A stretch of 64,000 nt of DNA, from contig NZ_CP046230.1 of assembly GCF_012563145.1 (NCBI RefSeq), positions 389,582-453,581 on the forward strand, given 5' to 3'. This document shows, piece after piece, positions 1 through 64,000 of the stretch. The notes beneath the pieces were generated by a model that had not been told where the DNA came from, made no database searches, and worked only from the letters and a program-made list of their open reading frames with translations. Each line of letters starts with the position of its first letter. The first letter of the stretch is position 1. The DNA is from Enterobacteriaceae endosymbiont of Plateumaris consimilis. Its GTDB lineage: Bacteria > Pseudomonadota > Gammaproteobacteria > Enterobacterales > Enterobacteriaceae. The translations under genes and the position numbers were made by a program.

Positions 1-34
1 CGATACACTCTTATTATAGAGTATGTACTTACAG

Positions 35-1598
<1,564 letters not shown>

Positions 1599-1684
1599 AA
1601 TACAAAAATTAAATAAAAAAAACAGAAATGTTAAATTTAATTTTTTATTTAACATAAATTTTTAAAATAACAAAACTCTTATAA

Positions 1685-1692
1685 AAGAGTGT
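1685..1692 (-). other. pre-16S processing arm (leader side), complementary to trailer at 5-12
   Basis: On the minus strand the leader carries ACACTCTT (1692-1685) and the trailer just past the 16S 3' end carries AAGAGTGT (12-5). The 8 bases are perfectly complementary and flank the whole 16S gene. This is the arrangement of the bacterial RNase III stem in pre-16S rRNA. Each arm can also fold on itself (for example ACTCTT/AAGAGT at 1675-1690), so competing local hairpins are possible. Confidence 0.5.
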
Positions 1693-1712
1693 CCTTAAAA
1701 ATTTTTTATATA

Positions 1713-1724
1713 TTGTTAAAGAAC
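1713..1724 (-). promoter_or_regulatory. rRNA leader boxA antitermination site
   Basis: On the minus strand this reads AGTTCTTTAACA, followed by ATATAT. It closely resembles the E. coli rrn leader boxA (TGCTCTTTAACA) and sits between the predicted promoter and the 16S 5' end, where boxA is expected. BoxA binds NusB/S10 during rRNA antitermination. The assignment rests on sequence similarity and position only. Confidence 0.7.
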
Positions 1725-1750
1725 TATATTAAGTTAAAGCATTAATTTTT

Positions 1751-1778
1751 ATCTTACATTTAAATTTTAAAGAGTCAA
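1751..1778 (-). promoter_or_regulatory. sigma70-type promoter of the 16S rRNA gene
   Basis: On the minus strand TTGACT (1778-1773) is followed after a 16-base spacer by TAAGAT (1756-1751). The -35 hexamer is identical to that of the E. coli rrn P2 promoters, and boxA lies downstream as expected. It is the best-defined promoter in a window where random A/T runs make most promoter calls meaningless. The -10 matches the TATAAT consensus only partly. Confidence 0.6.
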
Positions 1779-1815
1779 GAATTTTTTATAAAATTTATAA
1801 CAATTTTAAATAATT

Positions 1816-2670
1816 TTAATTTATTTTAATTTTTTTGAAAAAACTAAATCCTTGACTAATTAAATATTTTTGTATTTTTTTTATTTTTACTGTGTATTTT
1901 GTATATAAAATAAAATTTTTTTGTGTATTAAATAAAAATTTATTTTTTGTTATAATTTTTTTTATTTTAGATATTATATAATTACTAGAATCTAAAAATT
2001 TAACATTTTTAGGTAAAATATTTTTTAATTCATTAATAATTAAAGGAAAATGAGTACAACCTAATATTATAGTGTCTGGAAAATTTTTTAAATTATACCA
2101 AGGTTGAAAAATATTTTTTATTTCTTTTAAAGATATATTTAATCCTTGTATTTTTTTTTCAACTAAAAAAACTAATTTTTGAGATGATAAAATTTCTATA
2201 ATATAATTTTGACGAAAATATTTAATTTTATTTTGTATAGAATAATTTTCTAATGTTGTTTTTGTTGCTATAATACCAATTATGCCATTATTTGTTATAT
2301 TAATAGAATCTTTTATAATTGGACTAACCCCTATTATTGGAAAAGAAAAATAATTTTTTATTATAGGAAGACTAGAAACACTAGCAGTATTACATGCTAT
2401 TATTGCTAATGAGATATAATAATGATACGAAATTTTTTTTAATATTTTTAAACAACGCTTATAAATATAATTTTTTGATTTTATTCCATAAGGAAAAAAT
2501 TTATTATCTAATAAATATATGAAATGTATTTCAGGAAATATTTTTTTAATTTTGTTATATATTGATATTCCACCTACTCCTGAATCAAAAATAAAAATTG
2601 TCATTTTAGATTGTAATAATTTTTTATTCATAATAAAATTTTCTTTTTTTATAAATTTTAATTTTAGCAA
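1816..2670 (-). CDS. murI: glutamate racemase
   Basis: Converts L-glutamate to D-glutamate for the peptidoglycan stem peptide, in the cytoplasm. The two catalytic cysteines are in place, in the motifs ACNTAS and LGCTHFP, and the N-terminal FDSGVGG motif is present. The open frame gives 284 residues, matching the family (about 285 in E. coli). The true start is uncertain: the first Met (2670) precedes a Lys-rich stretch, while the Met at 2631 (MNKKLL) or 2604 (MTIFIFDSG) would begin closer to the conserved core. It lies upstream of and parallel to the 16S gene, as in E. coli, and is divergent from iscS. It implies that a peptidoglycan precursor route is retained. Confidence 0.95.
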   Translation of the reverse strand: MLKLKFIKKENFIMNKKLLQSKMTIFIFDSGVGGISIYNKIKKIFPEIHFIYLLDNKFFPYGIKSKNYIYKRCLKILKKISYHYYISLAIIACNTASVSSLPIIKNYFSFPIIGVSPIIKDSINITNNGIIGIIATKTTLENYSIQNKIKYFRQNYIIEILSSQKLVFLVEKKIQGLNISLKEIKNIFQPWYNLKNFPDTIILGCTHFPLIINELKNILPKNVKFLDSSNYIISKIKKIITKNKFLFNTQKNFILYTKYTVKIKKIQKYLISQGFSFFKKIKIN

Positions 2671-2818
2671 AAATAATAATTAATTATTAAATTGTATTTA
2701 AATAATTACATATTTATTTTATTATGAGTAATATATAAAATATAAAAAAAATCAATTAATTATTATTAATTAATACTTAACCTTTATTATAACAAATATA
2801 ATTATATAAATTAAGATA

Positions 2819-3994
2819 ATGAAAAATCCAATTTATTTAGATTATGCTTCTACTACACCAGTAGATAAAAGAGTTTTAAAAAAAATGATAAAATATTTAA
2901 CTATAGATGGAATCTTTGGTAATCCTTCTTCTAATTTACATATATTTGGATGGAATGCAGAAAAAGAAGTTGACATTGCTAGAAAAAATATAGCTAAATG
3001 TATAGGATGTAATGATAATGAAATTATATTTACATCTACAGCAAGTGAATCTATTAATATAGCAATAAAATCTATAATTAATTGTTTTAAAAAAAATAAA
3101 AAACATATCATTACTACAACAATAGAACATAAATCTGTAATAGAAACATGTCTTTACTTAGAAAAACTTGGATTTTATGTGACATATTTAAAACCATCTA
3201 AAAATGGTTTAATAAACTTAAATAAACTACAAGAAACAATTAATGCAAAAACAATTTTAGTTTCTATTATGCATGTAAATAATGAAATAGGAGTAATACA
3301 AAACATATCAAAAATAGGAAAAATATGTCATAATAAAAATATAATTTATCATGTTGATGCAACACAAAGTATAGGAAAATATCCATTTAATTTAAAAAAT
3401 ATGAATATTGATTTAATGTCATTTTCTGCACATAAATTTTATGGACCCAAAGGAGTAGGAGTTTTATATATTAATAAAAAAAAACCTAATATTTTGTTAG
3501 ATACCTTTATACATGGTGGTGGACAAGAACAAAACATAAGATCAGGTACTTTAGCAGTTCATCAGATAATTGGTATGTCAGAAGCATTACTTATTTCTAT
3601 TAATGAAATGGAAAAAGATAGATTAAAAATTCAAAATTTAAAAAATTACTTATGGAATAATATAAAAAATATAAAAGGAATTTTTTATAATGGAGATTAT
3701 TTACATAGTTCACCTTATATAATCAATATAGGTATAAAAGATATATTTAATAAATTACTTATCATAGAAATGAAAAATATTGCTGTTTCTCTTTCATCTG
3801 CATGTACATCTTATTATTCTCAATCTTCATATGTGTTAAAATCAATAGGATTAACAAATAAGTTAATTAAAAATTCCATACGTATTTCTTTAGGCAGATT
3901 TACTACTAAAAAAGAAATTGATTATACTATTTATAAACTACATAAAACAATAAATAAAATTTTACATAATAAAAATAATTTTTTTATTAATTAA
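2819..3994 (+). CDS. iscS: cysteine desulfurase IscS, lacking the C-terminal tail
   Basis: PLP-dependent enzyme that takes sulfur from cysteine as a persulfide. The PLP lysine is in SFSAHKFYGPKG and the catalytic loop cysteine in SSACTS. N-terminal IYLDYASTTPVD and FGNP motifs identify IscS rather than SufS. At 391 residues it is shorter than E. coli IscS (404). It keeps the LGRFTT segment but ends in an unrelated Lys/Asn-rich tail, missing the terminal region that in E. coli contacts IscU. No iscR, iscU, iscA, hscBA or fdx lies beside it, whereas a complete SUF operon follows on the other strand. I infer a main role as sulfur donor for tRNA thiolation. It is alone in its transcription unit and convergent with pykF. 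Confidence 0.93.
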   Translation: MKNPIYLDYASTTPVDKRVLKKMIKYLTIDGIFGNPSSNLHIFGWNAEKEVDIARKNIAKCIGCNDNEIIFTSTASESINIAIKSIINCFKKNKKHIITTTIEHKSVIETCLYLEKLGFYVTYLKPSKNGLINLNKLQETINAKTILVSIMHVNNEIGVIQNISKIGKICHNKNIIYHVDATQSIGKYPFNLKNMNIDLMSFSAHKFYGPKGVGVLYINKKKPNILLDTFIHGGGQEQNIRSGTLAVHQIIGMSEALLISINEMEKDRLKIQNLKNYLWNNIKNIKGIFYNGDYLHSSPYIINIGIKDIFNKLLIIEMKNIAVSLSSACTSYYSQSSYVLKSIGLTNKLIKNSIRISLGRFTTKKEIDYTIYKLHKTINKILHNKNNFFIN

Positions 3995-4063
3995 TATTTT
4001 ATTCTTTAATTAAATAAAAATTATTGATATTTACAGAAATGTAATTATTTAATAATATAGTTA

Positions 4064-5476
4064 TTATATTATATGAACAGAAATAGTATTAGTTGTTCCA
4101 CTAGGTACTAAAGCTCCAGAAACCATAACAATGACATCTCCTATAACAGCATATTTACTAGATAAAGCAACTTTTTTACCTATATGATAAAAATCATCTG
4201 TAGACAATATTTTTTTTACTAATTTAGGTATTATACCTTTACTTAATATTAATTGTTTAGAAGTTTGAATATTAGTAGTTAAAGCTAAAATTATAGCTTT
4301 AGGAAAATATTTCCTTACTGATTTTGCAGATTTTCCTAATTCTGTAGCTACAATAATTAAAGGTGATTTTAATTTTTCTGATATTTCTACAGCACTACGA
4401 CATATTGCATCAGTAATACTCATATCTACAGATTTTTCATAAAAATTTATTCTATTATTCATAGTTATGTCTGTTCTTTCACAAATATTAGACATAATGG
4501 CAACAGATTCTAAAGGATATTTTCCTTTAGCACTTTCTCCTGATAACATAACAGCATCAGTACCATCTAAAATAGCATTAGCTACATCTCCAGCTTCTGC
4601 TCTTGTTGGACGAGGATTTTTAATCATAGAATCTAACATTTGAGTTGCAGTTATTACCACTTTACCAAAAAAATTACATTTTTTAATCATCATTTTTTGA
4701 GCAAAAATTACATCTTCTACAGGTATTTCTACTCCTAAATCTCCTCTAGCAACCATGATACCATCAGAAACATTTAAAATATCATCAAAATTATTTAAAC
4801 CTTCTTGATTTTCAATTTTAGCTATAATTTGAATATTTTCACATTTATTTTTTTTTAAAAAATTTCTGATTTCTAATATATCTTCTTTTTTTCTGATAAA
4901 TGAAGCAGCAATATAATCTATTTTATTTTTACATGCAAATATTAAGTCATCTTTATCTTTTTCTGATAAAGATGGTAGTTTAGTAGATATTCCTGGCAAA
5001 TTAATTCCTTTATTTTCTGATAATTTACCATTATTTAATACTTCACAAATAATATTATTATTATCTATTTCTAATACTTTCATTTCTATAAGACCATCAT
5101 CAACAAGTATTTTATTTCCTATATTAAGATCAAATATTAAATTAGGATATGTTATAGCAACGCAATGATTATCACCAATAACAGATTGATCCGTAGTTAA
5201 AATAAATTTTTGTCCGGATTTTAAATATACATCTATACCTTTTTTAAGTTTTATAGTACGTATTTCAGGACCTTTAGTATCTAATAATATCGCTGCAGTT
5301 TGCCCTGTTATATTAATAATTTTTCTTAAATTTATAATACGTTTTTCATGATCTTTATGATTACCATGAGAAAAATTTAATCTCATAACATTCATACCTA
5401 AATTTAATAATTTAGATAATATGTTTTTAGATTCAGAACTAGGTCCAATAGTACATATTATTTTTGTTTTTTTCAT
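4064..5476 (-). CDS. pykF: pyruvate kinase I
   Basis: Converts phosphoenolpyruvate and ADP to pyruvate and ATP, the last step of glycolysis. The 470-residue product is the same length as E. coli PykF and collinear with it throughout. The N-terminus reads [12 protein letters not shown], the active-site region includes [12 protein letters not shown] and AKIENQEG, and the signature [10 protein letters not shown] and [14 protein letters not shown] are present. It follows sufE on the same strand. In E. coli pykF also neighbours the suf operon but with lpp and ldtE between them; both are absent here. It probably supplies substrate-level ATP alongside the respiratory genes of this window. Confidence 0.97.
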
Positions 5477-5580
5477 ATATTTTACATATTTCCTATTTTT
5501 AAAATAAAAAATTTATTTGAAATTTTAAAAAATTATAAATATTTATAATAATATATTATTAATATAATTAAATAAAAAAA

Positions 5581-6012
5581 TTATTTATTTAATTGTATTA
5601 TTTTTTTTTTTATAGTATTTATAATAATTTCTATTCCTTGTAATCTAGATAAAGATAGATATTTATCTAAAGATAATTTTTTAAAATATGATTGAATATT
5701 AGATTGAATAATTTTATTAGAATTTTTATTTTTATAAAATATAAAAATAATTGCTAATAAACCTTGTACGATAGAAGAATCACTATATCCTTTAAATAAT
5801 ACGTGATTATTCGAATCAATTTTTAAAGTAATCCAAACTTGACTTTGACATCCATGAATTAAATTTTTTAAAGAATGGTATTTTTGAGATAAAATAGGAA
5901 TTATTTTTCCTAATTCAATTATATATAAATATCGTTCTTCCCAATTATTACAACGTTTAAAATTAGATTCTAATATATGTTTATTAGGTAATATGTTTAC
6001 TAACATAATCAT
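5581..6012 (-). CDS. sufE: cysteine desulfuration protein SufE
   Basis: Sulfur acceptor that takes the persulfide from SufS and hands it to the SufBCD scaffold. The acceptor cysteine is in the motif HGCQSQVW, and the upstream NWEERYLYIIELG block is typical of the family. The length of 143 residues matches E. coli (138). Its ATG overlaps the sufS stop codon (ATGA, 6009-6012), indicating translational coupling. A second Met at codon 3 is an alternative start. It is the last gene of the sufABCDSE operon. Confidence 0.95.
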   Translation of the reverse strand: MIMLVNILPNKHILESNFKRCNNWEERYLYIIELGKIIPILSQKYHSLKNLIHGCQSQVWITLKIDSNNHVLFKGYSDSSIVQGLLAIIFIFYKNKNSNKIIQSNIQSYFKKLSLDKYLSLSRLQGIEIIINTIKKKIIQLNK

Positions 6013-7241
6013 TTATTTAATAAATTATTTATATAGATTAATTTACTAACAAAAACATCTATTTCTTCAAAATTATTATATATAGAAAAAGATATTCTAC
6101 ACATAGATTTAACATTATAATATTTCATTAAAGGAATAGCACAATGATGTCCAGTACGTATTGCAATACCATATTCATCAAGAAAACATCCTATATCATA
6201 AGGATGACAATTTTTTAAATTAAAGGAAATAATACCTACTCGATTGTTTAGAGAACTGTTACCAAAAATTTTAATATTTGGTATATTAGACATTTTTTTT
6301 AAAGCATATAACATTAAATTTTGATTATGATTTATAATATCTTTTATATTAAATGATGTAAACCATGATAAAGCTGCACCCAATCCTATAATACCAGCAA
6401 TATTAGGTGAACCTGCTTCAAATTTCCATGGTATTTTTTCCCAAATAGGAAAATTATTACAATCAATATTACTTATCATACCTCCACCACCTTCCCAAGG
6501 TGGTATTAATTCTAGTATGCTTTTTTTACCATAAAGAATACCTATTCCTGTAGGTCCAAAAATTTTATGTCCTGAAAAAACAAAAAAGTCACATCCAATA
6601 TTTCGAACATTAACTATTTTATTTGTAACTGCTTGTGCTCCATCTATTACTGTTAAAATATTTTTACTTTGAGCTAATTTTACTATTTTTTTTATAGGAT
6701 TAATTATACCTAATACATTAGATATATAAGTAATAGATATTAATTTAGTTTTGTTATCTATTAAATTATAAATTCTTTTATAATTTAATTCTCCGTATTT
6801 AGTTAATGGTATAACATGTATATGAAATCCTATTTTTTTTGATATAATTTGCCATGGAATAATATTAGAATGATGTTCCATTACTGAGATAATAATATTA
6901 TCTCCTGAAAAAATATTATTTATACCCCAAGTATTTGCAATTAAATTAATTCCTTCTGTAGTGCTTTTAGTGAAAATTATTTCTTCAGTTCTTTGTGCAT
7001 TAATAAAAACAGCTACTTGATGACGTATCTTTTCCATAATATTAGTTGCTTTTGTACTTAATGTATGTGTACCTCTATGTACTGATGAATAATATTTTGT
7101 ATAAAATTGATTTAATGAAGAAATAACTGATATTGGTTTATGTACAGTAGCAGCATTATCAAAATAAATAAAGTTATGTTTATTAACTTTATGTGATAAA
7201 ATAGGAAATTGTTTCCTAATTTTTATTAAATTGAAATTCAT
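6009..7241 (-). CDS. sufS: cysteine desulfurase SufS
   Basis: Group II PLP-dependent cysteine desulfurase that loads sulfur onto SufE. The PLP lysine is in FSGHKIFGPTG, the catalytic cysteine in RTGHHCAIPLM, and the PPWEGGG and RFEAG-like (KFEAGSPN) motifs are present. I place the start at the ATG at 7241 (MNFNLIKIRKQFPILS), which aligns with the E. coli N-terminus. The open frame extends upstream to 7310, adding 23 residues that have no counterpart and run inside sufD. With the chosen start, the gene overlaps the end of sufD by 26 bases and the start of sufE by 4. Confidence 0.94.
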   Translation of the reverse strand: MNFNLIKIRKQFPILSHKVNKHNFIYFDNAATVHKPISVISSLNQFYTKYYSSVHRGTHTLSTKATNIMEKIRHQVAVFINAQRTEEIIFTKSTTEGINLIANTWGINNIFSGDNIIISVMEHHSNIIPWQIISKKIGFHIHVIPLTKYGELNYKRIYNLIDNKTKLISITYISNVLGIINPIKKIVKLAQSKNILTVIDGAQAVTNKIVNVRNIGCDFFVFSGHKIFGPTGIGILYGKKSILELIPPWEGGGGMISNIDCNNFPIWEKIPWKFEAGSPNIAGIIGLGAALSWFTSFNIKDIINHNQNLMLYALKKMSNIPNIKIFGNSSLNNRVGIISFNLKNCHPYDIGCFLDEYGIAIRTGHHCAIPLMKYYNVKSMCRISFSIYNNFEEIDVFVSKLIYINNLLNK

Positions 7242-8520
7242 TAAAAATATTCTCTGTAAAGAAATAATTTGATATATATTTATATATTTCTTTTTTAAAA
7301 TTATCATCACAAATATCTTGAATTAAATCAACTAAAAATGCTAAAAGCAGCATATTATGAGATTTTTTTAAATTAATACCACGTGTTCTTAAAAAGAATA
7401 ATTGATTATTATCTATTTTACCAGAAAAAACACCATGCTTACATTTTACATCATCATTAAAAATATCTAATTCTGGCTTGATATTTATCTCTGAAAATTT
7501 ATTGAGTAATAATCCACTATAATTCATTTGTCCATCTGTTTTTATAGCTAGCGGATTAATTTTTAATAATCCTTTAAAATTTACAATAGAATTATCAGCA
7601 ACTATTGCTTTATGAAGTTGATTACTATAACAATATTTTTTATTATGTTCTAAATAACTATTTATATAAGAAATATTATTTCCTTTTGATAAAGATAAAC
7701 TTTTATAATTTAATGTGGAATTATTTCCATTAAATTGAAAATTATTATTTTGATGTATAATTTTATTAGACATTAAAAAATCATATTTTGTAATATAACT
7801 ATTATTATTTAAATAATATTCATTATTAGCACAATAATAATTTTTTTTATCACCAGTGATTAGTTTATAATGTATTAAATTTACATTATTACCTAAAATT
7901 AAAGTTGTATAAATATTATTAAAATAAGATTGATTAATATTAATATAATGTTCAAATATTGTAATAGATTGTATTTGTTGAATATCTATATAATTTCTAT
8001 AATTTGACATATAAAAAAAATCTTCACTATTCTTTCCTATATTAATATATATTAAATAAAGAGGTTTTATATCACTAATATTATTTAAATTTATATTAAT
8101 AAAAATAATTTCTTTAGATAAAGCTTCTGATAAATGGGTAAACATATTATGTTTAATAGAAATATTTTTATAATATAAATTATTTACTTGATTGATAGTT
8201 ATTTTATAATAAATATTATTTATATCACTTATATTTTTATTTAATTTACCATTTATAAAATATAAAAAAACAGCATCTATTTGAAAAATAACGTTTACTA
8301 AATCTTTTTTTAAAAATTCTTTTGTTAAAGGAATTTTTAATAGTTTATCATTTATAATATTTAAATATATATTTTTTTTTACATATGTTGGATCATGTAA
8401 TAAATTTTTTAATTTTAACCAATGATATTCTGAATTTTTTGAAAAATATTTTTTTTTATGTAATTGATATATATTATTTAATTGTTTTAATATATTATTA
8501 CTACTCATTAAGCCAACCAT
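7216..8520 (-). CDS. sufD: Fe-S cluster scaffold subunit SufD
   Basis: Forms the SufBC2D scaffold on which Fe-S clusters are built. At 434 residues it is close to E. coli SufD (423). The N-terminal half is poorly conserved and Asn/Ile-rich. The C-terminal beta-helix end is clear: VKCKHGVFSGKID contains the histidine corresponding to the functionally important SufD histidine, followed by LFFLRTRGIN. It overlaps sufC by 20 bases at its start and sufS at its end, showing tight packing of the operon. Confidence 0.93.
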   Translation of the reverse strand: MVGLMSSNNILKQLNNIYQLHKKKYFSKNSEYHWLKLKNLLHDPTYVKKNIYLNIINDKLLKIPLTKEFLKKDLVNVIFQIDAVFLYFINGKLNKNISDINNIYYKITINQVNNLYYKNISIKHNMFTHLSEALSKEIIFININLNNISDIKPLYLIYINIGKNSEDFFYMSNYRNYIDIQQIQSITIFEHYININQSYFNNIYTTLILGNNVNLIHYKLITGDKKNYYCANNEYYLNNNSYITKYDFLMSNKIIHQNNNFQFNGNNSTLNYKSLSLSKGNNISYINSYLEHNKKYCYSNQLHKAIVADNSIVNFKGLLKINPLAIKTDGQMNYSGLLLNKFSEINIKPELDIFNDDVKCKHGVFSGKIDNNQLFFLRTRGINLKKSHNMLLLAFLVDLIQDICDDNFKKEIYKYISNYFFTENIFNEFQFNKN

Positions 8521-9241
8521 AACCTTGATCCTCTAATTGTTTAACTAGCATAAAATCACTAGATTTCACAATTTTATTATTATAAAGTATATGTACATAA
8601 TCTGGTTTAACATAATCTAAAATACGACGATAATGAGTAATAATAATAAATGATCTATCTTTAGATCTCATAATATTTATTATTTTTGAAACTTTTTTTA
8701 ATGCATCAATATCTAAACCTGAATCGATTTCATCTAAAATACATAATTTTGGTTTTAAAATCAACATGTGTAATATATCGTTAATTTTTTTTTCACCTCC
8801 AGAAAAACCTACATTTACAAAACGTTTAAGAAAACTTTTTTTTATATTTAACATTTTTATTTTTTCATAAATTAAATCTTGAAAATCAAATCTATCTAAT
8901 AAAGATAATCCATTATATTTTCTTATTTCATTTAATGATGTATATAAAAATAAATTATTGGTAACTCCTGGTATTTCAGTAGGATATTGAAAAGATGCAA
9001 AAATACCTTCTCTTGCTCTTATTTCAGGATTCATATCTAATAAATTTTTTTTTTTAAAAAATATTTCTCCTTTAGAAATTATATATTCTTTTTTTCCTAC
9101 TAAAATATATGATAAAGTACTTTTACCTGACCCATTAGGACCCATTATAGCATGAATTTCTCCAGAATTAATTTTTAAGTTAAATCTATCTAATATTACT
9201 TTATTATTTATGTGTACATGTAGATTTTTTATTTTTAGCAT
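8501..9241 (-). CDS. sufC: Fe-S assembly ATPase SufC
   Basis: ABC-type ATPase that drives conformational change of the SufBCD scaffold. The 246 residues (248 in E. coli) contain Walker A GPNGSGKST near residue 36, the Q-loop region SFQYPTEIPGV, the ABC signature GFSGGEKKIND, Walker B LCILDEIDSGLD and the switch histidine in ITHYRR. All catalytic elements look intact. It sits between sufB (32-base gap) and sufD (20-base overlap). Confidence 0.97.
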   Translation of the reverse strand: MLKIKNLHVHINNKVILDRFNLKINSGEIHAIMGPNGSGKSTLSYILVGKKEYIISKGEIFFKKKNLLDMNPEIRAREGIFASFQYPTEIPGVTNNLFLYTSLNEIRKYNGLSLLDRFDFQDLIYEKIKMLNIKKSFLKRFVNVGFSGGEKKINDILHMLILKPKLCILDEIDSGLDIDALKKVSKIINIMRSKDRSFIIITHYRRILDYVKPDYVHILYNNKIVKSSDFMLVKQLEDQGYGWLNE

Positions 9242-9273
9242 AGTTTATGTAAATAATATTTAATTAAAAAATA

Positions 9274-10740
9274 TTAACCAATACTTTTTTCTAAATTAAT
9301 TGATAATAATTTCTGTGCTTCTATAGCAAATTCTAAAGGAAATTTAATAAAAATATCTTTACAAAATCCATTAATAATCATAGAAATAGCATTATCCATA
9401 TTAATACCTCTTTGTAAACAAAAAAATATTTGATCCTCTCCAACTTTAGAAGTTGTAGCTTCATGTTCCACTTGTGATGTATTATTAGCAATTTTAATAT
9501 TAGGATATGTATGAGTACTACATTTTGAACCTATTAAAATAGAATCACATTGAGTAAAATTACGTGAATAATTTGATTTTTGATTAATTTTTACTAAACT
9601 TCTATAAGTATTTTTACTATTTTCTGTAGAAATACTTTTAGATATAATTGTTGATTTAGTTTTTTTACCAATATGAATCATTTTTGTTCCAGTATCAGCT
9701 TGTTGATAACCATTTGTTAAAGAAATAGAAAAAAATTCACCAATAGAATAATCTCCTTTTAAAATAACACTAGGATATTTCCATGTAATTGCCGATCCTG
9801 TCTCTGATTGTGTCCATGACATTTTACTATGATTTCCTTTACATATTGCTCTTTTAGTAACAAAATTTAAAATTCCTCCTGAATATTTATTTCCTGCAAA
9901 CCAATTTTGTACAGTAGAATATTTTACTTTAGCATTTTTTAATAATATTACTTCTACAACAGCAGCATGTAATTGATAATTTTGTCTTATAGGTGCAGAA
10001 CATCCTTCTATATAATTTACACTACTATTTTCATCTGCAATTAAAATAGTACGTTCAAACTGTCCAATATTTTTTTCATTAATACGAAAATAAGTTGATA
10101 ATTCTATAGGACAATCTACATTTTTAGGTATATATATAAATGTTCCATCAGAAGCTACAGCAGCGTTTAATGATGCAAAAAAATTATCGTTAGCAGAAAC
10201 AACTGAACCTAAATATTCTTTAACTAAATCAGGATAGTTTTGAATAGCATCATTTAAAGAACAAAAAATTATTCCTTTTTTTAATAATTTATCTTTATGA
10301 GTTGTAATAACAGACACTGAATCAAAGATTCCATCTACAGCTATATTTTTATTATTAATAGGAATTTTTAATTTATTAAAAGTATCTGATACAGCATTTG
10401 TAAAATATTTATTTTTATTATAATTAAAATTAATATTTAATTTATTATCCTTAATAGATAAAGGTGCAGAATAATAAATATAATTTTGATAATTTAATTT
10501 ATCAAAATTTCCATTCAACCAATGAGGTTCTTTATTATTTATCCAATAATTATATCCTTCTAATCTAAAATCTAACATCCATTTAGGTTCATTACGTATT
10601 TTAGATATTTTTTTAATTATATTTTTATTAATTCCTGGTATTAATTGTTTATTTTTTAAATTTGTAGAAAAACCTTCTTTATAAAGAGATTTTTTTTTAT
10701 TGAAAAATTTAATTTTATCTTTTATATCATTATTTTGCAT
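9274..10740 (-). CDS. sufB: Fe-S cluster scaffold subunit SufB
   Basis: Core subunit of the SufBC2D scaffold, where sulfur from SufE is received and the cluster assembled. The 488 residues align with E. coli SufB (495) over the whole length. The tunnel region reads KYSTVQNWFAGN, the cysteine at the SufD interface is in FTQCDSILIG, and the interface glutamate region QVEHEATTS is conserved. The C-terminus contains the family signature INGFCKDIF. It lies 11 bases after sufA and 32 before sufC. Confidence 0.96.
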   Translation of the reverse strand: MQNNDIKDKIKFFNKKKSLYKEGFSTNLKNKQLIPGINKNIIKKISKIRNEPKWMLDFRLEGYNYWINNKEPHWLNGNFDKLNYQNYIYYSAPLSIKDNKLNINFNYNKNKYFTNAVSDTFNKLKIPINNKNIAVDGIFDSVSVITTHKDKLLKKGIIFCSLNDAIQNYPDLVKEYLGSVVSANDNFFASLNAAVASDGTFIYIPKNVDCPIELSTYFRINEKNIGQFERTILIADENSSVNYIEGCSAPIRQNYQLHAAVVEVILLKNAKVKYSTVQNWFAGNKYSGGILNFVTKRAICKGNHSKMSWTQSETGSAITWKYPSVILKGDYSIGEFFSISLTNGYQQADTGTKMIHIGKKTKSTIISKSISTENSKNTYRSLVKINQKSNYSRNFTQCDSILIGSKCSTHTYPNIKIANNTSQVEHEATTSKVGEDQIFFCLQRGINMDNAISMIINGFCKDIFIKFPLEFAIEAQKLLSINLEKSIG

Positions 10741-10751
10741 AATAAATTTCT

Positions 10752-11126
10752 TTAATGTTTAATATTAAAACTTTCTCCACAACCGCAAGATTTAATAATT
10801 TTAGAATTATAATATTTAAAATATTCTTTAAAATTTTCTTGAATAAAATCTATTATTGTTCCATCTATAAAAATAATATCTTTTCTTTTGATATATATAT
10901 AAATATTATTATTTTGAAAAATTAAATCATCTTTAAAAGATTTTGTTATTAATTCAATTTTATATTTAAAACCAAAACAACCTGTTTTTATTAAAATTAA
11001 TCTAATACCATTAATTATAGAATCTTTTTTTATTATTTTATTAACTTGTAATAATGAATTATTAGTTAAAAAAATTCCTTTCCAAGATTCTTTACAAGAG
11101 AAATGTATTAATTTTTTTTTAAACAT
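10752..11126 (-). CDS. sufA: A-type Fe-S carrier SufA
   Basis: A-type carrier protein that receives Fe-S clusters from SufBCD and passes them to target enzymes. The three cluster cysteines are present: one in KTGCFGF and two in the C-terminal SCGCGESF. The FIDGTIIDF block is typical. The conserved N-terminal ESWKGIFLT segment matches SufA better than ErpA or IscA. I chose the ATG at 11126, which has a GGATGG ribosome-binding site seven bases upstream. An ATG three codons earlier (11135) lacks one. It is first in the operon, preceded by a long gene-free spacer. Confidence 0.9.
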   Translation of the reverse strand: MFKKKLIHFSCKESWKGIFLTNNSLLQVNKIIKKDSIINGIRLILIKTGCFGFKYKIELITKSFKDDLIFQNNNIYIYIKRKDIIFIDGTIIDFIQENFKEYFKYYNSKIIKSCGCGESFNIKH

Positions 11127-11135
11127 AATTACCAT

Positions 11136-11700
11136 CCAAAAAAGTAATGAATTATACCAATTAATATATATTATTAATCATGTAATTTATTTAAAAATAT
11201 TTAATTATTATCTTTATATAAAATATAAAAAATTAATTATTAAAAAAATTTTAAATTATTATTTGTTTAAAACAATTTGTTATATAATTAATAAATTATT
11301 TTATTATAAATTCTTAAAATAATTATAAATATCTTGTAAAAATTTTTGTCATAATAAAAATATAAAATATATTAATAATAATAACTATTATTTAATTACT
11401 AATAAATAATTCGTAATAATTAAGTTAAAGTTAAATCATATACTTATATTAATAATAATTATATATTAATTATTTTTTTTTTAAAATATTTTTTAAATAT
11501 AATTTTTTATAAAATAAATGAATTATTTTTAGATTTGAATAAATATTCTATTTAATTATTATCTAAAAAAAATTATTTAAGATTATTTGTTGTTATATTA
11601 AATTATGGTGATTATATTAAATATAATTTTATTAAAAGAAATTTTTTACTATTTATAATAATGATTATATTATTTGTTAATATTTTAAACTTTTAAAAAA
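11136..11700. other. 565-base gene-free spacer between sufA and murJ
   Basis: Extremely A/T-rich stretch with stops in all frames and no recognisable gene, tRNA or RNA motif. Short A/T palindromes occur throughout but none is followed by a clean T tract on the relevant strand. It must contain the suf operon promoter at its left end. No IscR- or OxyR-type site could be recognised. It may be the eroded remains of lost genes, which cannot be shown from the sequence. Confidence 0.6.
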
Positions 11701-13260
11701 TTATATTTTTGTTTTATTCAATGAAAATTCTTGTGTACGAAAACCTAATGAAAATAATATCATTATATATAATATAAAAACAAAAAAACAAATAATACAT
11801 AAAAATATTATACGAAGTTGTAAACTAGATAAAATTAACCATTTCTCAGAAATTACCATAGAAAAAAAAGATAATATCATACTTAAAATAACAGTAACAA
11901 TTGTTATTCGTATAATAAAATTATACCATCCAGATTCTGGAATATAAATTTTACTTCGTATTAATTTACGTAATAATAAAATAAAATTTAAAAATGCAGC
12001 TAAACATATTGATATAGCAAAACCAAGGTGATGTAAAAAATAGATAAATATAGGACTAATTAATTGAGTAATAACTAAAACAAATATTGCTATTGATACA
12101 GGTGTTCTAACGTTTTGTCTAGCATAATATCCTAAAGCTAAGACTTTAGATGTTATTATAAATAATAAACCTATAGCATAAATAATAAGATTTTTTTGTG
12201 TCATTAAAACATCAAAATAAGTAAATGCTCCATACTGAAATAAAGAAATTAATAATATTTTAGAAAAAAAACCTAAAATTAAAGAACTTGGAACTATTAA
12301 AAGAAAACATAAACGTAAACCTAAATCTATTAATTGATTATATTCTTTTTCATTATTTGTAGTAAATGCATCTGTTAATGCTGGTAATAATACTATACTT
12401 AATGCAACAGCAAACATACCAATAGGTAATTCCATTAAACGATCAGCGTAATAAATCCACGTAACTGAACCTGTAATTAAAAAAGAGGCAAAAACAGAAT
12501 TAATTAATAAAGATATTTGAGTTGCAGATACACCAATAATAGCTATTCCCATTTTTTGAAAAACTTTTATTACTCCATGAATATTATTATAAATAACAAA
12601 TTTACAACGTGGTTGTACTAACATATTTATTTTTTTTAAATAAATTAACTGATACATTAATTGTATACAACCACCAATTATAACAGACCATGCTAATATT
12701 AATACTGGAGGATCAAAACATAATGGCAAAAACATTATAAAAAATATCATACATAAATTTAGTATTATAGGAGTAAATGCTGGTACTAAAAAATTTTTCC
12801 AGATATTTAAAATAGCACTTGCTATAGAAGATAAAGAAATTAAAAAGATATAAGGAAAAGTTATTTTTAACATTTTAGAGGTTAATCTTAACTTATAACT
12901 AGTAGTAACAAAACCAGGAGCTATTATAGAAATAATAAAAGAAGAAAATATTATTCCTAATAAAACAACAATTGATAATAATATTGTTAATATTCCTAAT
13001 ACAGCAGAAATAAACTCTTTAGTTTCAAAAATACTTTTTTTATTTTTATACTCTGCTAAAACTGGAGTAAAAGCTTGAGAAAATGCTCCTTCAGCAAAAA
13101 TACGGCGTAATAAATTTGGTAATTTAAACGCCATAAAAAAAGAATCACTATAAACACCAGCTCCAAAAATTTTTGCTATAAAACTGTCTCGAATAAATCC
13201 TAACAGTCTAGATAATAATGTTATAATACTAACCATTGTTAATGATTTTAACAAATTCAT
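11701..13260 (-). CDS. murJ: lipid II flippase MurJ
   Basis: Inner-membrane MOP-superfamily flippase that moves lipid II across the membrane for peptidoglycan synthesis. The 519 residues (511 in E. coli) carry many hydrophobic helices, in keeping with the 14-helix fold. Functionally important charged residues of E. coli MurJ are kept: the two arginines in LLSRLLGFIRD, the aspartate in YSDSFFMAFKLPN, the LLRRIFAEGAFSQAF loop, and the arginine in YYADRLMELP. It stands alone on the minus strand, divergent from ribA. With murI it shows that cell-wall synthesis is at least partly maintained. Confidence 0.96.
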   Translation of the reverse strand: MNLLKSLTMVSIITLLSRLLGFIRDSFIAKIFGAGVYSDSFFMAFKLPNLLRRIFAEGAFSQAFTPVLAEYKNKKSIFETKEFISAVLGILTILLSIVVLLGIIFSSFIISIIAPGFVTTSYKLRLTSKMLKITFPYIFLISLSSIASAILNIWKNFLVPAFTPIILNLCMIFFIMFLPLCFDPPVLILAWSVIIGGCIQLMYQLIYLKKINMLVQPRCKFVIYNNIHGVIKVFQKMGIAIIGVSATQISLLINSVFASFLITGSVTWIYYADRLMELPIGMFAVALSIVLLPALTDAFTTNNEKEYNQLIDLGLRLCFLLIVPSSLILGFFSKILLISLFQYGAFTYFDVLMTQKNLIIYAIGLLFIITSKVLALGYYARQNVRTPVSIAIFVLVITQLISPIFIYFLHHLGFAISICLAAFLNFILLLRKLIRSKIYIPESGWYNFIIRITIVTVILSMILSFFSMVISEKWLILSSLQLRIIFLCIICFFVFILYIMILFSLGFRTQEFSLNKTKI

Positions 13261-13507
13261 ATGTTTCCTTAAACAAAAACAATTTTTTTATATACATAAA
13301 TTATTTTAATAAAAATTATAATGTAAATAAGAATTTTATATATTTATTCTAATATTCTTATAAAAAATTAATTTAAAACAAATATTAGTTTATATGTTTA
13401 TAGTATGTAAATTTAATATTTAATTTTTACAAAAGTAATATCTTTATGTTAGGTTATATAATCTGATAAATAATAAATATATTTATATATTAATAAGGAA
13501 TTATTAT

Positions 13508-14101
13508 ATGAATTTAAAAGAAATATCAAGAGCAAAATTACCGACTATATGGGGAGAATTTATCATAATAGGTTTTGAAGAAATATCTACTGGGAAAAAT
13601 CATATTGCTTTAATTTACGGTATTAATAAGATTGATAAAACGAATATTGTTTTAACAAGAATCCATTCTGAATGTTTAACTGGAGATACTTTATTTAGTT
13701 TACGTTGCGATTGTGGTTTTCAATTAAAATCATCTTTAATACAAATTTCTAAAGAAAACTGTGGAATATTAATTTATCATAGACAAGAAGGTAGAAACAT
13801 AGGTTTATTAAATAAAATTAAAGCTTATAATTATCAGGACAATGGATTAGACACTGTAGAAGCAAATCATAAATTAGGTTTTGCTGCAGATGAAAGAAAT
13901 TATAACTCATGTGCAAATATATTAAAAATATTAGGTATTTTAAAAATAAAACTATTAACAAATAACCCTAATAAAATTAATATTTTAAAAAAAAATGGTA
14001 TTAATGTGGTTAGTCGTATTCCATTAATTGTAGGATACAATTCAAAAAATAATCAATATTTAAAAACTAAATCTAGTAAAATGGGTCATATTTTAGAATA
14101 A
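13508..14101 (+). CDS. ribA: GTP cyclohydrolase II
   Basis: First committed step of riboflavin synthesis: opens GTP to the diaminopyrimidine intermediate, releasing formate. The 197 residues match E. coli RibA (196). The zinc-binding cysteines are in [18 protein letters not shown], and the catalytic [12 protein letters not shown] and LTNNP motifs are intact. There is no fused RibB domain. A good ribosome-binding site (AAGGA) lies about eight bases before the ATG. It is a single gene, convergent with sbcB with only 16 bases between them. No FMN riboswitch could be recognised upstream. Other rib genes are not in the window. Confidence 0.97.
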
Positions 14102-14117
14102 TTATATTTTAAATTTA

Positions 14118-15542
14118 TTATTTAATATTAATAATTTGTTTAAAATAATGTAATAAATTATTTAAAATAATAATTTTGCTTTTATAATTTTGATATTTAT
14201 CTAATAAAATTTTTATTTTGTTAATATAGCGAAAAATATATTTTTTATTAAAAAGATTTTTTTTATATAAATCCCATTTAATTTTTTCTAAATGATTTAA
14301 AGTTTCAGGAAAATTTCTAGCTCTATATCTAAATAATAATTGATTAGCTCTAGGATCATCAAAAATAAATTTATTTAATTTATTTATTGGTGTTTGATGA
14401 ATTTTTTTAAATTTTTGTAAATCTAAATATCCAAAAAAATTTTTATATAATTGTGTATCTACATTTTTAATGTCAAAAAAAATATTTTTATTATAAAATT
14501 CAATTAAATAAGAAAAAATAATGTTTTTAATTTTCAAAAAATTTTTTTTAAATATTAAAAAATTTCTTTGATAATAAGTTAAATTAAAATTTAAACGTTC
14601 AATATCATTTAATTTTAGTATATTTATTGGTAATAACAAAGGTGAATTATTTATATTTATAAATTTTATATAAACTAAAAAATTAGTACTTGAAATATTA
14701 TTTTTTAAATCTGAATAAATAAATTCATTAATATTATGAATTAAATCAAAGGCAATTAATATATTTTTATTTTTAAAAGACCAAAATAATGGAGCAATAC
14801 ATCCTATATTATTATTTGAATTTTTATACATATGACTAATATAAATTAAAGGTTTTAATTTAGATAGATTAATTATTTTTAATATTTCTTTTTTTTCTCT
14901 ATGTTTAAAAAAATAATTATAAAGTAATAATTGTTTTTTTTTAATTAATTTAGCAATTTCTATTGTTCTATAAACATCAGATAAAGCATCATGTGATCTA
15001 TAATATAATTTAATATTATTAATATTAGCAATTTTTTCAAGATTAAAAACTGGAATATTATTTATTTTAGGCCAATTAATACCTTCTGGTCTTAAAATAT
15101 AACAAGCTTTTACTAAATTTAATATATCCCATCTACTATTATTATTATTCCAATAACAATTATATGGATCATAAAAATTTCTATAAAATAAATTACGACT
15201 AAATTCATCATCAAATATAATATTATTATATCCTACAATACATGTGTAATTTTTAGAAAATATTTTATTAATTTTTGTTGCTAAATCACATTCAAATATT
15301 CCTTTAGTATTAACAATTTGTGGATTTATATTATTAATAATAACAGATATAGGATCTGGAATATAATCCATTGGTAATTTACAATATAATACAATAGGAT
15401 CTTCTATAGGTTCTAAATTTATATTAGTACGTATGCAAGCAAATTGTGCTATTTTATCTATAGATGGATTTAAACCAAAAGTTTCATAATCATAAAATAA
15501 AAAATTAAATTGATGTTGTATAATTTTAGTATTTATTAACAT
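14118..15542 (-). CDS. sbcB: exodeoxyribonuclease I
   Basis: 3'-5' single-strand DNA exonuclease of the DEDDh family, used in recombination and mismatch repair. At 474 residues it equals E. coli ExoI (475). The catalytic acids are visible: Asp and Glu in FYDYETFG, the second Asp region in GYNNIIFDDEFSRNLF, and the His/Asp pair in HDALSDVYRT. The C-terminal SH3-like and helical part is much more divergent and Lys/Asn-rich, but the RYRARNFPETL block is recognisable. It is a single gene, divergent from the tRNA-Ser gene. A recombination nuclease is notable in such a reduced genome. Confidence 0.93.
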   Translation of the reverse strand: MLINTKIIQHQFNFLFYDYETFGLNPSIDKIAQFACIRTNINLEPIEDPIVLYCKLPMDYIPDPISVIINNINPQIVNTKGIFECDLATKINKIFSKNYTCIVGYNNIIFDDEFSRNLFYRNFYDPYNCYWNNNNSRWDILNLVKACYILRPEGINWPKINNIPVFNLEKIANINNIKLYYRSHDALSDVYRTIEIAKLIKKKQLLLYNYFFKHREKKEILKIINLSKLKPLIYISHMYKNSNNNIGCIAPLFWSFKNKNILIAFDLIHNINEFIYSDLKNNISSTNFLVYIKFININNSPLLLPINILKLNDIERLNFNLTYYQRNFLIFKKNFLKIKNIIFSYLIEFYNKNIFFDIKNVDTQLYKNFFGYLDLQKFKKIHQTPINKLNKFIFDDPRANQLLFRYRARNFPETLNHLEKIKWDLYKKNLFNKKYIFRYINKIKILLDKYQNYKSKIIILNNLLHYFKQIINIK

Positions 15543-15629
15543 AATAAATAATATTATTATAATTCTAATATTAAAACAATAATATATATATAAAATATTT
15601 AAATTAATATATTATTTAATATATTGATT

Positions 15630-15714
15630 GGTGAGATGGCCGAGTGGTTTAAGGCGCACGCCTGGAAAGTGTGTATATGAAAACATATCAGGGGTTCGAA
15701 TCCCCTTCTCACCT
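15630..15714 (+). tRNA. serX: tRNA-Ser (anticodon GGA)
   Basis: Cloverleaf with long variable arm. Acceptor GGTGAGA (15630-15636) pairs with TCTCACC (15707-15713). The anticodon stem CACGC/GTGTG flanks the loop CTGGAAA with anticodon GGA at 15664-15666, followed by the class II variable arm GTATATGAAAACATATC and the T arm GGGGTTCGAATCCCC. It is nearly identical in the anticodon arm to E. coli tRNA-Ser(GGA). CCA is not encoded and must be added. The discriminator position appears to be T (15714), whereas bacterial serine tRNAs normally have G. It reads UCC/UCU codons. Confidence 0.96.
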
Positions 15715-15789
15715 ATTATATAAATTATTAAAATATTTATAAATAATTTTATAATTGTTTATTTATAATGATTATTATATAATTTTAAA

Positions 15790-16347
15790 ATGTTTGATAT
15801 AGATATTACTAAAATTATTAACCAATATGGTTATCTAATAATACTTATAGGATCTCTTATAGAAGGAGAAACATTTATTATTATTGGAGGTATTGCTATA
15901 CATAAAGGATTATTAATTTATCATTGGGTTATAATAATTTCTACTTTAGGTGCTATTATAGGAGATCAATTTTTATTTTATATTGGAAAAAAATATAGTA
16001 ATAAATTATTATTTTTTTTAAAAAAAAATGATTTAAAAGTACATAAATATCAAAATTTAATTACAAATTATCCATATATATTCATTATTATGGTTAGGTT
16101 TATGTATGGTTTTAGATTAATTGGACCAATAATTATCGGTATAACAAATATAACAACATTTAAATTTTTAATATTTAATATAATTGGTTCCATAATATGG
16201 TCTTTAATTTTTGTAAGTTTAGGTTTTGTATTTGGAGATATTATTACTTCTTGGATTGGAGATATTAATAAAATCACAATATATGTATTATATATTTTAG
16301 TTTTTATATTTATATTAAAAATAATATATAAAATTATAAAAAAATAA
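15790..16347 (+). CDS. yohD: DedA-family membrane protein, YohD-like
   Basis: Integral inner-membrane protein of the DedA (SNARE-associated) family. Members of this family are implicated in phospholipid flipping and proton-gradient-dependent envelope homeostasis. The 185 residues begin like E. coli YohD (192 residues), with IGSLIEGET and then GDQFLFYIGKK. The hallmark RFMYGFRLIGP motif and an IGSIIWSLIF segment follow. It has about five hydrophobic segments and a Lys-rich end. The C-terminal cytoplasmic tail of YohD is shortened. It follows the tRNA-Ser gene on the same strand and is convergent with nuoN. It would be the only DedA member visible here; in symbionts that keep one, it may cover the roles of several. 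Confidence 0.88.
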   Translation: MFDIDITKIINQYGYLIILIGSLIEGETFIIIGGIAIHKGLLIYHWVIIISTLGAIIGDQFLFYIGKKYSNKLLFFLKKNDLKVHKYQNLITNYPYIFIIMVRFMYGFRLIGPIIIGITNITTFKFLIFNIIGSIIWSLIFVSLGFVFGDIITSWIGDINKITIYVLYILVFIFILKIIYKIIKK

Positions 16348-16379
16348 TTATTAATTTTTAAAAAAATTAATTAATATAT

Positions 16380-17870
16380 TTATATTACAAACATAGATTT
16401 TTTTACAATTTGTATTATAAATTCAGGATATACTCCTAATAATATTGTTATTACTGTTAATAACAATATTAAATATTTACTAATAAATATTTTTTTTGTA
16501 TGTAAATTATTGAATAAACTTAATGTGTATAATTTATTATATGGACGTAAATACAAATTAATAATAACACGTAAATAATAATATAAACCAGCTATACTAC
16601 TAAGTATAACTATAAATACAAGATACCATAATTTCATTTTAACAACTAAAGATATTAAATAAAACTTAGAAATAAAACCTAAAGTTATTGGTATTCCAGC
16701 TAAAGATAAAAACATAACGGTCATAATAAATGATAAAATAGGATCATACCAAAATAATCCTCTATAAAAATAAAGATGATCAAAATGTTTTTTATATTGC
16801 TGTTGTTTGTTTAAATTAGAAATTATACTAATAACAGTAAATATACCTATATTATTTAATATATAACTAATACTATATATCCCCATCGTTTCTAAAGATA
16901 ATGATACATCATTTGGTAAAATTAAATTATATATTAATATTATTGACATATATCCTAAATGAGCTATAGAAGAATATCCTAATAAACGTTTGATATTTTT
17001 TTGCGTAAGAGCTAAAAAATTTCCAAATATAATAGAAGTTATTGATATTAATATTAATATATTAAATAATATTAATTTATTTGAAACTATATTAGTAAAA
17101 TGACCTAATAATCTTACAAACGATGTAAAAATAGCAATTTTACTAAATGTAGATAAAAACATTGTAACTATAGTAGGAGAACCCTGATAAATATCTGGAG
17201 TCCATAAATGAAAAGGTACTAATGATAATTTAAATCCTATACTTACTATAATTAATACTAAACCAATAATACTTATATTATTTATTATTGAATGAAATAA
17301 ATAATGTTGATTTATATATGTAAAATTTAAACTACCATAATCAATAAAAATTAATGACATACCTAATATAAAAAAAGAAGATGCTATACTAGAAATTATA
17401 GTATATTTAATACTAGCTTCTAATGAATTTTTTAATTTTAAATTATATGCAATTAATCCAAATACAGGTATAGATATTAATTCTATTCCTATTAACATAG
17501 AAATAAAATTATTTGTAATAGTTAAAACCATACCACCAATAGATGAAATAAGAATTAAAAGATAAAATTCATCTTGATGATAATCAAAATTTATCAACCA
17601 AGGATATGCTATTATACAAGTAATAATACTAATTATTAATAATATTATAGTATAAAAATAAGAATAATTATCTACTATAAATAATGTATTATTCATTAAA
17701 TTGATATTATAATACATATTATGAATTATAGATATTAAAGTACAAAATAAACCACTAATTGCTATTATTAAATGAATAAAATTATTACGTTTAACAGAAA
17801 TACTTATAAGAATAAGTATTATTGTTAAAATAATAATAATTAAAGGTAATAGTATTATTAAATTGTTCAT
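16380..17870 (-). CDS. nuoN: NADH-quinone oxidoreductase subunit N
   Basis: Antiporter-like proton-pumping subunit in the membrane arm of complex I. The 496 residues (485 in E. coli) are almost all hydrophobic helices. The key glutamate is in MLIGIELISIP and the key lysine of the broken-helix region in FKLSLVPFHLWTPD, followed by YQGSP. A second lysine lies in LALTQKNIKRLLGYSSIAH. It is the last gene of the nuo operon, 39 bases after nuoM, and converges on yohD. Confidence 0.95.
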   Translation of the reverse strand: MNNLIILLPLIIIILTIILILISISVKRNNFIHLIIAISGLFCTLISIIHNMYYNINLMNNTLFIVDNYSYFYTIILLIISIITCIIAYPWLINFDYHQDEFYLLILISSIGGMVLTITNNFISMLIGIELISIPVFGLIAYNLKLKNSLEASIKYTIISSIASSFFILGMSLIFIDYGSLNFTYINQHYLFHSIINNISIIGLVLIIVSIGFKLSLVPFHLWTPDIYQGSPTIVTMFLSTFSKIAIFTSFVRLLGHFTNIVSNKLILFNILILISITSIIFGNFLALTQKNIKRLLGYSSIAHLGYMSIILIYNLILPNDVSLSLETMGIYSISYILNNIGIFTVISIISNLNKQQQYKKHFDHLYFYRGLFWYDPILSFIMTVMFLSLAGIPITLGFISKFYLISLVVKMKLWYLVFIVILSSIAGLYYYLRVIINLYLRPYNKLYTLSLFNNLHTKKIFISKYLILLLTVITILLGVYPEFIIQIVKKSMFVI

Positions 17871-17909
17871 AAAATATATTTTATTTTTCCTTTTTTAAGA
17901 TAAAATATT

Positions 17910-19418
17910 TTAATTTAATATAGTTTTATTATAAATATTATTAATTACATTATACGAAATATTCAATATAGGTTGAGGATAAAATCCTAATATTAATAAT
18001 ATAACTAATAAAGATGTAATAATAAATATTTCTCTATAAACCATTTTTTTGAAAACAAAAGCTTTCTTTATCGGACCATAAAAAATTTTTTGCATCATGT
18101 TTAATGAATAAATACTTGCAAATATTAAACCAAAAGTAGCAATACTTGCATATATTGGATAAAATTGGAAATTTCCTATAAGAATTAAAAATTCTCCTAT
18201 AAAATTTCCAGTACCTGGTATTCCTAAACTTGCTAAAGCAAAAAATAAAAAAAATCCTGGTAACCAATTTATATTACTCCAAAATCCACCCATTAAATTT
18301 ATATTTCTAGTTTTTAACCGTTCATATATTTGTCCACAAATTATAAATTGTGCTGCAGCTGATATTCCATGTGATATCATTTGTATAATAACTCCTTGGT
18401 AAGCAATTTTATTATTGCTATAAATTCCAATAAGAACAAAACCCATATGAGATATTGAAGTGTAAGCTATTATTCTTTTTATATCATTTTGAATAAAAGC
18501 TAACCAAGATCCATAAAATATACCTATAATACCTAATATTATTGCAATAGGAGCAAATTTTAAAGAAGCTAAAGGAAATAATGGTAAAGAAAATCTTAAT
18601 AAACCATATGCTGCTGTTTTTAATAGAATACCTGCTAGATCTACAGAACCTGCTGTTGGAGCTTGACTGTGAGCATCAGGTAACCATCCATGTAAAGGAA
18701 TAACTGGTATTTTCACAGCAAAAGCAATAAAAAAACATAACATTAACAAAAATTCTAAACTAAATGATTTTGGAGTATATAGTAAGGAACTATATTCAAA
18801 AGTCCATACTCCTGTTATTTCTTGATTTAAAAAAACTAATGTTAAGATACCAATTAACATTAATAAACCACCAGCTTGTGTATAAATAAAAAATTTAGTA
18901 GCAGCTACTATTCGATTTTTACCTTTTACATTATTATGCCCCCATAATGATATTAAAAAATACATAGGAATTAACATAATTTCCCAGCATAAAAAAAATA
19001 AAAACATATCAATAGCAAGAAATACACCTATAACTCCACTTAGGATCCATAATAAATTTAAATGAAAAAAACCATGTAATTTTTTTGTTTCATTCCAAGA
19101 ACATAAAACTGCCATTATACCTAATAATCCAGTTAAATTAATCATTATTATGGAAAGGCCATCTGTAGCTAAATGAAAATTTATGCCGAATCTTGGAATC
19201 CAAGGTAATATAAATTCTGATATCCATATAGGATATGATAAAAATAATTTATTATTTAAAGAATATGAATGAATAAATAATTCAATAATAGAAAGAAAAA
19301 AAACCATACTAATAGATAATAAAGAAATCCAACGAGGTAATTTATAATTTAACCGTTCACTTTGCCAACAAATCAATCCACCAATAAAAGGAATTAATAT
19401 AAACCAAGGTAATAACAT
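17910..19418 (-). CDS. nuoM: NADH-quinone oxidoreductase subunit M
   Basis: Antiporter-like proton-pumping subunit of the complex I membrane arm. The 502 residues (509 in E. coli) contain the pumping glutamate in FFLCWEIMLIPMYF, the lysine in AVKIPVIPLHGWLPDAHS and the following QAPTAGSVDLAGILLK block, all strongly conserved. The FIQNDIKRIIAYTSISHMG helix is also intact. It is one of the best conserved proteins of the window, and sits between nuoL and nuoN. Confidence 0.97.
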   Translation of the reverse strand: MLLPWFILIPFIGGLICWQSERLNYKLPRWISLLSISMVFFLSIIELFIHSYSLNNKLFLSYPIWISEFILPWIPRFGINFHLATDGLSIIMINLTGLLGIMAVLCSWNETKKLHGFFHLNLLWILSGVIGVFLAIDMFLFFLCWEIMLIPMYFLISLWGHNNVKGKNRIVAATKFFIYTQAGGLLMLIGILTLVFLNQEITGVWTFEYSSLLYTPKSFSLEFLLMLCFFIAFAVKIPVIPLHGWLPDAHSQAPTAGSVDLAGILLKTAAYGLLRFSLPLFPLASLKFAPIAIILGIIGIFYGSWLAFIQNDIKRIIAYTSISHMGFVLIGIYSNNKIAYQGVIIQMISHGISAAAQFIICGQIYERLKTRNINLMGGFWSNINWLPGFFLFFALASLGIPGTGNFIGEFLILIGNFQFYPIYASIATFGLIFASIYSLNMMQKIFYGPIKKAFVFKKMVYREIFIITSLLVILLILGFYPQPILNISYNVINNIYNKTILN

Positions 19419-19478
19419 AATACTTCCTAAGTATTTAAATAAAATTTAATAAAAAATGTTAATTTAAAAATCTTAATA

Positions 19479-21341
19479 TTATAATAAGTAATATTTATTA
19501 CTTAATATTATAATTAATAATAATATTATTACACCTAAACACATAGATGATATGTACCAACGTAAATATCCATTTTCACCAATTAATAAACATTGTTCTG
19601 TTTTTTGAGCAAATTTAATAAATATATTAATAACCTGAGAAATAGGATCATTTTTTATTAAAAATAATATTTTAAAAAAATTGTTTACAAATAATTTTTT
19701 ATATATTAAATCTATATAACAGCCATGTAAAAAAAATTTTTTTATAATATAAAAATTAATATTATTTATTTTAGTAAATTTTAATAAATAATTACGATTT
19801 TTCCAAAATAATATAAAAAATATAAAACCAGTAATCGATATTACTGCTGATATTATTTCTAATATAAAATATTTATTTGTATGTTTTATTATTACATCAT
19901 GAAAATATGAATATATACCTACTGGTAATAAATTTATACCTATAAAACTAGATAAAATAATTAATATTATTAATGGAATATTATGATTAAAAGTATTATT
20001 TTTAATAGGTATTATATTTGTTTGACCAAAAAAAATGATATAAATCATACGAGTAATATATAATGATGTAATAAAAGTACCAATAAAACCTAATATGACT
20101 AAAATAAAATGATGATTAATTAATGCTTCATATAAAATTTGTCCTTTACTAAAACTACTAATACTAATAATAGGAAAAGAACATAAAGATAATCCTCCTA
20201 GTAAAAAACAATAATATATAAAAGGAATATATTTTTTCATATTTCCCATCTTAAATATATTTTGTTCATGATTAGTAGAAATAATAATAGAAGCAACAGA
20301 CAAAAATAATAATGCTTTAAAAAAAGAATGTGCTATTAAATGAAATAAAGAAGCTTCCCACGAACGTATACCTAATGCTAAAAACATATAACCAATTTGA
20401 CTCATAGTAGAATATGCTAAAATACGTTTTATATCTTTTTGTGCTAAAGCAGATAATCCTGAGATTAATAATGTTATTGTTCCAATAATACTTATAAACA
20501 ATAAAATATTATTTGTTAATGAAAATAAAATATTATTTCGTATTATCAAATAAACACCTGCTGTTACCATAGTAGCAGCATGAATTAGTGCAGAAACAGG
20601 AGTAGGTCCAGCCATTGCATCTATTAACCAAGTATTTAATGGAAATTGTGCAGATTTACTGATTGCTCCTATTGTTAACATTAAAGTAATAATATTTAAT
20701 AAAAATGATGAATAATAAAAATTAGATGAAGTAATTAAAAAAGATATTTCTTGAAAATTTATTGTTTTAAATAATTTAAATATTAAAAAAATACCTATTG
20801 ATAAAAAAATATCACCTAAACGAGTAATTAAAAATGCTTTTATAGCAGAAAAACCATTTAAAGTATTTTTATAAAAAAAACCTATTAATAGATAAGAACA
20901 AACTCCTACACATTCCCATCCAAAAAACATTAGTATAAAATTATCTGCTAATATTAAAAGAATCATACTAGCCATAAATAAATTAGTATATGCAAAAAAT
21001 CTTGAATAACCTTCATCATTTCTCATATACCATGAGGCAAATATATGTATAAGCAAACCTACACCAGTAGTAACTGATAACATTATTAATGAAAGCATAT
21101 CTAAATATAAATTTAGATCAACATGAAAATTATCAATTTTTATAATTTGCCATAAAGATTCTTTATATATTAATAAATTATTTTTTAAAAAAAATAAATT
21201 AATTATAAATGTAATTATTGCAATAATACTTATAGAACCAATACCAATAATAGTAGATATTTTTTTATTTAAATTTGAAAATAAAGACAATATCAAAAAA
21301 CTTATTAAAGGTATTAAAATAGTAAAATAAAGAAATTTCAT
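19479..21341 (-). CDS. nuoL: NADH-quinone oxidoreductase subunit L
   Basis: Distal antiporter-like subunit of complex I, carrying the long lateral helix that spans NuoM and NuoN. The 620 residues (613 in E. coli) include the glutamate in LMFFGWECVGVCSYLLIG, the lysine in ISKSAQFPLNTWLIDAM and the adjoining AGPTPVSALIHAATMVTAG. The C-terminal third, containing the lateral helix, is more divergent. Its start overlaps the nuoK stop by 4 bases (21338-21341), so the two are probably translationally coupled. Confidence 0.96.
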   Translation of the reverse strand: MKFLYFTILIPLISFLILSLFSNLNKKISTIIGIGSISIIAIITFIINLFFLKNNLLIYKESLWQIIKIDNFHVDLNLYLDMLSLIMLSVTTGVGLLIHIFASWYMRNDEGYSRFFAYTNLFMASMILLILADNFILMFFGWECVGVCSYLLIGFFYKNTLNGFSAIKAFLITRLGDIFLSIGIFLIFKLFKTINFQEISFLITSSNFYYSSFLLNIITLMLTIGAISKSAQFPLNTWLIDAMAGPTPVSALIHAATMVTAGVYLIIRNNILFSLTNNILLFISIIGTITLLISGLSALAQKDIKRILAYSTMSQIGYMFLALGIRSWEASLFHLIAHSFFKALLFLSVASIIISTNHEQNIFKMGNMKKYIPFIYYCFLLGGLSLCSFPIISISSFSKGQILYEALINHHFILVILGFIGTFITSLYITRMIYIIFFGQTNIIPIKNNTFNHNIPLIILIILSSFIGINLLPVGIYSYFHDVIIKHTNKYFILEIISAVISITGFIFFILFWKNRNYLLKFTKINNINFYIIKKFFLHGCYIDLIYKKLFVNNFFKILFLIKNDPISQVINIFIKFAQKTEQCLLIGENGYLRWYISSMCLGVIILLLIIILSNKYYLL

Positions 21342-21640
21342 CCATTCATCTCACTAATTGAATCAATATTAACAGTGTTTTGATAATGATATAATTTTAA
21401 TAATAATACTAAACCTATACAACTTTCAATAGCTGCAATAGTAATAGATATTATATACATAATTTCTCCTTCTGTTTGTTTCCAAAAGTTTCCTGAAATT
21501 ATACAAGATAATGCTGCAGCATTTAACATTATTTCTATACATATTAAAATATACAACATATTTTGTCTAATAATTACACCTGTTAATCCAATTATAAATA
21601 TAATAATAGTTATTAATAATCCATAATATAAAGGAATCAT
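21338..21640 (-). CDS. nuoK: NADH-quinone oxidoreductase subunit K
   Basis: Small three-helix membrane subunit of complex I in the E-channel region. The 100 residues equal the E. coli length. Both intramembrane glutamates are present, in ICIEIMLNAAAL and in ITIAAIESCIGLVLLL. It is coupled to nuoL by a 4-base overlap and follows nuoJ after 54 bases. Confidence 0.96.
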   Translation of the reverse strand: MIPLYYGLLITIIIFIIGLTGVIIRQNMLYILICIEIMLNAAALSCIISGNFWKQTEGEIMYIISITIAAIESCIGLVLLLKLYHYQNTVNIDSISEMNG

Positions 21641-21694
21641 ATTTTTTTACTTTTAAATGTTTTAATTAATTTAATATATAAAAAAAATAAATAT

Positions 21695-22192
21695 CTAATT
21701 TTTTTTATTGCCTATATGAAAAACTACAATTAGTCCTGCTAATAGCAATATTGATATTAATTCAATAATTATTTTATAATTTTGAAACATATCTTTACCA
21801 ATATTATTAATGTCAATAATATTATTAAATATGTATTTATTATTACATGGTTCTTTAATAAGAAAAATTAAAAAAAATGATAAAGTTACTATTAATAAAA
21901 TAGAACAAATTAATATTATTGGTTTTTCTAATAGTAATTTTTTTTCTTGCAAAGCAATTTTTTTATAATTTAATAACATTAATATAAATACAAATAGTAC
22001 GACTATTGCTCCTGCATAAATGATAATTTCTAAAGCTCCTGCAAAATAATCACCTAGAGTAAAAAATATACCAGATATAGAAATTAATAATATTAAAAAA
22101 TATAATAATGTATACATAGGATGTATACTTATTACTATACATAATGTGGAAATTATTGCTAATATTCCTAATATATAAAAAATTAATTCCAT
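21695..22192 (-). CDS. nuoJ: NADH-quinone oxidoreductase subunit J
   Basis: Membrane subunit of complex I that carries the pi-bulge helix linked to coupling. The 165 residues are shorter than E. coli NuoJ (184), the difference being at the C-terminus. The diagnostic segment FAGALEIIIYAGAIVVLFVFILMLLN is split here only for length: it runs from FAGALEIIIYAGA to LFVFILMLL. Five hydrophobic helices can be counted. It is placed between nuoI and nuoK. Confidence 0.93.
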   Translation of the reverse strand: MELIFYILGILAIISTLCIVISIHPMYTLLYFLILLISISGIFFTLGDYFAGALEIIIYAGAIVVLFVFILMLLNYKKIALQEKKLLLEKPIILICSILLIVTLSFFLIFLIKEPCNNKYIFNNIIDINNIGKDMFQNYKIIIELISILLLAGLIVVFHIGNKKN

Positions 22193-22213
22193 AGATAAAA
22201 CCTTTTATTTATT

Positions 22214-22753
22214 TTATGGTAACAAACTTTTTACATCTACTTCAATATTATTTTTTTTATATTTTGAAGAATTTTTTTTTATTTTTACACCAGAAAAATT
22301 ATAAAAATCATAATGTGGATATTTTCCTGTATTATTAATTAATAAATTTTCTTTTTCATATACCATGTCTTGTCTTTTAAATTCACATAATTCAAAATCT
22401 GGTGTTAATTGTATAGCATTAGTAGGACAAGCTTCTTCACAAAAACCACAAAATATACAGCGAGATAAATTGATACGAAAAAATTTAGGATATGATCTTC
22501 CATTTTTTTTTGTTGCTTTTTTTAAAGAAATACATCCTACTGGGCATACTACTGCACATAAATTACATGCTACACAACGCTCATTATTATCATTATCTAA
22601 TGATAATATTATTCTCCCACGATATCTTGGAGGTAAATATACTTTTTCTTCTGGATACATTATAGTTTCTCTTTTTTTAAACATGTTTGTCCAGACTAAA
22701 AATATACTACGTATTTGACTAAATAATTCTATAAATAATTTTTTAAATTTCAT
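22214..22753 (-). CDS. nuoI: NADH-quinone oxidoreductase subunit I
   Basis: Peripheral-arm subunit holding the two [4Fe-4S] clusters N6a and N6b that relay electrons towards NuoB. The 179 residues (180 in E. coli) contain two ferredoxin motifs: [15 protein letters not shown] near residues 60-74 and [13 protein letters not shown] near 99-111. The RYRGR segment precedes the first. All eight cluster cysteines are present. It depends on Fe-S supply, for which the SUF operon of this window is the visible source. Confidence 0.97.
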
Positions 22754-22781
22754 TTTTATGTTTTTTATTAAATAAAATAAC

Positions 22782-23750
22782 TTATATTACCATAATTAAT
22801 GCAGTAAAAATAAGATTTATCAATGTTAATGGTAAACATATTAACCATCCAAAAGACATAATTTGATCATATCTAGGACGTGGTAAAGATGCTCTTATTA
22901 AAAAAAATAATAATATAAAAATTATTGTTTTTGAAAAAAACCATATAATAGGTGGTAAAATAGGTCCATACCAACCACCAAAAAATACTGTTGTTATTAA
23001 AGAAGAAATAATTATAATATTAATATATTCTCCTACAAAAAATAAACCAAATTTAATTCCTGAATATTCAATATGATATCCATCAGAAAGTTCTTGTTCT
23101 GTTTCTGGCTGGTCGAAAGGATGTCTATGACATAATGCTATAGCAGCAATAAAAAATGTGATAAATCCAAAAAATTGAGGTATAATATTCCAACAATAAT
23201 ATTGTTTGTATACAATATCATTTAAATTAAACGATCCTGTTTGACATATAACACCCATTAATGACAAACCTAAAAAAACTTCATAACTTAAAATTTGTGC
23301 GACTCCTCTAATTGAACCTAATAAAGCATATTTATTATTACTTGACCATCCTGCAAATAAAATGGAATAAACAGAAATGCTAGACATCATTAGAAAAAAT
23401 AGAATACCAATAGTTAAATCAGATATTTTTAAAGTTGAAGTAATAGGTATTATTGCAAATATTGATAATAATGAATTAAAAGCAATAATAGGAGCAATAT
23501 TAAAAAAAAAATTATCTGTAAAAGTTGGTATTATGTCTTCTTTAAAAATAATTTTTATCATGTCTGCTAATAATTGTAAAGATCCAAACCATCCAACTCT
23601 ATTAGGACCGTAACGATTTTGAAATAATGCTAAAGTACGACGTTCTATAAAACTTAAATAAGCACCACTAATTATTAAAATTATTAATACGAATAAAGAT
23701 TTTGAAATTATTAATAAATTATTTATATTAAAAAATACTGATAAATTCAT
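22782..23750 (-). CDS. nuoH: NADH-quinone oxidoreductase subunit H
   Basis: Membrane subunit at the junction of the two arms of complex I, forming much of the quinone chamber. The 322 residues (325 in E. coli) include [20 protein letters not shown] with its charged cluster, [15 protein letters not shown], and the loop [19 protein letters not shown], all nearly unchanged. Its start codon overlaps the end of nuoG by 4 bases (23747-23750). Confidence 0.97.
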
Positions 23751-26479
23751 TTTAATACCTTTAATTTTTCAATAGTTTTTCCTAAAAATACTAAAGGTAT
23801 TCCTGGTATACCTAAAGGTAATCCAATTAATCCTTGATGTAAATTTTTTGAAATACGTAATGGTAAATGAATTTTATTATTTAAACAAAATATTTCTATT
23901 ATACAATTATAAAAATTTTTTTTAATTCCTAAATTTATTGCATCTAATTTATTTATAATTATATATTGATGATAAAAATATTTTTTTATTAATTTTGATT
24001 TTTGAATTAAACTATCACTATAATATAAACTATAATAAGGAACAACAGTAAATTTTTCAAAATTTAACGATTTTTTAATGGTATAGGTATATTTAAACAT
24101 ATCTAATGATTTATTATTTTTATTTAAAATTTTTACTCCTGTAGGGCCATATTTAGATGAAATACCTATTTCTTTTTGAAATTTATTTAAAGATTGTAAA
24201 GAATTCCATCCTGAATGCCATAAAAATGGCAAATGAGAACATTTAATGTTAGAATCATAATTACCTTCCATAGAAAAGTTAAAAATAGTATCTTTATCTT
24301 CTAATTGCTTTTGTTCATGTATATTAATATTAGATAACATTGATGATCTTCCACTATAACGAATAGAAGATCTGGCAAATTTTCTGTCAAAAATTTTAAA
24401 ATTAGCTTTTGGAGCTGCTTGACTGATTCCTTTAAGTATAGGTATTTTAAATTCACAATTTTTTATTATTTCATCTAAACTAATATTATTTAATATTTTG
24501 TTATTAATTTTAGATTTCAACTCAGATATCCATTTCCAACTAGCTTTAATTTGAATTTTTTTATTATAAAATATAGGATTATATGCTTGAAAAAATCTTT
24601 GTGCTCTAGATTCATTATTAATAACAGTACCACTACTTTCAAAAAAGCTAGCTGATGGTAATATGATATTTGCTTTTTTCATTGTATCTGTATATTGATG
24701 ATCTATAACAATAATATTAGGTATATTTGCAAATATATTATCTAATTTATTTTTTTCTTCTTGAAAATACAAATCATTTTCCATAATAATTAATGTATCT
24801 ATTTTAGATAGATTTGTATCAAATATTTCTTCTAAAGATTTACCATTAATTATGCCAACACCCATACTATTAACTGTATTTAGTACAAAAAACAATCCTG
24901 CATCTTTGTTATAAATATTCAAAGATTTAACTATATTATATGCTGCTGAAATTAATTTTAATGAACCAGAATTAGTTCCTGAAATAATTAAGGGTTTTTT
25001 TGCTTTTAATAATATTTGTGCTATGTTTTTTATTTGTTGTAATATATTATTATCAGAAATAAAAATATCAGATGATTTATTTGTAATATAATCAGATAAA
25101 ATAAAACCAAAATTAACTTGATTTTCAATTGAAGAATAATAATTCCAACTAGAGATATCATCTAAAGATGTATTATCTATATTTGTTATAAATAATGGAT
25201 TTTTAAATGTATTATTTGCATTTAAAATTGCATTACTATTCCAAGATGGAATATCTTTATTAGATATATTAAATAAATTTTTTTTAATAGCCTGTCGTAT
25301 TGATAATGCTAATCTAGGACTAGTTATACTAATATCTTCACCTAAAATTAAAATTGCATCATAATTTTCTATTTCAGTAAGAGTAGGACAATATATATTT
25401 TTACTTTGTAATATTTTTATGATTAAATCAATCTGTAATTTTTCTTGTTTTAAAATTCCAATAGAAAAATTCTCTTCTCCAACTAAATCTTTTAAAACAA
25501 AATTACTTTCTATACTTGCTCTAGGTGATCCAATACCAACAATTCTTTTTGATTTTTTTATTAAACTAATAATTTTTTCTATTGTTTTTGAATATTCTAA
25601 AATAATATTTTGATTATTAATTTTCTGAGTAACTTGTAATGGTCTATTATTAGAATTTACATAACCAGAACCAAAACGTCCACGATCACAGATAAAATAG
25701 TGATTTATTTCTTCATGAAATCTATTTTCTACACTAGATAAATATCCATAACGTTCTCCTACTGTAATATTACAACCTAAAGAACAATTTTGACAAATGC
25801 TAGGAGCATATTGCATATCCCATTTTCTAGAAAAATGTTCAGAATAAGTTTTATCTGTAAAGACTCCTGTAGGACATATTTCTACTAAATTACCTGAACA
25901 TTCATTTTCTAATATTCCATCAGTTATTCTTCCAAAGTACAGATTATTATTAGCACCAAAAACATCAAAATCTTTTCCATCAGCATAATCTTTATAAAAT
26001 CTTACACAACGATAACACTTAATACAACGATTCATTGTATGTGATATAAAAGGACCTAAATTTTGATTTTTATATTGTTTTTTTACAAAATTATATCTAC
26101 GATAAACATGACCAGTCATTACTGTCATATCTTGTAAATGACAACTACCACCAGCATCACAAATAGGACAATCATGCGGATGATTAATCATTAATAATTC
26201 AATTATATTTTTACGAAAATTTTTTATTTCTATATCATTTATAGAAATATATAAATTTTCAGTAGGTGAAGACATACAAGACATTACAACATGTCCTTTT
26301 AATTTTTTACAATTATCATATTTTTTTACTGCACACAAACGACATGATCCTACACTGCCAAGAATAGGATGCCAGCAAAAATATGGTAAATCAAAACCTA
26401 AAGATAAACATATTTTTAATAAATTATCTTTTTTATTAACTTTATAAGATTGTCCATCTATATTAATAATTATAGTCAT
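23747..26479 (-). CDS. nuoG: NADH-quinone oxidoreductase subunit G
   Basis: Largest peripheral subunit of complex I, carrying several Fe-S clusters. The 910 residues match E. coli (908). From the N-terminus: the [2Fe-2S] cysteines around residues 34-67 ([17 protein letters not shown] and VMSCM), the His/Cys3 N5 motif in [17 protein letters not shown], the N4 cysteines in CIKCYRC with the later EICPTG, and the extra N7 cysteines CQNCSLGCN with FICDRGRFG. The molybdopterin-oxidoreductase-like domain after residue 300 is much less conserved, as is usual. All cluster ligands appear present. Confidence 0.96.
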
Positions 26480-26580
26480 AATAAATATATTCCAGTAAGT
26501 TATTAAAATAAATATTTTATTATTTATTTAATATTTTTATATATAAATTTATGATAAAAAATTTATATATAATTTTATAT

Positions 26581-27864
26581 TTACTGCGATATTCCTAATT
26601 CAAACTCATTTAAAAAATATTTTAGTGCACTATTTAATGGTTCTATAGCACCAATAGGAAGAGCACAAAAAGATTTTCCTTCTATTAATTGAGTACTAAC
26701 TTCTTTTAATAATTTTATATCTTTAATATGACCTTTTTTCTTTTCTAATTTATCTAATATTTTTACAATCCATGGTAATCCTTCACGACATGGTGTACAA
26801 AATCCACAAGATTCTCTTGCAAAAAATATTTCTAAATTTTTCACTAAAGATATCATATTAATATTATTATCAATAGCCATAGATAATCCAGTACCTAATC
26901 TATTACCTATTTTTTGAAAACTAATAAAATCCATAGGTATATCTAAATGATTTTCAGTTAAAAATCCTGTTCCTGCACCACCAATTTGCCAAGCTTTTAA
27001 TTTTAATCCATTTTTCATACCTCCAGCATATTTTTCTAATACTTCACGAGCACTAGTACCAAATGGTAATTCCCATACTCCAGGATTTTTAACATTTCCA
27101 GAAAAACCTAACATTTTTGTACCATTATCATATTTACTTTTAGAAATATTTTTATACCAATCAGAACCATTTATTAATATACTAGATATATTAAATAAAG
27201 TTTCAACATTATTAATACATGTAGGCCTACCCCATAATCCAATAGAAGAAGGAAAAGGAGGTTTAAATCTAGGATTAGCTCTTTTACCTTCTAATGAATT
27301 AATTAATGCTGTTTCTTCACCACAAATATATCTACCTGCTCCTATATGCATATATAGTTCAAAACTAAATGCTGTATTTAAGATATTTTTTCCTAAAAAT
27401 CCTAATGTATAAGCTTCTTTGATTGCTACAGCTAAAATTTTAGCACATGTTATATATTCTCCTCTTAAAAAAATATATCCTTGATTAGCTTGTATTGCAA
27501 AAGCACTAATGATAATACCTTCTATTAATTGATGAGGAATATGTTCTATTAAAAAACGATCTTTATAAGTTCCAGGTTCCATTTCATCTGCATTACATAA
27601 TAAATATCGAATTTCAGAATTATCTTTTTTATTAGGCATTAAGCTCCATTTTAATCCAGTAGAAAAACCTGCACCTCCCCTACCTTTTAACTCTGCATTT
27701 TTAATTAATTTAATAACTTCTTCTGGAATCATATTCTTTAATGTTTTATTTAAACCAATATAACCATTTTTTTGAATATATTCTTTTGAAAAAACTGGTT
27801 TATTATCATGTCTCATACGCCATGTTAACGGATGATTTTCTTCATTAAGATTTAATTTTTTCAT
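26581..27864 (-). CDS. nuoF: NADH-quinone oxidoreductase subunit F
   Basis: NADH-binding, FMN-containing flavoprotein subunit of complex I. The nucleotide-binding glycine-rich motif is [14 protein letters not shown] and the NADH-site glutamate region [13 protein letters not shown]. The N3 [4Fe-4S] cysteines are in [12 protein letters not shown] and the distal SFCALP. I placed the start at 27864 ([18 protein letters not shown]), aligning with the E. coli N-terminus. The frame is open back to 27897, but those 11 extra codons lie inside nuoE. It overlaps nuoE by 20 bases. The C-terminus lacks the last ~20 residues of the E. coli protein. Confidence 0.95.
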
Positions 27865-28357
27865 TAATATATTTATCCAAAATTTGATTGATATCATTTT
27901 TTGATACTGAAGTATAAATTTGATTATTAATCATAATACTAGGACTTTTATCACATAAACCTAAACAACATATAGGTAATAAAGTAAATAAACCATTAAC
28001 AGTTGTTTCACCAGGAATAATTTTTAATTTATGCTTTATGATTTTTAAAATTTTTTCATATCCTGTTATGTAACATACAACACTATCACAATATTTAATA
28101 ATATATTTTCCTACTGGATATCTAAAAATTTGACTATAAAATGTTGCAATACTATCAATTTCAGCTGGTGAAATATTTAATAATTTAGCAACAATATAAA
28201 TTATATCATCAGATATCCAACCATATTGTTTTTGTAAATATATTAATACTTCAATAGAAGCTGCATGACTATGTTCATAATGAGATTTTATTTTATTAAT
28301 TATTTTTAGATCTTTTCTATTTAATATATATTTTTTTTTATTAATTATTTTATTCAT
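27845..28357 (-). CDS. nuoE: NADH-quinone oxidoreductase subunit E
   Basis: Thioredoxin-like [2Fe-2S] subunit of the NADH dehydrogenase module (cluster N1a). The 170 residues (166 in E. coli) show the cluster cysteines in CDSVVC and in [13 protein letters not shown]. The helical N-terminal part includes [16 protein letters not shown]. It starts 8 bases after nuoCD and overlaps nuoF. Confidence 0.95.
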
Positions 28358-28365
28358 AGTTTATA

Positions 28366-30195
28366 TTAACGATCAACATCAGACATAACAAAATCAATAC
28401 TGCCTAGATATGTAATTAAATCAGATATTAAACTACCTTTAATAACTGAAGGTATTTGTTGTAAATGAGCAAAACTTGGAGTTCTTATTCTTGTACGATA
28501 ACTAGTAGCATTACCATCACTAATTAAATAATAGCTATTAATACCTTTGGTTGCTTCTATCATTTGAAATGATTCATTAGGAGGTATCACAGGTCCCCAA
28601 GAAACTTGTAAAAAATGAGTAATTAATGTCTCAATGTCTTTTAATGTTTTTTCTTTTCGTGGCGGAGTTGTTAAAGGATGATCTACTTTAAATGGTCCTG
28701 AAGGCATATTATTTAAACATTGTTGTAAAATATGTAAACTTTGCCATATTTCTTCCATTTTTAATATAACTCTAGAATAACAATCACTTATATTATTGCC
28801 TACTGGAATTTCAAAATCAAAATTTTCATAACCAGAATAAGGTCTCCACTTACGTACATCAAAATTTAAACCAGTAGCTCTTAATCCAGAACCTGTAATC
28901 CCCCATTGTATGGCTTCTTTTTGTGAATACGATGCTACATTTTTTGATCGAGATATTAAAATACTATTTTCTAAAGCTGTTTTTTTATAAATTTGTAATC
29001 TTTTAGGTAACCATTTTAATATTTTTTTTAATAATATATTCCATCCTTTTGGTAAATCATTTGCTAAACCACCTATTCTAAACCATGCAGGATGCATTCT
29101 AGCACCTGTAATAGCTTCAATTATATCATATATTTTTTGCCGATCAGTAAATGCAAGAAATACAGGAGTCATAGCACCAACATCTTGAATAAAAGTAGAT
29201 AAATATAATAAATGACTATTAATACGAAATAATTCAGATAACATAATTCTGATAACTTTAATTCTATCTGAAACAATAATGTTTGCTAATTTTTCTACCG
29301 CAAGAATATAAGGCATTTCATTTATACAACCACCTAAATATTCAATGCGATCTGTATATGGAATATAAGTATGCCAAGTTTGTCTTTCAGCTATTTTTTC
29401 TGCACCTCTATGATGATATCCTATATCAGGTATACAATCTATAATTTCTTCTCCATTTAATTGTAAAATTATTCTAAAAGCTCCATGTACAGAAGGATGA
29501 TTTGGACCTAAATTTAAAAACATATAATCATAATTTTTATTATTAACTTTTATTCCCCATTCTTCTGGATTAAATTTTGTATTTTCAATATCTATTTTAT
29601 ATTTATTTTTAGATAAAGTATAAAATTCATTTTCAGTTGCTCTCGCAGGAAAATCTTTACGTAAAGGATAACCACTATCCCAATTATACGGTAAAAGAAT
29701 ATGAGATAAATGAGGATGATTAATAAAATTAATCCCAAACATTTCCCATATTTCTCTTTCATACCAATTAGCATTAACAAAATATTCTGTTATACTATCA
29801 ACAAATAAATCATTTTTTATTAATGGAACTTTAATTATTAAATCAATGTTTCTATTAATTGAAATGAAATGATAAAACAAAGAAAAATCCATTTTTAATA
29901 TTAAATTAAATTTATTATGATGTAGTCTTTCATCTACACCGTGAATATCATATAACATATTATATGGATTATAAATTTTATACAAAAATTTTATAAAACA
30001 TATTAAGTTTTTTTTTTTAATCCAAATGACTAATGGCATATTTATATTTTTATTATTTTGTATTAAAAAACTTTTTGGTCCGAAATAATTGTCTAATTGT
30101 TTAATTATTGAATCATTTAAACTATTAGCTAAAGATTTAGAACAAATTTTATTTATTGACATTTTTTTTTCTAAATTATTATTTGAATTATTCAT
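28366..30195 (-). CDS. nuoC: NADH-quinone oxidoreductase fused subunit C/D
   Basis: Fusion of the 30-kDa (NuoC) and 49-kDa (NuoD) subunits, as in E. coli NuoCD (about 600 residues; 609 here). Residues 1 to about 200 are the NuoC part, ending with ERETWEMFGI-like ([10 protein letters not shown]) and [19 protein letters not shown]. The NuoD part begins near residue 225 with [14 protein letters not shown], whose histidines line the quinone site, and ends with the DFVMSDVDR signature. The first 30 residues are Asn/Lys-rich and not conserved, so the start could be internal. The fusion supports placement in the Enterobacterales. Confidence 0.96.
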
Positions 30196-30260
30196 AAATA
30201 TTCCATCTATTATTTCAATAATAACAAAATTACTAATTTAACAAATAATAAATAAATTAA

Positions 30261-30920
30261 TTAAATTTTTTCAGGAGAACGTAATTTTACATTTTTTTTA
30301 AGTTTTGTTTGTGATGTCATTTTAGGTTTATATATTCCTTGATCACCCATTATCCAAGATAATGGACGTCTTTCTTCATTAATAGATTTTTGTAATAATA
30401 ATAAAGCTTGAATATATGCTTCCGGTCTAGGAGGACATCCTGGAATATAAACATCAACTGGTAAAAATTTATCTACTCCTTGAACTACAGAATATATATC
30501 ATACATTCCACCAGAATTAGCACATGCTCCCATAGAAATTACCCATTTAGGCTCTAACATTTGATCATATAATCTTTGTATAATAGGCGCCATTTTAAGA
30601 AAACATGTTCCTGCTATAACCATAAAATCAGCTTGTCTAGGAGATGATCTTAAAACCTCTGATCCAAATCGAGATATATCATTAATAGATGTAAATGATG
30701 TAGTCATTTCAACATAGCAACAAGAAAGACCAAAATTATATGGCCATAAAGAATTTTTTCTGCCCCAATTAATAATTTTATGAGTAATTTTTTTTAAATT
30801 ACCTAAAAATATATTTTGATTAATTTGATTTTCAATCGGATCATTATTAATATTTTTTTTTTCTTCTAATGGATATATTTTTTTATTATTAATATTTGTT
30901 TTAGTAAGAATATATTTCAT
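30261..30920 (-). CDS. nuoB: NADH-quinone oxidoreductase subunit B
   Basis: Holds the terminal N2 [4Fe-4S] cluster next to the quinone site. The 219 residues (220 in E. coli) carry the unusual adjacent cysteines in GLSCCYVEM, plus the cysteines in [10 protein letters not shown] and PGCPPRPEA. The first 45 residues are poorly conserved and Lys/Asn-rich. It lies 65 bases upstream of nuoCD and 39 downstream of nuoA. Confidence 0.97.
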
Positions 30921-30959
30921 AATATAATGTTTATTATACTTTTAATAAAAAATTAAAAA

Positions 30960-31340
30960 TTATTTTTTAGATTTCCAATTCAAAGCATTTACTTTAAATA
31001 AATAAAATAAACTAATTAAAATTGTTATTATAAATAATAATCCTTCTATAAATCCTTCTAATTTAGTTTCTTTAATAGAAATAGACCATATATATAAATA
31101 TAATGCTTCAACATCAAAAATCACAAAAAACATAGCTATTAAATAAAATTTAATAAAAATTTTTATTTGAGAATTACCAAAAGAACAAGTTCCAGATTCA
31201 AAAGGTATATTTTTATCTATGCCATAAGAACGACCTCCTAAAAAATGTGATACTAACATAACAGTGCAACTAATTATAATAGCAAATATTTGAAATGTAA
31301 AAAAAGATAAGTTATTAATATAATGATCTGTAAAAATCAT
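30960..31340 (-). CDS. nuoA: NADH-quinone oxidoreductase subunit A
   Basis: Three-helix membrane subunit and first gene of the nuo operon. The 126 residues are shorter than E. coli NuoA (147), lacking part of the N- and C-terminal tails. The conserved loop FESGTCSFG and the acidic helix FVIFDVEALYLY, with its Asp and Glu, are present. The operon promoter should lie in the 145-base A/T-rich gap to thrC, but no site could be chosen with confidence. Confidence 0.94.
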   Translation of the reverse strand: MIFTDHYINNLSFFTFQIFAIIISCTVMLVSHFLGGRSYGIDKNIPFESGTCSFGNSQIKIFIKFYLIAMFFVIFDVEALYLYIWSISIKETKLEGFIEGLLFIITILISLFYLFKVNALNWKSKK

Positions 31341-31485
31341 AATTTATAATTTATAATTAAAGTTAATTTATTGATAATATATTAAGTAAACATAATATGT
31401 AAATAAATTAATATTTTTATAATAAATAATTATTAATATAAACAAATTTAAATTATATATTTAAATATAATAAATAATAAATTTA

Positions 31486-32781
31486 TTAAATATAATTTTT
31501 TATTAAAAAAGTTTTAAAATAAGTAAAATTATTTGGAAAATTATAAGACAAATTTTCTTTTTTTATATAATTAGTCAACACAATTGGTAATTTTATTCTT
31601 ATTTTTAAGATTTTATCTATATAATCTTGAAATTTTGCTGGATGTGCAGTACCCAAAAAAATTCCAAAATCTTCTTGACATTTTATTTTTGAAGACAAAG
31701 CATGATATGCAATTGCAGAATGTGGTTCTGTAATATATTTATATTTATTATATAATTTTATTATAGATTTCTCAGTAAGATTATCTGATATAGATTGAGA
31801 TGATAATCTATTTAAATTCCAATTATTTATTTTAAATAATTCTAATATACGTGGCCAATTATTTGGATTATTTACATCCATAGCATTAGATAATGTTGTA
31901 ATAGTTTTTTTAGGTTTCCAAATACCATTTTTAAGATATCTTAAAACTGTATCATTAGAATTAGTAGCAGCTATAAATTTTTTTATAGGTAAACCCATTG
32001 ATTTGGCTATTAATCCAGCAGTTAAATTACCAAAATTACCACAAGGTATAGAAACAATAACATTGTTTCTATTATTTTTTTTAATTTTAGCAAAAGCTTC
32101 AAAATAATAACATATTTGAGCTATTAATCTGCTGATATTAATTGAATTTGCAGAATTAAGAATAACTTTATTTCTTAAATAAGTATCTTCAAAAGATTGT
32201 TTAACTAATTTTTGACAATCATCAAAATTTCCTTCAATAGCAATTGTTTTTATATTTTTACCTAAAGTACAAAACAATTTTTCTTGTAAAACAGAAATTT
32301 TATTTTTAGGATATAAAATTATAACTTCAATATTATTTATATTATAAAAAGCATGAGCAACTGCTGCTCCAGTATCACCAGATGTAGCTGTTAAAATAAT
32401 AATTTTTTTTTGTTCAGTAAAATAATTTAATATTTGTGACATAAAACGAACACCAAAATCTTTAAAAGATAAAGTTGGTCCGTGAAATAATTCTAAACAA
32501 AAAATATTATTTTTAATATTAATTAATTTTAATGGAAAATTAAATGCTTTATGTATAATTTTTGTTAAATTTTTTAAAGAAATTTCATCTTTGATAAATA
32601 AAGATATTAAATAACTACTGCGATTAATAAAATCCATATCTAGTATTTGATTAATATTTTTTAAATTAATTTTAGGTATAAAACTTGGAAAAAATAACCC
32701 TTGATTTTTACCTAATCCTATTTTGAGTGCTTGTTTAAAATTTATTATTTCTTTATAATTATTTATATTATAAAAATTCAT
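31486..32781 (-). CDS. thrC: threonine synthase
   Basis: PLP enzyme converting O-phosphohomoserine to threonine. The 431 residues (428 in E. coli) include the PLP lysine in LSFKDFGVRFM, TATSGDTGAAVAHAF, and the phosphate-binding SIPCGNFGN. The N-terminal MNFYNINNYKEIINFKQAL block aligns with E. coli. Its ATG overlaps the thrB stop by 4 bases (32778-32781). Last gene of the thrABC operon, which completes threonine synthesis for supply to the host. Confidence 0.97.
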   Translation of the reverse strand: MNFYNINNYKEIINFKQALKIGLGKNQGLFFPSFIPKINLKNINQILDMDFINRSSYLISLFIKDEISLKNLTKIIHKAFNFPLKLINIKNNIFCLELFHGPTLSFKDFGVRFMSQILNYFTEQKKIIILTATSGDTGAAVAHAFYNINNIEVIILYPKNKISVLQEKLFCTLGKNIKTIAIEGNFDDCQKLVKQSFEDTYLRNKVILNSANSINISRLIAQICYYFEAFAKIKKNNRNNVIVSIPCGNFGNLTAGLIAKSMGLPIKKFIAATNSNDTVLRYLKNGIWKPKKTITTLSNAMDVNNPNNWPRILELFKINNWNLNRLSSQSISDNLTEKSIIKLYNKYKYITEPHSAIAYHALSSKIKCQEDFGIFLGTAHPAKFQDYIDKILKIRIKLPIVLTNYIKKENLSYNFPNNFTYFKTFLIKNYI

Positions 32782-33713
32782 TTTGTCTCCATTATTTGTG
32801 TACCTTTTTTATTAACTATACAAATATATACAAAGCCTTTTTGATTTTGTAAATAATTTTTTTTTAACCACTTAACCATATTTTTTGCAATATTCAAATT
32901 ATTAAATATACTAAATATAGTTGGTCCAGATCCAGCAATACCATAACTTAAAGCTCCTAATTTTTTAGAAATTTTACGAATTTTTTCAAAATGAGGTAAT
33001 AGAGATTTTCTATATGGTTCAGCGATAAAATCTTTCATTAATTTTGCTGCAAGTAATTCTTGTTTAGTATGACTTGCATGTATAAATCCTGCTAAATATT
33101 GACTTTGTTTAATACAAATATTTTTTTTATAATAATTAGGAAGAATTTTTCTAGAATCATAAGTTGAAAGTTTTATTCCAGGATATATGATAACCCAAAA
33201 CCAATTATCAAATACTGGTATATCTTGAATAATTAAATTATCTGTTATTAGTATTAATTTAATTCCACCCAAATAGCAAGGAGCAACATTATCATAATGT
33301 ACATTACCAGATAATGATTGTTCTAATTCTCCCATTAAGATTAATAATTCATTATCATTTAAGGGATTATTGAGAAATAAGTTCATAGCTTTTAAAAAAG
33401 CTACTATAGAACAAGAGCTTGAACCTAAACCTGAAGCTACAGGTACATTTTTTTCTAAAATAATTTTTAATGGCACTATTTTACCTATTTTATTACAAAA
33501 TTTTGACCAACAATGAAAAATAATATTTTTATAAAAATCTTTTGGTAAATCATTTAAAAAATATCCTTTATTTATTAATATAAATTTTTTAGATGATGTA
33601 ATTGACACATAATCACCTAAAATTCCTCCATCTAATCTAGATAATGCTATACCTAATGAGTCAAATCCAACATTTATATTTCCAATAGAAGCAGGAGCAT
33701 AGATTTTTATCAT
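32778..33713 (-). CDS. thrB: homoserine kinase
   Basis: GHMP-family kinase that phosphorylates homoserine using ATP. The 311 residues equal the E. coli length (310). The family ATP-binding motif PVASGLGSSSCS is intact near residues 90-101, and the N-terminal IYAPASIGNINVGFDSLG block and the late GIAGSGPTIFS motif are conserved. It lies 21 bases after thrA and overlaps thrC by 4. Confidence 0.97.
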   Translation of the reverse strand: MIKIYAPASIGNINVGFDSLGIALSRLDGGILGDYVSITSSKKFILINKGYFLNDLPKDFYKNIIFHCWSKFCNKIGKIVPLKIILEKNVPVASGLGSSSCSIVAFLKAMNLFLNNPLNDNELLILMGELEQSLSGNVHYDNVAPCYLGGIKLILITDNLIIQDIPVFDNWFWVIIYPGIKLSTYDSRKILPNYYKKNICIKQSQYLAGFIHASHTKQELLAAKLMKDFIAEPYRKSLLPHFEKIRKISKKLGALSYGIAGSGPTIFSIFNNLNIAKNMVKWLKKNYLQNQKGFVYICIVNKKGTQIMETK

Positions 33714-33734
33714 TACTTCAAATTCCTATTTTTA

Positions 33735-36176
33735 TTAAATAATAATACGTAATAAATCAGCAAATACTCCTGAAGCAGTAACTTTATTTCCAGCTCCATA
33801 ACCTCTTAATACTAAAGGTATTGGTTGATAATATTTACTATAAAAAGCTAAAGCATTTTCACCATTTTTAATTTCAAATAAAGGATTTTTTTTATCTATT
33901 TGTAAAATTTGTACTTTACAAGTACCATATTTATTTATACTACCTATAAAACGAAGCACTTTATTTTCTTTTTTAGCATTTTGTATTTTTTTTTCAAAAT
34001 TTGCATCTAATTCTGGCAATAAAGACATAAACTCTTTGACTGAATTTAAATTATTAAATTTATTAGGAATAATAGATTCTATCTGAATATCATTTAATTC
34101 TAAATCATAACCAATTTCTCTAGCTAAAATAAGAAGTTTTCTAGCAACATCTATACCTGATAAATCAATTCGTGGATCAGGTTCTGTAAAACCCATTTCT
34201 TTTGCCATATATGTAGCTTTAGATAAAGATATACCTTCTTCTAATTTTCCAAAAATAAATGAAAGAGATCCAGATAATATTCCTGTAAAATTAATTAATT
34301 TATCACCTGTATTTATTAAATTTTGTAAATTAAAAATTACAGGTAAACCAGCACCTACATTAGTTTCATAAAAAAATTTACAGTTATTTTTTTTAGCTAT
34401 TATACGTAAATCTTTATAATATTTTAAAGAAGATGTATTAGCTTTTTTATTAGTAGCTATTACATGAAAACCATTATTAAAAAAATTAATATATTGATGA
34501 GCTATTTTTTGTGAAGAAGTACAATCTATAATAACAGGATTAATAAATTTATATTCTTTAATATTAGAAATAAAATTTTCTATTGTATAATTATTATAAT
34601 TATTTTTAATTTGTAAAAACCAATTTTTTAAATTAATACCATTAATATTTATTAAAGAAGATTTAGAATTGAAAATACCACAAATTTTAATATTAATAAA
34701 TTTACTTTTTAATAATTTTTGTTGATTATTTATTTGTTCTAGTAATGTACTACCTATTCCTCCAATACCTATAACAAATACTTCTATCACTTTCTCTTTA
34801 TAAAATAATAATTGATGTGCTAATTTCATAATAGCATCTACATAATTATTTTTTATTACTATAGAGATAGAATTTTGTAAAAAATTTTGTGAAATAGTTA
34901 AAATATTAGTTTTAGTAATTTTAAAAACATATAAAAATTTCATTATTATATTAATATAATTATTTATTTTATCACCTACTAAAGAAATAATAGATAGTTT
35001 TTCTATAAAATATAAAGGATTAATTAATTTGTTTTTAAATTCTAAAACAAAATTATTTTCTATTAATATTTTAAAATAATTTGCTTGTTTTTTAAAAATA
35101 TAAAAATATATGCCATGTTTAGAAGATGAATGTATCATTAATAAAATTAATATTTTTGATTTAAAGATAATATCTAATATTTTTGGCATTATATGTTGTA
35201 TTGTTTTAGTTTTTTTACTAGAAACATAAAACATCACTACATTTTTTTGTTCAGTAATACTTTTTATTAATGGAAAATGATTATTTTCACTTATAAGTGT
35301 TCCTGAAGATTGTGGATTCATTGTATTTTTTATTATACATTGTATCTTGTATTTAGATATAGGAGAAATCGTATTATAATGAATTACTTTAGCTCCTAAG
35401 TAAGATAATGTTGTTGCTTCTTTATAAGATATAAATGGTAATAATTTAGCACTTGTTATAAAATTAGGATCAGCCGTATAGATTCCATCTACATCAGTCC
35501 AAATTTCACAATATTTCACATTTAAACAAGATGCTAAAGCAGATGCTGAATAATCTGAACCATTACGACCTAATAAAACCAATTCATTATTTTTATTGGA
35601 AGCAGTAAAACCAGCCATTAAGATAATATCAATATCTAATAAATTAATATTTTTTATTCTTTGAGAAGAAATATTTATATTAATTTTAGATTCTAAATAA
35701 TCGCCTTTAGCTAATAAATATTTTTTTGGATCTATGATATAAACATTATAATTTTTAGAAATTAATAATTCTTTCATAAAAATAACAGAAAATTTTTCTC
35801 CTTGTGCTAATATTTTAGCATAAATTATATCAGGACAAAAATTTAATAAACTAACACCATTCAATAAATTTTCTAATAATAAAAAAATAATATTTATTTT
35901 TTTTTTAATATTATTAATATTCAAATATTTTTCTTCATAAGAAAGTTCTTGAATTAAATTTGAAAAAAATTTTTTTATTTTTATAAAATCTATTTGAAAA
36001 GCTTCATTTTTTATAGCTTTTTTTATTATTAATATTAAATAATTTGTAATTTTTGAAGATGCAGATAATACTATAGCTAATTTTTCTTTTTTTGAATAAT
36101 TAGAAATAATGTTTACTACCATTAAAAATTTTTTTGCATTTGATAATGATGTTCCACCAAATTTCAATACTCGCAT
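33735..36176 (-). CDS. thrA: bifunctional aspartokinase I / homoserine dehydrogenase I
   Basis: Catalyses the first and third steps from aspartate to threonine. The 813 residues (820 in E. coli) contain the aspartokinase domain (1 to about 250; MRVLKFGGTSL and WTDVDGIYTADP), a central ACT regulatory region that is quite divergent (about 300-460), and the homoserine dehydrogenase domain, with NAD(P)-binding VIGIGGIGSTLLEQI near residue 465 and the catalytic-domain block MAKEMGFTEPDPRIDLSG. An AGG-type ribosome-binding site precedes the ATG. No thr leader peptide rich in Thr and Ile codons could be found upstream, so the E. coli attenuator seems lost. Whether feedback control by threonine persists cannot be told. 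Confidence 0.97.
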   Translation of the reverse strand: MRVLKFGGTSLSNAKKFLMVVNIISNYSKKEKLAIVLSASSKITNYLILIIKKAIKNEAFQIDFIKIKKFFSNLIQELSYEEKYLNINNIKKKINIIFLLLENLLNGVSLLNFCPDIIYAKILAQGEKFSVIFMKELLISKNYNVYIIDPKKYLLAKGDYLESKININISSQRIKNINLLDIDIILMAGFTASNKNNELVLLGRNGSDYSASALASCLNVKYCEIWTDVDGIYTADPNFITSAKLLPFISYKEATTLSYLGAKVIHYNTISPISKYKIQCIIKNTMNPQSSGTLISENNHFPLIKSITEQKNVVMFYVSSKKTKTIQHIMPKILDIIFKSKILILLMIHSSSKHGIYFYIFKKQANYFKILIENNFVLEFKNKLINPLYFIEKLSIISLVGDKINNYINIIMKFLYVFKITKTNILTISQNFLQNSISIVIKNNYVDAIMKLAHQLLFYKEKVIEVFVIGIGGIGSTLLEQINNQQKLLKSKFINIKICGIFNSKSSLININGINLKNWFLQIKNNYNNYTIENFISNIKEYKFINPVIIDCTSSQKIAHQYINFFNNGFHVIATNKKANTSSLKYYKDLRIIAKKNNCKFFYETNVGAGLPVIFNLQNLINTGDKLINFTGILSGSLSFIFGKLEEGISLSKATYMAKEMGFTEPDPRIDLSGIDVARKLLILAREIGYDLELNDIQIESIIPNKFNNLNSVKEFMSLLPELDANFEKKIQNAKKENKVLRFIGSINKYGTCKVQILQIDKKNPLFEIKNGENALAFYSKYYQPIPLVLRGYGAGNKVTASGVFADLLRIII

Positions 36177-36625
36177 TTTATTCTAACCTACCTTTAATAA
36201 TTACTATTATTTATAATAATGCTAAATATTTTAAATATTGAAAAATATTTTTAAAATAATATTTATTATTAATAATTATTTATCCTTAAATAATAATAAA
36301 TGCAATAAATATGAATAAATAATTTTAATTATTATATTATTTAATAATTATTTGGATTTTATATTGAATATTTAATTAAAATTATATTAGTTAAATTTAA
36401 AATTAATAATATAAAGTTTTATATAAAAGAATTTTTCAAGATGAAAAAATTTTTTTATTAAAGAACATAAAAAATATTTTTTATAAATAAAAACATATTT
36501 TATTATGAATTTTAATTAGTTATTGTTAATATTTAACAATATTTTTTTAATTAATATAATATTTTATATTTAAAATTAAAATAAATAAAAAATCATTTAA
36601 CTAATATTATTATTTTTAATAAAAT
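36177..36625. other. 449-base gene-free spacer between parC and thrA
   Basis: Almost pure A/T with stops in every frame and no recognisable gene or RNA. It must hold the thr operon promoter near its left end. One clean hairpin lies at 36521-36541 (TATTGTTAA, 3-base loop, TTAACAATA), 85 bases past the parC stop codon. Its T tract falls on the plus strand, where no gene ends, so a role as parC terminator is doubtful. Confidence 0.6.
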
Positions 36626-38887
36626 TTAATTTTCTTTTTTTTTATCTAAAAAGATATTTTTTATTTTTTCTTTTGTATCTAAAAAAAAACCTTTATGATT
36701 TTTATTCATATAAAATTTTTTTAATTCTTTAAATTTTAATTTAAGTTGTTGATTATTTAATTCAACAAAAATAACTGATTTACTATTAATAACGAATATC
36801 CATTCTAACTTATCTTTATTTTGAACAAAATTTTTATTATCAATTAATATTAATTTATTACCTTTACCTTTAGATAATTTTGGTAGAATATTAATTGGAA
36901 ATAATAAAAATCTTCCTATAGAAGATACAACTAATATCATATCTTTTTTATCATTAATAATTAAAGGAGGTAAAACTTCTGCTTTTTCAGAAAGTATCAT
37001 TAAAGATTTACCATTTCTATTACATGCAATTAAGTCACTAAAATTACATAAAAAACCATAACCAGAACTAGAAGATAATAAAATTTCTTTATTATTTTCT
37101 TCCATTAATATACTTTTTATTATAGAACCATGAGGTATTTTTAATTTACTTGATAATGGTTCACCTTGACTACGTAATGGTGGTAAAGAAATGGTATCTA
37201 TACTATAACTACGTCCTTTTGAATCAATTAATACAATTGTCTGATTTTTTTTACCTTTAACAGAAATAAAAAATGAATCTCCAGATTTGTAATTTAAATT
37301 CATGGGATCAATAGCATGTCCTTTAGCAGATCTAATCCAACCCATTTTAGATAAAATTACAGTAATAGGTTCATTAGATATTGATAATTCATTTTCAGTT
37401 AATAATTTAGCTTCACTATACTTTTTTAATAATGAACGACGATTATTTGAATATTTACTTATAGTTAATAATATTTCTTTTTTTAACAAAGCATTCATTT
37501 TATTTTTTGATGACAATATATCACTAATATGTTTATGTTCTTTTTCTAATTGATATTGTTCATCAATTATTTTTTTTTTTTCTATTAATGTAATAGCACG
37601 TAATTTTAAATTTAATAAAGTTTCTATTTGTAATTTAGACATGTTAAATTTCTTTTGAATTATAGAATTAGGATTTAAATTTAAACGAATAATTTGTATT
37701 AATTCTTCTAAATTATTATGAGCTATTAATAAACCCTTTAAAATATGTATTTTTTTTATTAATTTATTTAAATAAAAATTTAAACGTTTTTTGACTATGT
37801 TTCTTCTAAATAAAATCCATTCTGATAAAATTTCTAATAAATTTTTTATAGAAGGTTTATTATTTAAACCTATCATATTTAAATTAATACGATAACTTTT
37901 TTCTAAATCAGTTATAAAAAATAAATGATGTACAATTTTTTCTAATTTTAAATAATTATAATTATTTTTAATAAATATAACAATTCTTATTGGATTTTCA
38001 TAATCAGATTCATCTCTTATATCTTCAATCATTGGTAATTTTTTATTTCTTATTTGTGTAGTTATTTGCTCTATTATCCGTATAACTGAAACTTGATATG
38101 GTAATGATGTTATTATTATAGAATTGTTTTTTATACACCATAAAGATCTTAATCTAATAGATCCTTTGCCATTTTCATATATTTTACGCAGTTCTTTTTT
38201 AGAAGTAATAATTTCACTTTCAGTTGGAAAATCTGGACCCTGAATAATTTTTAGTATATCATCTAATGTACTTTCAGGATAATCAATTAATTTAATAATA
38301 GCTGTTGCTACTTCTTTAATATTGTGTGGTGGAATATCTGTAACCATTCCTACAGCAATTCCTATTGCACCATTTAAAATAATATTAGGTAAACAAGCAG
38401 GAAGTATTTTAGGTTCTAATAATGAACCATCAAAATTAGAAACATAATCAACAGTTCCTTTTTCAATTTCATTTAATAATAAATCAGAGTATTTTGATAA
38501 ACGAGACTCTGTATATCTCATAGCAGCAAAAGATTTAGGATCATCAGGAGAACCCCAATTTCCTTGTCCTTCTATTAAAGGATATCTATAAGAAAAAGAT
38601 TGCGCCATTAATACCATAGCTTCATAACATGCTACATCTCCATGTGGATGGTATTTCCCAATTACATCACCAATAGTTCTAGCAGATTTTTTAAATTTAG
38701 AAGAAGATTTTAATCCTAATTCAGACATAGCATATATAACTCTTCTTTGAACAGGTTTTAAACCATCACCAATATGTGGTAATGCTCTATCTGAAATAAC
38801 ATAAATTGAATAATTTAAATAAGCGTTTTCAGCGAATTTATATAATTCTATAGATCTTTCTTTTTTTTTTTGAATTTTTTTTACCAT
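36626..38887 (-). CDS. parC: DNA topoisomerase IV subunit A
   Basis: Breakage-reunion subunit of topoisomerase IV, which decatenates daughter chromosomes. The 753 residues equal E. coli ParC (752). The catalytic tyrosine is in [15 protein letters not shown], preceded by [12 protein letters not shown]. The N-terminal block [20 protein letters not shown] and [19 protein letters not shown] are typical. Identification as ParC rather than GyrA rests on the [13 protein letters not shown] context, the overall length and the C-terminal repeats (for example [11 protein letters not shown]), which align with ParC. parE is not in the window. Divergent from aroF. Confidence 0.93.
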
Positions 38888-39063
38888 AAATTTTATTTAT
38901 TCCTTTATATAAATATATTTATTTAAATAATGTTATTATTAAAACATATTTAAATTATTTTAATAGTTAAAATATTTTTTAAATAAGTATTTATGTATTT
39001 TAATATATATATGTTACGTTTGTAATAAATAACATTACTATAATATTTGAGGTTTATTTAATT

Positions 39064-40131
39064 ATGCAAAATAATATTAGTAATAATTTTACTAAAGAAG
39101 AAAATTTAATTACTCCTAAAGAATTAAAAAAAAAATTACCTATTACAGAAAACATAAAAAAACAAATATTATTTTCACGTCAAGTTATATGTAATATAAT
39201 TAATAAAAAAGATTCTAGAATATTAATTATTTGTGGTCCTTGTTCTATTCATAATATTAAAGAAACTTTAGAATATGCTAAATTATTAAAAAAAATTTCT
39301 TTAGAATTAAATAAAACTATATATATAGTTATGCGTGTTTATTTTGAAAAACCACGTACAATTATTGGATGGAAGGGACTAATTAATGATCCTTATATGA
39401 ATAATTCTTATAATATTAATAAAGGATTATATATTGCACGTAAATTATTACTAAAATTAAACGAAATGGGAATTCCTTTAGCTACAGAAATATTAGATCC
39501 TAATACTCCACAATATTTAAGTGAACTATTTAGTTGGTCTGCTATTGGAGCACGTACTACTGAATCTCAAATTCATAGAGAATTAGCATCTTCATTAGAA
39601 ATGCCATTAGGATTTAAAAACAATACAAACGGAAATATTACAACTGCTATTAATGCTATTAAAGCAGCATCTATATCACATAATTTTATTAGTTCTAATC
39701 AAGAAGGATTAGTTTGTATAATCAAAACATCAGGAAATCAAAATTGTCATATAATTTTACGTGGAGGTAAAAAAACTAATTATCATGAAAAAGATATAAA
39801 AGAATGTAATAATAACCTTATAAAAGCAGGATTACAATCTAATATCATGATAGATTGTAGTCATAATAATTCAAATAAAAATTTTAAACGTCAAACTATT
39901 GTTGTTGATTCTATCATCTCTCAAATTCAAAAAGGTGATAATTCTATTATAGGAATAATGTTAGAAAGTTATATTAATGAAGGTAATCAATTAATGAATA
40001 TAAATAATTATAATAAATTAAAATATGGGATATCAATTACAGATGGTTGTATTAGTTGGGAAACAACAGAAAATATTTTACATAAAATTTATAATAAACT
40101 AAATAAAATACTTCCATTACGTTTTTTATAA
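39064..40131 (+). CDS. aroF: 3-deoxy-D-arabino-heptulosonate 7-phosphate synthase (AroF type)
   Basis: Condenses phosphoenolpyruvate and erythrose 4-phosphate, opening the shikimate pathway. The 355 residues (356 in E. coli AroF) include CGPCSIH with the metal-binding cysteine, MRVYFEKPRT, GARTTESQ, and the metal-ligand motifs DCSHNNSNK, ESYINEGNQ and ITDGCISWE. It is assigned to the tyrosine-sensitive AroF isozyme because its N-terminus starts MQ and it is followed 18 bases later by tyrA, exactly as in the E. coli aroF-tyrA operon. AroG or AroH are less likely. No TyrR box was convincing upstream. Confidence 0.93.
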   Translation: MQNNISNNFTKEENLITPKELKKKLPITENIKKQILFSRQVICNIINKKDSRILIICGPCSIHNIKETLEYAKLLKKISLELNKTIYIVMRVYFEKPRTIIGWKGLINDPYMNNSYNINKGLYIARKLLLKLNEMGIPLATEILDPNTPQYLSELFSWSAIGARTTESQIHRELASSLEMPLGFKNNTNGNITTAINAIKAASISHNFISSNQEGLVCIIKTSGNQNCHIILRGGKKTNYHEKDIKECNNNLIKAGLQSNIMIDCSHNNSNKNFKRQTIVVDSIISQIQKGDNSIIGIMLESYINEGNQLMNINNYNKLKYGISITDGCISWETTENILHKIYNKLNKILPLRFL

Positions 40132-40149
40132 TAAGATGTAACAATTAAT

Positions 40150-41280
40150 ATGACTAAAAAAAATACGGTAACTAAATTAATTACATTACGTAATAAAATT
40201 GATAAATTAGATACAAATTTAATAAATCTTTTATCAGAACGTTTAAAGTTAGTCAAAAAAATAGGAATATTAAAAAGTTTTTATGGTTTTCCTATTTATA
40301 TTCCAGAACGTGAAAAATTAATAATAGATTTACGAAGTAAAGAAGCACAAAAACTAGGAGTATCTCCAAATTTAATTAAAGATATATTATATCGTATAAT
40401 GTACGAATCTTATATAAATGAAAATGAAAATGGTTTTAGAACATTAAATCCAGATTTAAAAAAAATATTAATTATTGGTGGTAGAGGTGGTATGGGACAA
40501 TTATTTAAAAAAATGTTAATATTATCTGGATATAAAGTTAATATTTTAGAAAAAGAAGATTGGAATAAAAATATAGATAGTTTTTTTTTAAATGTAAAAA
40601 TGGTAATAATTAGTGTTCCTATATCATCGTTAGATGATGTAATTAAAAAATTACCTGTATTATCTAAAGAATGTATATTAGTAGATGTTACTTCAATAAA
40701 AAATGAACCAATACAAAAAATGTTAAAAAAACATAATGGTCCTGTACTTGGATTGCATCCAATGTTTAGTCCTGAAAATAATATTTTAGCAAAAAAAATA
40801 ATAATATATTGTAATGGTCGTTATCCTGAATCTTATAATTGGTTTTTAAAACAAATAAAAATTTGGGGAGTAAAATTAAAATGTATGGATAAAATAGAAC
40901 ATGATAAATATATGTCTTTTATTCAATCGTTAAGATATTTTTCTATATTGGTTCATAGTTTTAATTTATCTACAGAAAGTATTAAAGTAAAAGAACTATT
41001 AAAATTTTCTTCTCCAGCATATAATGTAGATTTAATTATGACAGGAAGATTTTTTTCACAAAATCCTGATTTATATGCTGACATATTAATGTCATCTCAT
41101 AATAATATAAAATTAATAAAAAATTATTTAAAAAAATCAAATTATATTTTATCATTAATTGAACAAAAAAATAAAACAGAACTAATAAAATTATTTTATA
41201 AAATAAAACATTGGTTTAAATTTTATATAAAATCTTTATATTTAAAAAGTAATAATATTTTACGACATATTAATAATTAA
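40150..41280 (+). CDS. tyrA: bifunctional chorismate mutase / prephenate dehydrogenase
   Basis: Converts chorismate to prephenate and then to 4-hydroxyphenylpyruvate, the precursor of tyrosine. The 376 residues (373 in E. coli) carry an N-terminal AroQ-type chorismate mutase (about 1-90, with YIPEREKLI), a nucleotide-binding GGRGGMGQLF near residue 112 and the catalytic histidine in LGLHPMFSP. Second gene of an aroF-tyrA unit that ends at a strong hairpin at 41305-41344. Tyrosine made this way can support host cuticle formation, an inference from symbiont biology. Confidence 0.96.
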   Translation: MTKKNTVTKLITLRNKIDKLDTNLINLLSERLKLVKKIGILKSFYGFPIYIPEREKLIIDLRSKEAQKLGVSPNLIKDILYRIMYESYINENENGFRTLNPDLKKILIIGGRGGMGQLFKKMLILSGYKVNILEKEDWNKNIDSFFLNVKMVIISVPISSLDDVIKKLPVLSKECILVDVTSIKNEPIQKMLKKHNGPVLGLHPMFSPENNILAKKIIIYCNGRYPESYNWFLKQIKIWGVKLKCMDKIEHDKYMSFIQSLRYFSILVHSFNLSTESIKVKELLKFSSPAYNVDLIMTGRFFSQNPDLYADILMSSHNNIKLIKNYLKKSNYILSLIEQKNKTELIKLFYKIKHWFKFYIKSLYLKSNNILRHINN

Positions 41281-41304
41281 AACTAATATATATTAATTTT
41301 AATT

Positions 41305-41344
41305 TTTAGAAACTTAATATTAGTTATAATATTAAGTTTCTAAA
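41305..41344. terminator. bidirectional intrinsic terminator between tyrA and bamD
   Basis: Perfect 18-bp stem with a 4-base loop (GTTA): the left arm runs 41305-41322 and the right arm 41327-41344, core AGAAACTTAATATTA. It sits between the convergent genes tyrA (+) and bamD (-), with short A/T flanks on both sides. The central G/C pairs are rare in this sequence, which argues against a chance A/T palindrome. Confidence 0.8.
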
Positions 41345-41363
41345 TATTTAAAACATATTTTGA

Positions 41364-42086
41364 TTAAATTACATTAAGAATTTTATATGTTTTTTCCATT
41401 ATTATTAATGCTAAAATACTTTCTGAAGTATAAGGATAATTTTTAATTAACATTTCACATCTTTTTACCACTGATATATACATTTCTTTATTAAAATAAA
41501 ATTGAATTACATTTAATTCATATAATGCTAAACGTTTTTTTAAAAATTTTAATCTTTTTTTAATAAAAGGTATATAAATACTGTTAGGATAATTTTTAAC
41601 TAACAACTGTAAGTCATATATAGCTTGATTAGCATAAAAAGGATTACAATCATTTCTATTTATTCTAAATAAATATTGCATTTTATTATTATCTAGTGAT
41701 ATTTCTGATAAACTTTTTATATAAAGTAAATAATCTGTATATTTTGATATAGGATATATTCTAATAAACTCATCAAATAAATCTATAGCAGAAATAAATC
41801 TTTTATTTAAATAATATAAATAAATTAAATTAACTTTAATTTGTTCAGTATATTTACTATAAGGATATAATTTATCAAGTTGTTCAAATTGTAACATTGC
41901 CTCTGTATAGTTTTTTTTAAACAAATTGTTATTTGCTTCTAAATATTTAGTTTTAATAAAAAAATTTGTTGTTACAATTTTTTTTTTATTATTAATATGT
42001 TTATATTGAGAACAATTAGTTATTATTACTAATAATGAAACTATTAATATTTTACAAAAAATATTTTTTATTATAATTTTTTTCAT
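41364..42086 (-). CDS. bamD: outer membrane assembly lipoprotein BamD
   Basis: Essential lipoprotein partner of BamA in outer-membrane protein assembly. The 240 residues (245 in E. coli) begin with a lipoprotein signal peptide: a Lys/Ile-rich start, hydrophobic core and lipobox ending ITNC, with the acylated cysteine near residue 26. Helical TPR-like repeats follow; the blocks FEQLDKLYPYSKYTEQ, NRNDCNPFYANQA and LVKNYPNSIYIPF align with E. coli BamD. It is divergent from rluD, as in E. coli. It implies an outer membrane with beta-barrel proteins. Confidence 0.93.
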   Translation of the reverse strand: MKKIIIKNIFCKILIVSLLVIITNCSQYKHINNKKKIVTTNFFIKTKYLEANNNLFKKNYTEAMLQFEQLDKLYPYSKYTEQIKVNLIYLYYLNKRFISAIDLFDEFIRIYPISKYTDYLLYIKSLSEISLDNNKMQYLFRINRNDCNPFYANQAIYDLQLLVKNYPNSIYIPFIKKRLKFLKKRLALYELNVIQFYFNKEMYISVVKRCEMLIKNYPYTSESILALIIMEKTYKILNVI

Positions 42087-42173
42087 ATTTTAGTCTTTAA
42101 AAATAAAATTTTTTATTTAACAATAATATTTTTTACTATATTATGTTATTTATTACTAATAAAATTAAATTTT

Positions 42174-43129
42174 ATGAATACAATAAAATTAAGTAAAACT
42201 GTTTATAAATCTGATAATAGAATGAGATTAGATATATTTCTTACTAAAAAACTCTTTCAATTTTCAAGATCTCAAATAAAAAATTGGATTATTAATAATA
42301 ATATAAAGATTAATGATATTATTATAAATCAACCTAAAAAAAAATTCTTACAGGAGATAAAATACAAGTCGATATTAAAATATCACAAGAACGAATTCTG
42401 TGGAAAGCACAAAATATTCCATTAAATATCATCTATAATGATAATTATTTATTAATAATAAATAAATCTTCAAATTTAGTAGTACATCCAGGAAATGGTA
42501 ATTTAGATAAAACATTATTTAATGCTTTATTATATTATTATCCTTTTCTTAGAGATTTACCAAGAGCTGGTATTATTCATAGACTAGATAAAAATACAAC
42601 CGGATTAATAATTATAGCAAAAACAATGTTGTCATATATGAATTTAAAAATAGCTTTAAAACAACATAAAATTATAAGAGAATATGAAGCTATAGTAAAT
42701 GGTATTATTCAATACAATGATATTATTAACCATCCAATAAAAAAATTTTATAAAAAAAAAAATATACGTATGAATGTAACTGATAAAGGTAAAAAAGCAA
42801 TAACACAATATTTTTTAAAACATGTATTTAAAATGCATAGTCACCTAAGAATTAGATTACATACTGGACGTACACATCAAATTAGAGTACATTTAGAATA
42901 TATTAATCATAGTATTGTAGGTGATCCTATATATAATAATAAATCTCAAATGAATATTATAACAATTAATAATAAAAAATATTTAATTAATAAAATATTA
43001 AAAAGACAAGCATTACATGCGTGTTATTTAGAATTTATGCATCCTATAAATAATTATTTATTAAAGTTTAATTCATCTTTACCTAAAGATATAAAACATT
43101 TAATTTCTATTTTAAAAAAATTCAAATAA
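42174..43129 (+). CDS. rluD: 23S rRNA pseudouridine synthase RluD, frame broken in a poly(A) tract
   Basis: RluD makes pseudouridines 1911/1915/1917 in helix 69 of 23S rRNA. An S4-like RNA-binding domain opens the gene (RMRLDIFLTKKLFQFSRSQI). The reading frame breaks in a run of nine A's (42336-42344): with ten A's it would continue KKKILTGDKIQVDI into the rest of the protein. After that point the protein is intact, with catalytic GIIHRLDKNTTGL (catalytic Asp), RTHQIRVH and KRQALHACYLEF. Total length is then 318 residues (326 in E. coli). One missing A is the only lesion seen. Either the genome truly carries a frameshift rescued by transcriptional slippage, or the base was missed in sequencing. 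Divergent from bamD as in E. coli. Confidence 0.85.
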
Positions 43130-43278
43130 ATATTTTTTATATAAAATTATTATGTTTAATAAAAAATTATATTTGAATTAAATTAAATATAAAACATCAA
43201 ATTAATAAAAAAATAATTTTATTAATTTAATATTTTAGTTTATTATATTTATAATTAAAAATTTTATTTGAAAAAAAT

Positions 43279-43944
43279 ATGAATATTAAAAAATACATAC
43301 TGTTTTGCGGTAGTTTATTTTTATTAATTTTTTCTAACGTTTGTTTATCAGCTACAAAATATATACAAGATGTACATTATGAATTAATAAAAAAATCTCC
43401 AAAAATAATTCATTATCCTAAAACTCCAATTACAGAATTTTTTTCTTTTTTATGTCCTCATTGTTATGATTTTTATAATATGACTCAAACAAAAAATTTA
43501 CTAGTTAAAAATTTTTTAAAAAATTTACAAATTAAAAAATATCATATAGATAGTATGGGAGATACAAAATTAGCTAAATTAGCTACTTATAATTGGAGTA
43601 TAGCTATAGCGTTAAATGTTGAAAATAAAGTTATTATAGCAATATTTGAAGGTATACAAAAATCTCATAAAATTTATAATTATTCAACTATGAAAAAAAT
43701 ATTTATTAAAGCAGCTAATATAGACAAAAATATTTATGATGCAGCATGGAATAGTTTTATAGTTAAAGCATTAAATGCAAAACAAATAGAATTAGCTAAC
43801 GCTTGGAATGTTACATCAATACCATTTATTGTAGTTAATAACAAATACCATATAATATTAGATTCATTAAATTTTACATCTACAAATATTTTTCTTAATG
43901 ATTATATAAATCTTATAAAAGTTCTTTTAAAAAAAGAAAATTAA
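43279..43944 (+). CDS. dsbA: thiol:disulfide interchange protein DsbA
   Basis: Periplasmic oxidase that introduces disulfide bonds. The 221-residue precursor has a signal peptide of about 25 residues ending CLSA, a thioredoxin-like domain with the active-site CPHC in FFSFLCPHCYDF, and the cis-proline loop TSIPFIVVN. The helical insert includes YDAAWNSFIVKAL, typical of DsbA. Upstream of the polA remnant, as in E. coli. Its oxidising partner DsbB is not in the window. No clear ribosome-binding site is seen. Confidence 0.94.
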   Translation: MNIKKYILFCGSLFLLIFSNVCLSATKYIQDVHYELIKKSPKIIHYPKTPITEFFSFLCPHCYDFYNMTQTKNLLVKNFLKNLQIKKYHIDSMGDTKLAKLATYNWSIAIALNVENKVIIAIFEGIQKSHKIYNYSTMKKIFIKAANIDKNIYDAAWNSFIVKALNAKQIELANAWNVTSIPFIVVNNKYHIILDSLNFTSTNIFLNDYINLIKVLLKKEN

Positions 43945-43990
43945 ATAATGTAAATTTTGATAAAATATTTTTTATAAAAATATATAATAT

Positions 43991-44881
43991 ATGAAAAAAA
44001 AACTAATATTAATAGACGGATCGTTTTATTTATATAGAGCTTATTATGCTTTACCTAATTTAATGAATAGTGGAGGCTTTCCTACAGGAGCAATATATGG
44101 TTTTCTAAATATGTTTAATAAAATTATTAATAATAATTTACATAATTATATTATTATTATTTTTGATTCTGTTGGTAAATCATTTAGAAAAAAAATATTT
44201 AATAATTATAAATTAAAACGTATTAGAATGCCAAAAAATTTAATTGTTCAAATAAAACCTTTATATAATATTATAAAATCTATGGGATATCATATAATAT
44301 CTATGAAAAATATTGAAGCAGATGATATCATTGGTACTGTTGCTATAAAAGCAGTTCAAAATAATTATTTTGTTTCTATTTTTAGTATAGATAAAGATAT
44401 GGCTCAATTAGTATCTAATGATATTAATTTAATTAATCCTGTTAATAATTTTATTTCAGGTCCTAATGAAATATATAATAAATATGGTGTAATGCCAAAT
44501 ATGATAAGTGATTTATTGGCATTACAAGGAGATCCTATAGACAATATACCTGGTGTAAAAGGTATTGGAAAAAAAATAAGTGCTTATCTTATAAATAATA
44601 TAGGAAATTTAAAATGTATTTATAAAAATATAAATTTTATAAATAATTTAAATATTAAAAAAGTACAATATATAAAAAAATGTTTATTAAATAATAAAAA
44701 ATTAGCTTTTCTTTCACATAAATTAACAAAAATTAAAACAAATATTAATATTAATATAGACTTAAATAATTTATATATATATTATAAACCAAATGAAAAA
44801 CATTTATTACATTTATATAAAAAATATGAATTTCAAAAATTAATTAATAATATTAAAAATAAAAATATTAATTTTATTTAA
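43991..44881 (+). CDS. polA: 5'-3' exonuclease domain of DNA polymerase I (reduced PolA)
   Basis: Contains only the N-terminal flap/5'-3' exonuclease domain: 296 residues against 928 in E. coli PolA. The metal-binding acids are kept, in LILIDGSFYLYRAYYALP, IIFDSVGK, IEADDIIGT and SIDKDMAQLV, and the helix-hairpin-helix region reads GDPIDNIPGVKGIGKK. The gene stops cleanly and engB follows convergently 13 bases later, so polymerase and proofreading domains are absent here, not frameshifted. Reduction to this domain is known in Buchnera. It should still remove RNA primers; gap filling must come from another polymerase. Confidence 0.94.
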   Translation: MKKKLILIDGSFYLYRAYYALPNLMNSGGFPTGAIYGFLNMFNKIINNNLHNYIIIIFDSVGKSFRKKIFNNYKLKRIRMPKNLIVQIKPLYNIIKSMGYHIISMKNIEADDIIGTVAIKAVQNNYFVSIFSIDKDMAQLVSNDINLINPVNNFISGPNEIYNKYGVMPNMISDLLALQGDPIDNIPGVKGIGKKISAYLINNIGNLKCIYKNINFINNLNIKKVQYIKKCLLNNKKLAFLSHKLTKIKTNININIDLNNLYIYYKPNEKHLLHLYKKYEFQKLINNIKNKNINFI

Positions 44882-44894
44882 TATTTAAAAATAT

Positions 44895-45506
44895 TTAATT
44901 ATTAATTAAAAAATTAATTGATTTTTTTATATTCCGTAAATTTTCTTTTTTTAATGCTGAACAAGTTACAATTTTTATTTTCATATCAAATTTATTTAGT
45001 AAATCTAGATTTACTAAAATTTTTTTTATTTCATATATTTTTTTTTTAATTAAAATATTAGATAATTTATCAGACTTATTTAAAATAATTAAAATTGATT
45101 TTTTTTTATTAATAAATATTTGTAATAGAATTAAATCTATTTTTCTAAATAAAAAACGTATATCAATTATAAGAATTATACCTTTTAAAGAATTTCTAAT
45201 TAAAATATATTTTTGAAAAAAATCATAAGTATTAAAAATTGATTGTTTTAAAAATTTACTATATCCATAACCTGGAAAATCTAAAAAACGAATTTCTTGA
45301 TCATTTTTAAAAATATTAATTCTACATGTACATCCGGGAGTTTTACTAGTTCTAGCAATTTTTTGATTAAATAATAAATTAATTATTGTTGATTTTCCAA
45401 CATTAGTATATCCAATAAAAGCAATTTCATTACCATAATCATATGTTAATTCATTTATACTTAAAATACTATTAATAAAATTAATAGATTGAAAATTAAT
45501 TATCAT
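44895..45506 (-). CDS. engB: ribosome biogenesis GTPase EngB (YihA)
   Basis: GTPase needed for 50S subunit assembly. The 203 residues (210 in E. coli) show the G motifs in order: G1 GYTNVGKSTI, G2 KTPGCT, G3 DFPGYGYSK, G4 LNKSDK, G5 CSALKK. Convergent with the polA remnant and divergent from typA, in the conserved E. coli order polA-yihA-typA with the glnA-hemN segment missing. Confidence 0.95.
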   Translation of the reverse strand: MIINFQSINFINSILSINELTYDYGNEIAFIGYTNVGKSTIINLLFNQKIARTSKTPGCTCRINIFKNDQEIRFLDFPGYGYSKFLKQSIFNTYDFFQKYILIRNSLKGIILIIDIRFLFRKIDLILLQIFINKKKSILIILNKSDKLSNILIKKKIYEIKKILVNLDLLNKFDMKIKIVTCSALKKENLRNIKKSINFLINN

Positions 45507-45593
45507 AATTAATGTTTTAAATAAAATTTTTAATTAATATACACTATATATTTAATATTATGTTAATTAATTATTAATAAATAAGGATGATTT

Positions 45594-47423
45594 ATGAAAA
45601 AAATACGAAATATAGCAATTGTAGCGCATGTTGATCATGGTAAAACAACTTTAATAGATAAATTATTAGAACAATCAGATAATTATCAAAATAAAAAAAA
45701 TTCTTTTTATAAAGAAATAAAAGAACGTTTTATGGATACTAATGATCTAGAAAAAGAAAAAGGTATTACTATTTTTTCAAAAAATACATCTATATTTTGG
45801 AATAAATACCAAATTAATATAATTGATACACCTGGTCATGCTGATTTTAGTGCTGAAGTCGAACGTATATTATCTATGGTTGATTCTGTTTTATTAGTAG
45901 TAGATGCTACTGAAGGACCTATGCCACAAACCAGATTTGTTACTCAAAAAGCATTTAATCATAATTTAAATCCTATTATTGTAATCAATAAAATAGATAG
46001 AAAAAATATACGTCCTGATTGGGTTATTAATCAAATATTTGATTTATTTGTTAATTTAAATGCATCTGATAAACAACTAGATTTCCCTATTGTATATACT
46101 TCTGGAATTAAAGGAACATCAGGTTATGAAATTAACCAAATAAATAATAATATGAATGCATTATATGAATCAATTATTCGATATGTTCCTAAACCAAAAA
46201 TTGATATTAATAAACCTTTTCAAATGCAAATTTCCCAAATAGAACATAATAATTATATAGGTAATATAGCAATTGGATTAATTAAAAGAGGTAAAATTAA
46301 AATTAATCAATTAGTTTTAGTAACTAATCAAAAAGGAAAAATGATAAAATCTAAAATATTACATTTAATTTATAATATAGGATTACATCAGATAAATTCC
46401 AATAATGCTGAAGCTGGAGATATAGTTGGTGTTGCTGGTAATGGATTTGAAAATATTAAAATTTTTGATACAATATGTGATATTAATAATAATAATCCAT
46501 TACCACCATTAATAATAGATAAACCTACAATAAATATATTTATTCATGTTAATAATTCTCCATTTTCCGGTACAGAAGGAAAATATATAACATCTAGTAA
46601 AATTTTACATAGATTAGAACAAGAATGTTTATATGATATTGCACTTTGTGTAAAAGAAACTAATAATTATAATGTTTTTTGTATTTCAGGAAGAGGTGAA
46701 CTACATTTAGTAATTTTAATAGAAAATATGAGAAGAGAAGGATTTGAATTAGCTGTTTCTAAACCGAAAGTTATTAACCATATTATGAATGGTATGTTAA
46801 AAGAACCATTTGAAAAATTAATTTTAAATTTCGAGAATAATAAAAAAGGAAATATAATTCAATTAATTAGCGATAGAAAAGCTATTATAAAAAATATAAC
46901 ATATGATATAAATAATAGAGTTACAATAGAATCTATTATATCAAGTAGAGGATTAATAGGTTTTAGAAATGAATTTTTAAATGTAACATCAGGAACCGGA
47001 ATTATACATTCTTTTTTTAGTCATTATGATAAAGTTTTATCTGAATCAGTAGGACAAAGAAGAAATGGTGTTCTTATTTCTAATAGTCAAGGTAATGCTG
47101 TAGGATTTTCTCTATTTCATTTACAATCTAGAGGTAAATTATTTATTAAACATGGTGAAAAAGTTTATGAAGGACAGATTATAGGTATTCATAATAAAAA
47201 TAATGATTTAACTGTAAATTGTTTGACAGGTAAAAAATTAACAAATATGAGAGCTTCTGGTAATGATGAAGCTATTAATTTAATCCCTGTTAAAAAAATG
47301 CTTTTAGAAGAAGCAATAACATTTATAAATGACGATGAATTAGTTGAGATTACTCCTATGTCTATTAGAATTAGAAAAAAATATTTAAAACAAAATCAAA
47401 GAAAAACCTCCAAAAAAAATTAA
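45594..47423 (+). CDS. typA: ribosome-associated GTPase TypA/BipA
   Basis: Translational GTPase of the EF-G type that assists ribosome assembly under stress. The 609 residues (607 in E. coli) contain [30 protein letters not shown] and NKIDR in the GTPase domain. The C-terminal specific region contains [13 protein letters not shown] and [12 protein letters not shown] clear AAGGATGA ribosome-binding site precedes the ATG. It converges on the tmRNA gene; a 20-base palindrome lies between them. Confidence 0.96.
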
Positions 47424-47434
47424 CAAATAATTTA

Positions 47435-47454
47435 AATTAATAATATTATTAATT
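47435..47454. terminator. possible bidirectional terminator between typA and ssrA
   Basis: Perfect 20-base A/T palindrome (AATTAATAAT followed by its complement) between the convergent typA and ssrA genes, 11 bases beyond the typA stop codon and ending 1 base from the tmRNA 3' end. It can form a hairpin on either strand, but contains no G/C pairs and has no T tract, so support is weak. Confidence 0.35.
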
Positions 47455-47455
47455 A

Positions 47456-47812
47456 TGGAGCTGGGGGGATTTGAACCCCCGTCCAAAACTATTATGCTGT
47501 AGATATTTACATGTTTAGTATCATCTCTTTTTATTCAACGAAATAAACTGATGAACAAAGTTCTATATCGTATAGTCTGTTTTTTAATATATAATTTTAG
47601 ACAAATTATATACGATCTCTTTTATATATAACCCATAAACTTTTATCAAAGAGAAAAATAATAAGCAACAGGGCCTTTACAGTATTTTAAGCTGCTAAAG
47701 CGTAATTTTTGTTTTTTGCAACTAAATTTATACGTTTTTTTACAAGGCCAACCGTACAACCTTGACATGATCTCTAAAGTTTCATAATTCTGTCGAATCC
47801 AAAATCAGCCCC
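47456..47812 (-). ncRNA. ssrA: transfer-messenger RNA (tmRNA)
   Basis: Rescues stalled ribosomes together with SmpB. The 5' end reads GGGGCTGATTTTGGATTCGA (from 47812) and the 3' end GGTTCAAATCCCCCCAGCTCC followed by A (47456); the two ends pair as the tRNA-like acceptor stem. The tag reading frame runs 47719-47687 and encodes AKNKNYALAA then stop, close to the E. coli tag ANDENYALAA with the ALAA degradation signal unchanged. CCA is not encoded. smpB lies directly upstream on the same strand. Confidence 0.97.
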
Positions 47813-47818
47813 TTATTT

Positions 47819-48288
47819 TTAAATTTTAATATTTTTTTTAATTATACGCATTCTATCTATATTCCATTCTTTACTTTTTAATAAATGTCGTTTATCATAC
47901 TGTTTTTTACCCTTTGCAACAGCTATTTTTAACTTACACCAAGATTTTTTCCAATATAAACTTACAACTACAATAGTAAAACCTTTACTATTTAAAAAAT
48001 TTTTTAATAGAAAAATTTCTTTTTTATTTAAAAGTAATTCTCTTTTTCTTACAGGATTATATTTTATATGATTACAAATAGTATTTAAAGGATTAATATG
48101 AGAATTTAATAAAAATACTTTATTACTATTATGTAGTATACTGACATAACTATTATTAATAGTGATATTATTAAATCTTAGTGATTTAACTTCCCATCCT
48201 TGTAATATAATTCCTGCTTCTATTTCTTTTTTAATAAAAAAATCATGATATATTTTTTTATTTAAAATAATATATTTTTTTTTTTCAT
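47819..48288 (-). CDS. smpB: SsrA-binding protein SmpB, frame broken by a poly(A) tract after the start codon
   Basis: SmpB binds the tRNA-like part of tmRNA and is required for ribosome rescue. Read from 48274 to the TAA at 47819 one frame encodes the whole conserved protein, starting IILNKKIYHDFFIKKEIEAG and containing QGWEVKSL, SYVSIL, KRELLLNKKEI, LYWKKSWCKLKIAVAKGKKQ and YDKR. The only upstream ATG (48288-48286) is followed by eleven A's, which puts it one base out of frame: as written it meets TAA after eight codons. Twelve A's would restore a full SmpB (about 157 residues; 160 in E. coli). There is no ATG, GTG or TTG in the correct frame before the conserved region; ATT codons are the only other options. 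Slippage, non-standard initiation or a missed base are possible. Confidence 0.85.
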
Positions 48289-48371
48289 TAGATATATATC
48301 ATATTTTATATAATTTATATATGTATTAACTATAATTTATCATAAAATATAATAAATTATATCATATATAA

Positions 48372-48701
48372 TTAATTTTTAATTAAATTTATTTTTATAT
48401 CAATTAATTTATTTTTATTATTAAATATTAAAATAATAGTATTTTGTTGTAATTTATTATTTAATTTTTTAATAAAAATATAATACCAAATAGTATTGTT
48501 TTTTTTATAAAAAATAATATATGGATAATCTAATATATCAATAATTTGTTTTTTAGACATATTTTTTTTAATTTTATTAATTAGATTAATGTCTAAAAAA
48601 TTTCCTTGATAAGTATTTTCTTGATATATTACTCTTTTAAAGATTGTACAACTAGATAACATTAAAATAAAAGGTAATATAAAAATTATTTTATATTTCA
48701 T
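48372..48701 (-). CDS. bamE: outer membrane assembly lipoprotein BamE
   Basis: Small lipoprotein of the BAM complex. The 109 residues (113 in E. coli) start with a lipoprotein signal peptide whose lipobox ends LSSC (cysteine near residue 18), followed by the TIFKRVIYQ and YQGNFL blocks typical of BamE (SmpA). The C-terminal half is divergent but keeps the TIWYYIF strand. On the same strand as smpB, as in E. coli, with recN and nadK missing between it and grpE. With BamD it indicates a retained BAM pathway. Confidence 0.9.
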   Translation of the reverse strand: MKYKIIFILPFILMLSSCTIFKRVIYQENTYQGNFLDINLINKIKKNMSKKQIIDILDYPYIIFYKKNNTIWYYIFIKKLNNKLQQNTIILIFNNKNKLIDIKINLIKN

Positions 48702-48899
48702 AAAATTATCTCTGTAAGTATTTATTATTAAAATTTCAATAATATTTTATTGTATATGTTTTATATGTATAATAATTAATTTTTGATTAATTTTTTGAAA
48801 AATTATAAATTATATTCAATATATTTTTAAAAAATTAATTATTATTAATATAACATTAATCAAATTATATATTTATAAATAATATAAATGGAGTAAAAA

Positions 48900-49535
48900 A
48901 TGATTAAAAAAAAACCATTAGATAATTCTAAAATAAATAATATAAAAAAAGAAGATAATAAAATTGAAAATGAACAAAATGAAAAAATTAAAAATACAAA
49001 AAAAAACATTGTAGAAAATGAAAGTACTATAGAAAATATTCAAGAAAAAAATAGTTTATATCAACTACGTATTTTTGAATTAGAAAATAAACTAAAAAAT
49101 TATGAATATAATTTAAGAGATATTAGACTTCGTTCACAGGCTGAAGTAGATAATATTAGACGTAGATCTCAATTAGATATAGAAAAAATTTACAAATTTT
49201 CATTAGAAAAGTTTATTAATGAATTATTACCTGTAATTGATAGTTTAGAAAAAGCTTCTGAAATTAGTTCAAAAAATAATACTATTGAAAAATCTATAAT
49301 TGAAGGTATCCAATTAACTTTAAAATCATTATTAAATACAATAAAAAAATTCGGAATAGATATTATAAATGAAATAAATATTCCTTTTAATCCATCTAAA
49401 CATCAAGCTATGTCTATTATAGAATCTAATGAAATAAAAGATAATTATATAATAAAAGTTATACAAAAAGGTTATACTTTAAATAAAAGATTACTAAGAC
49501 CAGCTATGGTAATTATTGCTAAAGAAAAAAAATAA
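48900..49535 (+). CDS. grpE: nucleotide exchange factor GrpE
   Basis: Exchange factor that releases ADP from DnaK. The 211 residues (197 in E. coli) begin with a disordered Lys/Asn/Glu-rich stretch of about 50 residues, then a long coiled coil (about 52-105, including RSQAEVDNIRRRSQLDIEK), the helical KFINELLPVIDSLEKA block and the C-terminal beta domain with QKGYTLNKRLLRPAMV. Ribosome-binding site GGAG six bases before the ATG. No sigma32-type promoter is recognisable upstream. Followed by a hairpin at 49562-49607. Confidence 0.95.
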   Translation: MIKKKPLDNSKINNIKKEDNKIENEQNEKIKNTKKNIVENESTIENIQEKNSLYQLRIFELENKLKNYEYNLRDIRLRSQAEVDNIRRRSQLDIEKIYKFSLEKFINELLPVIDSLEKASEISSKNNTIEKSIIEGIQLTLKSLLNTIKKFGIDIINEINIPFNPSKHQAMSIIESNEIKDNYIIKVIQKGYTLNKRLLRPAMVIIAKEKK

Positions 49536-49561
49536 TATAATATAATTTTATAATATTTTTT

Positions 49562-49607
49562 ATATGCCCATAATTAAATATTAATTTTTAAATTATTTTG
49601 GGCATAT
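49562..49607 (+). terminator. probable terminator downstream of grpE
   Basis: A 9-bp stem with GGGC/GCCC core (ATATGCCCA at 49562-49570, TGGGCATAT at 49599-49607) encloses a 28-base A/T-rich interior that can pair further. It follows the grpE stop by 26 bases and precedes rpmB. The G/C core stands out from the surroundings. The T tract after the stem is short, so efficiency is uncertain. Confidence 0.55.
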
Positions 49608-49671
49608 TAAAATACAATTAATTATTTCAAAATATTATTTCTGTATTTAAATTTTTTTAAAAGGATTATAT

Positions 49672-49893
49672 ATGTCTAAAATATGTCAAATAACAGGTAA
49701 AAAAGTTATGAAAGGAAATAATCGTTCACATGCAATGAATGCAACTAAAAGAAAATTTTTACCAAATATACATTATCATAAATTTTGGATAAGCAGCAAA
49801 AAAAAATTTATTACTTTACGTGTATCTATAAAAGGTATGCGTATTATAGATAAACAAGGAATTGAAAAAATAATATTAAAAAATTCATATTAA
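49672..49893 (+). CDS. rpmB: 50S ribosomal protein L28
   Basis: Large-subunit ribosomal protein. The 73 residues (78 in E. coli) begin [20 protein letters not shown] and include ATKRKFLPN, both diagnostic. Ribosome-binding site AAGGA precedes the ATG. It is followed 21 bases later by rpmG, the conserved rpmBG unit. Confidence 0.96.
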
Positions 49894-49914
49894 AATATAA
49901 TTAGGATTATATTT

Positions 49915-50082
49915 ATGGCTAAAAAATCAAGAAATATAATTAAATTAATTTCATCAGCTGGTACAGGACATTTTTATACAACTACAAAAAATAAAAAATC
50001 AAATTCTAAAAAATTAGAACTTAAAAAGTTTGATCCTTTTATAAGAAAACATGTAATATATAAAGAAAATAAAATAAAATAA
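49915..50082 (+). CDS. rpmG: 50S ribosomal protein L33
   Basis: Large-subunit ribosomal protein of 55 residues, the same length as in E. coli. It reads [20 protein letters not shown] and ends [19 protein letters not shown]. The [11 protein letters not shown] motif is typical of the zinc-free form. Ribosome-binding site AGGA about nine bases upstream. It shares the rpmBG operon and ends at a strong hairpin. Confidence 0.96.
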
Positions 50083-50091
50083 ATTTTTATT

Positions 50092-50137
50092 ATTAATCAA
50101 TAATGTTTATTATTAAATTCTAACATTATTGATTAAT
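50092..50137. terminator. bidirectional intrinsic terminator between rpmG and rpmE
   Basis: Perfect 16-bp stem (core AATCAATAATGTT, left arm 50092-50107, right arm 50122-50137) with a 14-base loop, between the convergent genes rpmG (+) and rpmE (-). T-rich flanks lie on both sides. Position and length of the stem support a shared terminator. Confidence 0.7.
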
Positions 50138-50159
50138 TAATATTTATATACAATATATA

Positions 50160-50381
50160 TTAACCTAATATTTTAGAATGTTTAAATTTTTTCTTGAATT
50201 TTTCTACTCTTCCTTTAGTGTCTATTATTCTTTGTTTACCAGTATAAAAAGGATGACATTTATTACATACATCCAAATTTATTTTTTTTTTGTTTATTAA
50301 TGTTGATTTAGTGTGTATTATATTACCACAAGAACATTTTGCTGTAATATTATTATATTCTGGATGAATATTTTTTTTCAT
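50160..50381 (-). CDS. rpmE: 50S ribosomal protein L31
   Basis: Large-subunit ribosomal protein, zinc-binding form. The 73 residues (70 in E. coli) start [20 protein letters not shown] and contain [12 protein letters not shown], giving the four zinc cysteines (CSC and CNKC). Divergent from priA, as in E. coli. Confidence 0.96.
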
Positions 50382-50505
50382 TTATAATTACCACTTAATA
50401 TTAAAAATATAATTTTATTATTTACGATTAAATTTTATTGTATATAAATATTATTTTTGATACAACAATAACATTTTTATTTTTTATAAAAATTTTTTAT
50501 ATATT

Positions 50506-52695
50506 ATGAAAATAATTCAAATAGTACTTAATAATGAAGTATTTGATAAAATATTTGATTATTTATTACCAAATTCTATAAATGTGAATGTAGAATTAGG
50601 AAGTAGAGTAATAATTCATATTAAAAATAAAGAATATATTGGTATAGTAATTAATATTAAAAATAATACAAATATACCTAAATGTAAATTAAAATATTTA
50701 AAAGAAATTTTAGATAATCAATCACTTTTTAATCCTGAAATATGGAATTTTGCTAATAAAATAGCTACATATTATCAATATTCTATTGGTGCAATACTTT
50801 TTCAAATACTTCCTATTTATTTAAGAGAAAAAATATATTCTAAATATATTTTTTATAATTTATATTGGGTTTTAAATAAAAAATTATTAAAAACAAATTT
50901 TAAAAAAATAAAATCATTAAAACAAAAAATAGCATTAAATATATTAAAAATAATCAAAATAAATTATGAAAAAATTTCTTTTTATGGTTTAACTAATAGT
51001 ACAATGATATCTTTACAAAAAAAAAATTTATGTTTTATAGAAAAAAAATATAACTCATTATCTTTTTTAACAAAACAAAATTATTTAAATAATTCACCAA
51101 TTTTTATAAAAACTAATAATATTTTAAATAAATTTTTTAACAAAATAAATATTTTTATAACTTGGATCATATCAGGAAGTTTAGTTTTTCTTGAAAATAT
51201 TAATTTATATTTAAATATAATTAATATTATATTATATAAAAAAAAACAAATATTAATTTTAGTACCTAAAATATATTATTCTACATATATTTATAAATTT
51301 TTAACAAAAAATTTAAATGTTTCTATATATTTATTGAATTCTCAAACTTCTAATAAAGAAAATTTCTTTATTTGGAAAAATACTAAAAATGGTGTAATAC
51401 CAATTATTATTGGTACAAATTACTCTATATTAACATCATTTTTAAATTTAGGTTTAATTATTGTAAGTGAAGAACATGACATTACATATAAACAATCAAA
51501 TCAGTGTAGATATAATACAAGAGATATTGCAATATTAAGAGCTAAAATAGAAAATATTCCAATAATATTAGATTCTGCTACTCCAAGTTTAGAAACATTA
51601 AATAATATTAATATTGGAAAATATAGATTTTTGTCTGATAAGTATCTAAATATATTATATAACAAATATTATAATTTTAATTTAGTTAAAATAAATAACA
51701 AAAAGATTACAAATAGTATTTCTGATATATTGTTAAATATTATTAAAAAACATTTAGATAATAAAAATAATATAATATTATGTATTAATAATATAGGACA
51801 CACAAATACTATTTTATGTAATGTATGTTATTACACTCCTAAATGTTCGATTTGTAATAATAATTATATTTTTTATAAAAAAAAAAAAAGATTATGTTGT
51901 TCTTTTTGTCAAAACATAATTTTAATAATTAAATATTGTTTAAAGTGTAAATCTACAAATATTTCTATTCTAAAAATAGAAATAGCTCAAATAATACAAT
52001 TTTTAAACAAAAAATTTCCTACTATCAGTATAGTATATATTAATGAAAAAAATTTTTTAACAAATAAAAACAAATTAATTGATAAACCAGCTATAATTAT
52101 AAATTCATCTTTTTTTATACAAAAAAGATATAATTTATTAAAAATTACTCTTATAGTATTTATAAATGTAGATTATATTTTTTTTACAAATAATTTTCGT
52201 TATACAGAATATTTTTCTCAATATTTTTTTAGAATATTAAAAAATAATTTAGAAATACAAAAAAAAAAAGAAATAATAATAGAAACAAATTTTACTCAAC
52301 ATAATTTTTTTGATAAATTAATTAATTATGCAAAATATTATTATTTAGCAAACTTTCTTTTGAAAGAAAGAAAATTAATGTTATTACCTCCTTTTAGTAA
52401 TCATGTAATATTAATAGCTGAAGCATATAATATTAATAATATTTTAACATTTCTTAATAGAATAAAAGAGATATTTATACAAAATCATATTAATGATAAA
52501 GATTTTTTTATTATAGGACCTACTGATTTATTAGAAAATAAACCAACAATATTTTTTCGTAAACAAATAATTTTACAGCATCTATCAAGAAGTAAATTAC
52601 ATTCTATTATAAAAAATATGACTCACATAGCAAAAAAAGTTATTTATTTTAATAAAATTAAATTTATAATTGATATTGATCCTATCAGATATTAA
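50506..52695 (+). CDS. priA: primosomal protein PriA with erased helicase motifs
   Basis: PriA recognises stalled forks and loads the replication restart primosome. The 729 residues match E. coli length (732) and align end to end: TWIISGS, SEEHD, RYNTRDIAILRA, DSATPSLETL, four CxxC zinc pairs (about 440-490; CNVC, CSIC, CSFC, CLKC) and the C-terminal LMLLPPFSNHVILIAEA and ILQHLSRSKLHSIIKN blocks. However, the Walker A lysine motif near residue 225 is replaced by SGSLVFLEN, the DEEH box reads SEEH (about 321), and the C-terminal GTQM and QVAGRAGR motifs have no counterpart. ATPase and helicase activity should be lost while DNA-binding and zinc-binding parts remain. A tract of 13 A's (51877-51889) lies inside the zinc region but keeps the frame. 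Confidence 0.9.
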   Translation: MKIIQIVLNNEVFDKIFDYLLPNSINVNVELGSRVIIHIKNKEYIGIVINIKNNTNIPKCKLKYLKEILDNQSLFNPEIWNFANKIATYYQYSIGAILFQILPIYLREKIYSKYIFYNLYWVLNKKLLKTNFKKIKSLKQKIALNILKIIKINYEKISFYGLTNSTMISLQKKNLCFIEKKYNSLSFLTKQNYLNNSPIFIKTNNILNKFFNKINIFITWIISGSLVFLENINLYLNIINIILYKKKQILILVPKIYYSTYIYKFLTKNLNVSIYLLNSQTSNKENFFIWKNTKNGVIPIIIGTNYSILTSFLNLGLIIVSEEHDITYKQSNQCRYNTRDIAILRAKIENIPIILDSATPSLETLNNINIGKYRFLSDKYLNILYNKYYNFNLVKINNKKITNSISDILLNIIKKHLDNKNNIILCINNIGHTNTILCNVCYYTPKCSICNNNYIFYKKKKRLCCSFCQNIILIIKYCLKCKSTNISILKIEIAQIIQFLNKKFPTISIVYINEKNFLTNKNKLIDKPAIIINSSFFIQKRYNLLKITLIVFINVDYIFFTNNFRYTEYFSQYFFRILKNNLEIQKKKEIIIETNFTQHNFFDKLINYAKYYYLANFLLKERKLMLLPPFSNHVILIAEAYNINNILTFLNRIKEIFIQNHINDKDFFIIGPTDLLENKPTIFFRKQIILQHLSRSKLHSIIKNMTHIAKKVIYFNKIKFIIDIDPIRY

Positions 52696-52757
52696 TTTTC
52701 AAAATTTTATAAAATTTATTTTTATAAAAAAATTAAATAATTTTAAGGTATTTATTT

Positions 52758-54647
52758 ATGATAATGTATTCAAATAATTTTGATGTAATAATTGTAGGTG
52801 GAGGCCACTCTGGAACAGAAGCTGCAATAGCTAGTTCTAAAATGGGTAAACATACTCTTTTAATAACAAATAATATTGATACAATAGGTCAAATGTCTTG
52901 TAATCCTTCTATTGGAGGATTAGGAAAAAGTCATTTGGTTAAAGAAATTGATGCTTTAAATGGAGTAATGGGAACTACTATTGATAGTTCTGGTATACAT
53001 TTTAAAGTTTTAAATAAAAGCAAAGGATCTGCTGTAAGAGCAACTAGAGTTCAAGCAGATAGAATCTTATATCAAAGAAATATTAAAAAAAAATTAGAAA
53101 ACCAAAAAAATTTACTAATATTTCAACAAGAAGTAAAAAAAATAATAATTAAAAATTATAAAATTATAGGATTAATAACTAAGAATAATAATACTTTTTA
53201 TTCAAAATGTATTATTTTAACAACCGGAACTTTTTTAAATGGTAAAATTTTTATAGGAATTAATGATCAATTTATAGGTGGTAGATTAAATGATTTTTCT
53301 TCTGTAGAATTATCTAATTTTTTAAAAGAATTACCTTTAAAAGAAGGAAGATTAAAAACTGGTACACCTCCACGTATTGATAAAAGAAGCATTAATTTTA
53401 AAAATTTAGAAATTCAAAATAGTGATTATCCTATACCTTTTTTTTCTTTTGTTAAAAATAAAAAATTAAATTTAAAACAATTACCTTGTTATATTACTCA
53501 TACTAATAAAAATACTCATAAAATTATATTAGATAACATTATGTATAGTCCAATTTATAAAGGAATAATTAAAAGTAATGGTCCAAGATATTGTCCATCT
53601 ATTGAAGATAAAGTAATAAAATTTCCTAAAAAAGATTCACATCAAATTTTTTTAGAACCTGAAGGTTTATATAGTAATGAAATTTATCCTAATGGTATTT
53701 CTACAAGTTTACCGTTCAATGTTCAATTATCCATTATTAGATCTATTAAAGGATTAGAAAAAGCACATATTACACGTCCTGGATATGCTGTTGAATATAG
53801 TTTTTATGACCCTAGAGGTTTAAAACCTACAATGGAAAGTAAATTTATTAAAGGATTATTTTTAGCTGGACAAATTAATGGAACTACAGGTTATGAAGAA
53901 GCTGCTGCACAAGGATTATTAGCTGGAATAAATGCATCTCTTTTAATCGATGAAAAAGAAGGTTGGTATCCATTAAGAAATGAGGCATATTTAGGTGTTT
54001 TAGTAGATGATTTATGTACTTTAGGTACAAAAGAACCATATCGTATGTTTACTTCTAGAGCAGAATATAGGTTAATTTTAAGAGAAAATAATGCTGATAT
54101 AAGATTAACTGAAATAGGATACAAATTAGGATTAGTAGATAACAATCGTTGGAAAATTTTTAATCAAAAATTAGAAAATATAGAAAAAGAATATAATAGA
54201 TTAAAAAATATTTATATTAAACCAAATAGTTTAATGAGTTTAAAATTGAGTGAACTAACAAATAATGTTTTAACAAAAGAGATAAATGGAATTAATTTAC
54301 TTAAAAGACCAGAAATCAATTATACTAGTTTAATTCAATTAGATATATTTAATCCTGGTATTAAAGATATGGAGATAATAAATTATATTGAATCTGAATT
54401 AAAATATGAAGGATATATATTACAACAACAAAAAAACATTAATAAACAAAAAAGAAATGAAAATATTATAATACCTTCATATATTGAATTTAAAAATATT
54501 AAAGGTTTGTCTAATGAAGCAATCGACAAGTTTCAATATTATAAACCTTATAGTTTAGGACAAGCATCTAGAATACCAGGTATTACTCATGCTAATATTT
54601 CTATTCTTTTAATATATTTATTAAAACATAAATATATTAAACATTAA
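52758..54647 (+). CDS. mnmG: tRNA uridine-5-carboxymethylaminomethyl modification enzyme MnmG (GidA)
   Basis: FAD-dependent enzyme that with MnmE modifies the wobble uridine of several tRNAs. The 629 residues equal the E. coli length. FAD-binding [11 protein letters not shown] is at the N-terminus, followed by [31 protein letters not shown] and [24 protein letters not shown] nine bases upstream supports the start at 52758. Upstream of the atp operon as in E. coli, but with gidB and atpI missing. No DnaA boxes were seen in the 62-base gap before it, so there is no sign of oriC here. Confidence 0.97.
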
Positions 54648-54792
54648 TAAATTTTATTTAAAAATGAAATATTTTTATAATATAAAAAATATTAATTTTA
54701 TTACATATTTAATTGTACAGTATAGTTAAAAAAATTATAATTAATTTTTCTTTATTAATAATAATTAATAAAATATTATATATTATAATTAG

Positions 54793-55916
<1,124 letters not shown>

Positions 55917-55949
55917 AATTTTACTAAAATAAATTATATAAATAAAATT

Positions 55950-56426
55950 ATGAATATAAATGCAACTATTATCGGTCAAACTATTACTTTTATTTTGATT
56001 ATTATGTTTTGTATGTATTATATCTGGCCTCCAATTATTTTATCTATTGAAAATAGAAAAAAAATAATTCAAGATCAATTATTATTTATAAATAAAAAAA
56101 AAAAAGATATAATTATAGCTGAAAATAAAATTTATTTAAAAATTAAAAAAGCACATAAAGAATATCAAATTATTATTAAACAAGCACAAAAATTAAGTGA
56201 TCATATTATTAATGAAGCACAAGTAGAAAGTAAAAAAATATATAAAGAAACAATTAACAAAGCTCAAAAAAAAATAGAATATGAATATATAATAGCTAAT
56301 GAATCTTTAAAAAAAGAAACTGTAAAAATAGCAATGTCTATTGCAGAAAAAATAATTAAAGATTCTTTTAAAAAAAATAAAAATTATGAAGATGATTTAT
56401 TAAATAATTTTATTAATAAATTATAA
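55950..56426 (+). CDS. atpF: ATP synthase subunit b
   Basis: Peripheral stalk subunit: one N-terminal membrane helix (about 8-28, ending YYIWPPIILSIENRKK) and a long charged coiled coil. The 158 residues match E. coli (156). Much of the coil is Lys-rich, and a tract of 12 A's (56094-56105) remains in frame. It sits between atpE and atpH. Confidence 0.95.
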   Translation: MNINATIIGQTITFILIIMFCMYYIWPPIILSIENRKKIIQDQLLFINKKKKDIIIAENKIYLKIKKAHKEYQIIIKQAQKLSDHIINEAQVESKKIYKETINKAQKKIEYEYIIANESLKKETVKIAMSIAEKIIKDSFKKNKNYEDDLLNNFINKL

Positions 56427-56438
56427 TATAGGTATATT

Positions 56439-56975
56439 ATGTGTTATATAAAAAATTATATTGCATTACAATACGCTAAAGCAGCATTTTTTTTTGCTTT
56501 AAAAAATAATAATATAAAATATTGGAAAAAAATGTTCATATTTTATTGCAATGTAATAAATAATCATTATATAAAAAAGTTTTTATTTTTTAATAATCAT
56601 AAATATATATCTGATGTTCTTATTAAATTATCTAATAATAAATTGAATTTTCATTTTATGAATATGATTAAAATCATGTCAGCAAATAAACGTTTATTTA
56701 TTTTAGATAAAGTTTTAATAGAATTTAATAACTTAAATAATATTTATTATAATAAAGTAAATGTAAATTTATTATCTAATAAAAAATTAAATAGTAACCA
56801 ATTATTAAAAATAAAAAATTTAATAAATAAAAAATTATCTAAAAAAATTTCTATTAATTATATTCATAATAAAAAATTATTAATTGGAGGTATTATTATT
56901 TATATAGAAGATCAAATACTAGATAATAGTATAAGAAGTAAAATCGATTTAATGAGTCAAATTTTACAAAAATAA
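56439..56975 (+). CDS. atpH: ATP synthase subunit delta
   Basis: Stator subunit linking the peripheral stalk to F1. The 178 residues (177 in E. coli) begin with YAKAAFFFALKNNN, matching the conserved PYAKAAFDFA start, followed by MIKIMSANKRLFIL and a C-terminal segment GGIIIYIEDQILDNSIRSK. The middle is poorly conserved, as usual for this subunit. Confidence 0.92.
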   Translation: MCYIKNYIALQYAKAAFFFALKNNNIKYWKKMFIFYCNVINNHYIKKFLFFNNHKYISDVLIKLSNNKLNFHFMNMIKIMSANKRLFILDKVLIEFNNLNNIYYNKVNVNLLSNKKLNSNQLLKIKNLINKKLSKKISINYIHNKKLLIGGIIIYIEDQILDNSIRSKIDLMSQILQK

Positions 56976-56990
56976 GGTATAAATAATATA

Positions 56991-58529
56991 ATGAAATTAA
57001 AAGCAACGGAAATTAGTGAATTAATAAAAAAGAAAATTAATGATTATAATGTATTAAATCAATACTATAATGAAGGAATTATTATTTCTATTGCTGATGG
57101 TATCATAAAAATATATGGACTTTCAAATATTAAAGAAGGAGAAATTATTTCTCTTCCTGAGAATACTTATGCTATAGCTTTAAATTTGGAAATAGATTTT
57201 GTTAGTGCTGTTGTATTAGGTTCTTATATACATTTAATAGAAGGAATGAAAGTTAAAAATACTGGTAATCAACTCAATATTCCAGTAGGAAGAAAATTAA
57301 TGGGAAGAATTATAGATACATTAGGGAATCCTATTGATGGTAAAGGTAATATTGATTATGAATATTTATCTCCTATTGAAGTATCTGCACCTACTGTAAT
57401 TGATCGTTGTCCAGTAAATCAACCATTACAAACAGGATATAAATTTATTGATGCTATAATACCTATTGGTAAAGGTCAAAGACAATTAATTATTGGAGAT
57501 AGACAAACAGGAAAAACTACATTAGCTATTGATACCATAATAAACCAAAAAAATACTAATGTAAAATGTATATATGTAGGTATTGGACAAAAACAAACAA
57601 CTATTTCTTATATAAAAAATATATTAGAAAAAAATAATGTATTAAAAAATACAATTATTATTGTTGCATCTGCATCAGATACAGCTATATTACAATATTT
57701 AGTTCCATATGCTGGATGTACTATAGGTGAGTATTTTAGAGATAGAGGAGAAGATGCTTTAATTGTATATGATGATTTATCAAAACAATCTATTGCATAT
57801 AGACAAATATCTTTATTATTAAGACGTCCTCCTGGAAGAGAAGCATTTCCAGGAGATATATTTTATATTCATTCTCGATTGTTAGAAAGATCTGCCAGAG
57901 TCAATAGTTTTTATGTTGAAAAATTTACTAAAAATGATATAAAAGGTAAAACCGGCTCTTTAACAGCTTTCCCTATAGTAGAAACTCAAGCTGGAGATAT
58001 TTCTTCTTTTATTCCAACAAATATAATTTCTATAACTGATGGACAAATTTTTTTAGATAAAAATTTATTTAATAAAGGAATAAGACCAGCTATAGATCCT
58101 GGTATTTCAGTTTCTAGAGTAGGTAGTACAGCTCAAAATAATATTATAAAAAAATTATCTTCTAATATACGTTTAATTTTAGCTCAATATAGGGAATTAG
58201 CTGTATTTTCTCAATTTTCATCAGAATTAGATAAAAAAACTACAGAATATCTATTAAATGGAAAAAAAATAATAGAAATTTTAAAACAAAAACCATATAA
58301 ACCATTATCTGTAATAAATCAAATTCTTATTTTATTTGCAATATATAAAAAATATATAGATTTAATAGATTTGAAAAAAATTCAAAAATTTCAATATAAT
58401 TTAATTAATTATACTAATTTAAATTTTAAAGAAATTTTATATAAAATTAATAAGAATTGTATATATAATAAAGATGTTGAAAATCAACTAAATTTTATTT
58501 TTAACGATTTTTTTTCTCATTTTAAATAA
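56991..58529 (+). CDS. atpA: ATP synthase subunit alpha
   Basis: Non-catalytic nucleotide-binding subunit of F1. The 512 residues (513 in E. coli) include the P-loop GDRQTGKTT, the IGIGQK-type (VGIGQKQTT) block, [11 protein letters not shown], and the signature [14 protein letters not shown] with the arginine finger (SRVGS). All appear intact. The last 100 residues are more divergent. Confidence 0.97.
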
Positions 58530-58554
58530 AATAAATTTTTTCTAGGTAAGATAA

Positions 58555-59433
58555 ATGAATTTTATAAAAGAAATACGAAATAAAATAGAAGGAATAAAAA
58601 ATACAAAGAAAATTACTAAAGCTATGGAAATGGTTACAGTATTTAAAATACGTAAATCACAAAAAAAAATGTTTTCTAGTAAATTATATTTATCTTTATT
58701 AAATAAATTAATAAAAAATATTTATCTATTTCAAAACAATATAAAAAAAAAACATCAATATATATATAATAATAAAATTATAAAAAATATAGGATATATT
58801 CTTATAACAACAGATAAAGGATTATGTGGAAATTTTAACAATAATTTATTTAAATTATTATCCAATGATATAAAAAAATGGAAAGAAAAATCTATTAATA
58901 TTAAATCAGCTGTTATAGGTTGTAAAGGATTATTTTTTTTAAAAAAAAATAATATTCAAATAGTATCACAGATAACAAACATTAAAACTAATGATATTAA
59001 TATATCAAAAATAATTAGCATTATAAAATATATGCTAAATTTATATAAAAAATCTTATATTGATAAATTATTTATAGTTTATAATAAATATGTAAATAAT
59101 GTAATACAAACACCAAAAATATTTCAGATATTACCATTATCTTTAAATGAAATAAATAAAAAAAATATAGAAAAAAATAATTATCTTTATGAACCAAATT
59201 TTTATACAATTACAAATTATATTTTAAATAAATATATTCAATTACAAATATACAATTTTTTTTTAGAAAATTTAGTTGGAGAATATGCATCTAGAATTAT
59301 AACTATGAAAACAGCTACTGATAATGCTGATCATTTTATTAAAGATTTACAATTATTATATAATAAAGTTAGACAATCAAATATCACACAAGAGTTAAAT
59401 GAAATTATTACTGGTGCATCAGCTATGAAATAA
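58555..59433 (+). CDS. atpG: ATP synthase subunit gamma
   Basis: Central rotating shaft of F1. The 292 residues (287 in E. coli) open with EIRNKIEGIKNTKKITKAME and end with the paired helix region MKTATDNADHFI, ITQELNEIITGASA, both highly conserved. The middle is Lys/Asn-rich and divergent. TDKGLCGNFNN marks the conserved Rossmann-like core. Confidence 0.96.
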   Translation: MNFIKEIRNKIEGIKNTKKITKAMEMVTVFKIRKSQKKMFSSKLYLSLLNKLIKNIYLFQNNIKKKHQYIYNNKIIKNIGYILITTDKGLCGNFNNNLFKLLSNDIKKWKEKSINIKSAVIGCKGLFFLKKNNIQIVSQITNIKTNDINISKIISIIKYMLNLYKKSYIDKLFIVYNKYVNNVIQTPKIFQILPLSLNEINKKNIEKNNYLYEPNFYTITNYILNKYIQLQIYNFFLENLVGEYASRIITMKTATDNADHFIKDLQLLYNKVRQSNITQELNEIITGASAMK

Positions 59434-59444
59434 TAATTATTTAA

Positions 59445-60848
<1,404 letters not shown>

Positions 60849-60881
60849 TATATAATATTATATATAATTGGAATAATATTT

Positions 60882-61301
60882 ATGCATAAAGAATATATTT
60901 TAAATATAATTAGTATAGAAAAAAAAATATTTTCTGATTTAGTAAAAAAGGTAAAAATACCAGGCATAGAAGGTTATTTAAGTATATATCCTAATCATAT
61001 ACCTTTATTAACTTTAATAAAACCAGGAGTTATATATATAGCTCAAAAAAAAAATAATAAATATTTTTATATATCTGGAGGAATATTAGAAATTAAAAAA
61101 AAACAAGTTAATGTTTTAGCAGATATAGTTATAAAAGGTACTGATTTAAAAGAAAAAATAATTTTAATAAATAAATCTAAAATAGAAAAAAAAATTAAAA
61201 ATAATGTTTTTAATAAAGATTATTTACTAGCTATAAAAGAATTGTATAAAATTATAGCACAATTAAAAACAGTTCAATTAACAAAAAAAAATAATGAATA
61301 A
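60882..61301 (+). CDS. atpC: ATP synthase subunit epsilon
   Basis: Regulatory subunit on the central stalk. The 139 residues equal the E. coli length. The N-terminal beta-sandwich reads VKIPGIEGYLSIYPNHIPLLT with the conserved GxLG-like region altered, then ISGGILEIKKKQVNVLAD. The C-terminal two-helix part is retained though divergent. Last gene of the atp operon, followed by a 186-base A/T-rich gap before nrdA in which no clear terminator was found. Confidence 0.95.
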   Translation: MHKEYILNIISIEKKIFSDLVKKVKIPGIEGYLSIYPNHIPLLTLIKPGVIYIAQKKNNKYFYISGGILEIKKKQVNVLADIVIKGTDLKEKIILINKSKIEKKIKNNVFNKDYLLAIKELYKIIAQLKTVQLTKKNNE

Positions 61302-61487
61302 TTCAAATTATTGTATAATTAATTTTATTAAAAATATTATTTTTAATGAGTTAATAAAATTAGTATAATTATACTTTAGTTTATATACAAATATATAATA
61401 AAATTAAATTTCAACATTAATATAATAATATTATTATAAATAATTATTAACTTTTAAGAAAATAATATTTTCAATAGGTAATAATAT

Positions 61488-63770
61488 ATGAATCATACTT
61501 TATTTGTAATAAAAAGAAATGGGGATACTCAGTCTATAAATTTCAATAAAATTTATAAGATGCTTAATAGAGCTGCTAAAGGATTAAAAAATATATCTAT
61601 ATCAAAAGTAGAATCCATATCTTATTCACAATTTTATAATAATATTACTACTTCTAATATTCATGATATAATTATAAAAACTACAGCAGATCTCATTTCA
61701 GAAAAAAATCCTAATTATCAATTTATGGCTGCAAGATTAGTAATTTTTCATTTAAGAAAAAAAGCATATGGTCAATTTAAACCACCTAAATTATATTATC
61801 ATGTTCAATTTATGATTAACCAAAAAAAATATGATAAATTTCTTTTAAAAGTTTATACAAAAAAAGAATTTAACATTATGGAAAATTTTATTGATCATAA
61901 TCGAGACATGAAATTTTCTTATGCAGCTGTTAAACAATTAGAAGGAAAATATTTAATTAAAAATAGAGTTACAGGAAAAATTTATGAAAGTGCTCAATTT
62001 TTATATATTTTAATATCTGCATGTTTATTTGCTAAATATCATAATTCAAAAAGAATGGCTTATATAAAAAAATTTTATAATGCTATTTCTACATTTAAAA
62101 TTTCTTTACCTACTCCTATCATGGCTGGTGTTCGTACACCTAATAAACAATTTAGTTCATGTATTTTAATTGAATGTGATGATAATATTAATTCTATTAA
62201 TGCTACAACTAGTGCTATTATTAAATATATTTCTCATAGAGCTGGAATTGGTATTAATGCAGGACGTATTCGTGCTGAAGGAAGTCCTATTAGAAATGGT
62301 GAAGCATTTCATACAGGATGTATTCCATTTTATAAACATTTTCAAACTGCAATAAAATCTTGTTCTCAAGGAGGAGTTAGAGGTGGAGCAGGAACTTTGT
62401 TTTTTCCATTATGGCATCTAGAAATTACTAACTTATTAGTATTAAAAAATAATAGAGGTACAGAAGATAATAGGGTTCGTCATGTAGATTATGCAGTACA
62501 ATTAAATAAGTTATTATATAAACGTTTAATTAAAGGTAAAATTATTACATTATTTAGTCCTTCAGATGTACCAGATTTATATGAATCTTTTTTTTCAGAT
62601 CAAAAAAAATTTAAATGTCTTTATAAGAAATATGAACAAAATATTAATATACGTAAAAAAAAACTTTCTGCAATCGAATTGTTTTCATTAATGATGCAAG
62701 AACGTACTTCTACTGGAAGAATATATATTCAAAATGTTGATCATTGTAACACACATTCTGCTTTTATACCTAGTATAGCACCAATTAGACAATCTAATTT
62801 ATGTTTAGAAATTACTCTTCCTACAAAACCATTAAATGATATTAATGATGCTAATGGAGAAATTGGATTATGTACTTTATCAGCTTTTAATTTAGGAATA
62901 ATTAATAATTTAAATGAATTAAAAACATTATCTGATTTAATAGTTAGAGCACTAAATTGTCTATTAGATTATCAAGAATATTTGATTCCAGCAGCAAAAA
63001 ATGCTGCTTTAGGAAGAAGATCTTTAGGTATAGGAGTAATTAATTTTGCTTATTATTTAGCAAAAAATAATGTTCGTTATTCTGATAATAGTGCAAATAA
63101 TTTAACTCATAAAACTTTTGAAGCTATTCAATATTATCTTTTACAAGCTTCTAATAACTTAGCTAAAGAGGAAGGTGCTTGTCCTTTATTTAAAGATACT
63201 ACTTATTCACAAGGAATTTTACCTATTGATACATATAAAAAATCAATTGATAATATTACAAATGAACCTTTGCATTTTAATTGGGAAAATTTAAGAAATA
63301 AAATAAAAAAATATGGTTTACGTAATTCAACACTATCTGCTTTAATGCCATCAGAAACTTCATCACAAATATCTAATGCAACTAATGGTATTGAACCTCC
63401 TAGAGGATATATAAGTATAAAAACATCTAAAAATGGAGTTTTAAAACAAGTAATACCAGAATATGAAAAATTAAAAGAAAAATATGAATTATTATGGAAT
63501 ATTCCTAATAATAATGGATATTTAAATTTAATTAGTTTGATGCAAAAATTTATTGATCAATCAATTTCATCAAATATTAATTATGATCCTAAAAAATTTA
63601 TTAATGGTAAAATACCAATGCAACAATTATTACAAGATCTATTAAAAGCTTATCAATTAGGAATAAAAACTTTATACTACCAAAACACTAGAGATGGAGC
63701 TGAAGATAGACAAAGTGATTTAAATTTTATAGAATCTGATATCTGTCATTATGGATCTTGTATGATTTAA
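61488..63770 (+). CDS. nrdA: ribonucleoside-diphosphate reductase 1 subunit alpha
   Basis: Class Ia ribonucleotide reductase large subunit, reducing ribonucleoside diphosphates to deoxy forms. The 760 residues match E. coli NrdA (761). An ATP-cone regulatory domain opens the protein (about 1-95, IKRNGDTQSINFNKI). The redox cysteines are in FSSCILIEC and GLCTLSAF, the radical-site cysteine in RQSNLCLEITLP, and the C-terminal thioredoxin-accepting pair in CHYGSC. QGGVRGGAGTLFFP and NTRDGAED are conserved. nrdB follows 36 bases later. Confidence 0.98.
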   Translation: MNHTLFVIKRNGDTQSINFNKIYKMLNRAAKGLKNISISKVESISYSQFYNNITTSNIHDIIIKTTADLISEKNPNYQFMAARLVIFHLRKKAYGQFKPPKLYYHVQFMINQKKYDKFLLKVYTKKEFNIMENFIDHNRDMKFSYAAVKQLEGKYLIKNRVTGKIYESAQFLYILISACLFAKYHNSKRMAYIKKFYNAISTFKISLPTPIMAGVRTPNKQFSSCILIECDDNINSINATTSAIIKYISHRAGIGINAGRIRAEGSPIRNGEAFHTGCIPFYKHFQTAIKSCSQGGVRGGAGTLFFPLWHLEITNLLVLKNNRGTEDNRVRHVDYAVQLNKLLYKRLIKGKIITLFSPSDVPDLYESFFSDQKKFKCLYKKYEQNINIRKKKLSAIELFSLMMQERTSTGRIYIQNVDHCNTHSAFIPSIAPIRQSNLCLEITLPTKPLNDINDANGEIGLCTLSAFNLGIINNLNELKTLSDLIVRALNCLLDYQEYLIPAAKNAALGRRSLGIGVINFAYYLAKNNVRYSDNSANNLTHKTFEAIQYYLLQASNNLAKEEGACPLFKDTTYSQGILPIDTYKKSIDNITNEPLHFNWENLRNKIKKYGLRNSTLSALMPSETSSQISNATNGIEPPRGYISIKTSKNGVLKQVIPEYEKLKEKYELLWNIPNNNGYLNLISLMQKFIDQSISSNINYDPKKFINGKIPMQQLLQDLLKAYQLGIKTLYYQNTRDGAEDRQSDLNFIESDICHYGSCMI

Positions 63771-63806
63771 TAGAATTTATTAATTAGTATTTTGGATAAT
63801 CATAAA

Positions 63807-64000
63807 ATGAGTTATACTACTTTTTCTTATAAAAAAAATAATCAATTAAAAGAACCTATGTTTTTTGGACAATCTGTAAATATAGCTCGTTATGATCAAC
63901 AAAAACATAATATTTTTGAAAAATTGATTGAAAAACAATTAAGTTTTTTTTGGAGACCTGAAGAAATAGATATATCATGTGACCGTATTCATTATCAAAA
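63807..64000 (+). CDS. nrdB: ribonucleoside-diphosphate reductase 1 subunit beta (partial, cut by window end)
   Basis: N-terminal 64 residues of the radical-carrying small subunit: [20 protein letters not shown], then [20 protein letters not shown] and [14 protein letters not shown], closely matching E. coli NrdB. The di-iron site and the radical tyrosine would lie beyond the window. Operon with nrdA. Confidence 0.96.

Follow-up and report, generated by a model that had tools for sequence, protein, structure and literature searches.

A PriA orthologue without canonical ATPase motifs is retained as a putative pseudohelicase in reed-beetle endosymbionts

The window analysed here is a 64,000-nucleotide stretch of the chromosome of the endosymbiont of Plateumaris consimilis (NZ_CP046230.1, positions 389,582 to 453,581). 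The genome comprises two contigs: the chromosome, 512,724 bp long, and a 5,136-bp plasmid that shares 78% identity with the plasmid of the P. pusilla symbiont. On the forward strand of the window a frame of 729 codons with an ATG start (50506..52695) represents a putative priA-derived pseudohelicase gene, a designation drawn from the open reading frame list, family profiles, a PriA structure in the PDB and the open orthologues in 24/24 genomes of the genus. It diverges from rpmE (50160..50381, minus strand, from the open reading frame list), the same priA/rpmE order as in E. coli K-12, and mnmG and the atp operon lie downstream. The latter, an ATP synthase operon, occupies 54805-61301 (+); among reed-beetle symbionts only those of Plateumaris are described as retaining it (PMC7289800).

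The 729-residue protein matched NCBIfam NF004065 over residues 1-727 with 468.3 bits, below the equivalog cut-off of 858, TIGR00595 with 278.8 bits (above the cut-off of 230.35) and the PriA chain 8fak_H of the PDB over residues 14-728 (E 1e-99). Pfam returned PF17764 (76.9 bits, E 1e-21) and PF18074 (35.7 bits, cut-off 26.9), and its helicase domains all stayed below cut-off. These profiles and 8fak_H agree with an earlier, sequence-only reading of the locus, in which an intact frame of 729 residues aligned with PriA at both ends. Judged by full-length similarity, the rpmE neighbour and eight zinc cysteines, the frame is a PriA orthologue. The genus sample comprised the window genome and 23 relatives (26 species have been published), and the frame is open in all 24, with 675-729 codons and identity down to 42%. 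Six of the 24 matches span one stop each, and this is the terminal one. In the window copy the open frame contains a tract of 13 A's, already noticed in the earlier reading and located here at 51877..51889 (+).

What is missing from this protein is its motor. Motif names and domain boundaries were set by hand, partly following the usual scheme. In the alignment Walker A changes from GVTGSGKTEVY to SLVFLENINLY, and the segment in its place (residues 219-237, 51160..51216, +) reads TWIISGSLVFLENINLYLN. Motif II has become SEEH instead of DEEH (residues 321-324, 51466..51477, +), the motif GTQMLAKGHHFP reads NSSFFIQKRYNLL, and QVAGRAGRA is replaced by RILKNNLEI. The former motifs V and VI together span residues 532-590 (52099..52275, +); within them the motif VI site, RILKNNLE (residues 576-583, 52231..52254, +), has an isoleucine, a leucine and an asparagine (I577, L578, N580) that are invariant in 24/24 genus proteins and differ from the residues of E. 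coli. The replacement of Walker A, the change of DEEH and the disappearance of motifs V and VI had all been proposed from the letters alone, and the alignment bears them out and adds two details: the window copy still has motifs Ib (IGT) and III (SATPSLET), and it has also lost motif IVa (GxGTEQL). The loss of IVa is shared with four other Plateumaris symbionts; the other 19 genus PriAs retain its first glycine (19/19) and mostly its second (18/19), with an exact GTEQL in 6/19.

It might be thought that such a loss is a peculiarity of one genome, and the earlier reading had treated it in a single genome. This part of that reading did not stand, since the loss is genus-wide and recurs in other symbionts. 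Once the related endosymbiont PriAs had been aligned, Walker A, DExH and GRxGR were each found in 0/24 genus orthologues, which rules out a loss peculiar to the window genome, and the agreement of 24 genomes rules out an assembly error as its source. Nor was a substitute P-loop, DExH or GRxGR found anywhere in the window protein or in the 24 genus orthologues, so a P-loop moved to another position is ruled out too. Some residues of the old site persist: the two motif II glutamates are retained in 22/24 and 24/24 genus PriAs and a lysine stands at the Walker position in 13/24, and both motif VI arginines are changed in all 24. With motifs I, II, V and VI replaced, the canonical SF2 ATP site is gone.

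The remainder of the protein has fared differently. dN/dS was estimated with a custom pairwise Goldman-Yang model (not PAML) on 14 of the 24 genus genomes, arranged as seven independent close pairs, and gave an omega of 0.131 for the whole gene; every domain departed from omega = 1 with a 2dlnL of 30 or above. The 3' DNA-binding domain (residues 1-107, 50506..50826, +; PF17764, E 1e-21) has an omega of 0.126 and keeps, in E. coli numbering, D17 in 22/24 and Y18 in 24/24 orthologues. Winged helix and linker follow with 0.224. Helicase lobe 1, for which hand-set boundaries of residues 201-400 were used (51106..51705, +), has the lowest value of all domains, 0.070, and is set apart by LRTs of 21.0 against the remainder of the protein and 12.2 against lobe 2, whose omega is 0.154. 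The cysteine-rich zinc region (residues 434-484, 51805..51957, +; omega 0.106) and the C-terminal domain (residues 630-729, 52393..52692, +; omega 0.158) had been described as surviving, and so they do: all eight cysteines are present in 24/24 orthologues, PF18074 scores 35.7 bits against its cut-off of 26.9, and values of 0.11 and 0.16 are far from the neutrality that would have marked a decaying gene. Among the positions that show a constancy of 95% or more across 42 intact PriAs, those retained in at least 22/24 symbionts number 18/52 in lobe 1, 10/43 in lobe 2, 8/11 in the zinc region, 4/5 in the 3' DNA-binding domain, 2/4 in the C-terminal domain and 0/0 in the winged helix. The zinc cysteines, the 3'-end pocket residues and lobe 1 are under constraint.

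Constraint on priA is nevertheless weaker than on mnmG, with an omega of 0.037 in the same pairs, and the dead PriA of the genus evolves faster than intact PriA in two other small-genome groups (0.071 and 0.090). Dead PriAs gave 0.099 in the Lightella-type genus and 0.097 in one Buchnera pair, and Ka/Ks values of 0.143-0.147 are given for Wolbachia priA (PMC4224334). The two former motor sites behave unlike each other. The segment in the place of Walker A has an omega of 0.006 (2dlnL 51 against omega = 1) in the genus, to be read with the reservation that its 19 codons are few and that genus-wide its mean entropy of 1.17, compared with 1.01 for residues 238-400, shows no greater uniformity than in the adjoining sequence. 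The value is like that of the living motif in the two intact groups, 0.018 and 0.001, and of the dead site in other symbionts, 0.019 in the Lightella-type genus and 0.024 in Buchnera, the last with a 2dlnL of only 5.0. The stretch of motifs V and VI, by contrast, is relaxed: its omega of 0.167 in the genus is 14 to 42 times that of intact PriA (0.012 and 0.004 in the two groups), and the dead PriAs of the Lightella-type genus and of one Buchnera pair have 0.070 and 0.078.

An AlphaFold2 model, which supplies the fold prediction suggested by the earlier reading, was complete and PriA-like, with a mean pLDDT of 84.8 and a pTM of 0.85, values to be seen in the light of the underlying alignment, whose 44 rows (the window protein and 43 relatives, of which 42 are intact PriAs and one is Lightella) bias the prediction in favour of a PriA fold. 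The only stretch of at least three residues under pLDDT 50 was the old motif V loop (538-541). Model and sequence together suggest that the protein probably has a fold similar to that of PriA.

Two contact surfaces are altered. W83, part of the SSB-tail pocket in the K. pneumoniae structure, is K, Q or T in 24/24 genus PriAs, and part of this putative pocket is therefore changed. The residues of PriA on which PriB docks are given as D438, S481, T482 and H483 (PMC10175261), and in the genus PriAs these are mostly replaced, D438, T482 and H483 standing out. The likely partners themselves were sought with E. coli proteins as queries. DnaB, RecA, SSB and a Rep/UvrD-type helicase were found in genus genomes, the SSB of the window genome with its acidic tail (DFEDDIPF) retained. 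DnaT, DnaC, PriB, PriC and DnaA had no match at E<=1 in 5/5 genus genomes (the window genome and those taken as the symbionts of P. braccata, D. tomentosa, Neohaemonia and M. mutica), and the same queries recovered all partner proteins from a 5-Mb control genome (G032). Over all 24 genus genomes neither DnaA nor DnaC was among the matches listed (down to about E 5e-61), and nothing scored above the cut-off of PF00308, the DnaA family, in any of them. Weak Bac_DnaA-like matches (E 6e-5 to 0.02) occur in seven or eight of the 24 genomes, including L239 (G021) and L240 (G005), in frames of 573-590 aa that share a single chromosomal location (about 427-432 kb), and none in the window genome.

In place of DnaC there is a candidate of another kind. 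Upstream of secA, and in divergent orientation to it, the window genome encodes a DciA-like protein of 159 aa, for which PF05258 (DciA) gave 24.2 bits when it was scored genome-wide together with its neighbours and 23.1 alone, on either side of the cut-off of 24. PF05258 matched at E<=1 in 21/24 genus genomes, above cut-off only in that of the window, and HHalign against clear DciAs gave a probability of 99.7% over 155 columns. A DciA-like gene without DnaC fits the mutual exclusion described for the two loaders, according to which 0 of 1,426 genomes retained both dciA and dna[CI] (PMC5109545), and authors working on Caulobacter have proposed that DciA and PriA work together at forks (PMC9825169). 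DciA-like matches were found in reed-beetle and Lightella-type symbionts, those tested yielding no DnaC match, whereas a Buchnera (G120) and Ishikawaella combine a dead PriA motor with DnaA, DnaC and DnaT and yielded no DciA match. This difference is a hint of separate losses. The absence of partners is by itself not tied to a dead motor, because the same partners had no match in genome G218, whose PriA is intact; nor had they in G110.

How widely the motor has been lost was examined in 392 genomes of the family, of which 361 had some match, possibly to another helicase, and 31 had none. Sixty small-genome relatives (up to about 1.2 Mb, with a clear priA match) were chosen by eye, with at least one such genome of weaker match (G141) left out, and scored for GK[ST] at motif I, DExH and GRxGR. 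All three motifs are intact in 21, and 25 full frames, Buchnera and Lightella among them, have lost motifs I and VI (19 all three; six keep DExH). Two are mixed, eight are broken frames, one of them with its motifs whole, and four are Stammera-type frames that are open under table 4 (TGA=Trp) and contain none of the three motifs. Names were assigned from plasmid matches for four Buchnera groups and Ishikawaella, from likeness to a named record (L065) for the Lightella-type genus, and from a 100% plasmid match of G148 for Stammera, the other three sharing its genus code. Under the standard code, 27/27 non-intact full frames have the eight cysteines aligned; the four Stammera-type frames each contain four CxxC pairs. 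Among 588 named PriA loci, 79 of the best 80 by the pattern around motif II have all three motifs, in three cases within a frame that was not the longest at its locus, and the exception is Lightella.

The Stammera-type loci (L265-L268 in G148, G257, G389 and G329) lie on chromosomes of 258-305 kb and encode dead PriAs some 600 aa long whose frames contain TGA codons. When inspected by eye, two or more of these codons fall on tryptophan positions of PriA, consistent with TGA=Trp, a code published for Stammera (PMC8629427). In L130 (G113) and L133 (G062) the GKT of Walker A is present and motifs II and VI are already lost; these may be intermediates. Small genome size alone does not cost PriA its motor, because a genus with genomes of 0.3-0.4 Mb (L120 and L121, in G080 and G218) has the full intact motif set. 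Dead PriA, in turn, is dispensable in some lineages, given the broken frames among their kin, for example L168 in the Buchnera-type group g98 and L175 in g116.

In an rpoB phylogeny built from 30 selected genomes, rows with intact and lost motifs are intermixed. Parsimony requires four changes, or six if partly broken motifs are scored as lost; g40 (G062) was scored as lost although mixed by rule, and omitting it or scoring it as intact still gives four. Uniting the Buchnera, reed-beetle, Lightella and g88 rows in one clade gave p 0.44 in the AU test, and uniting all lost rows except g72 gave p 0.07; neither grouping is rejected. Group g72 falls in a separate supported clade (100/98) and contains both an intact (L150) and a lost (L132) PriA. 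Read as four changes by parsimony, and bearing in mind the p of 0.44 for a single loss behind most lost rows, the motor appears to have been lost while the frame was retained in at least two separate small-genome groups.

What, then, could a PriA without a motor do? We favour the interpretation, with a probability of roughly 0.7, that the change of the orthologue to a pseudohelicase dates from the common ancestor of the reed-beetle symbionts or earlier, and that purifying selection has since held it as an ATP-free mark on forks for the loading of DnaB. It would bind branched DNA such as stalled forks and D-loops without ATP and keep the lagging strand single-stranded, thereby marking the place of DnaB's return. 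As no PriB, PriC, DnaT or DnaC was found, delivery of DnaB would fall to the DciA-like protein, or DnaB would bind PriA directly, as is reported for Deinococcus. The structure of E. coli PriA has the leading duplex gripped by the 3' DNA-binding and C-terminal domains, the parental duplex by the winged helix and helicase lobe 1, and the lagging strand by the 3' DNA-binding domain, both lobes, the cysteine-rich region and the C-terminal domain (PMC10175261). The constraint on lobe 1 could accordingly come from gripping parental duplex and lagging strand in the same way, not from ATP, and the motor motifs of lobe 2 would be freer in a static fork clamp. A scaffold for fork recognition and loading had been suggested in the sequence-only reading; motif loss, open frames and low dN/dS support it, while fork binding and DnaB loading would be its inferred part. 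The analogy with E. coli on which that suggestion leaned holds in so far as ATPase-dead PriA loads DnaB there, and the ATPase is described as dispensable for PriA-PriB restart in vivo (PMC10175261). It is not directly transferable, however, because PriB, DnaT and DnaC, the partners of ATPase-dead PriA, were not found here.

A bolder version makes the ATP-free PriA, beyond its part in restart, the main structural initiator of a chromosome in which DnaA, DnaC, DnaT, PriB and PriC went undetected. PriA would recognise D-loops made by RecA or other branched DNA and DciA would load DnaB, so that the whole chromosome is copied without DnaA or a PriA motor; the new sequences at motifs I and VI would serve the static role, and the dead-motor route would have been taken several times. 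We regard this as speculative and rather doubtful.

Selection on a fork-bound protein could also have another object. The pseudohelicase might occupy the nascent 3' end and forks coated with SSB, keeping polymerases or nucleases out, without loading DnaB. The retained 3'-end pocket residues and zinc domain would suit such a protector, as would the lost PriB dock and the failure to find an E. coli-type loading chain, and PriA reportedly blocks access of the replicase, as the title of a 2013 paper by Manhart has it. We consider fork protection unlikely, since a simple loading chain is at hand: the symbiont retains DnaB, the tail of its SSB is intact, and it has a DciA-like loader. Far less probable is slow decay, in which the motifs of a functionless gene went first and the rest is following. 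Broken frames in 8/60 small-genome relatives, one with its motifs whole, the 31/392 family genomes without any match and the 14- to 42-fold relaxation of motifs V and VI are what decay would leave behind. But omega is far under 1 in every domain, 24/24 frames are open, and the eight cysteines persist in the genus and in 27/27 other non-intact full frames. Moreover, in neutral simulations with the third-position composition (5% GC) as target, a distance of 0.3 changes per site produced a mean of 46 in-frame stops, and 0/500 runs were free of stops at each of four distances, much as the earlier reading had expected of a long unselected frame. Decay is ruled out by dN/dS and simulation together; the priA of this genus has the signature of a selected pseudohelicase, not of a decaying gene. 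That an ATPase persists through a non-canonical nucleotide site, for which the largely retained motif II glutamates (22/24 and 24/24), the Walker-position lysine in 13/24 and the strongly constrained P-loop-site segment (omega 0.006) might speak, is highly improbable with the P-loop in 0/24, both motif VI arginines changed in 24/24 and motif V gone, and with Deinococcus PriA, which has K changed to R and a poor motif II, described as lacking ATPase (PMC4504706).

The ATP-free fork mark has its closest known counterpart in Deinococcus-Thermus, where Lopper et al. (2015) described a PriA pseudohelicase defective in Walker A and B. The D. radiodurans protein is reported there to have no ATPase or helicase activity and still to bind forks, DNA and DnaB, in an organism for which the same account gives no clear priB or dnaT (PMC4504706). 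Symbiont PriA resembles it in its defective ATP-site motifs and in the lack of matches for priB and dnaT at E<=1 in 5/5 genus genomes (the control G032 yields both), and the Deinobacterium and Thermus control genomes carry DciA just as the reed-beetle symbiont has a DciA-like gene. It differs in that Deinococcus has exchanged the P-loop lysine for arginine in a motif that is described as recognisable (PMC4504706), whereas the symbiont protein has other sequence at each of motifs I, II, V and VI, its genome is reduced, with no dnaA detected, and its lobe 1 has the lowest omega of the domains. With E. coli PriA it shares an orthologous gene adjoining rpmE. The ATPase-dead E. coli variants K230R and K230A (priA300) are described as still supporting DnaB loading in vitro with PriB, DnaT and DnaC (PMC10175261), whereas in the symbiont these three were not found and D438, T482 and H483 of the PriB dock are mostly replaced. 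PriA of Buchnera, Lightella, Ishikawaella and Stammera likewise lacks motifs I and VI in a full frame that preserves the zinc cysteines, but carries other residues at the dead motifs; in addition Buchnera G120 and Ishikawaella possess DnaA, DnaC and DnaT without a DciA match, and the Stammera frame needs TGA=Trp.

Among the titles and opening lines of abstracts listed by a literature search, with most subscription journals outside its range, there was no report of motif loss in a symbiont PriA, and by word search priA is absent from the main text of PMC7289800 and PMC12508126. PriA pseudohelicases were already known from Deinococcus-Thermus. As far as these searches go, three things are new: a much fuller loss of motifs, the repeated appearance of this state in insect symbionts, Buchnera among them, and the pattern of selection over the domains. 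The symbionts offer a natural, replicated experiment on the purpose of the PriA motor in replication restart, with the motor removed and the scaffold retained. The case with DciA instead of DnaC points to a minimal and testable restart system of PriA, DciA, DnaB and SSB, and bears on the start of replication in symbionts without dnaA.

Two further frames in the window appear shortened when inspected by eye. One of 296 aa (43991-44881, +) resembles the 5' nuclease portion of DNA polymerase I by itself, the polymerase domain being absent downstream, and one of 167 aa (42626-43129, +) resembles an RluD-type pseudouridine synthase that lacks its N-terminal portion and retains the C-terminal one.
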